Positions 1 through 64,000 of a stretch of 64,000 nt of DNA are shown piece after piece (the first letter of the stretch is position 1; each line of letters starts with the position of its first letter). The notes beneath the pieces are model-generated. The model searched no databases, was not told the origin of the DNA, and saw only the letters and a program-made list of their open reading frames with translations. The position numbers and the translations under genes were made by a program. The stretch is taken from positions 1 to 64,000 of the forward strand of contig JAAYRH010000029.1 in assembly GCA_012518835.1 (NCBI GenBank), read 5' to 3'. The stretch is from Aeromonadales bacterium (lineage in GTDB: Bacteria; Pseudomonadota; Gammaproteobacteria; Enterobacterales; Aeromonadaceae).

Positions 1-93
1 GGAGGTGCTAACCCTAATTGGTCTACTCTCCTAAAATATGCTCAGGCATGTGGTTTTGACTTAGCCTTAAAACCGCAAGCAAAGTCATTATAA
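1..93 (+). CDS. C-terminal fragment of an XRE/HigA-like helix-turn-helix antitoxin (5' end outside window)
   Basis: Frame 1 from base 1 reads GGANPNWSTLLKYAQACGFDLALKPQAKSL*, resembling the 'GxxNPxxxTLxKxAxAxG' tail of HTH antitoxins; too short for the ORF track. Confidence 0.5.
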   Translation, partial: GGANPNWSTLLKYAQACGFDLALKPQAKSL

Positions 94-306
94 GGTTATT
101 ATCTGAATTAAAACCGCCATGGGGGTGGCTTTTGAAGTCTCACCGTTGCGCTCTTTACGCAACTGACGGACCCAAGTATCCATCGTTGAATAGCCGACAC
201 TCATCGTCTCAGCCGCCTGACGAACCGTATAGTTCTGGTCGATCACTAACTGTGCCGCTTCGAGTCGGAATTCAGGAGTAAAATTACGTTTTGGTCTTGT
301 TGTCAT
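88..306 (-). pseudogene. IS3-family transposase OrfA, 3'-truncated remnant
   Basis: MTTRPKRNFTPEFRLEAAQLVIDQNYTVRQAAETMSVGYSTMDTWVRQLRKERNGETSKATPM is a typical IS3 OrfA HTH N-terminus; homology stops after KATPM and no OrfB is present. Confidence 0.8.
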
Positions 307-373
307 AGTGTCACCTAGTAGCTTCTTGATGCATGATAGCACCTCTAATTAGGTGGCCAAATTCACTATGCCA

Positions 374-1501
374 CTACACCCCTGCTACCCTATCTTTAAC
401 ATGGGCAAGCTGTGCTTCTATGTGATCGGAGTTAAATCCATGCTCATTTAGCAGTGTTGACGCTATATGTCTAAAGCCATGAGCTGCTTGTCGTCCTTCG
501 CATCCTAGCCGGCGTAGTGCCATCAAGAATACCGTATTCGATCTCGGCTGAGCGCCGTTATTACATCCTACAAATAGTAAAGGAGACATGCCACTGATTT
601 CTTGTAATTGCTGTAGTAGTGCAACTGCTTGGCGTAAAAGTGGAATAACGTGCTCGCGGCGCTTTTTAGTTCGCTCAGCGGGTATCGTCCACAAGTTGGT
701 TTGAAAGTTGAACTCATCCCACCTTGCAGTTCTTAACTCGCTTGGCCGGCAAAATAGTAGCGACAATAACTGTAAACCAATGCCTACATCGGGCGCATGA
801 GGATAGCGTCTAATCGCGCGCAATAAGGCTGGCAGCTCGTCTTGGGATACATGGCTATAGTTTTTATTTTTAGGTGGCGTCAGATATTTATGCAGCCCTT
901 CTAGAGGGTTATGCTGAATTCTGCCAGTCACGCGAGCGAGATCATATATATCTCTGCACAGTGCTCTAACGCGCTTAGTTTGCTCTGCGATGCCAGCTTG
1001 CTCTAGCCCTCTTAGTAAAGTTAACCACTCCATAGTAGTGATATCTACATAGGGCCGGTGACCAAACTTAGGAAAGACGTGCTTTTTTAAGGCGCCCAAG
1101 TTGCGAGTCCGAGTGCCTTTTACCCAAGCGGTTTTACTTTCTACCCACTCCTCAGCTAACGCTTTAAAGCTAGCTTCGCTGGCCATCGCTTCGGCGTGCT
1201 GCCTTCGCTTGATGGTGTTCAGCTCCCCAGGCTCCTCGGAGGCACTTAAAATGCTATGAGCTTTCTCACGAGCTTGCTTGCCAGTTAACTGATGAGTGCC
1301 TTGGCCATAGCCACCCAGCCCCATGAATGACCATTTACCATCACTCTTTTTATATCTGAGCTGCCAGGACTTATTACCTGTAGGTGTCACCCGAAAATAA
1401 AGCCCATTACCATCGTGGACTCGGTACTCTTTATCTTCTGGCTCTAGCGTATTTAGCACGGTATCAGCCAGAGGAATTCTTTTTATTTCACTACGCTTCA
1501 A
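374..1501 (-). pseudogene. P4-type tyrosine recombinase/integrase (DUF4102 N-terminal domain), C-terminally truncated
   Basis: N-terminal LADTVLNTLEPEDKEYRVHDGNGLYFRVTPTGNKSWQLRYK; catalytic RPSELRTARWDEF and HGFRHIASTLLNEHG present; ends LAHVKDRVAGV* exactly where the catalytic Tyr (…GVYN…) is expected. Confidence 0.85.
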
Positions 1502-1721
1502 CTGCTTGTATCCACCGAGTTACTTAATGTCAAAGGGATACACGCTAGGATACAAAATATCTGCTGCTGTGAGTTATTGCGAGTTGTTTTACTAGGCTCT
1601 CTGCACGAGAGGAAAGGACGCTAAGCAAGTAGGTTAATTCATAATATTGCTTTATAAACCCGCTGGCCCATGAGCGCGGCTTACTGGTCTCTTAACCATT
1701 ACAGGTAAATAAGACCAACAA

Positions 1722-1747
1722 AAAGGCCACCGGTTAAGGTGGCCTTT
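1722..1747 (-). terminator. Rho-independent terminator downstream of ssrA
   Basis: AAAGGCCACC-GGTTAA-GGTGGCCTTT stem; T-tract on the minus strand. Confidence 0.75.
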
Positions 1748-1756
1748 CCAATCGAT

Positions 1757-2117
1757 TGGTGGAGCTGGCGGGATTTGAACCCGCGTCCGAAAAACCTACG
1801 TCGTCGGTACTACATGCTTAGTCTAGTCTTTACATTCGCCATTTGCTGCGGACAGACACGCCACAAAATAACTAGCCTAAATTAGTTTTAACGCTTCCAC
1901 CGTTAGGCTCGATTTCCACGCGATTCTGTGAAGTATGACCTTCCAATTCCCTAAGTCACAGACAAGCTAGGGCAGAAGGGCTCTAACAGGTTATTAAGCT
2001 GCTAGTGCGTAGTTTTCGTCGTTTGCGACTATTTTTTTGCGATTTTTTTACGAGGCCTATCGCACCTCGGCATGCACCTAGGAGTTCGAGAATCTCGTCG
2101 AATCCAGAATCAGCCCC
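1757..2117 (-). ncRNA. ssrA: tmRNA
   Basis: Minus strand starts GGGGCTGATTCTGGATTCGACGAGATTC and ends GGGTTCAAATCCCGCCAGCTCCACCA; tag ORF at 1994-2026 encodes ANDENYALAA*. Confidence 0.98.
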
Positions 2118-2160
2118 AAGTGGTCTTATAATACGTTAAACCACCGCCCTATTGCAAGGG

Positions 2161-2649
2161 TTAACGGTTTTTATGCTTCATCATACGGTCTTTCTCGCGC
2201 TTCCAGTCGCGCTCTTTCACATCTTGACGCTTATCTTGGTGCTTCTTCCCTTTCACCAAGCCAATCTCGGCTTTTACCCAAGATTGCGACCAATATAGCG
2301 CTAGCGGCACCAAGGTATAACCTTCTCGTTCTAACTGTCCAGAGAGTCGGTCTAACTCACGGCGCTTCATTAATAATTTACGCGTACGTTGCGGATCACA
2401 AACCACATGAGACGAGGCCACATTAAGTGGTGTGATAGTCGCACCAAATAAAAAGGCCTCTCCTTCTTTCATAAATACGTAAGCATCGCCGATATCCGCT
2501 TTACCCGCGCGCATCGACTTCACTTCCCAGCCTTGCAACTCTAAACCGGCTTCAAATTTTTCTTCAATAAAGTATTCGAAACGGGCTTTTCTATTAAGCG
2601 CTATGGTGCTGGAACCGGCTTTTTTCTTCTTGGCTTTGTTTTTTGTCAT
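2161..2649 (-). CDS. smpB: SsrA-binding protein SmpB
   Basis: [44 protein letters not shown]; adjacent to ssrA; start taken at MTKNKAKKK. Confidence 0.97.
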
Positions 2650-2803
2650 AGTACCGCCATTATACGGGCCCAAGCTTAGCTTTGGAATTACTGACTACGC
2701 AATCGCCTACTTTTTGCACGATAGCACAATTAGTATCTTAGCCAACGATGAGTCCAGCTTCGATTAGTGTTAAAATCAGGGCGTTCTGCTGCCAGGAGAG
2801 GTT

Positions 2804-3253
2804 ATGCCCAGAATTACTCGCAGTGCGCTAGTGATGTTTAGCGCACAACAAATGTACGAACTTGTCAATGATATTGACTCTTATCCCGAGTTTCTGCCGG
2901 GCTGTGTTGCCAGTCGTATCGTGTCAGAAACCGACGACACCATCACGGCGGCTCTCGATGTGGCTAAGGTAGGGATACGAAAAACCTTTACCACGCGTAA
3001 TAAGCTCACTCCTCATCAATATATTAGTGTGGAGCTAGTCGACGGACCTTTCAAGAGTCTGCACGGCGGCTGGACCTTTACACCATTAGACAGTGAAGCT
3101 TGCAAGGTAGAGTTAAAGCTCGACTTTGAGTTTACCTCGCGGTTAATTGAAATTGCCTTTGGTGGCGTATTTAAAGAGCTGGCTAACGCCATGGTGCAAT
3201 CGTTTAGTGAACGAGCAAAAGAGGTATACGGCCGTGCATCTGATCCAAGTTGA
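2804..3253 (+). CDS. ratA: RatA/Coq10-type START-domain protein
   Basis: MPRITRSALVMFSAQQMYELVNDIDSYPEFLPGC; conserved position next to smpB. Confidence 0.93.
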   Translation: MPRITRSALVMFSAQQMYELVNDIDSYPEFLPGCVASRIVSETDDTITAALDVAKVGIRKTFTTRNKLTPHQYISVELVDGPFKSLHGGWTFTPLDSEACKVELKLDFEFTSRLIEIAFGGVFKELANAMVQSFSERAKEVYGRASDPS

Positions 3254-3575
3254 AGTTGTTTATGCCCTGCCCCACCAGCAGACCGTGTTGAGCTTAAAAG
3301 TAGCGGCTCAAGACAATGTGCAACAGGTAATAGAGCAGTCTGGTATTTTACAGCAATATCCCGAGCTTTCACTAGAGAGCAATACCGTCGGTATTTTTGG
3401 TCGTCAAGTAAAGTTGACCCAAGAAGTAAATGAGGGCGATAGAATTGAAATCTACCGCCCCTTACTTGCAGATCCTAAAGATATTCGCCGCCGCCGTGCT
3501 GAACAAGCCAAAGAGGAAGGTCGAGCCGATAAAGTGACTGGAGGCCGGCCAGATCCCAATCGGGCTAAAAAGTAG
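3234..3575 (+). CDS. rnfH: RnfH family (RatB) ubiquitin-like protein
   Basis: VHLIQVEVVYALPHQQTVLSLKV; probable GTG start at 3234 overlapping the ratA 3' end. Confidence 0.88.
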   Translation: MHLIQVEVVYALPHQQTVLSLKVAAQDNVQQVIEQSGILQQYPELSLESNTVGIFGRQVKLTQEVNEGDRIEIYRPLLADPKDIRRRRAEQAKEEGRADKVTGGRPDPNRAKK

Positions 3576-3604
3576 CTATTTCTAGCCTTAGCTCATATGA
3601 CCGA

Positions 3605-3943
3605 TTAGTAGCTCTGATTAAAAGAAGCTGGAGCTTGATAATCTCCCCCTATTGAGCTCAAAGCATCATTATTAAAGTCAAGTACTAGCTTCTTTTCTTC
3701 GGTCTTGCCACGGCCTGGCTTGAAGTAATAGACATAAACCCAGCGATCGTGATTAAAGCTGTCTAAGTTCATGGGATTACCCAGTACATAGCTGACTTGT
3801 TCTTTACTCATCCCTTGGCGCAGCTGTTCCACCTGTTTGGCTTCTATATAGTTGCCTTGAGGAATGTCTACTTTATAAACAAGACTACAGCCAGCAAGAG
3901 GTAGCGATAATAAAAAGGGTAATATCAGGTTTTTTAGTGGCAT
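3605..3943 (-). CDS. bamE: Outer membrane assembly lipoprotein BamE
   Basis: Lipobox LPLAGC after start MPLKNLILPFLLS; VEQLRQGMSKEQVSYVLGNPM typical of BamE. Confidence 0.92.
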   Translation of the reverse strand: MPLKNLILPFLLSLPLAGCSLVYKVDIPQGNYIEAKQVEQLRQGMSKEQVSYVLGNPMNLDSFNHDRWVYVYYFKPGRGKTEEKKLVLDFNNDALSSIGGDYQAPASFNQSY

Positions 3944-4138
3944 GGGTGCATTATATCCTATGTGACTTGGGCTCATAATAGCGGTTGGCGTCGGCCTTGT
4001 AAAAGCCGAAGTGCCTGTAGCGATAAGCAGCCGCCGTTCGATCCGCTGAGCAATAAAGGCTGGGTGTAGCAAAGGCTATCGAGTGTGTTTAATAATGGCT
4101 AGTTTATTTTTATTCTAGCTCTATAACAAAGGTGTTTT

Positions 4139-4897
4139 ATGCTAAAGCAGGCTTTCCATTTAGGAATTACTAAAGCAGCCTTGGCCGGCGCACAACTGGC
4201 CATCTTGCCCGGTGCTCCAGAGCGCGTGGCTATTATCGCGCAACAACTCGCTAATGCACAACCTCTGGCCAGTCAACGCGAGTTTACCTCTTGGCTGGGC
4301 GAGGTCGACGGTAAATCCGTCGTGGTGTGCTCAACCGGCATTGGTGGCCCTTCTACCTCCATCGTGGTAGAAGAACTTGCCCAAATGGGCATTACCACTT
4401 TTTTGCGGGTAGGTACCACTGGCGCAATACAATCGCACATAGCAGTCGGTGATATTATTATCTCCCAAGGCTCCGTGCGCTTAGACGGCGCTAGCCAACA
4501 TTTTGCCCCGTTAGCTTTTCCTGCCGTCTCCAGTTTTGAATGCACCAGCGCCCTCGTCGATGCCGCCCATGAATTAGGTATGAGCCCTCATATTGGTATC
4601 ACTGCTTCTTCAGATACTTTTTATCCCGGCCAAGAGCGCTACGACACCTACTCGGCTCGGGTGGTAACGTCTTTGCAAAATAGCTTATCTGAGTGGCAAG
4701 CCATGGGCGTGCTGAATTATGAAATGGAGTCTGCCACCCTATTTACCATGTGCGCAAGTCAGGGCTTAAAGGCGGGATGTGTCGCGGGGGTTATCGTTAA
4801 TCGCACTCAGCAAGAAACACCTACCACTGCGCTGTTGCAAAAAACGGAGCAGCAAGCCATTGCGACTGTGATTGGCGCAGCCCGGCGCCTAGTATAA
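4139..4897 (+). CDS. udp: Uridine phosphorylase
   Basis: [80 protein letters not shown]. Confidence 0.93.
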
Positions 4898-4940
4898 AAG
4901 CTACGAGCAAGTCCTGGGTGCGTGAGAACTAACGACCGTT

Positions 4941-5179
4941 GAAAGAAAATATCGCCAACAAGATGCAGTTTGTCGTAGTGGTGGAAAAGAGTTTATCAAA
5001 ACCGATGACGACAAGCATCACCTTGCTTTAGCTGGGTGAGCTTCAATCATGTTTCTTCATAGGTTGTCGCTTGGCCAGGCCACACTATTACCGTTAGTCA
5101 GGCCCTTAAGTATTCTGATGAGGCTTTATATCAAGTTAAAAAACAGGGTCGTAATCGTATTATTGTTGCAGAGCAGTGA
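4941..5179 (+). pseudogene. Remnant of a GGDEF (diguanylate cyclase) gene
   Basis: ERKYRQQDAVCRSGGKEFI in one frame and ITVSQALKYSDEALYQVKKQGRNRIIVAEQ* in another; these match the GGDEF/A-site and the C-terminal 'ADEALYxAKxxGRNR' motif, separated by a frameshift/deletion. Confidence 0.75.
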
Positions 5180-5185
5180 ATCAAC

Positions 5186-7801
5186 TTAGTTGCTAACTTG
5201 GTTCAGCGCTAAAGCAGGCACCGGCTTAGCAAATAAGTAACCTTGATACAAATGACAGCCATTAGCGAGTAGCATATCTCGCTGGGCTTCAGTCTCTACT
5301 CCCTCCGCTATAACTTCTAATTCTAAACTGGTTGCCATCGCTAATATTGCCCGAATAATAGCAAGACTGTTGGTATCTTCTGGTAAGCGTTGGACAAAAG
5401 ACTGATCTATTTTTAGTTGATCCAAGGGTAGCATCTGTAGATAGTGTAGTGACGAATACCCCGTTCCAAAATCATCAATGGCAAAGCGTATACCGTGCTC
5501 TTTCAAACTAGCCATACGTATAATCGCCTGTTGCATATCTGTCACTAGCATCGACTCCGTTAACTCTATCTTTAATAGATTCGGATTGGCTCCTGTACTC
5601 TCGAGCACTTCAAGCACCTCGGCTACAAAGTCAGTTTGATAAAGCTGCGCTGAACTAATATTAACGGATACCGTAATCTCTTTTAAGAGAGCGTCTTTTG
5701 CCCAGCACACCATTTGCTCACAAGCGCGTAATAGTACAAGTTTATCAATGCGATTCATCACTCCTGCTGCTTGAGCCACCTCTATAAATGCTGCAGGGGT
5801 CAATATACCTCGCTGGGGATGGTTCCAGCGCACGAGTGCTTCTGCTCCCACTAAGTGATTGCGACTATTAAATTGTGCCTGAAAATAAACACCAAACTCT
5901 TTATTGTTAATGCCTCTAATAATGTCTTCTTCTAGCAATAAACGTTCCGATATAGCATCTTGCATTTCAGGTTCATAAAAGCAGTACCCTCCTCTGCCCG
6001 TATCTTTTGCATTATACATAGCTAACTCAGCTTGATGCAGTAAGTGCTCAGCAGAATGACTAATATCATCAATAACAGTTAAACCCAGACTGGCACTGCT
6101 ATGTAAACTTTGACTGCCATGAGTATAAGGCTGCTTTAGCATAGTGAGTAGCATTTCGCTAAAGTCTTCTAGTTGCTCCCGATAGTCTTGCTCATCGTTT
6201 GAGTGCTTTGACATTAACAATACAAATTGATCACTACCAATTCTAGCAAGCGTATCTTTATTAGAGATCACCTCGCTCAATTGCTGAGTAATATTTAATA
6301 AAAACTCATCACCAACGGCATGCCCCCACATGTCGTTAATATTTTTAAAGCTATCGATATCAATAAAAATTAATGCTGAGTGGAGCTCGCTTTCTACTAG
6401 CGCTAGCTTGGCATTATTGATTGAATTTAATAATGATGAGCGGTTGGCCAAGCCCGTTAAGCTATCATAATACGCCAGATTGTGTATTTTCTTCTCACTT
6501 TCTCGATGCTCACTAATATCATTAATGGCCGCAATATAATGACTAACTTGGTCATTATTATCTGTTACCGCGCTAATAGAGAGCCATTGGGGATATATTT
6601 GTCCTGACTTTCTTTTATCATATATTTCACCTTGCCAATGCCCTTTATTGTTAATGGCATACCACATTTTTTGATAAAATTTTCTATCGTGTCGACCAGA
6701 GCTAAAGATACTCGGCTTTTTACCTAACACCTCTGCTTCTGAATATCCTGTGACTTTAGTAAACGCTTCGTTCACTCGTAATATATTATTATTTTTATCA
6801 GTCACCAATAACCCTTGAAAACTATTAAAGGCAACTGCTGCAATCCGCAGATCAGTCTCATTTTTTATTCGCTCAGTAATATCTCGACTTAAGATAACCA
6901 CTGCGGGTAATTCATATTCTTTAGACTCAACTACTTGAGCCACACTTTCAAAAGTGCGACGCCCTTGTGGGGTGTCAAGCTCATAAGTAGATTGTGTCAC
7001 CTTTTTTTGTTCAATAGTTTTAGCAATAAAATCGAGGAGATGCTCGGCTTGCTCAGGTAAATAAATATCTCTTAAATGTTTTCCTACCGAACGAGTCACA
7101 GCGTTAGGTATTAATTCATTATGGTTAGATATTAAGTCAATATAATAGCCATTTTTATCAATGACACTCATGGTATCGGGTAGTGCACTAGTAATGGCTA
7201 TAAGCTTTGCTTTTCTATCTTGTAGTACCTGCTGCTCTTTTTGACGTAGCTGTATGTCATTAAGAATAAAAAGTAATAGGTAAGTTAGTAAAACACGTAG
7301 GATTAAAAATGAAGGTAAGAAAGATACTAATACAGATTGTAGTTGAGGGTCTACCGTAAGATAAATGACTGCTAAGTTTAATAAATGAGCGAGCAATATT
7401 ATCGGTAGTAAATACCACGTCTTCAATGGGATATGACTGAGGCCTTTACTGTAATGAGCGGTTAATCCCACTGCGAACGGCAGCAGCATGCTCAATACCA
7501 CTACCGCAGAAAATGTGCCGTCAAATACTAAATACACCAGCGCCATCATTAGCGCGACACCGCCACTGGCTAAGCCCACCGATATGCCAGCCGCAAACAA
7601 GACCACCGATCGTGCATCTAGTGGCAAACCCTCTACAGGAGTGAATGGCAACATCATACACGCAATGGTTACTGCACCAAACGCTACCCCTGTAGTCAAC
7701 CAACCGAACTGCGGATGATGGTGCAAATAGCGACCATTGACCGTTAACAACCAAGCTAATGCCATAATCAGCATTACTTGTTCCATAATTGATGTCAGCA
7801 T
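5186..7801 (-). CDS. Membrane PAS-GGDEF-EAL hybrid c-di-GMP protein (5TM-type sensor N-terminus)
   Basis: Multi-TM N-terminus, PAS regions (ITERIKNETDLR; SGQIYPQWLSIS), GGDEF region with RIGSDQF, EAL region with GAEALVRWNHP, AIDDFGTGYSS and IAEGVETEAQ. Confidence 0.93.
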   Translation of the reverse strand: MLTSIMEQVMLIMALAWLLTVNGRYLHHHPQFGWLTTGVAFGAVTIACMMLPFTPVEGLPLDARSVVLFAAGISVGLASGGVALMMALVYLVFDGTFSAVVVLSMLLPFAVGLTAHYSKGLSHIPLKTWYLLPIILLAHLLNLAVIYLTVDPQLQSVLVSFLPSFLILRVLLTYLLLFILNDIQLRQKEQQVLQDRKAKLIAITSALPDTMSVIDKNGYYIDLISNHNELIPNAVTRSVGKHLRDIYLPEQAEHLLDFIAKTIEQKKVTQSTYELDTPQGRRTFESVAQVVESKEYELPAVVILSRDITERIKNETDLRIAAVAFNSFQGLLVTDKNNNILRVNEAFTKVTGYSEAEVLGKKPSIFSSGRHDRKFYQKMWYAINNKGHWQGEIYDKRKSGQIYPQWLSISAVTDNNDQVSHYIAAINDISEHRESEKKIHNLAYYDSLTGLANRSSLLNSINNAKLALVESELHSALIFIDIDSFKNINDMWGHAVGDEFLLNITQQLSEVISNKDTLARIGSDQFVLLMSKHSNDEQDYREQLEDFSEMLLTMLKQPYTHGSQSLHSSASLGLTVIDDISHSAEHLLHQAELAMYNAKDTGRGGYCFYEPEMQDAISERLLLEEDIIRGINNKEFGVYFQAQFNSRNHLVGAEALVRWNHPQRGILTPAAFIEVAQAAGVMNRIDKLVLLRACEQMVCWAKDALLKEITVSVNISSAQLYQTDFVAEVLEVLESTGANPNLLKIELTESMLVTDMQQAIIRMASLKEHGIRFAIDDFGTGYSSLHYLQMLPLDQLKIDQSFVQRLPEDTNSLAIIRAILAMATSLELEVIAEGVETEAQRDMLLANGCHLYQGYLFAKPVPALALNQVSN

Positions 7802-8052
7802 AAATAGTGTTCTTTTATTTTAATACAGTGAGAAAGATTATTTTTATTCATCTATTTATTAACACTGAGCTAAGCCGGTTGATTATTCGGCGCCGGATTA
7901 GTACGAACGCTTGGCAGCACGGTTCTCTATATGACCTATACTAGGATTACTCGGCAAACTAACTTCATGTGTGATCAACAATCAGTCAACGCCGACGATA
8001 CTACTGCTATTGGCTAACAAGTCCTTAATGAAACCTATTCAGGAGCATCACT

Positions 8053-8661
8053 ATGTTATTGAATCACTTATGGGGCTTATACGCACATCCTACAACAGAA
8101 TGGCAAAATATACAGCGTAGTCAAACTGGTCTAGTAGGAAGTTTGATCTACTTAGCAGTGTTAGCGTTACTCCCCAGTATTTGTGTTTTTATTTCTACTG
8201 CGTTTATTGGTTGGGGCTTTAGTGCGCTTGGCAAAGAGATCACGGTGTTAACGTTAAGGAGCGCGATATTTATCGCGGTAGCGGGCTACTTTGCCTTAAT
8301 TGCCAGTGTGGTCGCGCTGGGTTATTTAATCTATTGGATGTCGAGCACCTTTGGCTCGGTGGCGAGCTTTTCGCAGGGCATGAAGCTGGCAGCATATGCT
8401 GCGACCCCGTTATTAATGGCAGCTCTGGCACTGTTTTTTCCTCATCCAATATTTTTTATGGTGGTTAGCCTGTTGGCTGGCCTTTACTCTGTTTACTTAC
8501 TCTACTGTGGTATTCCTGTGATAATGCACGTGCCTGAAGACAGACGCTTTATCTATATTACTTCGATTTTAGTCGCCGCTTTAGTGTTATTAATGTGCGT
8601 ATTAGTGGCCGGTATTTTACTGTTAAACTTCGGCTTACAGCCTATTTATCGCCAACCATAG
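8053..8661 (+). CDS. Yip1-family integral membrane protein
   Basis: NHLWGLYAHPTTEWQNI N-terminus plus five hydrophobic helices; YohC/Yip1-like. Confidence 0.75.
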   Translation: MLLNHLWGLYAHPTTEWQNIQRSQTGLVGSLIYLAVLALLPSICVFISTAFIGWGFSALGKEITVLTLRSAIFIAVAGYFALIASVVALGYLIYWMSSTFGSVASFSQGMKLAAYAATPLLMAALALFFPHPIFFMVVSLLAGLYSVYLLYCGIPVIMHVPEDRRFIYITSILVAALVLLMCVLVAGILLLNFGLQPIYRQP

Positions 8662-8674
8662 TAGCGATACCCAT

Positions 8675-8703
8675 AAAAAAGGACGCTAACTAGCGTCCTT
8701 TTT
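8675..8703. terminator. Bidirectional rho-independent terminator
   Basis: AAAAAAGGACGCTA-AC-TAGCGTCCTTTTT between convergent genes. Confidence 0.85.
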
Positions 8704-8727
8704 AGTCATATTAGCTTAGTCAGCGCT

Positions 8728-10245
8728 TTATGACTGGCCTTCATTATAAATTTCTAAATGGCTATTATCACCGCAATCGGCTTGCTTTAAGTTATTGTTA
8801 CGCTCGGCATTTAGCTCATCTAAGTAGGCTTGATTCACATCTTGCGTCACATACTCCCCGGTGAATACTGAGGTTTCAAATCGACGCAGCTCAGGGTTGA
8901 AATGACGCACTGCATCTTCAAGGCCTTCTAAGTCTTGGTAAATAAGACCATCAGCACCAATTAACTGACAAATTTCATCCACTTCACGGCCATAAGCAAT
9001 CAGCTCATTTACCGAAGGCATATCAATGCCATAGACATTCGGGAAGCGAATTTCGGGAGCGGCAGAAGCAAAGTAAACTTTTTTTGCCCCCGCATCGCGA
9101 GCCATTTGTACAATTTGTTCCGAAGTCGTACCGCGCACAATGGAGTCATCAACTAACAAGACATTTTTACCCACAAACTCAGAGTCAATCGCATTTAGCT
9201 TGCGGCGCACCGACTGTCGTCGCTCCTGCTGACCGGGCATAATAAACGTACGGCCAATATAGCGGTTTTTCATAAAACCTTGACGATAAGGTAACTGCAA
9301 ATGATGAGCTATTTCTAACGCGATATCACAAGACGTCTCGGGAATGGGGATCACCACATCAATTTCTAAGTCTTCCCACTCGCGGGCAATTTTTGCCCCT
9401 AACGTTTGTCCCATTCTGGCGCGTGCTGCATACACAGACACCTTATCAATAAAAGAGTCCGGACGAGCAAAATAAACATATTCAAATATACAGGTCTGAT
9501 GCTGTGGCTCGTCGGCACACTGTTGGGTATACAACTCGCCTGCTTGGGTGATGTAAACGGCTTCGCCGGGCGCGACATCCCGAATTAAACTAAACCCAAC
9601 AGTGTCTAGCGCCACACTTTCTGAGGCGAGCATATACTCGGTGCCGGTCTCGCTTTCTCGCTTACCCAGCACTAGCGGGCGAATGCCATTAGGATCACGA
9701 AAGGCCAGCATGCCATTATCAATAATAGCAGCTACTACCGCGTAAGCGCCGCGCACCTGCTGATGCACCTTACGAACCGCAGCAAACACATGACTTGGCT
9801 CAAGATGTAAGCTTTGAGTTTCTTGGTCTAGGGCATGGGCTAGCACATTGAGCAAAATTTCAGAGTCGGAGCTGGTGTTAATATGACGACGCGCCACTCG
9901 AAACTGCTCTTCTCTTAACGTACCCGCATTCGTTAAATTACCATTGTGGGCCAAGGTAATACCAAAGGGAGAGTTTACATAAAAAGGTTGAGCTTGGGCT
10001 ACGCTACTACTACCTGCGGTAGGATAACGTACATGGCCAATCCCTACGTTGCCAATCAGCCGCTCCATGTGACGCTCTTCAAACACTTCCCGCACCAAGC
10101 CATTCGCCTTACGTTGGCGCAGCGTGTTGCCGGCAATAGTGACGATGCCTGCGGCATCTTGGCCTCTGTGTTGTAGTACCGTCAAAGCGTCATACAGCGC
10201 TTGATTGACTGGAGTTGTACCATGAATTCCGACAATTCCACACAT
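8728..10245 (-). CDS. purF: Amidophosphoribosyltransferase
   Basis: [34 protein letters not shown]; PRTase motif [19 protein letters not shown]. Confidence 0.98.
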
Positions 10246-10265
10246 GTCCTAATTTCCTCGATTCA

Positions 10266-10754
10266 CTATGGCGTAGGCAAAAAGCTAGATGAATTTTGAA
10301 CCAGACTAAAAAACCACTGGATCACAATACTAAACTCTGGGATTAACAATGATTGCTTCCACCACAAGGCCTCAGAAAAGCCTGTCATGGTATCAATAAA
10401 TAACAGCATCGCCGCCACTATTAGCACACCGCGCACCGCGCCAAAACATACGCCCAGCACACGATCGGTTCCTGACAAACCGGTTTTAGTGACTAACTCA
10501 CTAACAATAAAATTAATTAAGGCCCCTAAGATTAGGGTTAAGACAAATAATATCGCAATGGCTGTTCCGTTGCGTATAAGAGGATCCGACATGTCGAGCA
10601 GAGCGCTCAAGTCTTCATAGAAATGACTAGCAACAAAAAAAGCAGCAAACCAGGTAATCAGTGACATTGCTTCTTTTACAAATCCCCTGGCTAAGCTAAT
10701 CAGCGCTGACAGGCTGATAATACCCAAAATTACATAATCTACCCAAACCATCAT
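10266..10754 (-). CDS. cvpA: CvpA family protein
   Basis: WVDYVILGIISLSALISLARGFVKEAMSLITWFAAF; directly upstream of purF. Confidence 0.94.
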   Translation of the reverse strand: MMVWVDYVILGIISLSALISLARGFVKEAMSLITWFAAFFVASHFYEDLSALLDMSDPLIRNGTAIAILFVLTLILGALINFIVSELVTKTGLSGTDRVLGVCFGAVRGVLIVAAMLLFIDTMTGFSEALWWKQSLLIPEFSIVIQWFFSLVQNSSSFLPTP

Positions 10755-10969
10755 TTGCTGCCGAGGACCTTTTTAATATCGCGCATTCTATCAAAGGAGC
10801 CGGATAAAAAGCGAAAAAAAACGGATAATTTTCATTCAACGTGAAACTAGTTGTTAACAACACTAAAAAAGAGTGCTAATTAACCAAAAGCTAATTTACC
10901 TATTGAGATGTGTACGAAGTAAAGACACAATAAGCATTTGCTTATCCACTAACAAAGAGTAGTTGTACT

Positions 10970-11224
10970 ATGATTTTTCCTCGTCGTTACGCCAAGCTGG
11001 TGTTTCCGGTATTAATGTCTACTTACATGGTCACTATCATGACCGGTTTAGTGACCGCATTAAATACCGGTTTGGCAGATGGTTTCTTTATTCGCTGGGG
11101 GCAAGCTTTTTATATTGCTTGGCCTGTGGCATTTATTTTAGTGCTAATTGGTGGCCCCCGCATTCAACGTTTATCCGTAAATCTAGTTAAGGCGGATCTC
11201 GCTGAGCAGAAAAAAGCCTCTTAA
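10970..11224 (+). CDS. DUF2798-family small membrane protein
   Basis: Two TM segments; YAKLVFPVLMSTYMVTIMTGLVTALNTGLADGFFIRWGQAFYIAWPVAF. Confidence 0.7.
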   Translation: MIFPRRYAKLVFPVLMSTYMVTIMTGLVTALNTGLADGFFIRWGQAFYIAWPVAFILVLIGGPRIQRLSVNLVKADLAEQKKAS

Positions 11225-11263
11225 GTTGAGCGCTAACGCCGCCGCGTTAGCGCTTACTTTTAT

Positions 11264-12565
<1,302 letters not shown>

Positions 12566-12675
12566 TTACCTTATTTAATGCGGTGGTGCCTGTACAGAAG
12601 GCAAATTAAGACATCAGTGTTAGACAGCCAGTTTACCAGCTAAGCCTTGTCGGAGCCAAGCCACAGCGATGTACT

Positions 12676-14001
12676 TTAAGAACGAGCGGCGCTATCTAAT
12701 TGTGCTAGATAATCGAGCTTAGCGGTTATTTTTTTCTCAAAACCTCGATCACTGGGCACATAATAGGTAGTACTTTCCAGCTCTGGCGGTAAATACACTT
12801 CACCGGCCGCATAAGCACCGGGCTCGTGATGGGCATAACGGTAAGCCGCCCCATGACCCAACTCTTTCATTAATTTAGTGGGTGCATTGCGTAGCTGCAT
12901 CGGTACTTCGTAATTTGGTAATTCTTTGGCGGCTTGGCGCACTTGGTTCCACGCATTATACAAGGCATTACTTTTGGGAGCGCAGGCTAAATAAACAATC
13001 GCTTGAGCGATGGCGCGCTCTCCTTCAGCGGGCCCCACCCGAGTAAAGCAATCCCATGCGGCCAGCGCTACTTCCATCGCGCGGGGATCGGCCAACCCCA
13101 CATCTTCAGTCGCAATCGCTACTAAACGACGGGCAATATACAGCGGATCACATCCCGCCGTTACCATACGCGCATACCAATATAAGCCCGCATCGGGATC
13201 TGAGCCCCGAATCGACTTATGGACCGCAGAAATCAAATCATAAAATTGGTCGCCTTGATTATCAAAGCGCGCGACTCGCTCACCAGTGACTTCTGCTAGC
13301 AAGGCTTTATCGATATAACGTACCCCCTCTTGCTCTTCGGCCATATCGGCCAGTAACTCAAGATAATTAAGTGCCTTGCGCCCATCGCCTTCTACTAACT
13401 CAGCCAAGGCACTGGCCACCCCTTCTTCAAGCTGCAGAGATTGTGAAGCTAAGCCCCGCTGTTGCGTGAGGGCATAAGCGATCATTTTCTCAATATCCGC
13501 TGTCGCAAGCGGTTTCAATAAATACACTCGCGCTCGTGATAAAAGAGCATTATTGAGTTCAAAAGAGGGGTTTTCTGTGGTCGCCCCAATAAAAGTCACG
13601 GTGCCGTCTTCAATATAAGGTAAAAATGCATCTTGCTGAGACTTATTAAAGCGATGCACTTCATCGACAAATAAAATGGTCCGTCGACCAGCGAGCTTAT
13701 GCTCGCGAGCACGGTCAATGGCCGCGCGGATCTCTTTTACCCCCGAGGTGACGGCCGATACCCGCTCCACTTGTGCATCGCAGTAGTGAGCGATGAGTTC
13801 AGCCAAAGTGGTTTTACCGGTTCCTGGAGGTCCCCATAGGATCATAGAGTGGCACTGCCCTGCTTCTAATGCACGGCGTAAGGGTTTACCTGGCCCTAAA
13901 ATATGAGCTTGCCCTAAATACTCTTCGAGACTCTGTGGCCGCATTCTGGCCGCCAGTGGGCGAAAATCATCTTGTTCAAAATCGAGACTTAAGGTGCTCA
14001 T
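12676..14001 (-). CDS. rarA: Replication-associated recombination ATPase RarA/MgsA
   Basis: [23 protein letters not shown], Walker [10 protein letters not shown]; start taken at MSTLSLDF. Confidence 0.95.
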
Positions 14002-14125
14002 TTTTATACCCCCATAAGTGCATAAATTAGCGCACAAGACCCTATATTCAAACTATCTACCTGCACTACGAAAAACACCGATCCCTTAGGCTCGGTGTTT
14101 AGTGACTAACTGTTAATTTTTTTAC

Positions 14126-14737
14126 TTAACGCTGATCGTCAATCATCACCCCTTTGGGCGGCGTAAAAGTAAAGGTACTACTACTCACTTTAGGCTGGGT
14201 ATTAATGTTCTGTAAATTAAATTCACTGCGTTGGCCGCCCGACTCCACCACAGTAAAGCGCTGAATGCGGTCTTTATTATCAAAGCGAATACTAAACTCG
14301 CTAATAAGCTCGCTAGGATCCTTACTAGTCACCACATAGTCGCCCGCTTTGCGGCTCACATCATAATGCTGCCAACGACTATTATCGCCGCCCGCAATAA
14401 GAATAAAAGGGGTATTTTGAATCGCTTGCGCTAATGGCGCTATGCTGACCTGCTCAACAAAAGGGTCATACATCCACACATCTTGCCCGTTAGACACAAT
14501 CACGCTTTCATCCGGCGCTTGAGTATGCCAGCGAAAACGATCCGGGCGCGCTAGCTGCATGGTGCCATTGGCTTTTTGCATTTGCTCGCCTTGCTCATCA
14601 AATACTTGCTGACTAAAGTCCGCTGAATAATTATCAAAAGTCGCCAGCTTTTTCTGTAAATCCGCTCGGGCGTCCGCTTGGGCTACGCTGCTGGCTGATA
14701 ATAACAATACACCGATACTAACAAGTTTTTTTATCAT
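14126..14737 (-). CDS. lolA: Outer-membrane lipoprotein carrier protein LolA
   Basis: Signal peptide, FSQQVFDEQGEQMQKANGTMQLARPDRFRWHTQAPDESVIVSNGQDVWMYDPFVEQV. Confidence 0.95.
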   Translation of the reverse strand: MIKKLVSIGVLLLSASSVAQADARADLQKKLATFDNYSADFSQQVFDEQGEQMQKANGTMQLARPDRFRWHTQAPDESVIVSNGQDVWMYDPFVEQVSIAPLAQAIQNTPFILIAGGDNSRWQHYDVSRKAGDYVVTSKDPSELISEFSIRFDNKDRIQRFTVVESGGQRSEFNLQNINTQPKVSSSTFTFTPPKGVMIDDQR

Positions 14738-17433
14738 TAATTACGCTCCCTGACTGGCGGAGGTGCCAGTACTTCTCGTTGACCAGAGCCCACCGCAGCA
14801 CTCACTATGCCTTGCGCTTCCATCTGATCGATCATACGGGCGGCTCGGTTGTACCCTACTTTTAACTGACGTTGCACACCAGAGATAGAGCCACGACGCG
14901 TCTCTACGACAAAAGCTACCGCTTCATCGAATAACGGATCTAAGTCTTCGTCGCCCTCAGCCACTTCGCCAGGCAGTAAACCTTCTTCTCCTACCTCGCC
15001 GTTTAAAATCTCTTCAATATAATTAGGCTCTCCTCGCTGCTTCCATGCCGCCACCACACTATGTACTTCATGATCATCAACAAAAGCACCGTGCACGCGG
15101 GTTGGTGTGCTCTCTCCTGCCGGCAAATACAACATATCGCCCATCCCTAATAAAGAGTCCGCACCTTGCTGGTCCAAAATAGTACGAGAGTCAATTTTAC
15201 TGGATACTTGAAACGACATCCGAGTAGGGATATTGGCTTTAATTAAGCCGGTGATAACATCGACGGAGGGACGCTGGGTCGCCAAAATTAAATGAATCCC
15301 CGCCGCTCGTGCCTTTTGCGCAATACGGGCAATCAACTCTTCCACTTTTTTGCCCACTATCATCATCATGTCGGCAAATTCGTCGATCACTACCACGATA
15401 TTAGGCAGTTTTTCTAAGGCCGGCGGAGAGGTATCCATTGAGATAGTCGGATCCCAAAATGGGTCACGCAGCGGCTCACCGGCATCTATCGCTTCTTGAA
15501 CCTTATTGTTATAGCCCTGTAGGTTACGCACTCCAACGGTGGCGAGCAATTTATAGCGCCGCTCCATCTCCCCTACACACCAGCGCAAGGCATTGGCGGC
15601 TTCTTTCATATCGGTGACGACTTCGGTCAATAAGTGGGGGATCCCTTCATAAACCGACAGTTCCAACATTTTGGGGTCGATCATAATAAAACGTACTTCA
15701 TCAGGCGTCGCTTTATAGAGCATTGACAAGATCATCACGTTCACGCCCACCGACTTACCCGAGCCGGTGGTACCCGCAACTAACACATGAGGCATTTTAC
15801 CTAAGTTAGTAATCACCGGTTCACCGGCGATATCTTGTCCTAGTACCATCGTTAACGGATGCTTACTGTTAGCAAACGCTTCGGTATCCATGACTTCGCG
15901 TAGATACACGGTTTCGCGTTTGGTATTAGGAAGTTCTAAACCAATGTAAGGCTTGCCGGGGATCACCTCAACCACTCGGACACTGATCGCCGATAGCGAG
16001 CGTGCTAAGTCACGAGATAAGTTGGTAATTTTACTTACTTTCACCCCTGGCGCTAAATCTAACTCAAAACGCGTGATAACGGGCCCTGGATACACCCCCA
16101 CCACATTAGCTTGCACGTTATAGTCAGCTAACTTCGCTTCCACTAATCGAGCAATGCGATTGAGCTCTTCTTCGCTTACGGTATGCTGGCGCGGCTTAGG
16201 CGGATCTAACAACTCCACCGACGGTAATACTGCTAAATCACTACGTGGTGCAGCCTTTGGTGCCGGTGCTGCCGCGCGTGATGTGGCTAAGGGGCGTGCT
16301 GGCGCTTCTTCTGCTTGCTCATTCATCCAGGGTAAATCCATATCCTCTTCTGCTCCCCAATCTGCGTCGGCCACCGGTGCAGGGGCCACACTGGGTTTGG
16401 CAACCGCTCTAACGCGAGGCGCCGCACTCTGCACTGCCTTAGGAATGTCGGTTGCTGGCATCACTTCATCTTCAGCAGCAAAGTTCGATAACACCGGCTC
16501 TTTACGCTCTGGTGGTGCTTTTTTTTGTAAAATAGAACGTAACTTAGGTGGCGCTGGTATCGGCGCGAGCAGCGGATCTTCTTCATAAGCCGTCGCCTCA
16601 TCGATATCTGGCGCCTGAGTTTGGCTGCCTAAGCGTTCTTTAAAGCGACGCCAAGTAACGAAGCTCGGTTTAACTGGCTCAGGTTTATTTGTCGTCAACA
16701 TCGCGGGTTGGGCTTGCGGCTCAAGTTCACGCTCTTTTGCCACCCCTGCTTGCCAATCGGCCAGCTGTTGAGGAAGCTGTCGAAACCATTGCGGCCCATT
16801 CAATACCACCCCACCTAAACGCTCTACTATTAATAACCACGACCAGCCGGTAAAAAAGGTGACGCCCGTTGCAAAGCCACACAGCAGCAATAAAGTAGTA
16901 CCTAAAGAGCCGAGCACGGGCTGCATTGCTGCCAACAACATGTCGCCAATGAGGCCGCCAGAAGAAAAATAATAAATATTACCGACACTCATGCTCGCGA
17001 GCGCTAATACGCTCAACAGCACCATTAGAAAACCGATAATGCGTAGGCTCAATGTCAAATAGCAGATGCTGTGCAAGGCTTTAGGTCGCCATAAGGTCAG
17101 CCAGCCGAATAACACCATAAACACCGGCACTAAATAGGCGGAAAAGCCAAACACAAACAATAATATATCTGCTAACCAAGCTCCTACTGGACCAGCGGCG
17201 TTGCGAATATCACCGCCCCACGCCGTTTGTGACCAACCCGGATCCGATGGATGATAGGTGAACAACGACAACATGATGAAGATCGCCACTAAAATAATGG
17301 TGATCAATCCGGCTTCAAACAGACGCTGTAAACCAGACATGGGAGTAAACAGCTTTCTCTCCGCCAAGTGCCCGCTCCTCGCTTTCGCTGAAATCATAAT
17401 TAAAAGTGATAGATAAAAAGATGAGTGCGACAA
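14737..17433 (-). CDS. ftsK: DNA translocase FtsK
   Basis: N-terminal TM domain, Pro/Ala-rich linker, [18 protein letters not shown]-terminal gamma domain ([25 protein letters not shown]); start uncertain. Confidence 0.96.
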
Positions 17434-17545
17434 TAAAAGTCGCTACCGTCTAAACGGCAAACGAGCGGCCTGAGCCGCTCGTAAAATAAGTTGGTTTCTT
17501 GCTTGCTCGGCATAAAAATACCAGAGCTCAGCACATTATCCCAGT

Positions 17546-18031
17546 TTATCGTGTGTTTATTACCAGGCGATTACTTTGTTTCACCTCTTCCATTACCACA
17601 TAGGTCCGAGTGTCATTCACGCCCGGTAAGCGCAGTAAGGTTTCACCCAGTAGTTTACGATAAGCTGACATATTAGCCACTCGTGTTTTTAACAAGTAGT
17701 CAAAATCCCCTGAAACTAAATGGCACTCTTGGATCTCTTCTAGCTTTTGTACCGCATCATTGAACTCGTCAAACACATCGGGCGTACCCCGATTCAAGGT
17801 GATTTCTACAAACACCAGTAAGGAGGCATCGAGTTGTTGCGGATTTAAAATCGCCGTATAACCTTCAATATAACCATCGCGCTCTAAACGACGCACCCGC
17901 TCTAGGCAGGGAGTAGGACTTAAACCTACTCTTTTAGACAGCTCAACGTTAGAAATACGGCCGTCTTGTTGTAATTCGTTAAGTATATTGCGATCAATTC
18001 GATCGAGCTCCTTGCTTGGTCTGTTGTTCAT
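17546..18031 (-). CDS. lrp: Leucine-responsive regulatory protein
   Basis: ELDRIDRNILNELQQDGRISNVELSKRVGLSPTPCLERVRRLERDGYIEGYTA; start set at MNNRPSK, ORF extends to 18061. Confidence 0.96.
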   Translation of the reverse strand: MNNRPSKELDRIDRNILNELQQDGRISNVELSKRVGLSPTPCLERVRRLERDGYIEGYTAILNPQQLDASLLVFVEITLNRGTPDVFDEFNDAVQKLEEIQECHLVSGDFDYLLKTRVANMSAYRKLLGETLLRLPGVNDTRTYVVMEEVKQSNRLVINTR

Positions 18032-18421
18032 ATCCAACACGTCATCCATCCTTTGATTCATTTAAATTGATCCCACTCTAAAAACATCTACCTGCACATA
18101 AAGCACAAGCTTGCTTAACGTAGTTGAGTTACTTACTGCTGTTTACTAGGCCCTACGCCACACAAACAATGCTATAGCGATTATTTAGTAACACAATTTT
18201 TAACAATTGAGTCCAGCATACTAGCACCTAAAAAAACAAACTGGTAGCACATACGTTTGCTTTATTGGTCCTCTAGCAGCATATATTAAAACATGTGACT
18301 TATTAATGGAAAATAAATCTAACGCTGAAATTAATGAATGCAGCGGTTGTCACTCTTTACCAATCTCTATTCCACCGATAACCCCGCTCTAAAGCTCGGT
18401 TTGTCCTTCTTTATAGAGTGA

Positions 18422-19474
<1,053 letters not shown>

Positions 19475-19493
19475 CTACCCCTTTATAAATAAC

Positions 19494-19526
19494 AAAGCCG
19501 CCAGCTTAGCTGGCGGCTTTTTTTAT
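19494..19526. terminator. Rho-independent terminator downstream of trxB
   Basis: AAAGCCGCCAGC-TTA-GCTGGCGGCTTTTTTT. Confidence 0.88.
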
Positions 19527-19541
19527 CGCCCTCTTTTTTTA

Positions 19542-21275
19542 TTACGCGGCGCGAGTCCCACTCACTTGCTCAATCGCTTCTTGTAAAGTCGAGTAAAATG
19601 CCAGCTTTTCTGGAATAGGTTGCATCCCCGCGCGCGCTAAGGTTTTTAGCGGCTGATATTGTAAGTCGGCAATCACGACTTTAATGTTATGTTGTTGACA
19701 ATGTTCAATAAAACGGCTCATTGCACTTTGGCCGCCCGCATCTAAAATAGACACTGCATCCATATATAAAATAACGCCTTGCTGGTGCTGACATAAGCCA
19801 ATTAGCTCACTAAACACCCGATCGGCGGCAGCAAAAAATAAGGGCCCATTAATTTTATACACCGACCACTGCTTAGGCAGCGGCGTCACTAACAAGCGTC
19901 GGTGATCAGAAATATCCGAGACCCGTGTCATTTCTGCTATGTCGCGCACAAATAACACCGCTGCCACTAATACTCCCACTGTGATGGCAATCACCATATC
20001 AAACAAGATGGTTAGCGAGAAACAGGTCAAGAACACTAAAATATCGCCCACCGGCGCAGTTTTAAGCAGGCGTATCGATTTTGGCGCTTCACTCATATTC
20101 CACGCCACTACCATTAATAGCGCCGCCATCGCCGGCATTGGTAAGTAAGCCAACATCGGCGCCAATAATACCAAAGCGGCTAGCACTACTAAGGCATGCA
20201 CCATACCCGACACTGGGGTTTGTGCGCCTGCTTTAAAGTTAGCCGCCGAGCGAGCAATGGCGGCAGTGGCAGTAATACCACCAAAAAATGGCGCGACTAT
20301 GTTACCAAGCCCCTGCCCCAGCAGCTCACTGTTGGCACTGTGTCGCTTGCCTGTCATGCCATCAAGTACAACAGCACACAATAACGACTCAATAGCACCT
20401 AACATGGCAATAGCAAACGCTGCAGGCAGCAGTGCTTGAAATAAGCTCCAATCTAACGTGAGTGGCACTCCTTCTGGACCCGGCTGTAACCAAGGCCATA
20501 CCCACTCCGGCAATACCGGTGGTATACCCTGACCTGCGGTGCCATCTGGCAGTAAATAACTAAACTGGCTGCTAATGGTGGCAATATTCATGCCTTGCTT
20601 ATTCAGCACCAGCGCTACCACACTGGCGACGATTAAAGCTGGCAAGTGCGCTGGCACGCCGGTTTTTAACCGTGGCCAAAAAATCATAATGCCTAAGGTT
20701 AATAACGCCACCCCTAAGCTTGGCCAATACAAGCCCGGCACCGCTGCTGCCAAGGCCGACACTTTACCAACATAGTGCTCAGGCAACGCGGTCATTTCTA
20801 AACCTAAAAAATCTTTAACTTGTAAAGTAGCAATCACTACTCCAATACCACCGGTAAAGCCTAAGGTAACGGGCGCCGGAATGTACTCAATCAACCGTCC
20901 CAACCGCACTAAGGCCATACCAATCAGTAAAATACCCGACATCACAGTGGCCATGAGTAAGCCACCCAAGCCATAACTCTGCGCAATGGGATATAAAATC
21001 ACCACAAAGGCCGCAGTGGGCCCCGAAATACTTAAGCGTGAACCACCGGTTAGCGCAATAATAAAACCGGCAATAATAGCGGTATAAAGTCCGTATTGAG
21101 GAGCCACACCACTGGCAATGGCGAGCGCCATGGCCAAGGGAATAGCGATAATACCGACCGTTATGCCGGCTAGCACATCCTTGGCTAACTTGTGTTGGCT
21201 ATAAGGCTCTTTAACGCAACTTTCATACATTGCATGACCGATACGCAACGAAAACAAATGAGCGCGGTGCGGCAT
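19542..21275 (-). CDS. SulP-family (SLC26) inorganic anion transporter with STAS domain
   Basis: AGITVGIIAIPLAMALAIASGVAPQYGLYTAIIAGFIIALTGGSRLSISGPTAAFVVI; C-terminal STAS (VILYMDAVSILDAGGQSAMSRFI). Confidence 0.94.
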   Translation of the reverse strand: MPHRAHLFSLRIGHAMYESCVKEPYSQHKLAKDVLAGITVGIIAIPLAMALAIASGVAPQYGLYTAIIAGFIIALTGGSRLSISGPTAAFVVILYPIAQSYGLGGLLMATVMSGILLIGMALVRLGRLIEYIPAPVTLGFTGGIGVVIATLQVKDFLGLEMTALPEHYVGKVSALAAAVPGLYWPSLGVALLTLGIMIFWPRLKTGVPAHLPALIVASVVALVLNKQGMNIATISSQFSYLLPDGTAGQGIPPVLPEWVWPWLQPGPEGVPLTLDWSLFQALLPAAFAIAMLGAIESLLCAVVLDGMTGKRHSANSELLGQGLGNIVAPFFGGITATAAIARSAANFKAGAQTPVSGMVHALVVLAALVLLAPMLAYLPMPAMAALLMVVAWNMSEAPKSIRLLKTAPVGDILVFLTCFSLTILFDMVIAITVGVLVAAVLFVRDIAEMTRVSDISDHRRLLVTPLPKQWSVYKINGPLFFAAADRVFSELIGLCQHQQGVILYMDAVSILDAGGQSAMSRFIEHCQQHNIKVVIADLQYQPLKTLARAGMQPIPEKLAFYSTLQEAIEQVSGTRAA

Positions 21276-21288
21276 TATTTTCTCCCTG

Positions 21289-21350
21289 CATTGAATGTTA
21301 TTTTTATAATGTTAAAAATGATTATATGCTCATACATTAATCATTCAATG
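21289..21350. promoter_or_regulatory. Candidate operator region between the SulP gene and a small RHH gene
   Basis: Perfect 9-bp inverted repeat CATTGAATG (21289-21297)/CATTCAATG (21342-21350) and three copies of AATGTTA (21294, 21308, 21347). Confidence 0.35.
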
Positions 21351-21388
21351 TTAATATGATTAACAAGACTTAAGTACTAGGAGTTCAG

Positions 21389-21565
21389 ATGGAACAACGC
21401 ACCGCTCGCTTAACTTTATTGATAGATCCTAAGAAAAAGGCCTTATTTGAACAGCTGTGTGCCCAAGAAGATGTGACTCCTTCGCAAAAGGTGCGACAGT
21501 TTATTCGTGATTATATTGCAGAAAAATCAAACCCAGATGAGCCCTCTGCTCCTAAACATAAATAA
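21389..21565 (+). CDS. 58-aa ribbon-helix-helix (CopG/Arc-like) protein, not in supplied ORF track
   Basis: ATG at 21389 after AGGAG: MEQRTARLTLLIDPKKKALFEQLCAQEDVTPSQKVRQFIRDYIAEKSNPDEPSAPKHK*. Confidence 0.8.
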   Translation: MEQRTARLTLLIDPKKKALFEQLCAQEDVTPSQKVRQFIRDYIAEKSNPDEPSAPKHK

Positions 21566-21570
21566 TAGCG

Positions 21571-22269
21571 ATGATGTTGACCTTATTAGACAATCGACTG
21601 TGGTTTCCTGAACCCTCTCAGGCGCTGCTTGAACCTAATGGCTTATTAGCCGTGGGCGGTGACTTATCACCCGCCCGCTTGTTGCTGGCTTATAAAATGG
21701 GGATTTTTCCTTGGTTTGAGCAAGGCCAGCCGATGCTGTGGTGGTCACCCGATCCGCGCGCGGTATTAGCGCCTGACCAGCTCTACGTCAGCAAAAGCTT
21801 AGCTAAGCTGGCAAGACAAAACCGTTATCGTATTACCCTTAACACCGCGTTTGCTGAGGTGATTAATGCCTGCCGTACGTTACGTGAAGATAATGAAGGA
21901 ACCTGGATCACGCCAGGCATAGAGCAAGCCTATCTTCAGCTTCACCATCAAGGGCATGCCCACTCAGTAGAGGTCTGGCAAGGTAGTGACTTAGTAGCGG
22001 GTTTATACGGCGTCAATATCGGCCGTTTATTTTGCGGAGAGTCGATGTTTCATCGCGTTAATAATGGCTCTAAATTAGCCATGCTAGCCTTATGCCGCCA
22101 CTTTAGTCACCATCAAGGCCAGCTGATTGACTGCCAATTGTCTAATCCACATTTAATGAGTTTAGGGGTGGTGAGCTGGCCAAGAACAGACTTTTTACAA
22201 GCGCTTAATCAGTTACAGCATCAATCTCTTAGCGAGCATTGCTGGCAGCCAAGGAGGCTTACACTATGA
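21571..22269 (+). CDS. aat: Leucyl/phenylalanyl-tRNA--protein transferase
   Basis: LWFPEPSQALLEPNGLLAVGGDLSPARLLLAYKMGIFPWFEQGQPMLWWSPDPRAVL. Confidence 0.97.
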   Translation: MMLTLLDNRLWFPEPSQALLEPNGLLAVGGDLSPARLLLAYKMGIFPWFEQGQPMLWWSPDPRAVLAPDQLYVSKSLAKLARQNRYRITLNTAFAEVINACRTLREDNEGTWITPGIEQAYLQLHHQGHAHSVEVWQGSDLVAGLYGVNIGRLFCGESMFHRVNNGSKLAMLALCRHFSHHQGQLIDCQLSNPHLMSLGVVSWPRTDFLQALNQLQHQSLSEHCWQPRRLTL

Positions 22270-22970
22270 AGTCTATTAGCCTTAAAGTGGGCTTAACTCC
22301 GCCCCACGATTGCCAATACTTACCTAATCGACAAGAGCAGTTATTAGTATTGTTAGATGAAACGCTGCTGTCTCCTACTGGCTATGAGCCGTTACTCAGT
22401 GCGGGTTTTCGCCGTAGTGGTAGTGATGTGTACCGGCCACGCTGTGCCACTTGTAATGCCTGCCAGTCGCTGCGCTTAGCTCCAAGTCAATTTAAAGCCA
22501 GTCGTAGCCAAAAGCGCATTCTGCGCCTCAATCGTGATATAAAAATACACGTGGCGCGCGAGGACAAACCAGAGTATTTTCACCTATACGAGCGCTATAT
22601 TAATCAGCGCCATCAAGACGGTGCCATGTACCCCGCAAGCCACGCGCAATATGCCAGCTTTGTGCTATGTGAGTGGCTTAGTCCACTCTTTATCGAGTGT
22701 TGGCTCGATGATAACTTAGTGGCCGTGGCGGTAACCGATGAGCTTAGCCAAGCGCTAAGTGCTATCTATACTTTTTATGAACCCAGTCTTTCACATCGCT
22801 CTTTAGGTACCTTTGCGATTTTAAGTCAGATACAATTAGGCATAGAATTAAATAAACACTGGCTTTATCTTGGCTACCAAGTCGATGATTGCCAGAAAAT
22901 GAATTACAAACAACACTTTCGCCCTCACCAACGTTTTATTGCCGGTCAATGGCAAGAAACGAACAACTGA
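22266..22970 (+). CDS. bpt: Aspartate/glutamate leucyltransferase (arginyl-tRNA transferase family)
   Basis: FRRSGSDVYRPRCATCNACQSLRLAPSQFKASRSQKRILRLNRD; start at MKSISLKVG overlapping aat. Confidence 0.95.
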   Translation: MKSISLKVGLTPPHDCQYLPNRQEQLLVLLDETLLSPTGYEPLLSAGFRRSGSDVYRPRCATCNACQSLRLAPSQFKASRSQKRILRLNRDIKIHVAREDKPEYFHLYERYINQRHQDGAMYPASHAQYASFVLCEWLSPLFIECWLDDNLVAVAVTDELSQALSAIYTFYEPSLSHRSLGTFAILSQIQLGIELNKHWLYLGYQVDDCQKMNYKQHFRPHQRFIAGQWQETNN

Positions 22971-23037
22971 GGTGTGGAAACTTTACACTGACGGCGAAAT
23001 ACGGCATGATCGCTGCCGCTTTTATTGCCTGTGTTAA

Positions 23038-23268
<231 letters not shown>

Positions 23269-23366
23269 CCCACCCTATTACCCAAGCTGCAAAGAGGATA
23301 GCCTCTTAACGCTAAGCTATTGGGTAGATTGCACCTTTACGTTCTACTTGGCATTTGCCTCTTGAA

Positions 23367-23396
23367 TAAAAATGCCTAGCACAGGTGCTAGGCATA
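23367..23396 (-). terminator. Rho-independent terminator downstream of clpA
   Basis: TGCCTAGCAC-AG-GTGCTAGGCA stem followed by T-rich run on the minus strand. Confidence 0.65.
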
Positions 23397-23423
23397 AAAG
23401 TAGTGCAATCCTGTGGGCTCAGT

Positions 23424-25685
23424 TTAGTGAGCTAAGGATGCTTCCGATTGATAGTCAAAATGCAGCTTGTTCTTTTTCAACGTCACTTTAACTGAGCCGC
23501 CACTAACCAGTTCGCCAAACAGCAACTCGTTAGCCAGCGGCTTCTTCAAGTGCTCTTGGATCACCCGCCCCATCGGACGTGCGCCCATCGCTTTGTCGTA
23601 GCCTTTTTCTGCTAACCAATTGCGAGCCGGCTCGCTCACTTCCATCGATACTCCTTTCGCATCTAGCTGCGCCTGTAGCTCGACAATAAACTTATCTACC
23701 ACCTGATAAATCACTTCCATGCTCAAATGGTTGAACCAAATAATATGATCGAGTCGGTTTCTAAACTCCGGCGAGAAAGTACGGTTGATTTCAATCATGG
23801 CATCAGGGCTGTGATCTTGTTGCTGGAAACCAATCGACTTACGTACCGTTTCTTGTACGCCCGCATTCGTGGTCATCACTAAGATCACATTTCTAAAGTC
23901 AGCCTTGCGACCATTATTATCGGTCAAGGTGCCATTATCCATCACTTGCAATAACAGATTAAACACATCGGGGTGCGCTTTTTCAATCTCATCTAGCAAG
24001 ACCACTGCATGAGGATGCTTGATCACCGCATCAGTAAGTAGCCCTCCTTGATCAAAGCCCACATAGCCGGGCGGCGCACCAATCAAGCGCGACACAGTAT
24101 GCGACTCCATGTATTCCGACATATCAAAACGCACCAGCTCAATACCTAGCACGCGCGCCAGCTGCTGGGTGACTTCGGTTTTACCGACGCCAGTGGGGCC
24201 AGCAAATAAGAAGGAGCCAATGGGACGATTTTCATGACCCAGTCCTGAGCGGCTTAAGCGGATCGCATCGGTCAGCACATCAATAGAATGATCTTGACCA
24301 AACACCACCATCTTTAGCTTCGACTCTAAGGTACGCAGCGCTTCTTTATCGGAGCTTGACACCGACTTTTCGGGAATACGGGCAATTTTTGCTACTATCG
24401 CTTCAATATCACCGACGCCAATGGTTTTTTTGCGCCGCGACGGAGGCAGCATGCGTACTCGCGCACCCGCTTCATCAATCACGTCAATGGCTTTATCAGG
24501 CAAGTAGCGATCGTTAATGTATTTAGCCGACAGTTCAGCCGCCGCTTTAAGCGCTGGGTTGGTGTAGCGCACATCATGATGTGACTCATAACGGCTCTTT
24601 AAACCCACCAGTATTTTAGTGGTATCTTCTACCGAAGGTTCAGCGATATCGATCTTTTGAAAGCGACGGGCTAACGCGCGGTCTTTTTCAAAGATCTGGC
24701 TGTATTCTTGGTAAGTAGTTGAGCCCATGCAGCGAATTTGTCCGCTGGATAACATCGGCTTAAGTAAGTTTGCAGCATCTAGTTGGCCACCCGAAGCGGC
24801 ACCTGCCCCGATAATGGTATGAATTTCATCAATAAATAAAATAGCCCCCTTTTGCTTTTCAAACTGCTTAAGCACCGCTTTAAAGCGTTTTTCAAAGTCA
24901 CCACGATATTTAGTGCCAGCGAGCAAGGCACCAATATCTAAAGAGAAAATGGTGCTGTCTGCAATAATCTCGGGCACGGTCTCGTGCACAATACGATAGG
25001 CGAGCCCTTCAGCAATGGCCGTTTTACCCACCCCCGCTTCCCCAACTAATAGAGGGTTATTTTTACGACGGCGACATAACACTTGAATGGCTCGATTTAC
25101 TTCATGGTCGCGCCCAATTAAGGGGTCTATCTGGCCGTCTTTTACCTTTTGATTAAGGTTAATAACAAAGCCTTCCGTTTGGTTGGCGGCTGCTTCTTCA
25201 TCACCTTCATTTTGCGGCATAGCGGAGCCCTCCTCCTCTTGGCCATCTTTACGTACACCATGGGATAAGAAGTTCACTACATCTAACCGGCTAATGTTGA
25301 CCTTTTTTAGTAAGTAAGCCGCTTGCGACTCTTGCTCACTAAAGATGGCGACTAACACATTGGCACCGCTCACTTCCGCATTACCAGAAGATTGCACATG
25401 AAACACTGCTCGCTGTAACACTCTTTGAAAACCTAAGGTGGGCTGGGTTTCAATTTCATGCTCACCAGCGGGGATCAAAGGCGTGGTCTGTTCAATAAAC
25501 AGACGGATTTCGCGGGTAAGTTGTTCTAAGTCTGCGCCACAAGCCAACAAGGCCTCTTTGGCAGCAGGGTTATTTAACAAGGCAAGTAGCAGGTGCTCCA
25601 CCGTCATGAACTCATGGCGAGCCTGGCGTGCTTCATTGAACGCTTCATTCAACGTGCTCTCAAGATCTTTGTTCAACATAGGCAC
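23424..25685 (-). CDS. clpA: ATP-dependent Clp protease ATP-binding subunit ClpA
   Basis: MLNKDLESTLNEAFNEARQARHEFMTVEHLLLALLNNPAAKEAL; two AAA+ modules GEAGVGKTAIAEG and GPTGVGKTEVTQQ. Confidence 0.98.
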   Translation of the reverse strand: MPMLNKDLESTLNEAFNEARQARHEFMTVEHLLLALLNNPAAKEALLACGADLEQLTREIRLFIEQTTPLIPAGEHEIETQPTLGFQRVLQRAVFHVQSSGNAEVSGANVLVAIFSEQESQAAYLLKKVNISRLDVVNFLSHGVRKDGQEEEGSAMPQNEGDEEAAANQTEGFVINLNQKVKDGQIDPLIGRDHEVNRAIQVLCRRRKNNPLLVGEAGVGKTAIAEGLAYRIVHETVPEIIADSTIFSLDIGALLAGTKYRGDFEKRFKAVLKQFEKQKGAILFIDEIHTIIGAGAASGGQLDAANLLKPMLSSGQIRCMGSTTYQEYSQIFEKDRALARRFQKIDIAEPSVEDTTKILVGLKSRYESHHDVRYTNPALKAAAELSAKYINDRYLPDKAIDVIDEAGARVRMLPPSRRKKTIGVGDIEAIVAKIARIPEKSVSSSDKEALRTLESKLKMVVFGQDHSIDVLTDAIRLSRSGLGHENRPIGSFLFAGPTGVGKTEVTQQLARVLGIELVRFDMSEYMESHTVSRLIGAPPGYVGFDQGGLLTDAVIKHPHAVVLLDEIEKAHPDVFNLLLQVMDNGTLTDNNGRKADFRNVILVMTTNAGVQETVRKSIGFQQQDHSPDAMIEINRTFSPEFRNRLDHIIWFNHLSMEVIYQVVDKFIVELQAQLDAKGVSMEVSEPARNWLAEKGYDKAMGARPMGRVIQEHLKKPLANELLFGELVSGGSVKVTLKKNKLHFDYQSEASLAH

Positions 25686-25727
25686 CTCCCCTAAAAACTT
25701 GGCTGTCCCGTTGCGGCGGGTGTTTAC

Positions 25728-26045
25728 TTATGCTTGCTCCATACTACACAACAGTGGATGTTCGTGTAGCCGAGAATACTGATTAACTTGCGCTACTTTG
25801 GTTTCTGCGATCTCGGCGGTATACACACCACAAACACCTTTACCTTGATAGTGCACCGCCATCATGACTTGGGTGGCTTTTTCTTCATCCATCGCAAAGA
25901 AAGTTTGTAACACCTCCACTACAAAGTCCATGGGAGTATAATCATCGTTATTCAAGATAACTTTGTACATAGGCGGGGGTTGCAGCGCAACTTGTTCCGC
26001 CTCTTTTAACGGATCACCAGGTTGCTGGTGTGGACTACTACTCAT
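25728..26045 (-). CDS. clpS: ClpAP adaptor ClpS
   Basis: [61 protein letters not shown]. Confidence 0.98.
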
Positions 26046-26417
26046 ATTTTCACTCTAAATCACAGTTCCTGACGCTACAACTAGTGTACCTACTTAGGTA
26101 TCTTTAAGGCATCCCTCAAGATGTTCTCTTTTACTACTCACAGGATATCAGGAACTCACTAACACGTCTTACCTTCACACTACCCCTTAGTGAGAAGCTG
26201 TCAAGAGACAGAGAAGCTTGATTGTGTAGTTGTTTGACTAAAGTGTGCCTTTAGTTACTATTACGTTAATCGCATTAACTTACTTAGCTGAAGTTTACTG
26301 CGAAAAACAACTATTTTTGATTAAAGATAGTGAGCTGAAATATAAATCAGTACTGGGACTAGTCTAGTTTATAGATGCAGTCTTGTTGAGGATGTTTGAG
26401 CACTAAGGGATGCAATA

Positions 26418-26630
26418 ATGAAGACGATCGGTACGGTGAAGTGGTTTAATAATGCAAAAGGATTTGGCTTTATTTGCCCTCAAGAAGGGGGTGATGATGT
26501 TTTTGCCCACTTTTCAACAATTGAAATGGACGGCTATCGCACCTTAAAAGCGGGTCAACTCGTGCAATATAAAATAGAGCAAGGGCCTAAGGGGCATCAT
26601 GCCACTCATATCCGACCTGCCGACGAATAA
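26418..26630 (+). CDS. cspD: Cold-shock-domain protein CspD
   Basis: GTVKWFNNAKGFGFICPQEGGDDVFAHFSTIEMDGYRTLKAGQ; divergent from clpS as in E. coli. Confidence 0.93.
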   Translation: MKTIGTVKWFNNAKGFGFICPQEGGDDVFAHFSTIEMDGYRTLKAGQLVQYKIEQGPKGHHATHIRPADE

Positions 26631-26699
26631 GAGCAAGATATCGACTCGTTAAGATAAGGCGCTACGGCGCCTTTGTTGTTTTTAAAGGAGCTTATATTA

Positions 26700-29336
26700 A
26701 TGCACAACCCTCTGCTGGCCCCTGCCCTCTATGCCCCTAGTGAGCTGACCTTAGCCCAGTGCAAAGCTATTACCGCCCACTTGCAAGACTGGCTGGCAAC
26801 ACGCTTTAGCGCCGGTGACGATATTATGGAGCTGGTCACGCTGCGCTCCCAACATATGGATCAATTGCTGACCGGTTTGTGGCAGCACTTTGGCCTTGAT
26901 GAAATCACCGATTTAGCCTTAGTGGCGGTAGGCGGCTATGGACGAGGCGAGCTGCACCCCTATTCAGATATCGACTTGCTTATCTTAACCAATGGCTTAA
27001 TCAACAGCGTAAGAGACGAGCGCATTGGCGCTTTTATTACTCGACTGTGGGATCTGCATTTAGAGGTGGGGCATAGCGTGCGCTCTATTGCCCAATGTGT
27101 GGAGCAAGGTGCACACGATGTCACAGTGGCTACTAATTTAATTGAAGCACGAATGATCACTGGCTGTTATCAGCAGTTTTCGGCGCTGTTGGCGGCCACG
27201 GAGCCCGATAGTTTCTGGCCCAGTCAGGCCTTTTTTGAAGCCAAGCGCCAAGAGCAAATACAGCGCCATGCCCAGTATCAAGACACCAGCTACAAATTAG
27301 AGCCGGATATTAAAAATAGTCCTGGTGGCCTTAGAGACATTCAAACTATAAGCTGGGTCACTCGGCGCCACTTTGGCGCCACCACCTTAAGTGAAATGGT
27401 CAGTCACGACTTTCTTACTGAAGAAGAATATAAAGAGTTACTCAATTGTCAGAACTTTTTATGGCAGCTGCGTTTTGCGCTACATATGGCCAGCCATAAG
27501 GCCGACAATCGTTTATTATTTGATCGCCAACGAGCAGTAGCTACCGCGTTGGGCTATGCCGGCGAAGGCAATGAGCCCATCGAGCAGATGATGAAACATT
27601 TCTATCAAACCGTACGCCGAGTAGGCGAGCTGAATGAAATGTTATTACAATTATTTGATGAGGCTATTTTAGGGCATATCGCTATGGATGTGACCGATAT
27701 TGATGATGAGTTTCGCCGGCGCGGCACCTTAATTGATACCATAGATACCCAATTATTTATGCGCCAGCCCGCCGCTATCTTACGGTTATTTTATCATCTG
27801 GCCCATGATCCGCAGCTCACCGGAATTTATTCCAGCACCTTGCGCCAACTCAGAGATGCGCGGCGTGAGCTCACCACCTATCTACAACAAGACTCTGACT
27901 GTCGACGCTTATTTATTCAGCTATTACGCCATCCGCAGGGCATCGGCTTAGCGTTTACCCTAATGCATCGTTATGGAATATTAGCAGCTTATTTTCCCCA
28001 ATGGAGCCAAGTGGTTGGCCAAATGCAGTTTGATATGTTTCATGCCTATCCAGTGGATGAACATACCCACCGCGTGCTAAAGCATATTTATTATTTTCGC
28101 CACCCCGATGCAAAACGCAGTCATCCCGAATGTTTTGCCACTTACCGTCGCTTGCGCAAGCCCGAACTACTACATTTAGCCGCCCTATTTCATGATATTG
28201 CCAAAGGCCGCGGTGGCGATCATTCTGAGCTTGGTGCAGTTGATGCACTGGATTTTTGCTTAGCGCACGACCTAGATAAATCCGATGCGCGCTTAGTGGC
28301 TTGGCTAGTACAGCACCATTTATTGATGTCGGTAACCGCTCAACGTCGTGATATCTACGACCCTGAAATCATCAGCGACTTCGCTAAACAGGTGAGAGAT
28401 GAACAGCGGCTGGATTTATTATATTTGCTCACCGTCGCCGACATTAGTGCCACTAACGATAATCTGTGGAATGACTGGAAAGCCACCTTATTACGAGAAT
28501 TGTATTTCGCTACCCAAAAAGCGCTGCGTCGGGGCTTAGAAAACCCACCAGACTTACGCTTGCGGATCCGCGAAAACCAGCAACAGGCTCAACTTATTCT
28601 AGCTCAGCTCACTACTGAGCCAAGTGCTATTAAGTCGTTATGGGCACGTTTTCCTGCCGACTATTTCTTACGCCACACCCCAGAGCAAATCGCTTGGCAT
28701 TGTCGGCATATCTTAGCTCACCCCGATCCCAGCACGCCTTTGGTGCAAATTAGCCAGCAACCGGGGCGCGGCGGCAGTGAACTGTTTATTTACTGTCCCG
28801 ACTCCCCTAATTTATTTGGTAGAGTCGCGGCTGCCTTAGACCAAAAAAACCTCACTATTCACGATGCGCAAATCATGACTTCTAAAGATGGGTATGCCCT
28901 CGATACCTTTATTGTGCTTGAGCCGGACGGCCAACCGGTGAGTGGCGATCGCCTGAGTGAACTGTGTGAGCGGTTAAGTGAGGTATTAATGAGTGCCAGC
29001 GCCCCAAAAGTTCGTATTCGTCCACCCTCTCGGCGCCACCGTGAATTTACGGTACCCACTCAAGTTAATTACTTACGTCCTCTGCAGCCCAGTAAGCGCA
29101 CCTTAATGGAACTGGTGGCGTTAGACACGCCAGGGCTGCTAGCGCGGATTGGCAGCGTGTTTAGTCGACTGTCGCTTAACTTACATGCTGCTAAAATTAC
29201 CACCATCGGTGAGCGAGTCGAAGACTTTTTTAGTTTAACGAATAACGAACACCAGCCTCTTACCGACGCACAGCAGCAGCAATTAAGAGACGAAATTATT
29301 GCCGAGCTTAAAAAAGGCGAAATTAGTCCCCCATAA
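26700..29336 (+). CDS. glnD: Bifunctional PII uridylyltransferase/uridylyl-removing enzyme
   Basis: VAVGGYGRGELHPYSDIDLLIL, HD domain LLHLAALFHDIAKGRGGDHSELGA, two C-terminal ACT regions. Confidence 0.96.
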   Translation: MHNPLLAPALYAPSELTLAQCKAITAHLQDWLATRFSAGDDIMELVTLRSQHMDQLLTGLWQHFGLDEITDLALVAVGGYGRGELHPYSDIDLLILTNGLINSVRDERIGAFITRLWDLHLEVGHSVRSIAQCVEQGAHDVTVATNLIEARMITGCYQQFSALLAATEPDSFWPSQAFFEAKRQEQIQRHAQYQDTSYKLEPDIKNSPGGLRDIQTISWVTRRHFGATTLSEMVSHDFLTEEEYKELLNCQNFLWQLRFALHMASHKADNRLLFDRQRAVATALGYAGEGNEPIEQMMKHFYQTVRRVGELNEMLLQLFDEAILGHIAMDVTDIDDEFRRRGTLIDTIDTQLFMRQPAAILRLFYHLAHDPQLTGIYSSTLRQLRDARRELTTYLQQDSDCRRLFIQLLRHPQGIGLAFTLMHRYGILAAYFPQWSQVVGQMQFDMFHAYPVDEHTHRVLKHIYYFRHPDAKRSHPECFATYRRLRKPELLHLAALFHDIAKGRGGDHSELGAVDALDFCLAHDLDKSDARLVAWLVQHHLLMSVTAQRRDIYDPEIISDFAKQVRDEQRLDLLYLLTVADISATNDNLWNDWKATLLRELYFATQKALRRGLENPPDLRLRIRENQQQAQLILAQLTTEPSAIKSLWARFPADYFLRHTPEQIAWHCRHILAHPDPSTPLVQISQQPGRGGSELFIYCPDSPNLFGRVAAALDQKNLTIHDAQIMTSKDGYALDTFIVLEPDGQPVSGDRLSELCERLSEVLMSASAPKVRIRPPSRRHREFTVPTQVNYLRPLQPSKRTLMELVALDTPGLLARIGSVFSRLSLNLHAAKITTIGERVEDFFSLTNNEHQPLTDAQQQQLRDEIIAELKKGEISPP

Positions 29337-29421
29337 AGGTTAACACCTTAGTGACCTTTTTCTGTTATTCTACGGGCACGCCTTATGCGCGCCCTCCTTT
29401 ATCGACTATCAAGAGCCTGTT

Positions 29422-30798
29422 GTGACCAATACTGAATTTTCCACCCTGTCGCTGGATCCTGAGCTGATCGCCAACCTGACCAGTTTAGAATATACCCGCA
29501 TGACTCCAATTCAAGCCCAAAGCTTGCCATTACTACTGACCGGCAAAGACGTGATTGCCCAAGCCAGTACCGGTAGCGGCAAAACCGTAGCCTTTGGTTT
29601 AAGCCTATTAGCACGTCTCGATGTCAGCCAGCTTAGTGTGCAAAGCATGGTGATTTGCCCTACCCGTGAGCTGGCCGATCAGGTGGCGCGTGAATTGCGC
29701 CGCTTGGCGCGCGCCATGGCTAACGTTAAGTTAGTGGTGCTGTGCGGCGGCTCGCCTACCGCAGCACAAAGCGAGTCGTTATCCTTTGGCGCTCATATCG
29801 TGGTCGGCACGCCGGGGCGGATGCTAAAACACCTAGAACAAGGCAGCTTAGATATTAGCGCCTTAAACACCTTGGTATTAGATGAAGCAGATCGCATGCT
29901 CGAGATGGGCTTTGCCGAAGATATTCAGCGGGTGGTGGCTTTTGCTCCCAAACAACGCCAAACCCTGCTTTTTTCTGCCACTTACCCTGAAGGCATTGCT
30001 GAACTAAGTCGAGGTCTGCAACAACAGCCAACGCGCCTTAGTGTGGCTGATACTCAACAAAGTGAAAATATCGTACAGCTGCTATTTGAGGTTTCGCCGC
30101 ACCTGCGCAAGCAAGCACTGGCGACCTTATTAGGTCATTATGCGCCCCGCTCCTGTGTAGTATTTTGTAATACCAAGCGCGCTTGCCAAGAAGTGGCCGA
30201 GTACCTCAATGAATTGGGGTTTGGCGCCTTGGCGCTTAATGGTGATTTAGAGCAACGAGAGCGCGATCAAGTGCTGATCCGCTTTACTAATGGCAGTGCT
30301 ACTATTTTAGTGGCCACCGATGTGGCAGCACGCGGCTTAGATATTAAAGAGCTCGCCTGTGTAATTAACTTTGACATTACCCCCGACCCCGAAGTGCATG
30401 TACATCGCATGGGCCGTACCGGACGCGCTGGGCAACAAGGCTTAGCATTAAGCCTATATAGCCCGCAAGAAGCTTACCGTGTGGGGCTAATAGAAGACTA
30501 TCAAGATGCGCCGATTGTACAGGGTACCTTAAGTGAATTAACAAACAAGGTGGCACCGATAGTACCTGATATGGTGACCTTAAATATTGCCGGTGGCCGA
30601 AAAAGTAAAATTCGCGCTGGGGATATTTTAGGCGCCCTAACCAAAGAAGCCGGTATTAGTGGCGAACAGGTGGGCAAAATTGATATCTCAGAAATGCAAT
30701 CGTATGTGGCCGTGCATCGAGATGTAGCAAAACAGGCCCTTAAACACTTACAGCAAGGTAAAATTAAAGGTCGCATTGTGAGAGTGCGCCAAATCTAA
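29422..30798 (+). CDS. dbpA: ATP-dependent RNA helicase DbpA
   Basis: GTG start; AQASTGSGKTVAFGL, VLDEADRMLEMGF, HRMGRTGRAG; C-terminal DbpA RNA-binding domain ending KGRIVRVRQI. Confidence 0.92.
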   Translation: MTNTEFSTLSLDPELIANLTSLEYTRMTPIQAQSLPLLLTGKDVIAQASTGSGKTVAFGLSLLARLDVSQLSVQSMVICPTRELADQVARELRRLARAMANVKLVVLCGGSPTAAQSESLSFGAHIVVGTPGRMLKHLEQGSLDISALNTLVLDEADRMLEMGFAEDIQRVVAFAPKQRQTLLFSATYPEGIAELSRGLQQQPTRLSVADTQQSENIVQLLFEVSPHLRKQALATLLGHYAPRSCVVFCNTKRACQEVAEYLNELGFGALALNGDLEQRERDQVLIRFTNGSATILVATDVAARGLDIKELACVINFDITPDPEVHVHRMGRTGRAGQQGLALSLYSPQEAYRVGLIEDYQDAPIVQGTLSELTNKVAPIVPDMVTLNIAGGRKSKIRAGDILGALTKEAGISGEQVGKIDISEMQSYVAVHRDVAKQALKHLQQGKIKGRIVRVRQI

Positions 30799-30802
30799 TT
30801 TT

Positions 30803-30836
30803 CACAAAAGGGGGCTGAGACTGGTCCCCTTTTGTG
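30803..30836. terminator. Probable bidirectional terminator hairpin
   Basis: CACAAAAGGGG-loop-CCCCTTTTGTG between convergent dbpA and DUF3081-like gene. Confidence 0.55.
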
Positions 30837-30846
30837 CTGTGATCGT

Positions 30847-31128
30847 TTACTGCTTACCCCAAGCGCGGTCATTATAGTGGCGATGAATGTAGTTGATTTT
30901 ATCCATAAACTGACTTTTTTGGCGCTCATTTTCATACTCAAAATCAAAGCTTTGATGAAAATTTAATTGCAACGTCACCACCCCGTCCGTTAAAAACACA
31001 CTATATCCATCAAAGTCGCTGCTGGCGATAATGCCATCTAGTCGATGTCCATCCTCGGTGGGCGTACCAAAGCGGCGAATTTTATCAAATACTTCTAATA
31101 CCACTTTGTTATTCAACTCAGTTTCCAT
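30847..31128 (-). CDS. DUF3081-like small protein
   Basis: METELNNKVVLEVFDKIRRFGTPTEDGHRLDGIIASSDFDGYSVFLTDGVVTLQLNFHQSFDFEY. Confidence 0.65.
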   Translation of the reverse strand: METELNNKVVLEVFDKIRRFGTPTEDGHRLDGIIASSDFDGYSVFLTDGVVTLQLNFHQSFDFEYENERQKSQFMDKINYIHRHYNDRAWGKQ

Positions 31129-31170
31129 GACTGCCTCCTCGGTTGCATATTTCACTGACTAGCCCCTTTA

Positions 31171-33111
31171 TTATAGAGGCCATACCCACAGTAACATAGG
31201 TATGGCTACCAAGATCACTAACACATCGACGGGTAAACCTAAGCGCCAATAATCGCCAAACCGAAAGCCGCCCGGCCCTAAAATAAGAGTGTTATTTTGA
31301 TGACCAATGGGCGTTAAAAAGGCGCAAGAACTCCCCACCGCCACGGCCATTAAAAAAGGATCCATGCTCACTCCTAGCTGGCTCGCGGTACCAATGGCAA
31401 TGGGACACATCACCGCCGCCGTCGCGGCATTATTCATTAAATCTGACAGATTCATGGTCACTACCAAGATCAACACTAATGCTACCACCGCATGGCCTTG
31501 CGCTACGCTGTGCAGTAAAAAATCGGCAATCAAACCAGCAGTACCCGTCGACTCCATCACTTCTGCTACGGGTATCAAAGCACCGAGCAGCACGATCACC
31601 GGCCAGTCGACGGCGTTATAGACTTGGCGAGCTGGCACCGTGCGCACTACCATCGAAACCAATACCCCAGCAGCAAATGCTACCGCTGCCGGCAGCCAAC
31701 CTAGGGCCGCGACCAAGACCGAGCCCGCCATAATCGCGGTAGCTAATAAAGCCTGTTTTTTATTCGAGATACTTAAGTCTCGCTCCGCTAAGGGTACGCA
31801 GCCATAGCTAGCGGCAAATTCGGCTATGGCTTCTGGCGCCCCTTGCATCATTAATAAGTCACCCGCACGAAACGCCTGCGCTCTTAAGCGCTTTACCGAA
31901 CGCCCCCCCTGGCGAGAAATAGCTAATAAGTTAATACCATGACGGCTACGTAGCTGAATACCTAACGCATTACGCCCTAGTAGGCTGGAGTTGGGTAAGA
32001 CCGCGAGCTCCATTAGCACTAAGTCATCATTGATATCACTTGGGCTGTCTTCATCCGGCTTTTTATCAGCTGAGGCGACGGTGGCATCCGACTCTACGTT
32101 AACCTCAGCCTTAGCGGACAGCTCCTCTGCGGAGTCGTTTTTCTGCTCCTTCTTGCTTTGTACTTGTTTTTTCTGCTCTTCCTTTTTTTCTTCGGCCTTG
32201 GCTTTCTCCTCAATGGTCGCGCTGGCCTCTTCAAGTTTCAGCCCCAGACCCGACAGCGCTTTGGTGAGAGTTTCTGCCTCTGCTTCTAGTAGCAAAATAT
32301 CACCCACACGCGTACGCCGCCTTGGGTTAGGCCGCGATACTCGCACCGAGTTTCGAATTAAACCTAGCACCTGAACATCATCACTACCCAAGGCTTCCTC
32401 AACTTCTCTTAAAGTCATGCCATCGGCTTTACTGTCTTCAGCTACTCTGGCTTCGGTAATATAAGCCCCCGAGTCAAAGCTCCCTCCACTGGCTTGTTTG
32501 CGCCCTGGCACTAGGCGCCAACCAATCAAGGTGACAAACGCAATCCCGACCACCGCTACCGTTAAACCAACCGGCGTAAAGTCAAACATATTAAAACCAC
32601 TGTGGCCGTTACTCTTACGAAAACCCGAAACGATTAAATTCGAAGGGGTACCAATTAGAGTGGTCATGCCGCCTAAAATAGTGCCAAAAGAGAGTGGCAT
32701 CAGCACTTTACCTGGGGCTATTTGTTGGCGCTGAGCCATTTGGATGGCTACTGGCATCAATAACGCCAGTGCGCCCACGTTATTCATAAAAGCCGATAAC
32801 GCCGCGCCCGTAGCGGTTAGCGCGGCGATGGATAAGGTGGGGCCTGCCTGAGTAGGCAGTAGTACCCTTGTGAGTCCATCTACCGCCCCGGAGTTTTGTA
32901 ACCCTTTACTCAGCACTAACACCAGCGCTACGGTCACCACCGCCGGATGGCTAAATCCTTCAAAGGCCTGCTCAGCCGGTAGTAAACCGGTGAGCACACA
33001 GGCGAGTAATGCTGCCCCCGCTACCATATCGTGGCGCCAGCGCCCCCAAAAAAATAGCACCATGGTGGATAATAAAATCACGAGAATTGTTATTTGAGCA
33101 GAGTTCATCAA
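31171..33111 (-). CDS. SLC13-family permease with two TrkA-C (RCK_C) domains
   Basis: Ten or more TM helices, GTILGGMTTLIGTPSNLIVSG and SCAFLTPIGHQNNTLI motifs, central RCK_C domains. Confidence 0.88.
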   Translation of the reverse strand: MMNSAQITILVILLSTMVLFFWGRWRHDMVAGAALLACVLTGLLPAEQAFEGFSHPAVVTVALVLVLSKGLQNSGAVDGLTRVLLPTQAGPTLSIAALTATGAALSAFMNNVGALALLMPVAIQMAQRQQIAPGKVLMPLSFGTILGGMTTLIGTPSNLIVSGFRKSNGHSGFNMFDFTPVGLTVAVVGIAFVTLIGWRLVPGRKQASGGSFDSGAYITEARVAEDSKADGMTLREVEEALGSDDVQVLGLIRNSVRVSRPNPRRRTRVGDILLLEAEAETLTKALSGLGLKLEEASATIEEKAKAEEKKEEQKKQVQSKKEQKNDSAEELSAKAEVNVESDATVASADKKPDEDSPSDINDDLVLMELAVLPNSSLLGRNALGIQLRSRHGINLLAISRQGGRSVKRLRAQAFRAGDLLMMQGAPEAIAEFAASYGCVPLAERDLSISNKKQALLATAIMAGSVLVAALGWLPAAVAFAAGVLVSMVVRTVPARQVYNAVDWPVIVLLGALIPVAEVMESTGTAGLIADFLLHSVAQGHAVVALVLILVVTMNLSDLMNNAATAAVMCPIAIGTASQLGVSMDPFLMAVAVGSSCAFLTPIGHQNNTLILGPGGFRFGDYWRLGLPVDVLVILVAIPMLLWVWPL

Positions 33112-33381
33112 GGGTAACTCCTAGGCAAAAAAACAGGCTCAGTTAGCGCCTTTAAACGAACCTGATTAAGTCCGCAACCTATTTACCCTATCCGTGAGGG
33201 TGTCTTGCTCATAGTGCCACTGCCAATAAATAATACCTAGCACAAACACACTAAATATCTGTTAATCATCTGATTATAAAGAATTAACTCTTACTTTCAG
33301 TGCACTAGCTAACGGTTAACAACAGTGGTTTTTAGCGGCGGGGCACGCTAAGATCATTTTTTTATAGCAACGGTAAGACTT

Positions 33382-34224
33382 ATGTTAAAGCTGGGTGATT
33401 ACAATTTACTGCCCCTCGTCGCACTTGATGATAAAGGGGGCTGGCTCGCCGCTGAGCCTTATGGCGAGCTGTTTATCCCTAAACGCCAGCTAAGTGCCCA
33501 GAGCCAGGTGGGCGATGAGGTGCGAGTATTCCTGTATTTAGATGCAGATTTAGCCCCGGTGATTACCACCGCTTCGCCCAAAGCTTGCGCCGGTCAGTTT
33601 GCCTGTTTAAAAGTGGTCGATAGCAACCGATTAGGCGCCTTTTTAGACTGGGGAATGAAAAAAGATATTTTTGTCCCTGAGCGCAATCAAGCTCACCCTA
33701 TGGAAATAGGCTACGACTATGTTGTATATGTCTATTTAGATCATGAAGGACGCATGGTCGCCAGCAGTAAAATCGACAGTTTTCTGGCGTCGCCACCCGC
33801 CGATATGCGCCCCGGCCAAGCGGTTGAATTACTGATTGCCGAGCCCACCCAGCTGGGGTTTAAAGCCATTGTTGATGGTCAATATGGCGGCTTACTCTAT
33901 CGCTCCGACTTATCGCGCTCTTTGCCAGTAGGCTTCACCACCTCGGGCTATATCAAGCAAGTGCGCTTTGATAATAAGATTGATTTAACGCTGTTTAAAT
34001 CGGGGCCGGGCACCGTCGATGAAGCAACGGAAACCGTGTTTGCCCAATTAATTCAAGCCGGTGGCTTTATGCCGGTAAATGATAAAACCGATCCGGATAC
34101 GCTATTTCGCTTATTTAGCATTAGCAAAGGCACCTTTAAAAAAGCCATTGGCGGCTTGTACAAGCAAGGTCGCATTGTGATAGAAAGCGATGGTATTCGT
34201 ACCACCAAACAAAATGACCAATAA
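33382..34224 (+). CDS. CvfB/YitL-family S1 RNA-binding protein
   Basis: NRLGAFLDWGMKKDIFVPERNQ ... VASSKIDSFL ... winged-helix tail FRLFSISKGTFKKAIGGLYKQGRI. Confidence 0.85.
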   Translation: MLKLGDYNLLPLVALDDKGGWLAAEPYGELFIPKRQLSAQSQVGDEVRVFLYLDADLAPVITTASPKACAGQFACLKVVDSNRLGAFLDWGMKKDIFVPERNQAHPMEIGYDYVVYVYLDHEGRMVASSKIDSFLASPPADMRPGQAVELLIAEPTQLGFKAIVDGQYGGLLYRSDLSRSLPVGFTTSGYIKQVRFDNKIDLTLFKSGPGTVDEATETVFAQLIQAGGFMPVNDKTDPDTLFRLFSISKGTFKKAIGGLYKQGRIVIESDGIRTTKQNDQ

Positions 34225-34299
34225 AGATTTCGCCCACTCTCTGTAGAGTTATATGTTTGCTGTTAACGCAGCCGTTCAGTACAACCATGAGGTTTATTA

Positions 34300-35292
34300 G
34301 TGATGACCCAAGCAATAAGAATCGCCATCGCCGGCTATGGCAACCTAGGCCGAGGAGCAGAGGCTGCTATTAAGAAATGCCCAGATATGGAATTAGTAGC
34401 CGTGTTTAGTCGCCGTGATCCTGCCAGCGTCACCCTATTAGACAGTGCGGTGCCCGTGTATGCCATGGATGAAATTGAACAATTTCAAGATAAAGTCGAT
34501 GTATTGATCTTATGCGGGGGCTCGCGTACCGATCTGCCCGAACAAGGGCCATACTTAGCGGGGCTGTTTAACACCGTCGACAGCTTTGATACCCATGCCA
34601 AGGTGCCGGAGTATTTTGCCGCCCTCGATAAGCCTGCCCAAGCGGCGGGAAAAGTAGCGCTGTTATCAGTAGGTTGGGATCCGGGCCTATTTTCCTTAAA
34701 CCGCTTATTTGGCGAAGCTATTTTACCTGATGGCGAAACCTACAGCTTTTGGGGCAAAGGCTTAAGCCAAGGCCACTCTGATGCGGTGCGTCGCGTGCCC
34801 GGTGTTAAGTCGGGGGTACAATATACGCTTCCCTCCGAGTCAGCGATGGCACGGGTACGTAATGGCGAGCAGCCCACCCTGACTACCCGTGAAAAACACA
34901 CTCGTGAGTGTTTTATCGTGCTTGAAGACGGTGCCAGTGCGGATGAAGTGAAAGAAGCGATTGTCACTATGCCTGACTATTTTGCCGACTTTGACACCAC
35001 AGTGAACTTTATTGATGACGCCACCTTTAGCCAAGAGCACAGCAGCATGCCCCACGGGGGTTTTGTGATCCGTAGCGGCGTGAGCGGCGAAGAGCATCAC
35101 CAACAGGTGATGGAGTTTTCATTAAAGCTCGGCAGCAACCCAGAGTTTACCGCCAGTGTGCTAGTAGCGTATGCAAGAGCGGTACATAAGCTCAGCTTAG
35201 CCGGAGAGCGCGGCGCTAAAAGCGTGCTCGATGTGGCTCCGGGTTTGTTATCTCCTAAGTCCCCAGCACAGCTGCGCAAAGAATTGCTGTAA
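34300..35292 (+). CDS. ddh: meso-Diaminopimelate D-dehydrogenase
   Basis: IRIAIAGYGNLGRGAEAAIKKCPDMELVAVFSRRDP, SVGWDPGLFSLNRLFGEAILPDGETYSFWGKGLSQGHSDAVRRVPGV. Confidence 0.93.
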   Translation: MMTQAIRIAIAGYGNLGRGAEAAIKKCPDMELVAVFSRRDPASVTLLDSAVPVYAMDEIEQFQDKVDVLILCGGSRTDLPEQGPYLAGLFNTVDSFDTHAKVPEYFAALDKPAQAAGKVALLSVGWDPGLFSLNRLFGEAILPDGETYSFWGKGLSQGHSDAVRRVPGVKSGVQYTLPSESAMARVRNGEQPTLTTREKHTRECFIVLEDGASADEVKEAIVTMPDYFADFDTTVNFIDDATFSQEHSSMPHGGFVIRSGVSGEEHHQQVMEFSLKLGSNPEFTASVLVAYARAVHKLSLAGERGAKSVLDVAPGLLSPKSPAQLRKELL

Positions 35293-35325
35293 ACCGGTTT
35301 TAACAATCCGTGTAAAAATGATAAT

Positions 35326-35351
35326 AAAAACACCGCTTAAGCGGTGTTTTT
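35326..35351. terminator. Bidirectional rho-independent terminator
   Basis: AAAAACACCGCTTAAGCGGTGTTTTT. Confidence 0.88.
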
Positions 35352-35362
35352 ATTTGGCTAGC

Positions 35363-35803
35363 TTACAACTTTTCTATCCAACTACTTAACCATGCTAGCG
35401 CCGGCTCTTCGGGCTCAAGGGTTTCACCCGCATCTATTTTTAGCATCTCAGCGAGTGGTTGTGCTTCTAGCTCTTGCAACAGTGCATTAAACTGCACCCC
35501 CGCCCCGCAAAAATTATCGTAGCTCGAGTCCCCCAGTGCCACTAAACCATAGCGCAATTGGGGGATCGGCGGACACCGGTCTTGGATTTCCATAAATAAC
35601 GGCAATAAGTCCGGCGGTAATTCTCCTTGTCCCGTGGTGGAGGTGACAATTAACCACGGATGGCTGACATCTAGCTCAGACAAAGTGACTTCTTCATGAA
35701 AGTTGACGGTATGTCCGGCTGCTACTAATGCTTCTTCTAAGCTTTCTGCCACTAAGATAGCCGCTCCATAAACACTGCCTACGATCACTTCTATGGCCGC
35801 CAT
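35363..35803 (-). CDS. yqcA: Flavodoxin YqcA
   Basis: IVTSTTGQGELPPDLLPLF ... LRYGLVALGDSSYDNFCGAGVQFNALLQELEAQ; in yqcC-truC-yqcA order. Confidence 0.88.
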   Translation of the reverse strand: MAAIEVIVGSVYGAAILVAESLEEALVAAGHTVNFHEEVTLSELDVSHPWLIVTSTTGQGELPPDLLPLFMEIQDRCPPIPQLRYGLVALGDSSYDNFCGAGVQFNALLQELEAQPLAEMLKIDAGETLEPEEPALAWLSSWIEKL

Positions 35804-35873
35804 AATGACTCCTGTTTATATAAAGATATGTTAGCTCTGATAGCTTACTCACAATCAACAGAATTGCTCAACG

Positions 35874-36695
35874 TTAGTCTAAAAATGACGACTCAAACGC
35901 TGCCTGCCAAGCAAACTCTGTGAGCAGTTGCTGCCATGATGTATCTAGCGGCGCGCTAATACGCAGTGGTTCACCACTCATCGGATGGGCCAAGTGAAGT
36001 TGCCGAGCATGCAACAGCATTCTGTCACAGCCATAATGCTCGCGAAAAAACCGATTATGGCGCCCATCCCCGTGCGTGCTATCTCCAACAATGGGATGAA
36101 AAATATGACGCAAATGGCGACGCAACTGGTGCTTGCGGCCGGTTTCGGGGCGCAGCGCCACTAGGCTATAGCGGCTAGTAGTATGCTTTTTAGACACGGC
36201 AAACGGCAGCTCAATTTGTGCCAGCGCTCGCCAATGAGTAATGGCCGCTTGCGCTGGCTTATCAAGCGCAGTGTACTTATCAGCAATATCATCTAATTGA
36301 TGACTCAAGGCATAATCAATGGTGCCTTTTGGCTCAGGTAAATAGCCACGCACAATAGCGAGATAGTCTTTATCGATAGCGTGGTCACTAAAGGCCTCAC
36401 TTAACGTCCGAGCCACAGCCGCATTTTTAGCAAACAACAACACGCCCGAGGTAGGACGGTCGAGCCGATGCACCGGAAATACCCGACAGCCCACTAAGTT
36501 GCGAGTCATTTGCAACGCAAATTGAGTTTCGTCTTTGTCTAGCCAGCTGCGATGCACTAATAATCCTGCGGGCTTATTGATGGCGACCATAGCGTCATCT
36601 TCATAAAGCAATGACAGCTCAGATGGAGCACTCGTCAAGTCTGGCTCAGTTAACTCAGGCTTCACGGATAACCGGCTGCCCTGATAAGGCTTCAT
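35874..36695 (-). CDS. truC: tRNA pseudouridine(65) synthase TruC
   Basis: LYEDDAMVAINKPAGLLVHRSWLDKDETQFALQ; HRLDRPTSGVLLFAKN. Confidence 0.93.
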   Translation of the reverse strand: MKPYQGSRLSVKPELTEPDLTSAPSELSLLYEDDAMVAINKPAGLLVHRSWLDKDETQFALQMTRNLVGCRVFPVHRLDRPTSGVLLFAKNAAVARTLSEAFSDHAIDKDYLAIVRGYLPEPKGTIDYALSHQLDDIADKYTALDKPAQAAITHWRALAQIELPFAVSKKHTTSRYSLVALRPETGRKHQLRRHLRHIFHPIVGDSTHGDGRHNRFFREHYGCDRMLLHARQLHLAHPMSGEPLRISAPLDTSWQQLLTEFAWQAAFESSFLD

Positions 36696-36990
36696 CTAGC
36701 TGGGCAATCGCTTCTGTTAAGGCCGTAGTGTCTTCTGGCATACATTTAAAGGTTTCAAACGCCATCGGATACACGGCAATATTACTTGGTAACGGCATCT
36801 TGGCATCCAGCATGGCGCGTAAGCGCGCTAACAGTACGAACTGTAGCCACTGACTAAAGTCGAGGGTGTCTAAACAAAAAGGTTCACTACTGGCGAGAGC
36901 TTCGGCACCGGGGTGGGTGGTTTCCCACCATGCTAAGGCTTTTAACTCTATTTCAATGGCATCTAATAATGAATAGTGGTGAGCTGACAT
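36655..36990 (-). CDS. yqcC: YqcC family protein
   Basis: MSAHHYSLLDAIEIELKALAWWETTHPGAEALASSEPFCLDTLDFSQWLQFVLLARLRAML. Confidence 0.9.
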   Translation of the reverse strand: MSAHHYSLLDAIEIELKALAWWETTHPGAEALASSEPFCLDTLDFSQWLQFVLLARLRAMLDAKMPLPSNIAVYPMAFETFKCMPEDTTALTEAIAQLDEALSGQPVIREA

Positions 36991-37072
36991 AGGTAACATC
37001 CTCTTAAAACGGCGACTACTATACCATCTTGGGTAGCAACTCCCTATAATCAAGCCCCCTGTTCATCACTAG

Positions 37073-38140
37073 GTGGTAAAAAACCCGATGCAAATAGACT
37101 CCTTGAGTGACTTTCTAACCCAGGCCGGCACCGAGTTTCGCCTGTATGATCTTGGTCGGCGCTTACAACCCCTCACCGCACCCGATTTTTTAGCCATTGA
37201 AGCCAATCAAAGACCCTACCCTTGGCCATTACAGCGCCATGCGTGGTTAGCAGTATGTTATTGGCAAAATAAAGCCTCTGCTACCCCCTATGTGTGGTTT
37301 TTAAAGCTGCCCTTGGATGAGCGTGGTTTATTTAATAATGGCGCCGTTAAACACTTTTTAGCCGCGTTAGTTGAGCAGCTGGGTGATAATTTAAGTGCTG
37401 AGCTCACCGAGCAGCAACAAGCAAGGCTTGCTGAAACTCCGTTTACGTTTCAACCCACGCCAGACAAGCTGGCCGCCTTTCATGCCCGATTGCGCCTTGA
37501 GTTAGGCTTAGCGCCCTCCGGCTTTTACCAAGGCGCACGAACCTACTTAATGGCGCCAGAGCTACAAGACTGGCAACAGCTGGGCTTACAAGGCTTAGCC
37601 GATGTTAGTGCCCGTTTATCACAAGATACCGAGTTAGCCCGCCATCTCGGCCAGCAGTTTTTTACTTTGCCCGAGCCGGTCCAAAACGCCTTATTAAATC
37701 AATGGCAGCACCAAGAGCTTCCGCAAGCGCTAACTGAACAATTACTCAATGCAATTAACACCGAGCTGGAGCGCCAAGCCCCCGATCATGAGCGCATTGC
37801 GTTGTTGCTGGGTGCCACCGCAGGTAGCCCTAACTTTAGCGCGCGCTCCAAAAAAATAGCCAGCCTGCTGACCGTGGCGCCCAGCCAAGCGTTGATGCTG
37901 ACACTGACGGCGCGATTATGGCAAGAGCTGACCGACGAAACCCTGTTACTAAGTTATTTAGAGCAACTCGCTCAGCTGCACAGCGAGATGTTTAATGGCT
38001 TATTTGCCGAGTTAGTCACTCTGCCGGCGTTACGCCCGCTAATTTTGACTAATCTGCATAATTCCGAGTTATCGCCTGCCCTGACGCACGCCATGGGACA
38101 GCTATTTTCAGGCTTAACAGCGGCTGATGCTCATGACTGA
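37073..38140 (+). CDS. DUF3549-like protein
   Basis: LSDFLTQAGTEFRLYDLGRRLQPLTAPDFLAIEANQRPYPWPLQRHAWLA. Confidence 0.7.
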   Translation: MVKNPMQIDSLSDFLTQAGTEFRLYDLGRRLQPLTAPDFLAIEANQRPYPWPLQRHAWLAVCYWQNKASATPYVWFLKLPLDERGLFNNGAVKHFLAALVEQLGDNLSAELTEQQQARLAETPFTFQPTPDKLAAFHARLRLELGLAPSGFYQGARTYLMAPELQDWQQLGLQGLADVSARLSQDTELARHLGQQFFTLPEPVQNALLNQWQHQELPQALTEQLLNAINTELERQAPDHERIALLLGATAGSPNFSARSKKIASLLTVAPSQALMLTLTARLWQELTDETLLLSYLEQLAQLHSEMFNGLFAELVTLPALRPLILTNLHNSELSPALTHAMGQLFSGLTAADAHD

Positions 38141-38426
38141 GTTGCTGGCTATTTTAGCCTTAGTAATATTTGGTGCCGGCTACTGGCAAGTTCGGCGGCA
38201 AAGCGAGTTTGCGCGCCTTTGGCTCACTCGCTATTGCAAACAGCAAGACTTTCAATTGTTAAGCGTGTATCGCTATCGTTATCAATGGCAAAATCGCCGT
38301 TTAGTAGCCTGTTTTCATTTTGAGTTTAGTCATGATGGTTTACAACAAGATGAAGGCAAAGCGTGGCTGGCCGGACAAACTGTATTAAAAGTGTGGTTAC
38401 CGGTATTACGAGAGCTCGGAGCCTAA
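38127..38426 (+). CDS. DUF3301-like membrane-anchored protein
   Basis: N-terminal TM then YWQVRRQSEFARLWLTRYCKQQDFQLLSVYRYRYQWQNRRLVACFHFEFS. Confidence 0.75.
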   Translation: MLMTELLAILALVIFGAGYWQVRRQSEFARLWLTRYCKQQDFQLLSVYRYRYQWQNRRLVACFHFEFSHDGLQQDEGKAWLAGQTVLKVWLPVLRELGA

Positions 38427-38705
38427 ATGTCAGAGCAAGTCATTCTTGATACAATCGCCCGTTTGGCCGACGAGGGGAAACCCATTACCACTGCCGCCGT
38501 CAAAGCGCGTCTAAACAGACGCGTAAACATGGCACAGCTTATCCAGCTAGTGGGCCAGTATAAGCACGCGCCGCAACCATTAGCCCAGCGGATATCTGCT
38601 AGTATTGAGCAGGAGTCTACTGCAGAAGCCAGATTAGTGGAGCGCATCGCGACTCTTGAAGAAAAAGTTGCTCGGTTAGAACGCCAGCTAGCAGCTTTGA
38701 GCTAA
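38427..38705 (+). CDS. Small hypothetical protein with C-terminal coiled coil
   Basis: ORF abuts the DUF3301 gene; wHTH-like N-terminus and IATLEEKVARLERQLAAL heptads. Confidence 0.65.
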   Translation: MSEQVILDTIARLADEGKPITTAAVKARLNRRVNMAQLIQLVGQYKHAPQPLAQRISASIEQESTAEARLVERIATLEEKVARLERQLAALS

Positions 38706-39242
38706 GGCTTTCTCGCCCGGCTCTAAGCGGTGTAAAAACTGCACTAAGCTAGGTGCTAACACACCGATCCGCCCTTTGCCTAGCTGTTCTAACCACACTT
38801 CCCCACTGTCATTGGCTAAGGTAACTAGCTGTTGCTCATTGGCAGTGGTGGCTATAAACCAGCTAGCAGGCAATTTGAGCTTAGTCATCATCAGCTGATG
38901 AGCTATTTGATTTTCTTGTAAACGAGCAAAGTCGCGCTCATTCCACGGCTGTAATAACGTCAAAAATAGGCCTTTAAAACAACCGGGCACATGTCCGGCA
39001 TAGTAACGACCAAACAAGGCACTTAAGTCAGGATGCACTTGCATATCTAGCGCGTGGGCCACATTATCAAAAGCATCGGCTTCGGGCTTTAACCAAGGGC
39101 GCCAGCCGACTCGGCCTTGTTGCGCAGGTAGCAGCTCGGCCGGCGAAGAAAATTCAGGGTCATAGTCTATCAGCGGCAGACCCGCGAGCCGTTGGTAGCG
39201 GCTAAACAGCTCGGCGAGCGCGCTCACCACTTGATCTTGCAT
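38688..39242 (-). CDS. syd: SecY-interacting protein Syd
   Basis: SALAELFSRYQRLAGLPLIDYDPEFSSPAEL; next to queF. Confidence 0.92.
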   Translation of the reverse strand: MQDQVVSALAELFSRYQRLAGLPLIDYDPEFSSPAELLPAQQGRVGWRPWLKPEADAFDNVAHALDMQVHPDLSALFGRYYAGHVPGCFKGLFLTLLQPWNERDFARLQENQIAHQLMMTKLKLPASWFIATTANEQQLVTLANDSGEVWLEQLGKGRIGVLAPSLVQFLHRLEPGEKALAQSC

Positions 39243-39296
39243 TGGAATGTCTCACAATAAGCTAAGTTTCTCTATTCTACTTAACCGGACTTTTAA

Positions 39297-40148
39297 ATGA
39301 CACCCGAGCAAAAATACCAAACCAACCCCGCCCTAGCCGACTTACCTCTTGGCAAGTCCAGTCAATATATAGATAAATACGATGCCAGCTTGCTCGAAGG
39401 CCTGCCGCGCAGCCTAAATCGAGATGAATTAGGGTTAGATGAAAATGCACTGCCCTTTGCCGGTGAAGATCTGTGGAATTTATATGAGCTTTCTTGGTTA
39501 AACCGTAAAGGTAAACCGGTAGTGGCGATGGGTGAAGTGCGAGTGTCAGCCAAAAGTCTTAATATTATTGAGTCTAAGTCCTTTAAGCTCTACCTCAATA
39601 GCTTTAACCAAAGCCAATTTGAAAGTTTAGAAGAAGTCAGTGATATTTTAACTCGCGACTTAAGCTTGTGTGCTCAAGGCGCGGTAAAAGTAAAAATCTA
39701 TGACTTACAAGCTGCGCCCAGTCAGTTTGGCGTCTTACCTGGACATTGCATCGACGATCAAGATATTGAGATCAATCAATATCAACCCGATTTATCTTTA
39801 TTGAGCAAAGCCACCGATAACGAAGAGGTCAGTGAAACCCTACACTCTCATCTGCTAAAGTCTAACTGCTTAGTTACCAGCCAACCGGACTGGGGCAGTA
39901 TTATGATCCGCTACCGTGGCCCTCGTATTCGCCGTGATGCTTTATTACGTTACTTGGTGTCTTTTCGCCAGCACAATGAGTTTCATGAACAATGCGTAGA
40001 GCGCATTTTTATGGACTTACAAACTCATTGCCAACCCAGCGAACTCACCGTGTATGCCCGTTATACTCGCCGAGGTGGCCTAGATATTAACCCTTATCGC
40101 AGCAGTATCTCTGGCAAAGCCGCCAATGTGCGTTTACAGCGCCAATAA
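39297..40148 (+). CDS. queF: NADPH-dependent 7-cyano-7-deazaguanine reductase
   Basis: [60 protein letters not shown]. Confidence 0.96.
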
Positions 40149-40243
40149 TCACTTACCAAGGCCGGTGGATGTGCGCCATTCACTAGACTCTGTTCGGCCA
40201 GCTCCGTAAACTAGCCCTCTAATTATTAGTCGGTATTGTTATT

Positions 40244-42493
40244 GTGATATTGCCTACTGCCATTTTGATCTCGCACTTGGCGGGCGCGCCTGCGTTCGCG
40301 CCATTTCAGCCCGAGCCCGTTGAGCTACAACGGGCTCGACAGCTCATGGTCAGTAAGCCCAGTGAGTGTGTGGCCCTCACTCACCTATTTTTACAACGCG
40401 ATGAGCAGGTACCCAGTCAAAGAGCCAGTGCACGTCAGAGCTTAAATCACCCGCAGATCATTCCTCACTATCGCACGCCAGAGCAAACCCAAAGTGCCTG
40501 GCAAACTCAGGCATTATGCCAGGCTAATATCGGCCAATTAGATAAAGCCCAGCGGGTGCTCGATAAAGCGATTAAACGGGCTCAGCGCGAGCAGCTATCG
40601 AGTGCCGTGGCGGCGAGTCTCATCATTAAAGCGAAGCTTACTTTGGCACAGCAAGACCTCGAGCAAGCCAATACTTTACTCGAGCAAGCGAGCACACTAC
40701 TGGCGGCAGAGGCGCCGAGTGATCTTATGGACGCCTTGGTGTTATTACAGAGCAATATCTTCTTACAACAAGGTCAATATGAGCAAGCTCGCCACACCTT
40801 AGAGCAGCTGCGGTTACATACCCAAGAGCAAAACCGTCCACGCTTGCAAGCGTGGAGTAATTATTTTTTAGCCGAAAATTACTTAGCTCAACACCAACAA
40901 GAGTTAGCCCTCACTCACTATCTAGAAACGCTTAATTTATTAGATAATGATCATCAGCATTATCTTAAAGCGCTGACGGCAAAAAAAGCGGCCAATTTAC
41001 ACCTCATTCAAGATCAACCAGAGCAAGCGATTTTTTACGCTAATCTCGCCACTACCGAGTTTGAGCGCTTAGGAAATAGTCAGCTGTTAATCGGCTCTTT
41101 ATTGAGTTTGGGGAAAATCACTCGGCAAGGAGAAGAAGCGGATCTGGCCCTAGTATATTTATTTAATGCGCTAGGGTTAGCTACCCAATTAGGCGAGCAT
41201 GAATTAGTCAGCCAACTGTATTTAGAAATTGGCGCCAGCTATCGAAAATTGCAGATGTACCAAGAAGCAAGCTCCTATTTATCGCAAGCTAGGAACCGCT
41301 TTCAGCGTAGCCAAGACCAACCCAGACTGATTGACGCCCTAGTGCAATTTGGCCGAGTGCACCTTGAGCAACAAGAATATGGGCTGGCATTATTACAATT
41401 AGATAAAGCGCTAGAGCTGGCGAGTGAGTTAGATGATGCTTCGCGGCTAGTCGCGGTTCACCAACAGCTGGCCTTGCTGTTTGAAGGCAGTAACCACCCT
41501 CAACAGGCACTGCATCATCAACAGGCTTATCACCACTACTATGTGCAAGCGGGCCAAGTCAATCAGCTGTCTAATCCCGAACTAATCCAGAGCAGCGACC
41601 AGCAATTACAGCAAACCCGTGAACTGGCCAAGATGCGACAGCAATATAGCGCAGAGCGGCAAGAGCGCCGCTTCTTTTCCCGCGCTACCTTGCTGCTAGG
41701 ACTGATTTTGCCAGTATGTCTTTACGGCTGGCATCATAGTCGCCGCCGCTATCAACAACTACTGCAAAAAAATGACGACTTGCACCGTGAATTGCTAACG
41801 GAATATAAAACCGGCCTCCCCAACTGGCGCCGGCTTTTACAACGTTTACCCAACGATATGGCAAAAAGCCAGTTACGCTCTGAACAATGGTATTTAAGCG
41901 ACCATCAAGCCCAACCCTTTAATGAGCGAGTATATTACCTGCTGTTACAGGTGCCCTTTATGCAAGATCTGAGTGAGCGCATTGGTCTAACTCACTCTAA
42001 TACGCTACAAAAAGAGCTAGGGGAGTATTTGCAAGGACGCCTGCACCCGCAAGCGCAGCTCTATGATGTGAGAGAGGGTCAATTTATTTATGTGATCTCT
42101 CAGCGCCATGTTAGCTCCCTGCTCCATACTATTAACTGTTTAGTGCGCGCTTTTGCCGAGTTTCCTAACCGTTTTAAACTCGATACTCGATTATCAATTG
42201 GTATCATCGGGCACCCCTTTTTATCCAAAGCGCCTCACGCCCTAGATGACGTGCGCTTTGGCGATATGCTCTTTTTAGCACTAGCGGCCGCCCGCCAGCT
42301 TTCTGGGCAAACACACGAATCTGCTTGGGTCGAGCTATCGGCACTAGATTGCCAACAGGCCGCCTTTTTTACCGGTGATATTCGCCACTGCAGCATCCAA
42401 GCAATATTAAAAGGGTTGGTCAAAGTGAATAGTTCACATCCCAAGCACGCGATTGACTGGCAAAGCTTAGCCGCCAGCGTAGACATGTCCTGA
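40244..42493 (+). CDS. TPR-repeat, single-TM protein with degenerate GGDEF domain
   Basis: Repeated TPR-like helices; TM ATLLLGLILPVCLYGWHH; YKTGLPNWRRLLQRLP typical of a GGDEF domain start but active-site region reads YDVREGQFIYVI. Confidence 0.75.
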   Translation: MILPTAILISHLAGAPAFAPFQPEPVELQRARQLMVSKPSECVALTHLFLQRDEQVPSQRASARQSLNHPQIIPHYRTPEQTQSAWQTQALCQANIGQLDKAQRVLDKAIKRAQREQLSSAVAASLIIKAKLTLAQQDLEQANTLLEQASTLLAAEAPSDLMDALVLLQSNIFLQQGQYEQARHTLEQLRLHTQEQNRPRLQAWSNYFLAENYLAQHQQELALTHYLETLNLLDNDHQHYLKALTAKKAANLHLIQDQPEQAIFYANLATTEFERLGNSQLLIGSLLSLGKITRQGEEADLALVYLFNALGLATQLGEHELVSQLYLEIGASYRKLQMYQEASSYLSQARNRFQRSQDQPRLIDALVQFGRVHLEQQEYGLALLQLDKALELASELDDASRLVAVHQQLALLFEGSNHPQQALHHQQAYHHYYVQAGQVNQLSNPELIQSSDQQLQQTRELAKMRQQYSAERQERRFFSRATLLLGLILPVCLYGWHHSRRRYQQLLQKNDDLHRELLTEYKTGLPNWRRLLQRLPNDMAKSQLRSEQWYLSDHQAQPFNERVYYLLLQVPFMQDLSERIGLTHSNTLQKELGEYLQGRLHPQAQLYDVREGQFIYVISQRHVSSLLHTINCLVRAFAEFPNRFKLDTRLSIGIIGHPFLSKAPHALDDVRFGDMLFLALAAARQLSGQTHESAWVELSALDCQQAAFFTGDIRHCSIQAILKGLVKVNSSHPKHAIDWQSLAASVDMS

Positions 42494-42645
42494 ACAATAC
42501 GGACTCATTTAAATAAACCGCCTCTTATACAAAGTGATAAGATGTTTGTAAACAATTTTTTAGATTCAACACCCACGCCGGCATTTGGCGATGCCCCCCT
42601 TCGTTAATCCCTTAGGGCGGATAAAAATAACAACATGAAGGAATC

Positions 42646-44004
42646 ATGATGATTACTCATATCAACCCCGTCGGCAGTATGAACCTGCTGTCGCAAGTCG
42701 AAGTAGACCATTTAAAGCAATCGGCTTCGGGCGTCTTATATCAGCTGTTTCGCAACTGTGCGCTGGCGGTGCTCAACTCCGGAACCAATACCGATGATTC
42801 TAAAGAAATTATCGACCGCTACGCCGACTTTGAAATTAACGTCATTCGCCGTGAGCGTGGCGTTAAGCTAGAGCTTTATAATCCACCGGTGCATGCTTTT
42901 GTGGATGGCGAAATAATTCGTGGTATTCAAGACCACTTATTTTCGGTGCTAAGAGACATTATTTATGTGCACAGTAAATTAGAAAACGACCGTTTGCTTA
43001 ACCTTACCTCGCCGCTACATCTCACCGACTTGGTATTTTCTATTCTGCGTAACGCCAATACCGTGCATCCAGGGGTAGAGCCCAATTTAGCGGTGTGCTG
43101 GGGTGGCCATTCTATTAACCGAGTGGAATACCAATACACCCGCGAAGTAGGTAATGAGCTAGGCCTTAGAGAAATGAATATTTGTACTGGCTGTGGTCCC
43201 GGTGCTATGGAAGGTCCGATGAAAGGCGCCGCCGTCGGGCATGCTAAGCAAAGAGTCTCTGGCAGTCGTTATATTGGTTTAACCGAGCCCTCTATTATTG
43301 CCTCTGAGCCGCCCAACCCCATTGTCAATGAATTAGTCATTTTACCGGATATCGAAAAGCGCCTAGAAGCTTTTGTACGCATGGGCCACGGTATTATTGT
43401 GTTTCCTGGTGGCGTGGGTACCGCCGAAGAGATCCTTTATTTATTGGGTATTATGATGCATCCCGATAACCGCCAGCAGCCGATGCCGATTATTTTTACT
43501 GGCCCCGTAGAAAGCGCTGATTACTTTCGCAGTATGGATGAATTTATTGGCCATACCTTAGGCCCTGATGCGCAGTCGTTATATCAGATCATTATTGACG
43601 ATCCAGCAGAAGTGGCACGACGTATTAAAAATGCTATGCCATTAGTTCGCGACTATCGCAAATCGGTGGGCGATGCTTACTCTTTTAACTGGTCACTCAC
43701 CATCGACCCCGAGTTTCAGCAACCCTTTGTTCCTAACCATGAAAGTATGGCCGCCCTTAATTTAAATAAAGATCAGCCACCGCAACAGTTAGCAGCCAAC
43801 TTACGCCGCGCTTTCTCTGGCATAGTGGCAGGCAACGTGAAAGAAAGTGGCATTAAAGCCATTGAACAACACGGGCCGTTTTTATTAAAGGGTGAGCCCA
43901 AGATCATGGCGATGATGGATAAACTATTGCGCGAGTTTGTGGAGCAGCAACGCATGAAGCTACCAGGCGCCACCTATGTGCCCTGCTATAAAATTAGCCG
44001 CTAA
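42646..44004 (+). CDS. ppnN: Nucleotide 5'-monophosphate nucleosidase PpnN
   Basis: [26 protein letters not shown]-type LOG motif ([17 protein letters not shown]) and [10 protein letters not shown]. Confidence 0.96.
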
Positions 44005-44013
44005 CCTATTGCG

Positions 44014-44796
44014 ATGCAGTTACTTATTATTGATGGGTTAAATTTGATCCGCCGGCTTTATTCAGTTCACGCCCATCAAGCAGCCGACGATACACAGGCC
44101 TTAGCTGCCACTGGTCAATCACTCGTTAAGGCCTGTCAGCGGCTGCTAAAGCAGTTTAACCCCAGCCATGTGGTGGCGGTATTTGATGGCGCACCCAAAG
44201 GCTTTCGTTATCATCTGTATCCGGAGTACAAAGCGGGTCGTCCCCCCATGCCTCACGCACTGGCCGAGCATTTGCCACAACTTCAGCAACAACTGTGGCA
44301 ACTGGGCATCGACGCTTTGCTGCCCGAATGCGATGAAGCAGACGATCTCATCGCCACCTTGGCCACTACCTTAGGACAACATCAAAAGCACAGTGTGATC
44401 GTGTCCACAGATCAAGGATTTTGTCAGCTGCTTAATCCCTACACCAAAGTGTGGGATCACTTTAAGCAACGCGCCCTCGACAAGGCTTTTGTAGAGCAAC
44501 ATTACCAAGTACAAGTAAGCCAACTGGTTGACTACTGGGCACTCACCGGTGTCGCAGGCAGTAACATCAAAGGCGTAGCTGGCATAGGCCCCAAGCGTGC
44601 TCAGCGCTTAATACAACAACATACTAGTCTCAATCAGCTACTTACAACTGTACCTACCAGTCCAGACGAGCAGCGGGTTATCGACCATCAAGCCGAGGCA
44701 CTGTTGGCTCGCCAACTGGTAAAAATGGCCCACGATATTGAGCTAGGCGTTAATTTACAGGACTTGCGCTATATTCCTGCGACTAAAGGTTCATAG
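44014..44796 (+). CDS. xni: Flap endonuclease Xni
   Basis: LLIIDGLNLIRRLYSVHA; VVAVFDGAPKGFRYHLYPEYKAGRPPMP; DYWALTGVAGSNIKGVAGIGPKRAQRL. Confidence 0.95.
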   Translation: MQLLIIDGLNLIRRLYSVHAHQAADDTQALAATGQSLVKACQRLLKQFNPSHVVAVFDGAPKGFRYHLYPEYKAGRPPMPHALAEHLPQLQQQLWQLGIDALLPECDEADDLIATLATTLGQHQKHSVIVSTDQGFCQLLNPYTKVWDHFKQRALDKAFVEQHYQVQVSQLVDYWALTGVAGSNIKGVAGIGPKRAQRLIQQHTSLNQLLTTVPTSPDEQRVIDHQAEALLARQLVKMAHDIELGVNLQDLRYIPATKGS

Positions 44797-44876
44797 AATA
44801 AAATACGCCAAAATGCTATAAAGGCGGTGCAATTATACTTTCCTCGACACATAACTAAAAAACGGAAGCTGCCCAC

Positions 44877-45884
44877 ATGAGTAAACGCAGTATTACCGTG
44901 ATCCCAGGTGATGGAATCGGTCCAAGCATTATCGATGCCGCCCTGAAAATTATGGATCACGCAGGTTGTGATTTTCACTATGAGTATGCCGACGCCGGCC
45001 TGGTCGCCATGGAAAAGCACGGTGAATTATTACCGGAATCCACATTAGACCAGATTGAAAAAAACAAAATCGCCCTTAAAGGCCCTTTAACCACGCCCAT
45101 CGGTGGTGGTTTTACTTCAATTAACGTCTCGTTGCGCAAGCATTTTAACTTGTACGCCAACTTACGCCCTGTAGTGTCTTTTGAAGGGACTAAGAGTCGT
45201 TTCGAAAATATTGATATTGTGACCATTCGGGAAAACACCGAAGGCATGTATTGTGGTGCCGGCCAAACTCGTACCGACGATAATACTCAGGCCGAAGCCA
45301 AAAGTATTATTACTCGCGAAGGCGCCGAGCGTATTACCGAATATGCTTATAAATTGGCTCGTCAAGAAGGCCGTAAAAAAGTCACTATCGTGCATAAAGC
45401 CAACATACTGAAGTCAACCTCAGGTTTATTCCTTGAGGTGGCTCGCGAAGTGTCTGAGCGCTATCCTGACATTGAAACCAATGAAATGATTGTCGATGCT
45501 GTGGCCATGAATTTGGTAATGTATCCTGAGCGATTTGACATCATCGTTACTACTAACTTATTTGGCGATATTATCTCGGACTTGTGTGCCGGTTTAATTG
45601 GCGGCTTAGGCATGGCTCCCGGTGCTAATATCGGTGATGAAGTAGCCATTTTTGAAGCAGTGCATGGTTCAGCGCCCGATATTGCCGGTCAAAATATTGC
45701 TAACCCGTGCTCAGTTATTTTAGCGTCTATTCAAATGCTCGAGCATTTAGGTATGCAGGATAAAGCCAAGCAAATCATGAACGCGGTGCGTAAAACCATC
45801 GCCGAAGGCAAAACCGTCACTCGCGATTTAGGTGGCACTGCCTCTACTACTGAATTTACCCAAGCGATTATTGATAATCTATAA
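44877..45884 (+). CDS. NAD-dependent isocitrate dehydrogenase family protein
   Basis: [60 protein letters not shown]. Confidence 0.9.
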
Positions 45885-45901
45885 TCTCGTAACCTAGTAG
45901 T

Positions 45902-45927
45902 AAAAAAGGGCCTTGCGGCCCTTTTTT
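45902..45927. terminator. Bidirectional rho-independent terminator
   Basis: AAAAAAGGGCC-TTGC-GGCCCTTTTTT. Confidence 0.88.
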
Positions 45928-45939
45928 GTCTCTATACTC

Positions 45940-47031
45940 TTACGCTTTAGGCTGTAATTTAGCCACCTTATCGGGCTGATACACATGCACAGTGATCTCT
46001 TCTCGATCGTGATAAAGCTGTTTAGCTTGGATGTGAAAGCCCCCTAACGCCTCTAGTTTTTCTGCTAATTGCTGCAAATTATGCAGCGCTTCTGCGTAGC
46101 GCTTTTTCATCGGTAATTTTAAATTAAATATCGCTTCTTGGCAGTTTTCTTCTAATAACCACGTCGCCATCATCGCCACTATCCGTGCCGGTTTATCTAC
46201 CATGTCACACACTAACCAATAGACATTTTTACGGGCGGGACGCCAGCTAAAATCATCGCCACGATAATGTTTTACCTGGCCCGAATCCAGTAGCTTTTGA
46301 TCCATGGGGCTATTATCCAACGCCGTGACCATCATGCCTTTTTGCACTAACAAAAAGGTCCAGCCGCCGGGCGCCGCGCCAATGTCCACGGCATTTAAGC
46401 CAGAAGTGAGTCGGGTTTCCCACTCGGCTCTGGGAATAAACACATGAAATGCTTCTTCCAGCTTTAGAGTCGAACGACTCGGTGCATCGGCAGCTAAGCG
46501 CAACCGTGGGATCCCCATATGAAAGGGAGAATGATTAAAAGAGTAGGAATAGCCGATAATAACGTGATTACTCGCTAAAAATAGCAAATGTAACGTAGGA
46601 CGATTTCGAGTTTCTTCGCGAGTTAAAATATCTTTACCGCGCAGCGCTTGGCGCACTGGTACCGTAAACTTCCGACAAAAACGCGACAGCTCTTTACCTT
46701 CATTGGTGTCGAGGGTTTCAACGCGAACCTCTCCACATATCGGTAAGCCCTCAGCTGCGGCTAAGATAGGATCAATACGATTATCTAGCGGCAAGTCAGC
46801 AAGCTCAGCCCACACTACCCACATTTGGCGGGCAAAAATCAACTCCCGAAACGGCAGTTTACGTGCCAACACATCGGCATCTTCAGGAGCGAAGCATTCA
46901 TAGATAACCATGCCGCTGTCGTCTTTGGTACGGGCAAACCCTGGGCAGCCAAGCAGCCCTGCCTTGTCCTGAACTTCTGCTGCCGCTTCTTTCTCAAATC
47001 CAGAGCGACAATATAATAATAACTGTTTCAT
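45940..47031 (-). CDS. rlmM: 23S rRNA C2498 2'-O-methyltransferase RlmM
   Basis: MKQLLLYCRSGFEKEAAAEVQDKAG; NAVDIGAAPGGWTFLLVQKGMMVTALDNSPM. Confidence 0.96.
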   Translation of the reverse strand: MKQLLLYCRSGFEKEAAAEVQDKAGLLGCPGFARTKDDSGMVIYECFAPEDADVLARKLPFRELIFARQMWVVWAELADLPLDNRIDPILAAAEGLPICGEVRVETLDTNEGKELSRFCRKFTVPVRQALRGKDILTREETRNRPTLHLLFLASNHVIIGYSYSFNHSPFHMGIPRLRLAADAPSRSTLKLEEAFHVFIPRAEWETRLTSGLNAVDIGAAPGGWTFLLVQKGMMVTALDNSPMDQKLLDSGQVKHYRGDDFSWRPARKNVYWLVCDMVDKPARIVAMMATWLLEENCQEAIFNLKLPMKKRYAEALHNLQQLAEKLEALGGFHIQAKQLYHDREEITVHVYQPDKVAKLQPKA

Positions 47032-47411
47032 CAAGACCTCAACCAAGTGCGACCGGCCAGCAACAAGCTTAACCATCCCGCCATAAAACACACACCGCCC
47101 AGCGGGGTAATAAAACCAATCCCTTTAGTGCCAAACAACACTAAGGCATAAATACTGCCACTAAATAACACAGTGCCAAGCACAAACCCGCCTGCGGCTA
47201 AGTGCAGTAACTTAGACGGTGCTATGCGCAGTGCCAACACCACCAGCAATAACGCCAAGGCATGATAAAACTGATATTGCACGCCGCTATTAAATGCGGT
47301 GACTAAGTGCACCGCCGCGCCACTGTTACTTAAGCCATGAGCCCCATACGCGCCTAAAGCGGTAGCACTTAAGCCAAAGAGCCCTGCCAAATAAAACCAC
47401 CAGTTAATCAT
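47031..47411 (-). CDS. DUF423 (YgdD-like) membrane protein
   Basis: LAGLFGLSATALGAYGAHGLSN ... YQFYHALALLLV ... four TM; next to rlmM. Confidence 0.9.
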   Translation of the reverse strand: MINWWFYLAGLFGLSATALGAYGAHGLSNSGAAVHLVTAFNSGVQYQFYHALALLLVVLALRIAPSKLLHLAAGGFVLGTVLFSGSIYALVLFGTKGIGFITPLGGVCFMAGWLSLLLAGRTWLRS

Positions 47412-48018
47412 TAATAATAAACTCCTTCATGGCTGCCACCATTAAGTCCAGATTCGCTTCATGGCTGGTACCCGACGATTTACGCGGCTTAAAGTCATGA
47501 CAGCCGTCGGGCACCCAACGGGTAGTTATTTGCGACGATAAGGCATAATTGGCCACCTGCTCTTTATTACCAAACCGATCCCGCTCCCCCTGCAACAGCA
47601 ATGTAGGTGTAGCGAGCGTTGCTAAATGTTCGCCCCGATACTGCTGGGGGTTCGCTGGTGGCACAAACGGAAAGCCTAATAAGATTAAGCCTTGGGGGCG
47701 CAGCTCATCGACAACCAAGGAGGCCATCCGCCCGCCCAGTGATTTACCGGCCAAATAAAGCCGAGGATGGGCAAATTCGGTCGCTACGGTACGCCAATAA
47801 TCCATTAACTTAGGGGCCCGATCCGGCGGCCGACGCCGCCCAGTAGCGCGTATTTGCTGCATAAAGGGAAATTCAAAACGGATCACTTGTAATTGCCCAT
47901 CGGCTAAGCCAAGGGCTAAGTGTTCCATCACCGGATGCTCCATGCCTGCACCGGCACCGTGGGCCAGTAGCAAACGAAAAGGCGCGCTATCGGCACCATT
48001 TTTTAATACGGGGGCCAT
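47404..48018 (-). CDS. Alpha/beta-fold hydrolase (KANL3/Tex30-like)
   Basis: LLLAHGAGAGMEHPVMEHLA; AGKSLGGRMAS nucleophile elbow; VPDGCHDFKPRKSSG. Confidence 0.85.
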   Translation of the reverse strand: MAPVLKNGADSAPFRLLLAHGAGAGMEHPVMEHLALGLADGQLQVIRFEFPFMQQIRATGRRRPPDRAPKLMDYWRTVATEFAHPRLYLAGKSLGGRMASLVVDELRPQGLILLGFPFVPPANPQQYRGEHLATLATPTLLLQGERDRFGNKEQVANYALSSQITTRWVPDGCHDFKPRKSSGTSHEANLDLMVAAMKEFIIND

Positions 48019-48140
48019 AACCCTACTTAGATAAACAACAGATAGTCTTACTCACAAGCGCGATTATAAAGGTCGAGCCACGCACATGCTAGCACCTTCA
48101 AAAGCGCTAGCCGCCTCTGTTACACTAGCGCTCATTCTTT

Positions 48141-48737
48141 TTGATATTCAGGCACGTTATGACCGATAAGCTTCCCGTATTACTGCCTGGCTGGCTACTG
48201 ATCAGCCTGATATTAGTGTTAATAATATTAATATTGGTGGTGTTACCGCGCCTGTGGCGTAAACCGCCGGGGGCGCCATATCAGTTACAGTCCTTATTAG
48301 CACCCGAAGCGCACCCTTCCTTCTCGTTAATCAAAGAGGCGGCGGGCCAAGAGCTAACGGTGTTAGTGGCTGTTAGCCTCAATGCACTTTTTACTATTAA
48401 TCCGCGCCTTAAAAAGGCCGAGCGAGAGCGGGCATGGCAAGCTATTGATGGTGAACAGCTCGATTTTTTATTGTGCGAACCTAATGAGCTCAGTCCAGTG
48501 GTGGCGATATTACTGTCTGATGCCTCATTAACTAAAAAAGAGCAAAAACAGCGTCAACAATTATGGTTACAACTGCAAGCCAGTGGCCTAGCTATTATGG
48601 AGCTATCAGCCCAAAACTTACCGAGCACGACCGTCTTAGCCGAGCGTATTCGCCAAGTGCAGTTACAGCCCAGCCTAGCACCACTAACGCAGCAAGGGCG
48701 CATTGAGCCTACCTTAAACTTGCCTAATACTGACTAA
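48141..48737 (+). CDS. Membrane-anchored DUF2726-like protein
   Basis: N-terminal TM; NALFTINPRLKKAERERAWQAIDGEQLDFLLCEPNELSPVVAILLSDAS resembles DUF2726 core. Confidence 0.55.
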   Translation: MIFRHVMTDKLPVLLPGWLLISLILVLIILILVVLPRLWRKPPGAPYQLQSLLAPEAHPSFSLIKEAAGQELTVLVAVSLNALFTINPRLKKAERERAWQAIDGEQLDFLLCEPNELSPVVAILLSDASLTKKEQKQRQQLWLQLQASGLAIMELSAQNLPSTTVLAERIRQVQLQPSLAPLTQQGRIEPTLNLPNTD

Positions 48738-48740
48738 TGT

Positions 48741-49475
48741 TTACACCCAAAGCGCACTAATGGGGGTGTCAGGAGCATAATGATAGGCCATCTGCGCTTG
48801 TAATAACTCAGCGGTGGCCAAAGCATCGGTCAAAGCATGGTGGGGTTGATAAAAAGGCAAATGATAACGACGCCGACTGTCGGCAAGGCGCAGTGAAGCC
48901 GGTTTTTTGCCGCGCAGCCTAGCCCATAAACTTAAAGGTTTACTGCGATGTAAGCGGGCTTCTAGCTCCATGGTATCCACCACCGGAAATACAATATCTT
49001 CGTTAAGCCGTGCTAATAACGCCGCCGCTAAAAAACGCCGCTCAATCGCTTGATAGTGCACCACGACCACCTTGCCCTCTAGGGCACGCAACAGCTCATC
49101 TAAAATCAATAACAAATCGGGCGCACTTTGTACCTTAGAGTGGGTGATGCCGTGGATAACTACTGATTCTTCCACCATCGGTTTATGAGGATTTACAATC
49201 CAGTGTCGGGCTTGATTACAGCGAATGCGCGCACTATCAAAGGGCACAATACCAATGCTGACAATCGCATCTTTATTGGCATTTAACCCTGTAGTTTCAA
49301 AGTCCATGGCCACAAAAGGCACCTCCGATAACGGCGTTTGTGCACGAATGGCCCCCGCCCGATAATAACGCTCCAACCGATAATCGCGGGCGCTACGGGC
49401 GCGCTCTTCAAATAACTCAGACCAATTAGGCGTGCTGGGTACCTCTTGGATTTGACTGGGTCGTAAATAAAACAT
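48741..49475 (-). CDS. 3'-5' exonuclease (DnaQ/epsilon-like)
   Basis: ExoI FVAMDFETTGLNANKDAIVSIG; ExoIII YQPHHALTDALATAELL. Confidence 0.9.
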   Translation of the reverse strand: MFYLRPSQIQEVPSTPNWSELFEERARSARDYRLERYYRAGAIRAQTPLSEVPFVAMDFETTGLNANKDAIVSIGIVPFDSARIRCNQARHWIVNPHKPMVEESVVIHGITHSKVQSAPDLLLILDELLRALEGKVVVVHYQAIERRFLAAALLARLNEDIVFPVVDTMELEARLHRSKPLSLWARLRGKKPASLRLADSRRRYHLPFYQPHHALTDALATAELLQAQMAYHYAPDTPISALWV

Positions 49476-49483
49476 CCCCTCTC

Positions 49484-51358
49484 CTAGCTACGATTTGGCT
49501 GATAACGAAAACGCATAAACTTTTGCGCATTACTTAAGATTTGAAAAGCGTCTTTTAAATTACGCCGCTCAAAGTCTGACAGCTTATCGGGCACAATATT
49601 ATTATTAGGTGTTTCTCCGGCTTCTAAGGCCAAGGCTTGATGACGAATTCGTACCGTCGAAATAAACTCTAAAGCATCGCGCAAATCTGGCCCCCGCCCT
49701 TTAGGCAAAATGTTGGCTTCAATTACCTCATTTAATCGCTCAAAAGAGTTATGCGACTTAGCGCCAATCGCTAGCGCATGCACGCGGATCAAATCGGCAA
49801 GTGGCGCGGTTCCGCGGCGTTTTAAATTAATAGAGTTATTTTGTTTGCCATCTTGCTCCATCACAAAGCCTTTAAAAAAACCTAATGGTGGCGTACGGCG
49901 CAACGCATTACGCGCCATGCTAGCAATAAAGCGTGGGCTTCTTTTAGCACGCTGAGCAATAAATTTATTGAGCTGCGCCGCCCAGTGGGTCTGACCATAG
50001 ACACCGTCTAAATCAAAAAAGATCGAGCTATTTAATAAACCTTGAGCGCTAGGGTTGTCTATCCAATCAGCAAAGCATAACTCCCACTCTCGACGAGTCT
50101 TTTGCCACTGTTTATTGGTGGCCATAATATCGCCAGTGCAATAAGAATAACCACAGGCAGCTAAACCATCGCATACCCGCTTAGCGAGCGCGGCAAAGTA
50201 ATCTCCGTGTAAGTGGGCGTCATAGCTATTATCCAAGATCAAGGCATTGTCTTGATCCGTCACAATTAGCTGCTCATCCCGTGCCATTGAGCCTAGCGCT
50301 AAAAAGCAATAAGGCACCGGGGGAAGACCTAACTCTATTTCTGCCAGCTCTAATAAGCGCTGTTTAAAACTGCGTCCAATGCCTGCCATTGCCGTGCCTA
50401 TCATATGGGAGTTAGCATCTTCATTCACCATGCGCACAAAGCAGGCCTTTACATCTTCAGCAATCGCCACTAATTCTGTTAGGTTTTGTGCTTTAAAAAT
50501 ATGGCGCACCACAAATAAACTATTACGTGACTCATGGCGCATCACATCCGACAGCGCCACCACCCCAATGGGTTTGCCACGATGTAAGATAGGTAAATGA
50601 TGGAGGTCGTAGCGCAGCATGGTTAACATGGCTTCAAACACAAACTGATGACTTTCAAGGGTAATGGGGTCTTGTGACATCACCTCAGCGACGGCAGTTT
50701 CATTAGGCAGACTTTCTGCTAGCACTCGAGTACGTAAGTCTTGGTCGGTTAGCATGCCCGCCACCCGCTGGGGCCCAGCTGCATCGGCTTGCTCTTCCAA
50801 TACTAAAATAGAAGACACCGACTCTTCGGTCATTTTTTTGGCCGCCGCCAACACACTAGCAGACTGATGAATAATCACCGGTGCTCGGGTGATTAATTCG
50901 CGCACCGTGGACGTTAATAACTCATCGGTACGCCCTTGACGAGAAACCGCTTGGCGCAAGCGGGTTTTGTCTTCCACCTCAACAAAGTCAGCAAACGACT
51001 CCGACTGTTCATATAGCTGATTAAACACCGCCTCTGGTAAACAATACAGCAAGGTATCTTCGGTAGCGGTCGCGGTAATTCGCACCCGATTATTCATTAG
51101 CAGCCCCATTTGTCCAAATAGGCTGCCCTCGCCTAAGCGATTGTGTAACTCACCATTGCGCCGATAGGTTTCTACTACCCCAGAGCGAATCATATATAAG
51201 TCATAAATCGCATCGCCATACTTTAAAATGGCAGTATCGGCGCGGTGGTAAGCAATTTCTACTTGCATAGCAATCGTGGCCAGCGTGTCCTCATCTAAGG
51301 TATTAAAAGGCGCAAAGCGGCGAATAAACCCTAATACTTCCAGCTGTTCGGCTTCCAT
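49484..51358 (-). CDS. cNMP-binding/CBS/DUF294 nucleotidyltransferase-like protein
   Basis: cNMP-binding fold, CBS pair (VAGMLTDQDLRTRV; IGVVALSDVMRHE), LALGSMARDEQLIVTDQDNALIL. Confidence 0.9.
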   Translation of the reverse strand: MEAEQLEVLGFIRRFAPFNTLDEDTLATIAMQVEIAYHRADTAILKYGDAIYDLYMIRSGVVETYRRNGELHNRLGEGSLFGQMGLLMNNRVRITATATEDTLLYCLPEAVFNQLYEQSESFADFVEVEDKTRLRQAVSRQGRTDELLTSTVRELITRAPVIIHQSASVLAAAKKMTEESVSSILVLEEQADAAGPQRVAGMLTDQDLRTRVLAESLPNETAVAEVMSQDPITLESHQFVFEAMLTMLRYDLHHLPILHRGKPIGVVALSDVMRHESRNSLFVVRHIFKAQNLTELVAIAEDVKACFVRMVNEDANSHMIGTAMAGIGRSFKQRLLELAEIELGLPPVPYCFLALGSMARDEQLIVTDQDNALILDNSYDAHLHGDYFAALAKRVCDGLAACGYSYCTGDIMATNKQWQKTRREWELCFADWIDNPSAQGLLNSSIFFDLDGVYGQTHWAAQLNKFIAQRAKRSPRFIASMARNALRRTPPLGFFKGFVMEQDGKQNNSINLKRRGTAPLADLIRVHALAIGAKSHNSFERLNEVIEANILPKGRGPDLRDALEFISTVRIRHQALALEAGETPNNNIVPDKLSDFERRNLKDAFQILSNAQKFMRFRYQPNRS

Positions 51359-51429
51359 AGGCTGACTCCGATAATAAAAAACGCCCAATACCTAGCAGAT
51401 ATTGGGCGCAGTAGGACTAACAGAATTAA

Positions 51430-53067
51430 TTAGCCTTCGCGTGGCTCAGACATTAAGCCTTTAATGAGCGAGATACACGACACCAATAACACAATAGCAA
51501 ACGGGAAGCCCGTCGACACCGCCATGGCTTGCAAGGCAGCTAAGCCACCACCTAGCATCAATGCCACTGCCACTAAGCCTTCAAAGCTACACCAAAAAAT
51601 ACGCTGGGGACGAGGAGAGTTTACTTTACCGCCTGAGGCAATAGTGTCGATCACTAACGAGCCCGAGTCTGATGAAGTAACAAAGAACACCACCACCAAA
51701 ATAATCCCAATAAAAGAGGTGATGTGTGCCCACGGCATGGCATCTAACATCACAAACAATTGCAGCTCTACTGCAGAGTCAGCAACGATTTGGCGCCCTT
51801 TACTCACCACCTGATCGATGGCGGTGGTACCAAAAGCAGTCATCCAAAACACACACGCCGTAGAAGGCACAATGAGCACTGAGATTAAAAACTCTCGTAC
51901 CGTGCGCCCTCGTGATACCCGAGCAATAAACATGCCCACAAAAGGTGACCAAGAGATCCACCACGCCCAATAAAAGGCGGTCCAGCCTTCAATGTAGTTT
52001 TTATCTTCTCGACCAAAGGGCATCGCCAGCTCAGGAAGATGCTGAAAGTAAGCGCCCAAGTTTAAGAAAAAGCCGCTTAAAATCATCAAGGTTGGACCAA
52101 TGATAATAATAAACAGCAATAATAATGCCGCCAATACCATGTTAATTTCAGACAGTCGTTTTACACCGGCATCTAAACCAGCAATCACCGAGATAGTCGC
52201 GATGGCAGTAATAATAACGACCAACACAATTTCCGTCGTGGTGCCGGTGGGCACATCAAATAAGAAATTGAGGCCAGCACTGGCTTGAGCAGCACCAAAG
52301 CCTAATGAGGTTGCCAAGCCAAACATGGTGGCAATAATAGCTAAGATATCAATAACGTGACCCGGCCAACCCCAGATCCGTTCACCCAATAGTGGATAAA
52401 AAATCGAGCGTACCGTCAGCGGCAAACCTTTATTAAAAGAAAAAATCGCCAAGCCTAAAGCTAATACGGCATAAATGGCCCAAGGGTGTAATGCCCAGTG
52501 GTAAATAGTGGCCGCCATTCCCAGTCGGGTCGAGGCTTCCACATCACCTATGGCACCTGCAAGCGGTGCCCAGTCAGTGCGCAAGCCGTCGGCCATGGTG
52601 ATCCCCTCAAACGAGGTACCAAAATGAGACAAGGGCTCTGATACACCATAGAACATCAGTCCGATCCCCATACCGGCGGCAAATAACATAGAAAACCAGC
52701 CAACATAGGTAAAGTCGGGCGTAGCCTTAGTGCCCCCAATACGCACCCGCCCTAGGGGCGAGACTATTAACCCTAAACACACCAGCACAAAAATATTACC
52801 GGCGCTCATAAAGAACCAAGCTAAGGTACTGGATAACCAATCACGCATCCCTTCAAAAATAGGGGCCACCTGATTTTGAAAAGCCAGGGTTAGAAAGACA
52901 AAAATAACAATCGCCAATCCCGAAACCAAAAATACCCGGTTATGTATATCTAATCCAAATGGACCAATTTGCAGCGCAATATTATCTTGTCCTACCTGAT
53001 AGTCGGTATCAATGGGATTAACCTTTCCCTCCGGTGCTATCACATCGTTATTGTCTGGCTCTGACAT
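51430..53067 (-). CDS. BCCT-family transporter
   Basis: FMSAGNIFVLVCLG, GMGIGLMFYGVSEPLSHF, WAWWISWSPFVGMFIARVSRGRTVREF, VFFVTSSDSGSLVID. Confidence 0.96.
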   Translation of the reverse strand: MSEPDNNDVIAPEGKVNPIDTDYQVGQDNIALQIGPFGLDIHNRVFLVSGLAIVIFVFLTLAFQNQVAPIFEGMRDWLSSTLAWFFMSAGNIFVLVCLGLIVSPLGRVRIGGTKATPDFTYVGWFSMLFAAGMGIGLMFYGVSEPLSHFGTSFEGITMADGLRTDWAPLAGAIGDVEASTRLGMAATIYHWALHPWAIYAVLALGLAIFSFNKGLPLTVRSIFYPLLGERIWGWPGHVIDILAIIATMFGLATSLGFGAAQASAGLNFLFDVPTGTTTEIVLVVIITAIATISVIAGLDAGVKRLSEINMVLAALLLLFIIIIGPTLMILSGFFLNLGAYFQHLPELAMPFGREDKNYIEGWTAFYWAWWISWSPFVGMFIARVSRGRTVREFLISVLIVPSTACVFWMTAFGTTAIDQVVSKGRQIVADSAVELQLFVMLDAMPWAHITSFIGIILVVVFFVTSSDSGSLVIDTIASGGKVNSPRPQRIFWCSFEGLVAVALMLGGGLAALQAMAVSTGFPFAIVLLVSCISLIKGLMSEPREG

Positions 53068-53302
53068 GTTTGCTCCCTCGCTTTCATTTTATTATTGATG
53101 CACCCTAACATAAAACATATACACAAACCGCGGCCTCCTTGGCTAACTGGCGCATAAAACAACAAAGCGTTAATAACTTGCTATGGTGCTACAGCACTTG
53201 CCATCATCGCGATAACATGGTGACCATAACTGGCTATCTTTTGTATTACTTCAATGCATAATGCGCCGCTTAAAATTAACTTATCTTAAGGAATGCTTGA
53301 CG

Positions 53303-53605
53303 ATGAATACTCTACAGCTCGCCCTCCATGCCCCCTGCCCGCAAGCTTTTAGTCGGGCTCTGGCTAATGTAAGCAACCTGCTACGAGACTACCCTAGCGC
53401 TCAAATAGAGCTAGTCGTTAATAGCGCCGCCCTGCCTGAGGCCCTGAAAATTAGTGATGGCGACATTATTAAACGATTAGTACTGTGCCAAAATAGTTTA
53501 AATGCCCAGCAACTAACCGCTCCTAGCCACTTTTCGGTGGTACCTGCGGCGATTGTGCATTTAGCCCAGCGCCAGCAACAAGGCTGGAGCTATGTGCGCG
53601 CTTAA
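53303..53605 (+). CDS. DsrE-like small protein
   Basis: MNTLQLALHAPCPQAFSRALANVSNLLRDYPSAQIELVVNSAALPEAL ... ; DsrE/F-type fold by pattern. Confidence 0.55.
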   Translation: MNTLQLALHAPCPQAFSRALANVSNLLRDYPSAQIELVVNSAALPEALKISDGDIIKRLVLCQNSLNAQQLTAPSHFSVVPAAIVHLAQRQQQGWSYVRA

Positions 53606-53724
53606 AGGGTTTTTGATTGATATTATGCCAGGCCACCAGCAAAATAATGGCCTTTGCTAGTACTGTCGGCTAGATACCTTACTAAGCGACGATATTCTTA
53701 CTTTATTTTATATGTGGAGATTGC

Positions 53725-54954
53725 ATGTCCGTTACCCGTCAGATCTTAGTGGCTTTAGTACTGGGTATTATTATTGGTCTGGCGCTAAATACGGGAGCTG
53801 AACTACTGCCAGCAGGCAGTGTGCTCTGGTTAGACACCTATTTACTAACTCCGATTGGTAAAATATTTCTGCGGCTACTGCAGTTTGTCGTGGTACCGAT
53901 GGTATTTGGCGCCTTGGTATTAAGTCTAACCAGCCCCGATGCCAACAGCGGAGTCGGCCGTCATGCGAGCCAATTATTGATCAGTTATATCGTGACCAGT
54001 GCCGTCGCTTTGTTGATTGGTATTGGGGTTGCCTTGTGGTTAACGCCCGGTGTCGGGGCCGCCGGTTTAGTCGCTCAAGCGCCCAGTGCCCCTGCCGCTT
54101 CCAGTTTAAGTGATTGGTTGGTCGGTTTAGTGCCCAGCAACCCCTTTACTGCCTTAGGAGGCGGCGACTTACTGCAAGTCATTATTGCCGCCGCCCTATT
54201 AGGCATGGCGATGCGCGCCTTGCCTAATGACAGTGCGCCCTTGCGCAGCGTGATCCACAGTGGTTATTTAGTGGTACTCAAAGTGCTGGAATTTGTGCTT
54301 AAACTGGCCCCCATTGGTGTTTTTGCACTGATTACCTCGGTGATTGCGACTCAAGGGCTAGACCTACTGATCCGATTAGGCATGTATGTGGCGGGCCTTA
54401 CCTTAGCGCTGGGCTTAATGGCAGCGTTTTACTTGTTATTACTCGGGATCTTAGGCGCGCGCCCGCTAGACTTTATTAAGTCCTTTGGTCAGAGCTTAAG
54501 TTTTGCCTTTGGTACGGCCAGCTCCGGCGCTACCTTACCACTGGCCATTGGTAATGCACGTAGTTATGGCATGAGTGGCACTATCGCCAGCTTCGCCCTG
54601 CCCTTTGGTACCGCCCTTAAGCGCGACGGTGCCGCAGTATTACAAGGCTTTAATGCCTTGTTTGTGGCGCAGTTATTTAATATCGACATTACCACGTCTT
54701 TAGTATTAACGGTGTTTGCCACCGGTTTGTTAGTCAGTTTTTCTACTGCCGGCGTACCCGGCGCTGGGCTAGTAGCGATGACCACGGTATTAGGTGCCGC
54801 CGGCTTACCATTAGAAGGTGTGGCGGTAGTAGCAGGGGTAGATCGCTTTACTGACGGTCTACGCACCGCGCTTAACGTGATGGGCAACTGCGCCAATGCC
54901 GCCTTAATTGAGCGTCTTTCTTTAGGCCGCCCCACCACTAAGCCGCAAGCATAA
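53725..54954 (+). CDS. Dicarboxylate/amino acid:cation symporter (DAACS family)
   Basis: LKLAPIGVFALITSVI; FAFGTASSGATLPLAI; FALPFGTALKRDGAAVLQG; VDRFTDGLRTALNVMGNC. Confidence 0.94.
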   Translation: MSVTRQILVALVLGIIIGLALNTGAELLPAGSVLWLDTYLLTPIGKIFLRLLQFVVVPMVFGALVLSLTSPDANSGVGRHASQLLISYIVTSAVALLIGIGVALWLTPGVGAAGLVAQAPSAPAASSLSDWLVGLVPSNPFTALGGGDLLQVIIAAALLGMAMRALPNDSAPLRSVIHSGYLVVLKVLEFVLKLAPIGVFALITSVIATQGLDLLIRLGMYVAGLTLALGLMAAFYLLLLGILGARPLDFIKSFGQSLSFAFGTASSGATLPLAIGNARSYGMSGTIASFALPFGTALKRDGAAVLQGFNALFVAQLFNIDITTSLVLTVFATGLLVSFSTAGVPGAGLVAMTTVLGAAGLPLEGVAVVAGVDRFTDGLRTALNVMGNCANAALIERLSLGRPTTKPQA

Positions 54955-54998
54955 TTAAATTAGTGAACTGCACTTATCTCGGCTCTGCCGAGCGCCCA

Positions 54999-55034
54999 TA
55001 AAAAAATCCCTGAACGAACTTAGTTCGTTCAGGG
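54999..55034 (-). terminator. Rho-independent terminator for yghU-like gene
   Basis: CCCTGAACGAACT-A-AGTTCGTTCAGGG followed on the minus strand by a T7 tract. Confidence 0.85.
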
Positions 55035-55064
55035 GTTAGCCATCGCTATTTTAAAAAGGGGTTA

Positions 55065-55931
55065 TTAAGCAAGCGGAGGTTGTTGCGCTAACACTTCATC
55101 AATATCTTGGGCGCTGTGGCGTGCTGGTAAAATTTCCCAAGGCTCACCCCAGGTACGATTTACAATACGGCCCCGCTGTACCGCAGGACGGGCGGCAATC
55201 TCTTTAGCCCAGCGCTGTACATGAGTATAAGTATCAACTTGCAAAAACGCTGCCGCTTCATACAAGTTACCTAATACTAGGTTGCCATACCAAGGCCAAG
55301 TGGCGATATCGGCAATACTATACTCATCACCGCCTAAATAAGGGCTCTCGGCTAAGCGTTTATCTAACACATCTAGCTGGCGCTTGGCTTCCATGGTAAA
55401 GCGGTCAATGGCGTATTTAATTTTCTCGGGTGCATAATGGTAAAAGTGACCAAAACCGCCCCCTAAATAAGGAGCCGAGCCCTGCAGCCAAAACAACCAG
55501 TTGAGGCTTTCGGTACGTGCTGCCACTTCTTTAGGTAAGAAGTGACCAAATTTCTCTGCCAAATACAACAAAATATGTCCCGACTCAAATACGCGGATCG
55601 GCGGGGTAACCGAAGTATCCCATAAAGCAGGGATCTTTGAGTTGGGGTTAACGTCAACAAAGCCGCTGGAAAACTGCTCGCCATCACCAATGTTAATCAG
55701 GTGAGCATCGTACTCTGCTGCCGTAATGCCTAACGCCAGTAATTCCTCCAATAAAATGGTGACTTTTTGCCCGTTAGGTGTGCCTAACGAATGCAGCTGT
55801 AATGGGTGATCCCCCACCGGCAAAGCTTCTTGATGAGTGGCTCCCGATATGGGTCGATTGGTTTTCGACCAGGTGCTTTCTTGCTGCTCTTTCGCGTCCC
55901 ACACCTTGGGGACTTGGTATTCACTACTCAT
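55065..55931 (-). CDS. yghU: Glutathione S-transferase-like disulfide-bond oxidoreductase (YghU-like)
   Basis: YQVPKVWDAKEQQESTWSKTNRPISGATHQEALPVGDHPLQLHSLGTPNGQKVTILLEELL. Confidence 0.92.
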   Translation of the reverse strand: MSSEYQVPKVWDAKEQQESTWSKTNRPISGATHQEALPVGDHPLQLHSLGTPNGQKVTILLEELLALGITAAEYDAHLINIGDGEQFSSGFVDVNPNSKIPALWDTSVTPPIRVFESGHILLYLAEKFGHFLPKEVAARTESLNWLFWLQGSAPYLGGGFGHFYHYAPEKIKYAIDRFTMEAKRQLDVLDKRLAESPYLGGDEYSIADIATWPWYGNLVLGNLYEAAAFLQVDTYTHVQRWAKEIAARPAVQRGRIVNRTWGEPWEILPARHSAQDIDEVLAQQPPLA

Positions 55932-56006
55932 ACCGTCTCCTATTCATGTAAAATTTAGTAAGATTAAACTGTTAGTTAACCTACGATACACATTTTAGGA
56001 TGCCTT

Positions 56007-56294
56007 ATGAATAGCAAACAATTTAATGCTTCTCTTAATCAAGCCTCGCCACCGGCGGGGTTATCGGCCCCGCTCACGGCATTATGGCTGGCGGCTAATG
56101 ACCAATGGGAAGCAGCGCACGATCAAGTACGCGATAACACCGACCAGCCCTCGGCTTGGGTACACGCTTACTTGCACCATGTAGAAGGGGTACTGTGGAA
56201 TGCCGATTATTGGTATGGCCGTGCTCAGAAAAAGCGCCCCCATTGCACTGTAGAAGAAGAATGGTCGCAGATAGTGAGCGCCTTATTAGACTGA
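56007..56294 (+). CDS. Conserved hypothetical protein
   Basis: Compact ORF with aromatic-rich WVHAYLHHVEGVLWNADYWYGRA motif. Confidence 0.7.
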   Translation: MNSKQFNASLNQASPPAGLSAPLTALWLAANDQWEAAHDQVRDNTDQPSAWVHAYLHHVEGVLWNADYWYGRAQKKRPHCTVEEEWSQIVSALLD

Positions 56295-56313
56295 ACTTGT
56301 GACTCATTAATGA

Positions 56314-57417
56314 TTAAAGAGTCTGCATTTCATAAGCGAGCTCAGACAAAGCATTAGTTACTCGCAAACTGGACTGCTCCATTCGATTTAAGCAGTCCAG
56401 TCCCGCTTGTTGTTTCCCTTCACTAAAAGCGCGTAGCGCTTGAGCGCCCTCTTCGTGTAAGGCTTTATGACTGGCTTCAATCACTTTAAAAGCGTTTAAA
56501 TGACTATAGAGCTGGGCCCCTCGCCCTTGGTAATACCATTCACCTAGACGACAGGTATTATAAGTGGTGACGGGATCAACAAATGACTTGCTTTCAATGC
56601 GCTGGTAAATATTATTTTTCCACAAGGCATGATCAAGCTTAACTCCCTCCAAAAAAGCCGTAGAGGCATTATGTCTAATCACGTTACGCATACTGTCTGC
56701 ATGACGCATCACTTCTTTTGTTACCTCGTCAATTTGTTGGGACGCCGCCGCGATTTCCTCTGTGCTTTCTAAAGATTGCACCACAATGCTATTAATCGCT
56801 TTGCTTTGCTCTAGGACTTGCTGCACCAAACCATTAATATTGCTGCTCGCTTCGTGTGCTTTACTCGCTAAATTACGTACTTCATCGGCTACTACAGCAA
56901 AGCCTCGTCCTTGCTCACCTGCCCGCGCCGCTTCAATGGCCGCATTTAACGCTAATAGGTTCGTTTGCTCCGATATTTCTTGGATCACTGACACAAAGTT
57001 ACTAATTTGACCCGCGGTGTCGGTGAGAATTTCTGAACTTTTAGCACTATTACTGACTTCAGTATTAATTAATGCAGAACGCCGCTTTAAGTTATCAGTC
57101 GCTTGGTAGGTATGGGCAAATACTTCTTCCATGGCGACTAGCTTTTCTTGCTCTTCTAGCAAAGTTTCTGCATTAGACACCATACTTTCACGAATACTAC
57201 TTAGCATTTCTGAGCCTTGTAACAACACGCCCATGGTTTGCTCACATAGCTGCTGTGCGGCAGTTTGTGCTTTAACTTCCACGGTTAATGCTATTATTTC
57301 GTCTTGTTGGGCTGAGAGCTTCTTTTCATAATCAGCAACGGTGGCGGCTAATTGTTGCTCGAATACTTGTAACTGTTTTTTTGCTTTATTACCAAACATC
57401 ATATTCCCTATTAGCAA
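56314..57417 (-). CDS. Soluble methyl-accepting chemotaxis protein with C-terminal CZB domain
   Basis: Signalling hairpin [38 protein letters not shown]; no TM helix; C-terminal [12 protein letters not shown] ... [17 protein letters not shown] ... HKALHEEG. Confidence 0.9.
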
Positions 57418-57624
57418 AATAAGATCTAGCGCTACACTTTTATGTAGTACGCCTGCTAAGTCATCTTTTTATTTAGCAGGCGGTATCCACTTTAATTCAG
57501 TATTACATTTGAGAATAAATGATGCTGGGTAAATAAGCATCTATTAAACATCTCAAAGAGAAAGGTTTTGTTATAAATATGCTGTGGGTCACTAAATATT
57601 AAGCTCTTTATTTCACCGTTAAAC

Positions 57625-57756
57625 TTACTCGGCTGTTATTGAACACGTAATCGGTATTAACACTTCATTTCTTCGTAAAAACCATAACTTAAAGAGCGGA
57701 TCATATACACCCAAATCGGTTCGCCCACCACGCAAAAACCGCGTTCTTTTAAGTAC
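57625..57756 (-). pseudogene. Possible C-terminal remnant of a SOUL heme-binding family gene
   Basis: Minus strand reads VLKRTRFLRGGRTDLGVYDPLFKLWFLRRNEVLIPITCSITAE*, resembling the SOUL tail 'YDPPWTPWFLRRNEV'. Confidence 0.45.
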
Positions 57757-58192
57757 TACCTTAAAAAATGAAGTGGAGTATGTCGCAAGCTTGCTTTTAA
57801 AAGCTCAAGGCAGCTGCGCCACGGAATCCACTGAACTCACGGAAAAATCAACATCTAAACAAACCAATACTGGGCAAGATCTTAGATAAAATAAGCTCTT
57901 TCCTTATTGCGCTGGACGACGACAATAACAGCGCTCACTCCAGCTGCCACTGTAGTGGAGCGGCCAGTTAACGAGCCGGCACTTCGCGTAAGGTGAGTAA
58001 TCGCTGATATTTCGCCTCTTTCGTTACCATATTGTTAAAGCATCCACTACCATAACGATTGGCGGTTAGGTTTGTTATTCTTAACGCAATGATACTTATA
58101 ACAATAAACTTAATACCCAGCCATTGCACAAATGTTAAATAGTAAATACAGTACATTAACGGGACTCGCACAGAAACCAATAGGATGACATT

Positions 58193-59683
58193 ATGCGGCA
58201 TACATTGTTTTTGGCGACAAGCTTTGCTTTTTTAGGCAGCCTAGCTAGTACTAGCTTAAGCGCGGCTGAAACAGATGCAAAGCTTATCGAGCAAGGAGAG
58301 TATATTGCACGGGCGGCCGATTGCATGGCTTGTCATGTGGGAGCAGATGGCACTCCTTGGGCAGGAGGAAAGCCTACGGTAACGCCGATGGGGGAAATAA
58401 TAGCGCCTAATATTTCGTCTTCTACTAAATATGGGATTGGTAAATATTCAGTCGCCGATCTCACCAAAGTACTTCGTAAGGGTAAAACCCCTTCTGGCAC
58501 TCACCTTTATCCAGCTATGCCCTACCCTGATTATCAAGGCATGACTGATGATGATATAAAAGCGCTGCACGCTTACTTACAAAGCTTACCCGCGGTAGAA
58601 AAAAAGCCAGACACCAAAACCAATCTGGCTTTTCCCTTTAATATGCGGTTTTTAATGGGCTTTTGGGATAGCCAAAATCTAGGTAAATACCAAGCGCCGA
58701 CCGGGCTTAATGAGCAGCAGGCCCGTGGACAATATATTGTGGACCATCTCGGACACTGTGGCACTTGTCATACTCCTCGTAATAGCCTGATGGGCAGTGA
58801 TTATGAGCACTATTTGGGCGGTGCCCAAGTGGGTAGCTGGTTTGCGCCTAATATTACTAGCGATGAACAGGCGGGTATTGGAAGTTGGAGTGAGCAACAG
58901 CTAGCAGATTACTTTAAAAATGGCCAAATGGGCTACGCTGCTCAAGCCGCAGGTCCAATGGGTGAAGCGGTCCACTACAGTTTGCAATACCTTAGCCAAG
59001 AAGATCGTTTAGCGATGGCAGCATATTTAAAAACCGTACCCGCGATTACCAACGAGGAACAAAAGCAACCCATTTTAAGCACCAGCATTGATGAAGAAGT
59101 GATAGCCCTTGCTCCGGTGGTCTCACCCTCTACTCACTATCCTGAAGATCAGCTCAAAGAACACGGATTAAAGACTAGCGACATTAAAGACCCAGACTCT
59201 CCCGCCGGGCTCTATGAGCTGCATTGTGCCTCTTGCCATAGCAAGGATGGCTATGGGCAGCCAGTCTCTTCTTACGCCAGCCTCAAAGGGAATACCACCT
59301 TACGCAGCACTAATCCAAGAAACTTAGTGGCAGTAATATTAGAAGGGGTGTCTTTTCAAGGCGCTTCGCCTCGCCCGTTAATGCCAGGCTTTAGTGACCG
59401 GCTCGATAACGAACAAATAGCGGCACTGGCCAACTATTTGCGCACTGAGTTTGGCGAGCATGCCGACAGCGATATTGATGCCGAGCAAGTGGCTTATATT
59501 GCCTCTGGAGAGCAAAAAACCTCGGCATTAATCCGCTACGCCCCTTTATTGGCTTGGCTAGGCATTATCGTCGTTATCGTGGCTATTGTCGCGGCGGTAT
59601 GGTTCTGGAGACGTCGTCGTCACCAACCTAGCGTCACGCCTCGTAACGATATTAACTCTACTGATAAAAGGATCGACTCATGA
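58193..59683 (+). CDS. Tri-heme, C-terminally membrane-anchored cytochrome c (alcohol-dehydrogenase cytochrome-subunit-like)
   Basis: Signal peptide; CMACH, CGTCH, CASCH heme motifs; C-terminal TM YAPLLAWLGIIVVIVAIVAAVWFWRRRR. Confidence 0.9.
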   Translation: MRHTLFLATSFAFLGSLASTSLSAAETDAKLIEQGEYIARAADCMACHVGADGTPWAGGKPTVTPMGEIIAPNISSSTKYGIGKYSVADLTKVLRKGKTPSGTHLYPAMPYPDYQGMTDDDIKALHAYLQSLPAVEKKPDTKTNLAFPFNMRFLMGFWDSQNLGKYQAPTGLNEQQARGQYIVDHLGHCGTCHTPRNSLMGSDYEHYLGGAQVGSWFAPNITSDEQAGIGSWSEQQLADYFKNGQMGYAAQAAGPMGEAVHYSLQYLSQEDRLAMAAYLKTVPAITNEEQKQPILSTSIDEEVIALAPVVSPSTHYPEDQLKEHGLKTSDIKDPDSPAGLYELHCASCHSKDGYGQPVSSYASLKGNTTLRSTNPRNLVAVILEGVSFQGASPRPLMPGFSDRLDNEQIAALANYLRTEFGEHADSDIDAEQVAYIASGEQKTSALIRYAPLLAWLGIIVVIVAIVAAVWFWRRRRHQPSVTPRNDINSTDKRIDS

Positions 59684-61293
59684 AGAAAAGTCCCTTAACT
59701 CGGCGCTACCTGCTTACTATGATTGGCAAGACCGCTGGCGCCGGTGCACTTTACTCCGCCATGACGTCGTGGGGTCTAGCTCGGCCCTCGACCTTTACCG
59801 ATGAGCTCGATTTATCTGCCGCCCCCAATGGCAGCAGTGTCCTAGTATTAGGGGCTGGCTTAGGCGGCATGACCGCCGCCTATGAGCTACGTAAAGCGGG
59901 GTATGAAGTCAGTATTTTAGAATATAGCGAACGCCCTGGTGGTCGCTGCTATACCATTCATAGCGGCGACACTTTTACCGACTTATCCGGTGAAACCCAG
60001 CATTGTACCTTTGCACCAGGTAACTACATTAATCCCGGCCCTTGGCGTATTCCTTACCACCATTATGGCGTACTGCACTATTGTAAAAAATTTGGCGTTA
60101 AACTAGAGCCGTTTATTCAGTTAAACTACAACGCCTATGTGCACTCACCCCATGCCTTTGATGGTAAGCCACAACGGGTAAGAGAGGTATTAACCGATGT
60201 GCACGGCTACACTGCTGAGCTACTCGCTAAGGCCACAGATCAAAATGCCCTTGATGAATACTTAACGCCTGAAGACTGTGAGGCCTTATTAGAGCAATTA
60301 GATGACTGGGGTCGCTTAACTGGCGATCATAAATACCAAAAAAGTATAAAAGCCAGTGAGTTTCGTGGCTTTAAAGACTGGCCAGCCGGTGGCTTAATGC
60401 CTAAACCCTCGCCCAGTGAACCTTTAGACTTTAAAGAGCTATTACACTCGGGCTTATGGGGTTTGTTGTTAGATTATTTTAATACCGAATATCAACACGC
60501 CATGTTTGAGCCCCACGGCGGTATGGAGCAAATTGCCCGCGGCTTTGCCAATCAAGTAGGCGATATTATTGACTATCGCTGCCAAGTCACGCGCATTGAA
60601 CAGTCTGACGATAAGGTCACGGTGCATTATATTGACCCTGACAAGCCAGATGAGGTTAAAACCCGTAGCGCCGATTGGTGTGTATGTAACATTCCGTTGT
60701 CGGTGCTTAGCCAAATTCAAGTGGATGCTTCGCCGGCCATGTTGCAAGCCATTGCTGCTATTCCTTATGGCAGCTCCACTAAAACCGGACTGGAGTTTAA
60801 ACGCCGCTTTTGGGAACAAGATGAAAGCATCTTTGGCGGCGTCACCTATACCGATATGCCCATTAAAGTGATCTCTTACCCCGCCTATGATTACTTTAGC
60901 GATGGGCCGGCGGTGCTATTAGGCGCTTACACCATAGAAGATGCCGGCAGTTATACCATGTCGGCGATGACCGGACGCGAACGGGTAGCGGCAGCAGTGG
61001 CTTATGGCAAGCAAATACACCCTCAGTATGAAAAGGAATTTATTTCAGGGGTATCTTGGTCATGGCATCGCTGCCCTTGGACACTGGGTTGTTATGGCCT
61101 GTGGACCGACGAGCTTAGAGAGGCTCACTATGACACCTTGTGCTCTATCGACCATCGCTTAGTACTAACCGGTGAGCATTGCTCTTATATTCCCGCTTGG
61201 ATGGAAGGGGCTATTCTGTCTGGGATGGATGCCACTAAGCGCTTGCACGAAAAAGCCACCGCCATGAAACGCGAACGAGGTGATCATGAATAA
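59680..61293 (+). CDS. Tat-exported FAD-dependent amine oxidase/dehydrogenase family protein
   Basis: LTRRYLLTMIG twin-Arg leader; VLVLGAGLGGMTAAYELRKAGYEVSILEYSERPGGRCYTI; C-terminal GEHCSYIPAWMEGAILSGMDATKRL. Confidence 0.9.
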   Translation: MKKSPLTRRYLLTMIGKTAGAGALYSAMTSWGLARPSTFTDELDLSAAPNGSSVLVLGAGLGGMTAAYELRKAGYEVSILEYSERPGGRCYTIHSGDTFTDLSGETQHCTFAPGNYINPGPWRIPYHHYGVLHYCKKFGVKLEPFIQLNYNAYVHSPHAFDGKPQRVREVLTDVHGYTAELLAKATDQNALDEYLTPEDCEALLEQLDDWGRLTGDHKYQKSIKASEFRGFKDWPAGGLMPKPSPSEPLDFKELLHSGLWGLLLDYFNTEYQHAMFEPHGGMEQIARGFANQVGDIIDYRCQVTRIEQSDDKVTVHYIDPDKPDEVKTRSADWCVCNIPLSVLSQIQVDASPAMLQAIAAIPYGSSTKTGLEFKRRFWEQDESIFGGVTYTDMPIKVISYPAYDYFSDGPAVLLGAYTIEDAGSYTMSAMTGRERVAAAVAYGKQIHPQYEKEFISGVSWSWHRCPWTLGCYGLWTDELREAHYDTLCSIDHRLVLTGEHCSYIPAWMEGAILSGMDATKRLHEKATAMKRERGDHE

Positions 61294-62113
61294 AACAACT
61301 TTTACCTTGCTACTATTAAGCGCTATTGGCTTAAATGCCAATGCCTTTGCCCAACAGCAAACAAGTGATACCAGTACTCAAGAGTCGCCGACTTCGCTAG
61401 CTAAACCAGAAGACGATAAGCAACAAGACAAGCAAGCTACTGCTAACAAAAAGGACTCAAATAAGGCAGAAGATACTAAGCAACAAGACAAGCAAGCTGC
61501 TGCTAAAAAAGAAGACTCAGATAAAACAGAAGACGCTCAGCCACAAGATAAGCAGTCTTCTGCTAAAAAGGAGGACTCAGGTAAAGCAGAAGATACTAAG
61601 CCACAAAGCAAAGCTAACAAGGAGGATAATAAACCTACGCCGAATTTAGTAAAAGAGGCCGCGCAACGTCATACCCCGCCCTGGACCAACGACAGCGCGA
61701 ACATTAACTTACAACAGCCGCGTCTTGCTCTCGATGAAGAGGTGGCTAAACCCTACACGGCAGAAGACTTTACTGTTAAGCCAGAATGGGAAAGACTGTT
61801 TGCCAGTGACGAGCACTTTTCAACTAATAGTGGCGCCGAGCTTTATGAAACCATGTGCCAAGCTTGCCACATGGCAGACGGACAAGGCGCCAAAGGCGTA
61901 GGTTACTTTCCTTCTTTTGTGGGTAACGAGCGACTACGCTCACCAGATTACCCGATCGATGTCGTATTAAACGGTCTGCGTGGAATGCCACACTTTAGCC
62001 ATATGCTCACCGATGAGCAGATCGCTGGGGTAGTGAATCACCTGCGCACCAGCTTTGGCAACCAACTTGACGGTGATACTAACGCCGAGGATGTAGCCCG
62101 GGTTCGCAAGTAA
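61286..62113 (+). CDS. Mono-heme cytochrome c with N-terminal Lys/Gln/Asp-rich repeat linker
   Basis: Signal peptide, charged repeats, then NSGAELYETMCQACHMADGQGAKGVGYFPSFVGN and LRGMPHFSHMLTDEQIAGVVNHLRTSFGN. Confidence 0.88.
   Translation: MNKTTFTLLLLSAIGLNANAFAQQQTSDTSTQESPTSLAKPEDDKQQDKQATANKKDSNKAEDTKQQDKQAAAKKEDSDKTEDAQPQDKQSSAKKEDSGKAEDTKPQSKANKEDNKPTPNLVKEAAQRHTPPWTNDSANINLQQPRLALDEEVAKPYTAEDFTVKPEWERLFASDEHFSTNSGAELYETMCQACHMADGQGAKGVGYFPSFVGNERLRSPDYPIDVVLNGLRGMPHFSHMLTDEQIAGVVNHLRTSFGNQLDGDTNAEDVARVRK
61408..61625 (+). repeat. In-frame tandem repeat, 60-bp period, about 3.5 diverged copies
   Basis: …GATAAGCAACAAGACAAGCAAGCTAC… recurs exactly every 60 nt; protein DKQQDKQATANKKDSNKAEDT / KQQDKQAAAKKEDSDKTEDA / QPQDKQSSAKKEDSGKAEDT. 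Confidence 0.9.
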
Positions 62114-62133
62114 GTGCGATTGAGGGCTCCAGT

Positions 62134-62168
62134 AAAAAAGCCGCCAGCTATCCTGCCGGCGGCTTTTT
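62134..62168. terminator. Rho-independent terminator after cytochrome operon
   Basis: AAAAAAGCCGCC-AGCTATCCTGCC-GGCGGCTTTTT. Confidence 0.82.
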
Positions 62169-62276
62169 ATATTGACGCATTTAATTCAACATGTGTATTA
62201 ACTAATAATGGTCACTGCTCTAAATAAATAAAAGCTCAAAAAAACGGTATACAGCCCAGTTTGCACCGTATTAAAA

Positions 62277-63417
62277 CTACACCTTAAACTGCGTGACCAG
62301 TTGGCGTAATTGCTCAGCCCGCGCCTGTAATCCTTTAATAGCATCCAGTTGTTGCTCGGCATTGTGATGGATGCTGGCAGCGCTGTCTGATATTAAATGG
62401 GCTGACTCATTAATGTGTTCTGCCACCGCGCCCTGCTCTTCAGTAGCTGCGGCCACTTGGTGATTACCTGAGCTAATCGTTTCAAACTTTTGTTTAATAT
62501 TCATTAGCGCTAAGGCAGACTGCTCAGTACTGGCTGCGACTTGCTGGCTACTTGCGGTGCCCTGCTGAATGGCGATGGTAGATTGCTCTGCCGTTTGCTG
62601 TAGCTGAGCAATTTGGTCACGAATTTCTAAGGTCGAGGTTTGAGTGCGCTGGGCTAAATTACGCACTTCATCGGCGACCACGGCAAAGCCACGTCCTTGC
62701 TCACCGGCGCGCGCAGCTTCAATCGCCGCATTTAATGCTAATAAGTTGGTTTGCTCAGAAATATCATTAATAACCTCCACTACCGAGTTAATAGCACCCG
62801 CCTGCTCTGCAAAGTGGTTAATGGTATTTTCAATATCCATCATCACCCCATTTAACTCTTGCATGGTGTGTGAGGTCATCGCCATATTGTCATTAGTGCG
62901 GTGGGTGTCGGCAACGGCAGACTCGGTATCTTGCGCGGTGCGATGAGCAATACCCGACACCTCAGTGATGGTTTGCCCCATTTCGGTAATGGCCGTGGCG
63001 ACCTGATCTGTTTGTCCGCGCTGAATATCCGTAGATGCAAATGTATCGTTCGCCAACTGCGCCAGCTGTTCGATGCCGGTTTGCATCGCCATTTCTGTAT
63101 GTTGGATCTCTGCGACTAACTCTTGAATCGTGCCAATAATGGCATTAAAGCCCTTTGCTAAATGGCCTAATTCATTATCATGACGATCATCGAGGCGGGT
63201 CGTTAAATCACCGCCATTGCCTGACATAGTTAATAAGTCATCACCCACTCGACGAATCGCTTTGCTTAGCGCGTTAGCAAATACCACGGTGAAACCAATA
63301 AACACTAACGTGAGTAACAAGCTGACCCACACAGAAGATGAAATGACTGCGTTTATCGCACCGCTAATACGACCTCGCGCTCTGTATGATGCGCCTTGTT
63401 GGGTATCGGCCCGCTAG
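62277..63417 (-). pseudogene. 5'-truncated methyl-accepting chemotaxis protein (TM2-HAMP-signalling domain only)
   Basis: Reading frame before the called start continues [34 protein letters not shown]… to an in-frame TAG at about 63415; HAMP and [38 protein letters not shown] intact; no ligand-binding domain or TM1. Confidence 0.7.
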
Positions 63418-63570
63418 TGAATTTCTTTATTATCTTTTGTTCTGTTTAATGAGTTATGGTAATAACGACGGTCATCATCGAATCACTTTTACCAAGGCGC
63501 GTCTGCGTAAGCTAGCCCAGAACAGACTGGTTTATAGTCGTAGAGGGGGCTACCCTTCGCCGCTAAGTTG

Positions 63571-64000
63571 TTATTTATAATAAATTTTTTCAGCACTACC
63601 TTTGCCAAAATACTTCTCATATTCTAGCGCCGCATAGGCATCCATCATGCTCGAGATATAGTCCGTGACTAAACGGATTTTAGGCTCGCTAAGGGAACGT
63701 AAATCCGGTGGCAATAAAATATTATCCTTGTTGTACTGTGGATCTGAGTAAACCTTAAATAAGCCACGGATTATATTTTCGCCTCGCCGCTCATAAAGCT
63801 GAATATCCTTCTTGCGTAGTACCGCTTTAAACAGCAGCTTTTTTAACCCTGCCGCCAGCTTACTGTGGTGCTTATAGCCTAATACGCCGTTAACTAAGCC
63901 TATATCGGAGCAAAGGATGTTAACAATTTTTGAGGTCAGCTCTTTTTTGAGTACGATAGCGTATTCTTCAGAGGTGCCCATGCGATCAGCATTCATCGCC
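63571..64000 (-). CDS. C-terminal part of a dGTPase-like (HD) dNTP triphosphohydrolase; runs off the right edge
   Basis: KDIQLYERRGENIIRGLFKVYSD ... ILLPPDLRSLSEPKIRLVTDYISSMMDAYAALEYEKYFG resembles the dGTPase C-terminal domain. Confidence 0.65.
   Translation of the reverse strand, partial: AMNADRMGTSEEYAIVLKKELTSKIVNILCSDIGLVNGVLGYKHHSKLAAGLKKLLFKAVLRKKDIQLYERRGENIIRGLFKVYSDPQYNKDNILLPPDLRSLSEPKIRLVTDYISSMMDAYAALEYEKYFGKGSAEKIYYK

Follow-up and report, generated by a model that had tools for sequence, protein, structure and literature searches.

Organization of the three-gene cluster

Three genes overlap on the forward (+) strand of the window (the whole stretch of 64,000 nucleotides that was analyzed). 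The first (58193..59683, 496 aa) encodes a tri-haem cytochrome c, the second (59680..61293, 537 aa) an FAD enzyme of the L-amino-acid oxidase (LAAO) type with a Tat leader, and the third (61286..62113, 275 aa counted from the ATG) a mono-haem cytochrome c, for which an in-frame GTG at 61280 is a possible alternative start. The overlaps, 4 nt (ATGA) between the first two genes and 8 nt between the last two, agree with the overlapping stop and start codons noted in the initial annotation. Within the mono-haem gene, a 60-bp tandem repeat of 3.4 copies (61402..61606, + strand) codes for the charged linker of its product. The stop codon of this gene is followed by an intrinsic terminator hairpin with a T tail (GCCGCC...GGCGGC-TTTTT, about 62140..62168, + strand). 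The folding energy of this region (-24.7 kcal/mol, z -6.8) agrees with the strong terminator proposed earlier, and the hairpin was missing from the list of a simple terminator scan. A sigma-70 promoter scan gave no matches above chance level.

The FAD gene (pN 0.09 vs pS 0.70) and the tri-haem gene (pN 0.21 vs pS 0.77) both show purifying selection. The order of the three genes was found in 47 loci, including that of the window. As this order recurs with short spacing in distant genomes, we consider the cluster to be a real and well conserved three-gene respiratory operon. A genomic island signature was rejected on composition, the GC content of the operon (48.7%) offering no contrast to that of the window (47.5%).

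Families and active site of the encoded proteins

The FAD protein begins with a Tat-type leader (MKKSPLTRRYLLTMIG), judged by eye from the segment TRRYLLTMIG, whose RR is invariant in the alignment of relatives. It contains an Amino_oxidase domain (PF01593, E 1.6e-55, 190 bits). Its best sequence match in the PDB is the LAAO of Rhodococcus opacus (2jae, 286 bits), followed by the vertebrate-type LAAOs (131 bits), and a profile of 15 relatives scored 505 bits to the R. opacus enzyme. The AlphaFold model (pLDDT 88.6) has its best fold match in the same protein (TM 0.84/0.94, rmsd 2.1), with LAAOs at ranks 1-12 of the Foldseek search. NicA2, which the initial annotation had cited as an example of an enzyme passing electrons to a cytochrome c, was absent from the 60 best PDB chains of the 15-relative profile, and a NicA2-like enzyme as closest kin was ruled out by the sequence, profile and fold matches alike. 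By sequence and predicted structure, the FAD protein is thus assigned to the LAAO branch and not to the vicinity of NicA2. A desaturase, phytoene or HpnE family was also rejected, as the NCBIfam matches mostly cover the FAD-binding N-terminus and lie far below the cut-offs. So was a Proteus-type L-amino acid deaminase (LAAD), given a DAO (PF01266) score of only 22.7 bits against a cut-off of 27.9.

Active-site conservation was evaluated in an alignment of 76 relatives. R123, aligned with the LAAO Arg of the substrate carboxylate, is kept in 75/75 rows having a residue there. The column of Y417, aligned with the carboxylate-binding Tyr, holds 70 Tyr and 5 Phe. K368, the Lys near flavin N5, is present in 76/76 rows, and W462 is likewise conserved. 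The carboxylate-binding and N5-proximal roles are those of the aligned residues in known LAAO structures. Position 425 of the R. opacus LAAO chain is a Trp where the window protein has a Tyr, and W122, adjoining R123, is a lineage feature. Of the "amine or amino acid" offered as substrate in the initial annotation, the second part fares better: since the aligned carboxylate Arg and Tyr are kept, an L-alpha-amino acid appears likelier than a plain amine. Our best guess is an aromatic or large hydrophobic L-amino acid; counting against the amino-acid reading, none of the substrate clues is specific to the tri-haem clade.

The tri-haem protein has a Sec-type leader, CxxCH motifs at 44, 189 and 345, and one C-terminal TM-like stretch (452-470). 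Its candidate Met ligands (M109, M256 and M397) are unchanged across 11 relatives. The best PDB matches (7w2j_C, 313 bits; 8hdd_B, 307 bits) place it by homology in the fructose/glucose/alcohol dehydrogenase (FDH/GDH/ADH) cytochrome-subunit family. The homology to the tri-haem subunits of FDH, GDH, ADH and aldehyde dehydrogenase (7w2j, 8hdd, 8gy2, 8gy3) is full-length, and the C-terminal anchor is shared. The catalytic partner of those subunits is a GMC, PQQ or molybdenum enzyme, whereas that of the window's protein is a PF01593 amine-oxidase-fold flavoprotein accompanied by a separate mono-haem protein. At other sites in the genomes that carry the tri-haem gene, its paralogues lie beside genes for a GMC oxidoreductase, molybdenum-type enzymes and a TsdA-looking di-haem protein, these partners being judged by eye.

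The mono-haem protein (PF13442, E 1.7e-13; single CxxCH at 191) has a Sec-type leader followed by a long low-complexity linker ahead of the haem domain, and resembles the third haem domain of the FDH cytochrome subunit. The distance from the start Met to CxxCH has a median of 121 residues in the tri-haem clade vs 44-49 elsewhere, with start codons chosen by script. Many Psychrobacter copies carry a lipobox (LSGCS), and the mono-haem protein of two-gene relatives is short and apparently soluble. The motifs, the TM stretch and the PF01593 domain all agree with the protein types of the initial annotation, i.e., an anchored tri-haem cytochrome, a Tat-exported FAD protein and a mono-haem cytochrome.

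Conservation and evolutionary history

The locus survey covered relatives in GTDB genomes, kin genomes, and an even sampling of class and phylum; one species may enter the locus counts via two routes. The pairing of FAD and haem genes proved consistent, with a mono-haem gene directly downstream in 88/88 proteobacterial loci (FAD protein of at least 330 bits) and in 19/19 loci of the even class and phylum samples alone. The only three exceptions lay outside the Proteobacteria (one Paenibacillus, two Bacteroidota), one of them truncated by a contig end. As CxxCH motifs occur in only 5/397 flanking genes of these loci and all proteobacterial FAD homologues of at least 330 bits are haem-flanked, this neighborhood is not due to chance. 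In more remote clades, the neighbor is either a di-haem cytochrome (L081, L141, L142) or RidA alone.

Of the 41 loci that lack a tri-haem gene, 22 have a RidA-family gene (PF01042) downstream, and the inspected copies of linked RidA start with a signal peptide. The window's genome encodes an exported RidA (165 aa) on a different contig, unlinked to the operon, with 71-78% identity to the copies of four of the five nearest RidA-bearing tri-haem relatives. In Halomonas halodenitrificans (L006), the RidA gene adjoins the operon. No close homologue of the exported RidA was found in the Psychrobacter genomes checked.

The tri-haem gene adjoins an LAAO-type gene in the genus of the window as well as in Halomonas, Marinobacter, Cobetia, Psychrobacter and another class member (G547). 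All tri-haem-linked loci group together in the FAD tree (22/22 rows, SH-aLRT 95, one change), and their clade lies within FAD-cytochrome(-RidA) loci. The tri-haem tree likewise unites the LAAO-linked copies in one clade (support 99), with the same main groups as in the FAD tree. The single clade in both trees is consistent with the tri-haem gene having been recruited once and inherited jointly thereafter, and this gene was apparently a later addition to this lineage, with a single origin. The kin of the FAD gene are found in Halomonas, Marinobacter and Cobetia, and its occurrence within the window's genus is patchy (of 23 genomes, 2 have the tri-haem form and 4 the FAD-cytochrome-RidA form). 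This kinship and patchiness suggest transfer.

A probable periplasmic L-amino-acid dehydrogenase

The operon probably encodes a periplasmic L-amino-acid dehydrogenase that feeds respiration via its own cytochromes. The data show which genes are present, the families of their products, the signals for export and anchoring, the conserved active site and the co-inheritance; the substrate, the use of cytochrome instead of O2, the transfer order and the final acceptor are what we infer, and the mechanism outlined in the initial annotation appears largely right. An L-alpha-amino acid would be oxidized to the 2-imino acid by the Tat-exported FAD enzyme, and the 2-imino acid would be hydrolyzed to the 2-keto acid and ammonia, aided by the exported RidA encoded elsewhere in the genome. 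FADH2 would be reoxidized in two one-electron steps with the operon's mono-haem cytochrome c as acceptor, from which electrons would pass to the membrane-anchored tri-haem cytochrome and on to the respiratory chain. The final acceptor would most likely be the quinone pool, as in fructose/alcohol dehydrogenase, or else cytochrome oxidase directly. The order from FAD to mono-haem to tri-haem is favored because the FAD-mono-haem pair is wider and older and the tri-haem gene was gained later.

Parts of this system have counterparts. Gluconacetobacter diazotrophicus PAL5 carries lao-cccA-ridA (GDI2456-2454). There, insertions in lao eliminate the formation of indole-3-acetate (IAA) from Trp, and cytochrome c maturation mutants yield 5% of the IAA (PMC5053998). 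A Tat-exported LAAO-type FAD protein, a neighboring cytochrome c and RidA are common to both systems. The window has lao and the cytochrome gene adjacent but the exported ridA on another contig, whereas for lao-cccA-ridA no tri-haem gene was described and the enzyme was presented as an oxidase for which a cytochrome might play a role. The likeness is drawn from equal gene content, the Tat leader and Acetobacteraceae loci (L062 and L063, 40% identity). A class of flavoprotein amine oxidoreductase (FAO):cytochrome c dehydrogenases (NicA2, Pnao, clades 1-3) was reported in 2025, in which enzymes with a Tat leader and an adjacent cytochrome c were mostly dehydrogenases in vitro (PMC12224317). The window's operon shares this leader and the adjacent cytochrome c, and two one-electron transfers would be expected here as well. 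That class was collected from NicA2 matches and its partners are mono-haem or di-haem c4 cytochromes; LAAO, Psychrobacter and Halomonas are unnamed in the text, and a tri-haem partner is unmentioned (PMC12224317). In Chlamydomonas, a periplasmic LAO1 acts with LAO2/RidA to scavenge extracellular amino acids, an exported LAAO with RidA as in the window, but it is an H2O2-making oxidase with no cytochrome reported (PMC10805672). More generally, RidA clusters with FAD amine oxidases and hydrolyzes LAAO imines (PMC4433059).

The FAD-cytochrome core is already known, if little studied, because it matches both lao-cccA-ridA (PMC5053998) and the 2025 dehydrogenase class (PMC12224317), and the term "undescribed" in the initial annotation no longer applies to it. 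The feature that seems new is the tri-haem partner, which arrived together with a lengthened mono-haem protein, lipid-anchored in many Psychrobacter. A description of this three-gene form was not found in the open-access literature, which does not prove its absence, nor was a published assay of O2 versus cytochrome on this lineage. Literature searches for a Psychrobacter phenylalanine deaminase and for an L-amino acid dehydrogenase with cytochrome c returned nothing usable.

The alternative that survives best, although we regard it as unlikely, is a quinone-free route in which electrons pass from FAD via the tri-haem to the mono-haem protein, or via the mono-haem to the tri-haem protein, and then to cytochrome c oxidase, with the long linker providing reach. 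The short mono-haem protein of the two-gene relatives must reach another acceptor unaided, and a search of the window's own genome revealed COX1-family proteins (and cytochrome c1), in line with such a route. Yet the FAD enzyme manages without an adjacent tri-haem gene in 41 relatives, so its contact with the mono-haem protein is probably ancestral, and the tri-haem homologues of FDH and ADH reduce ubiquinone.

The R. opacus LAAO (2jae/2jb1), closest to the FAD enzyme in both fold and sequence and sharing the active-site Arg, Tyr, Lys and Trp, is an O2-using oxidase and is not known to have a cytochrome operon of this kind. That the nearest solved relatives are oxidases counts against the dehydrogenase reading; together with the retained Lys near flavin N5 and the distant clades that have RidA but no adjacent cytochrome and may be oxidases, it would fit a periplasmic oxidase releasing H2O2, with the cytochromes serving peroxide defense or being incidental. 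O2 reactivity is unreadable from sequence, and K368, at the place of the Lys that serves O2 activation, is neutral in this respect because most known FAO dehydrogenases keep such a Lys (PMC12224317). The oxidase reading is nevertheless improbable, as every proteobacterial locus of at least 330 bits has a neighboring cytochrome gene, the tri-haem family elsewhere serves dehydrogenases, and the G. diazotrophicus ccm mutants mostly lose the pathway (PMC5053998). We likewise give little credence to an amine or another non-L-alpha-amino acid as substrate, with the LAAO likeness reflecting ancestry only: the Tyr replacing the R. opacus Trp and the lineage-specific W122 would suit it, but the conserved carboxylate Arg and Tyr/Phe, a RidA partner suited to imino acids and the Trp-linked G. 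diazotrophicus phenotype (PMC5053998) speak against it.

Within the favored reading of a respiratory L-amino-acid dehydrogenase, we tentatively propose a more specific form, a membrane L-amino acid:quinone oxidoreductase. In this form, an LAAO-type enzyme and its mono-haem cytochrome would have been joined once, in the Gammaproteobacteria, to an FDH/ADH-type quinone-reducing tri-haem protein, with the mono-haem protein reshaped as a tethered or long-linked electron arm, and this oxidoreductase may be the phenylalanine deamination enzyme of Psychrobacter. Psychrobacter phenylpyruvicus was named for its phenylalanine deamination trait. Its genome carries the operon, and no Proteus-type LAAD was found among its full-length PF01266 proteins.

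These results suggest that many proteobacterial proteins bearing the label L-amino acid oxidase or flavin monoamine oxidase act as respiratory dehydrogenases, conserving the electrons and producing no H2O2, which would extend the cytochrome c dehydrogenase idea of 2025 to the LAAO branch. The tri-haem dehydrogenase cytochrome would be a plug-in module for GMC, PQQ, Mo and now LAAO-type enzymes. The operon is a testable candidate for the formation of keto acids and auxin precursors, and for phenylalanine deamination in Psychrobacter.

Genomic setting of the operon in the window

The operon is flanked on either side by chemoreceptor genes encoded on the minus strand, one for a CZB-domain MCP (positions 56314-57417) and the other for a HAMP-domain MCP (62277-63332). 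A gene of the sodium:dicarboxylate symporter family (PF00375; 53725-54954) lies upstream, and its product is possibly an importer of an amino acid or dicarboxylate.

Linker of the mono-haem protein

The K/D/A/Q-rich linker of the mono-haem cytochrome is encoded by an in-frame tandem repeat of 60 bp (61402-61606). The stretch preceding the CxxCH motif varies fast, given that it is even longer in a close relative (locus L076), where it reaches 311 residues.

Other cytochrome arrangements

At five loci (L173, L174, L175, L177 and L179), paralogues of the tri-haem cytochrome adjoin a di-haem protein that by eye resembles TsdA; these paralogues form one supported clade, and their linkage suggests a further use of the tri-haem module. 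Within the FAD family, one distant clade (L081, L141 and L142) has a di-haem cytochrome and RidA where the mono-haem protein would otherwise stand, an arrangement that parallels clade 1 of the flavoprotein amine oxidoreductase:cytochrome c dehydrogenases (PMC12224317).

The operon in Psychrobacter

One Psychrobacter genome carries another tri-haem/FAD/mono-haem set directly upstream of the operon at locus L008, which is a tandem duplication of the operon, and Psychrobacter sp. GP33 has two copies at separate sites (L034 and L040). The operon is also found in Psychrobacter phenylpyruvicus (L071), a species whose name alludes to its phenylalanine deaminase trait. No Proteus-type L-amino acid deaminase was detected among the full-length PF01266 proteins of this species, and its operon is a candidate for the source of the trait.
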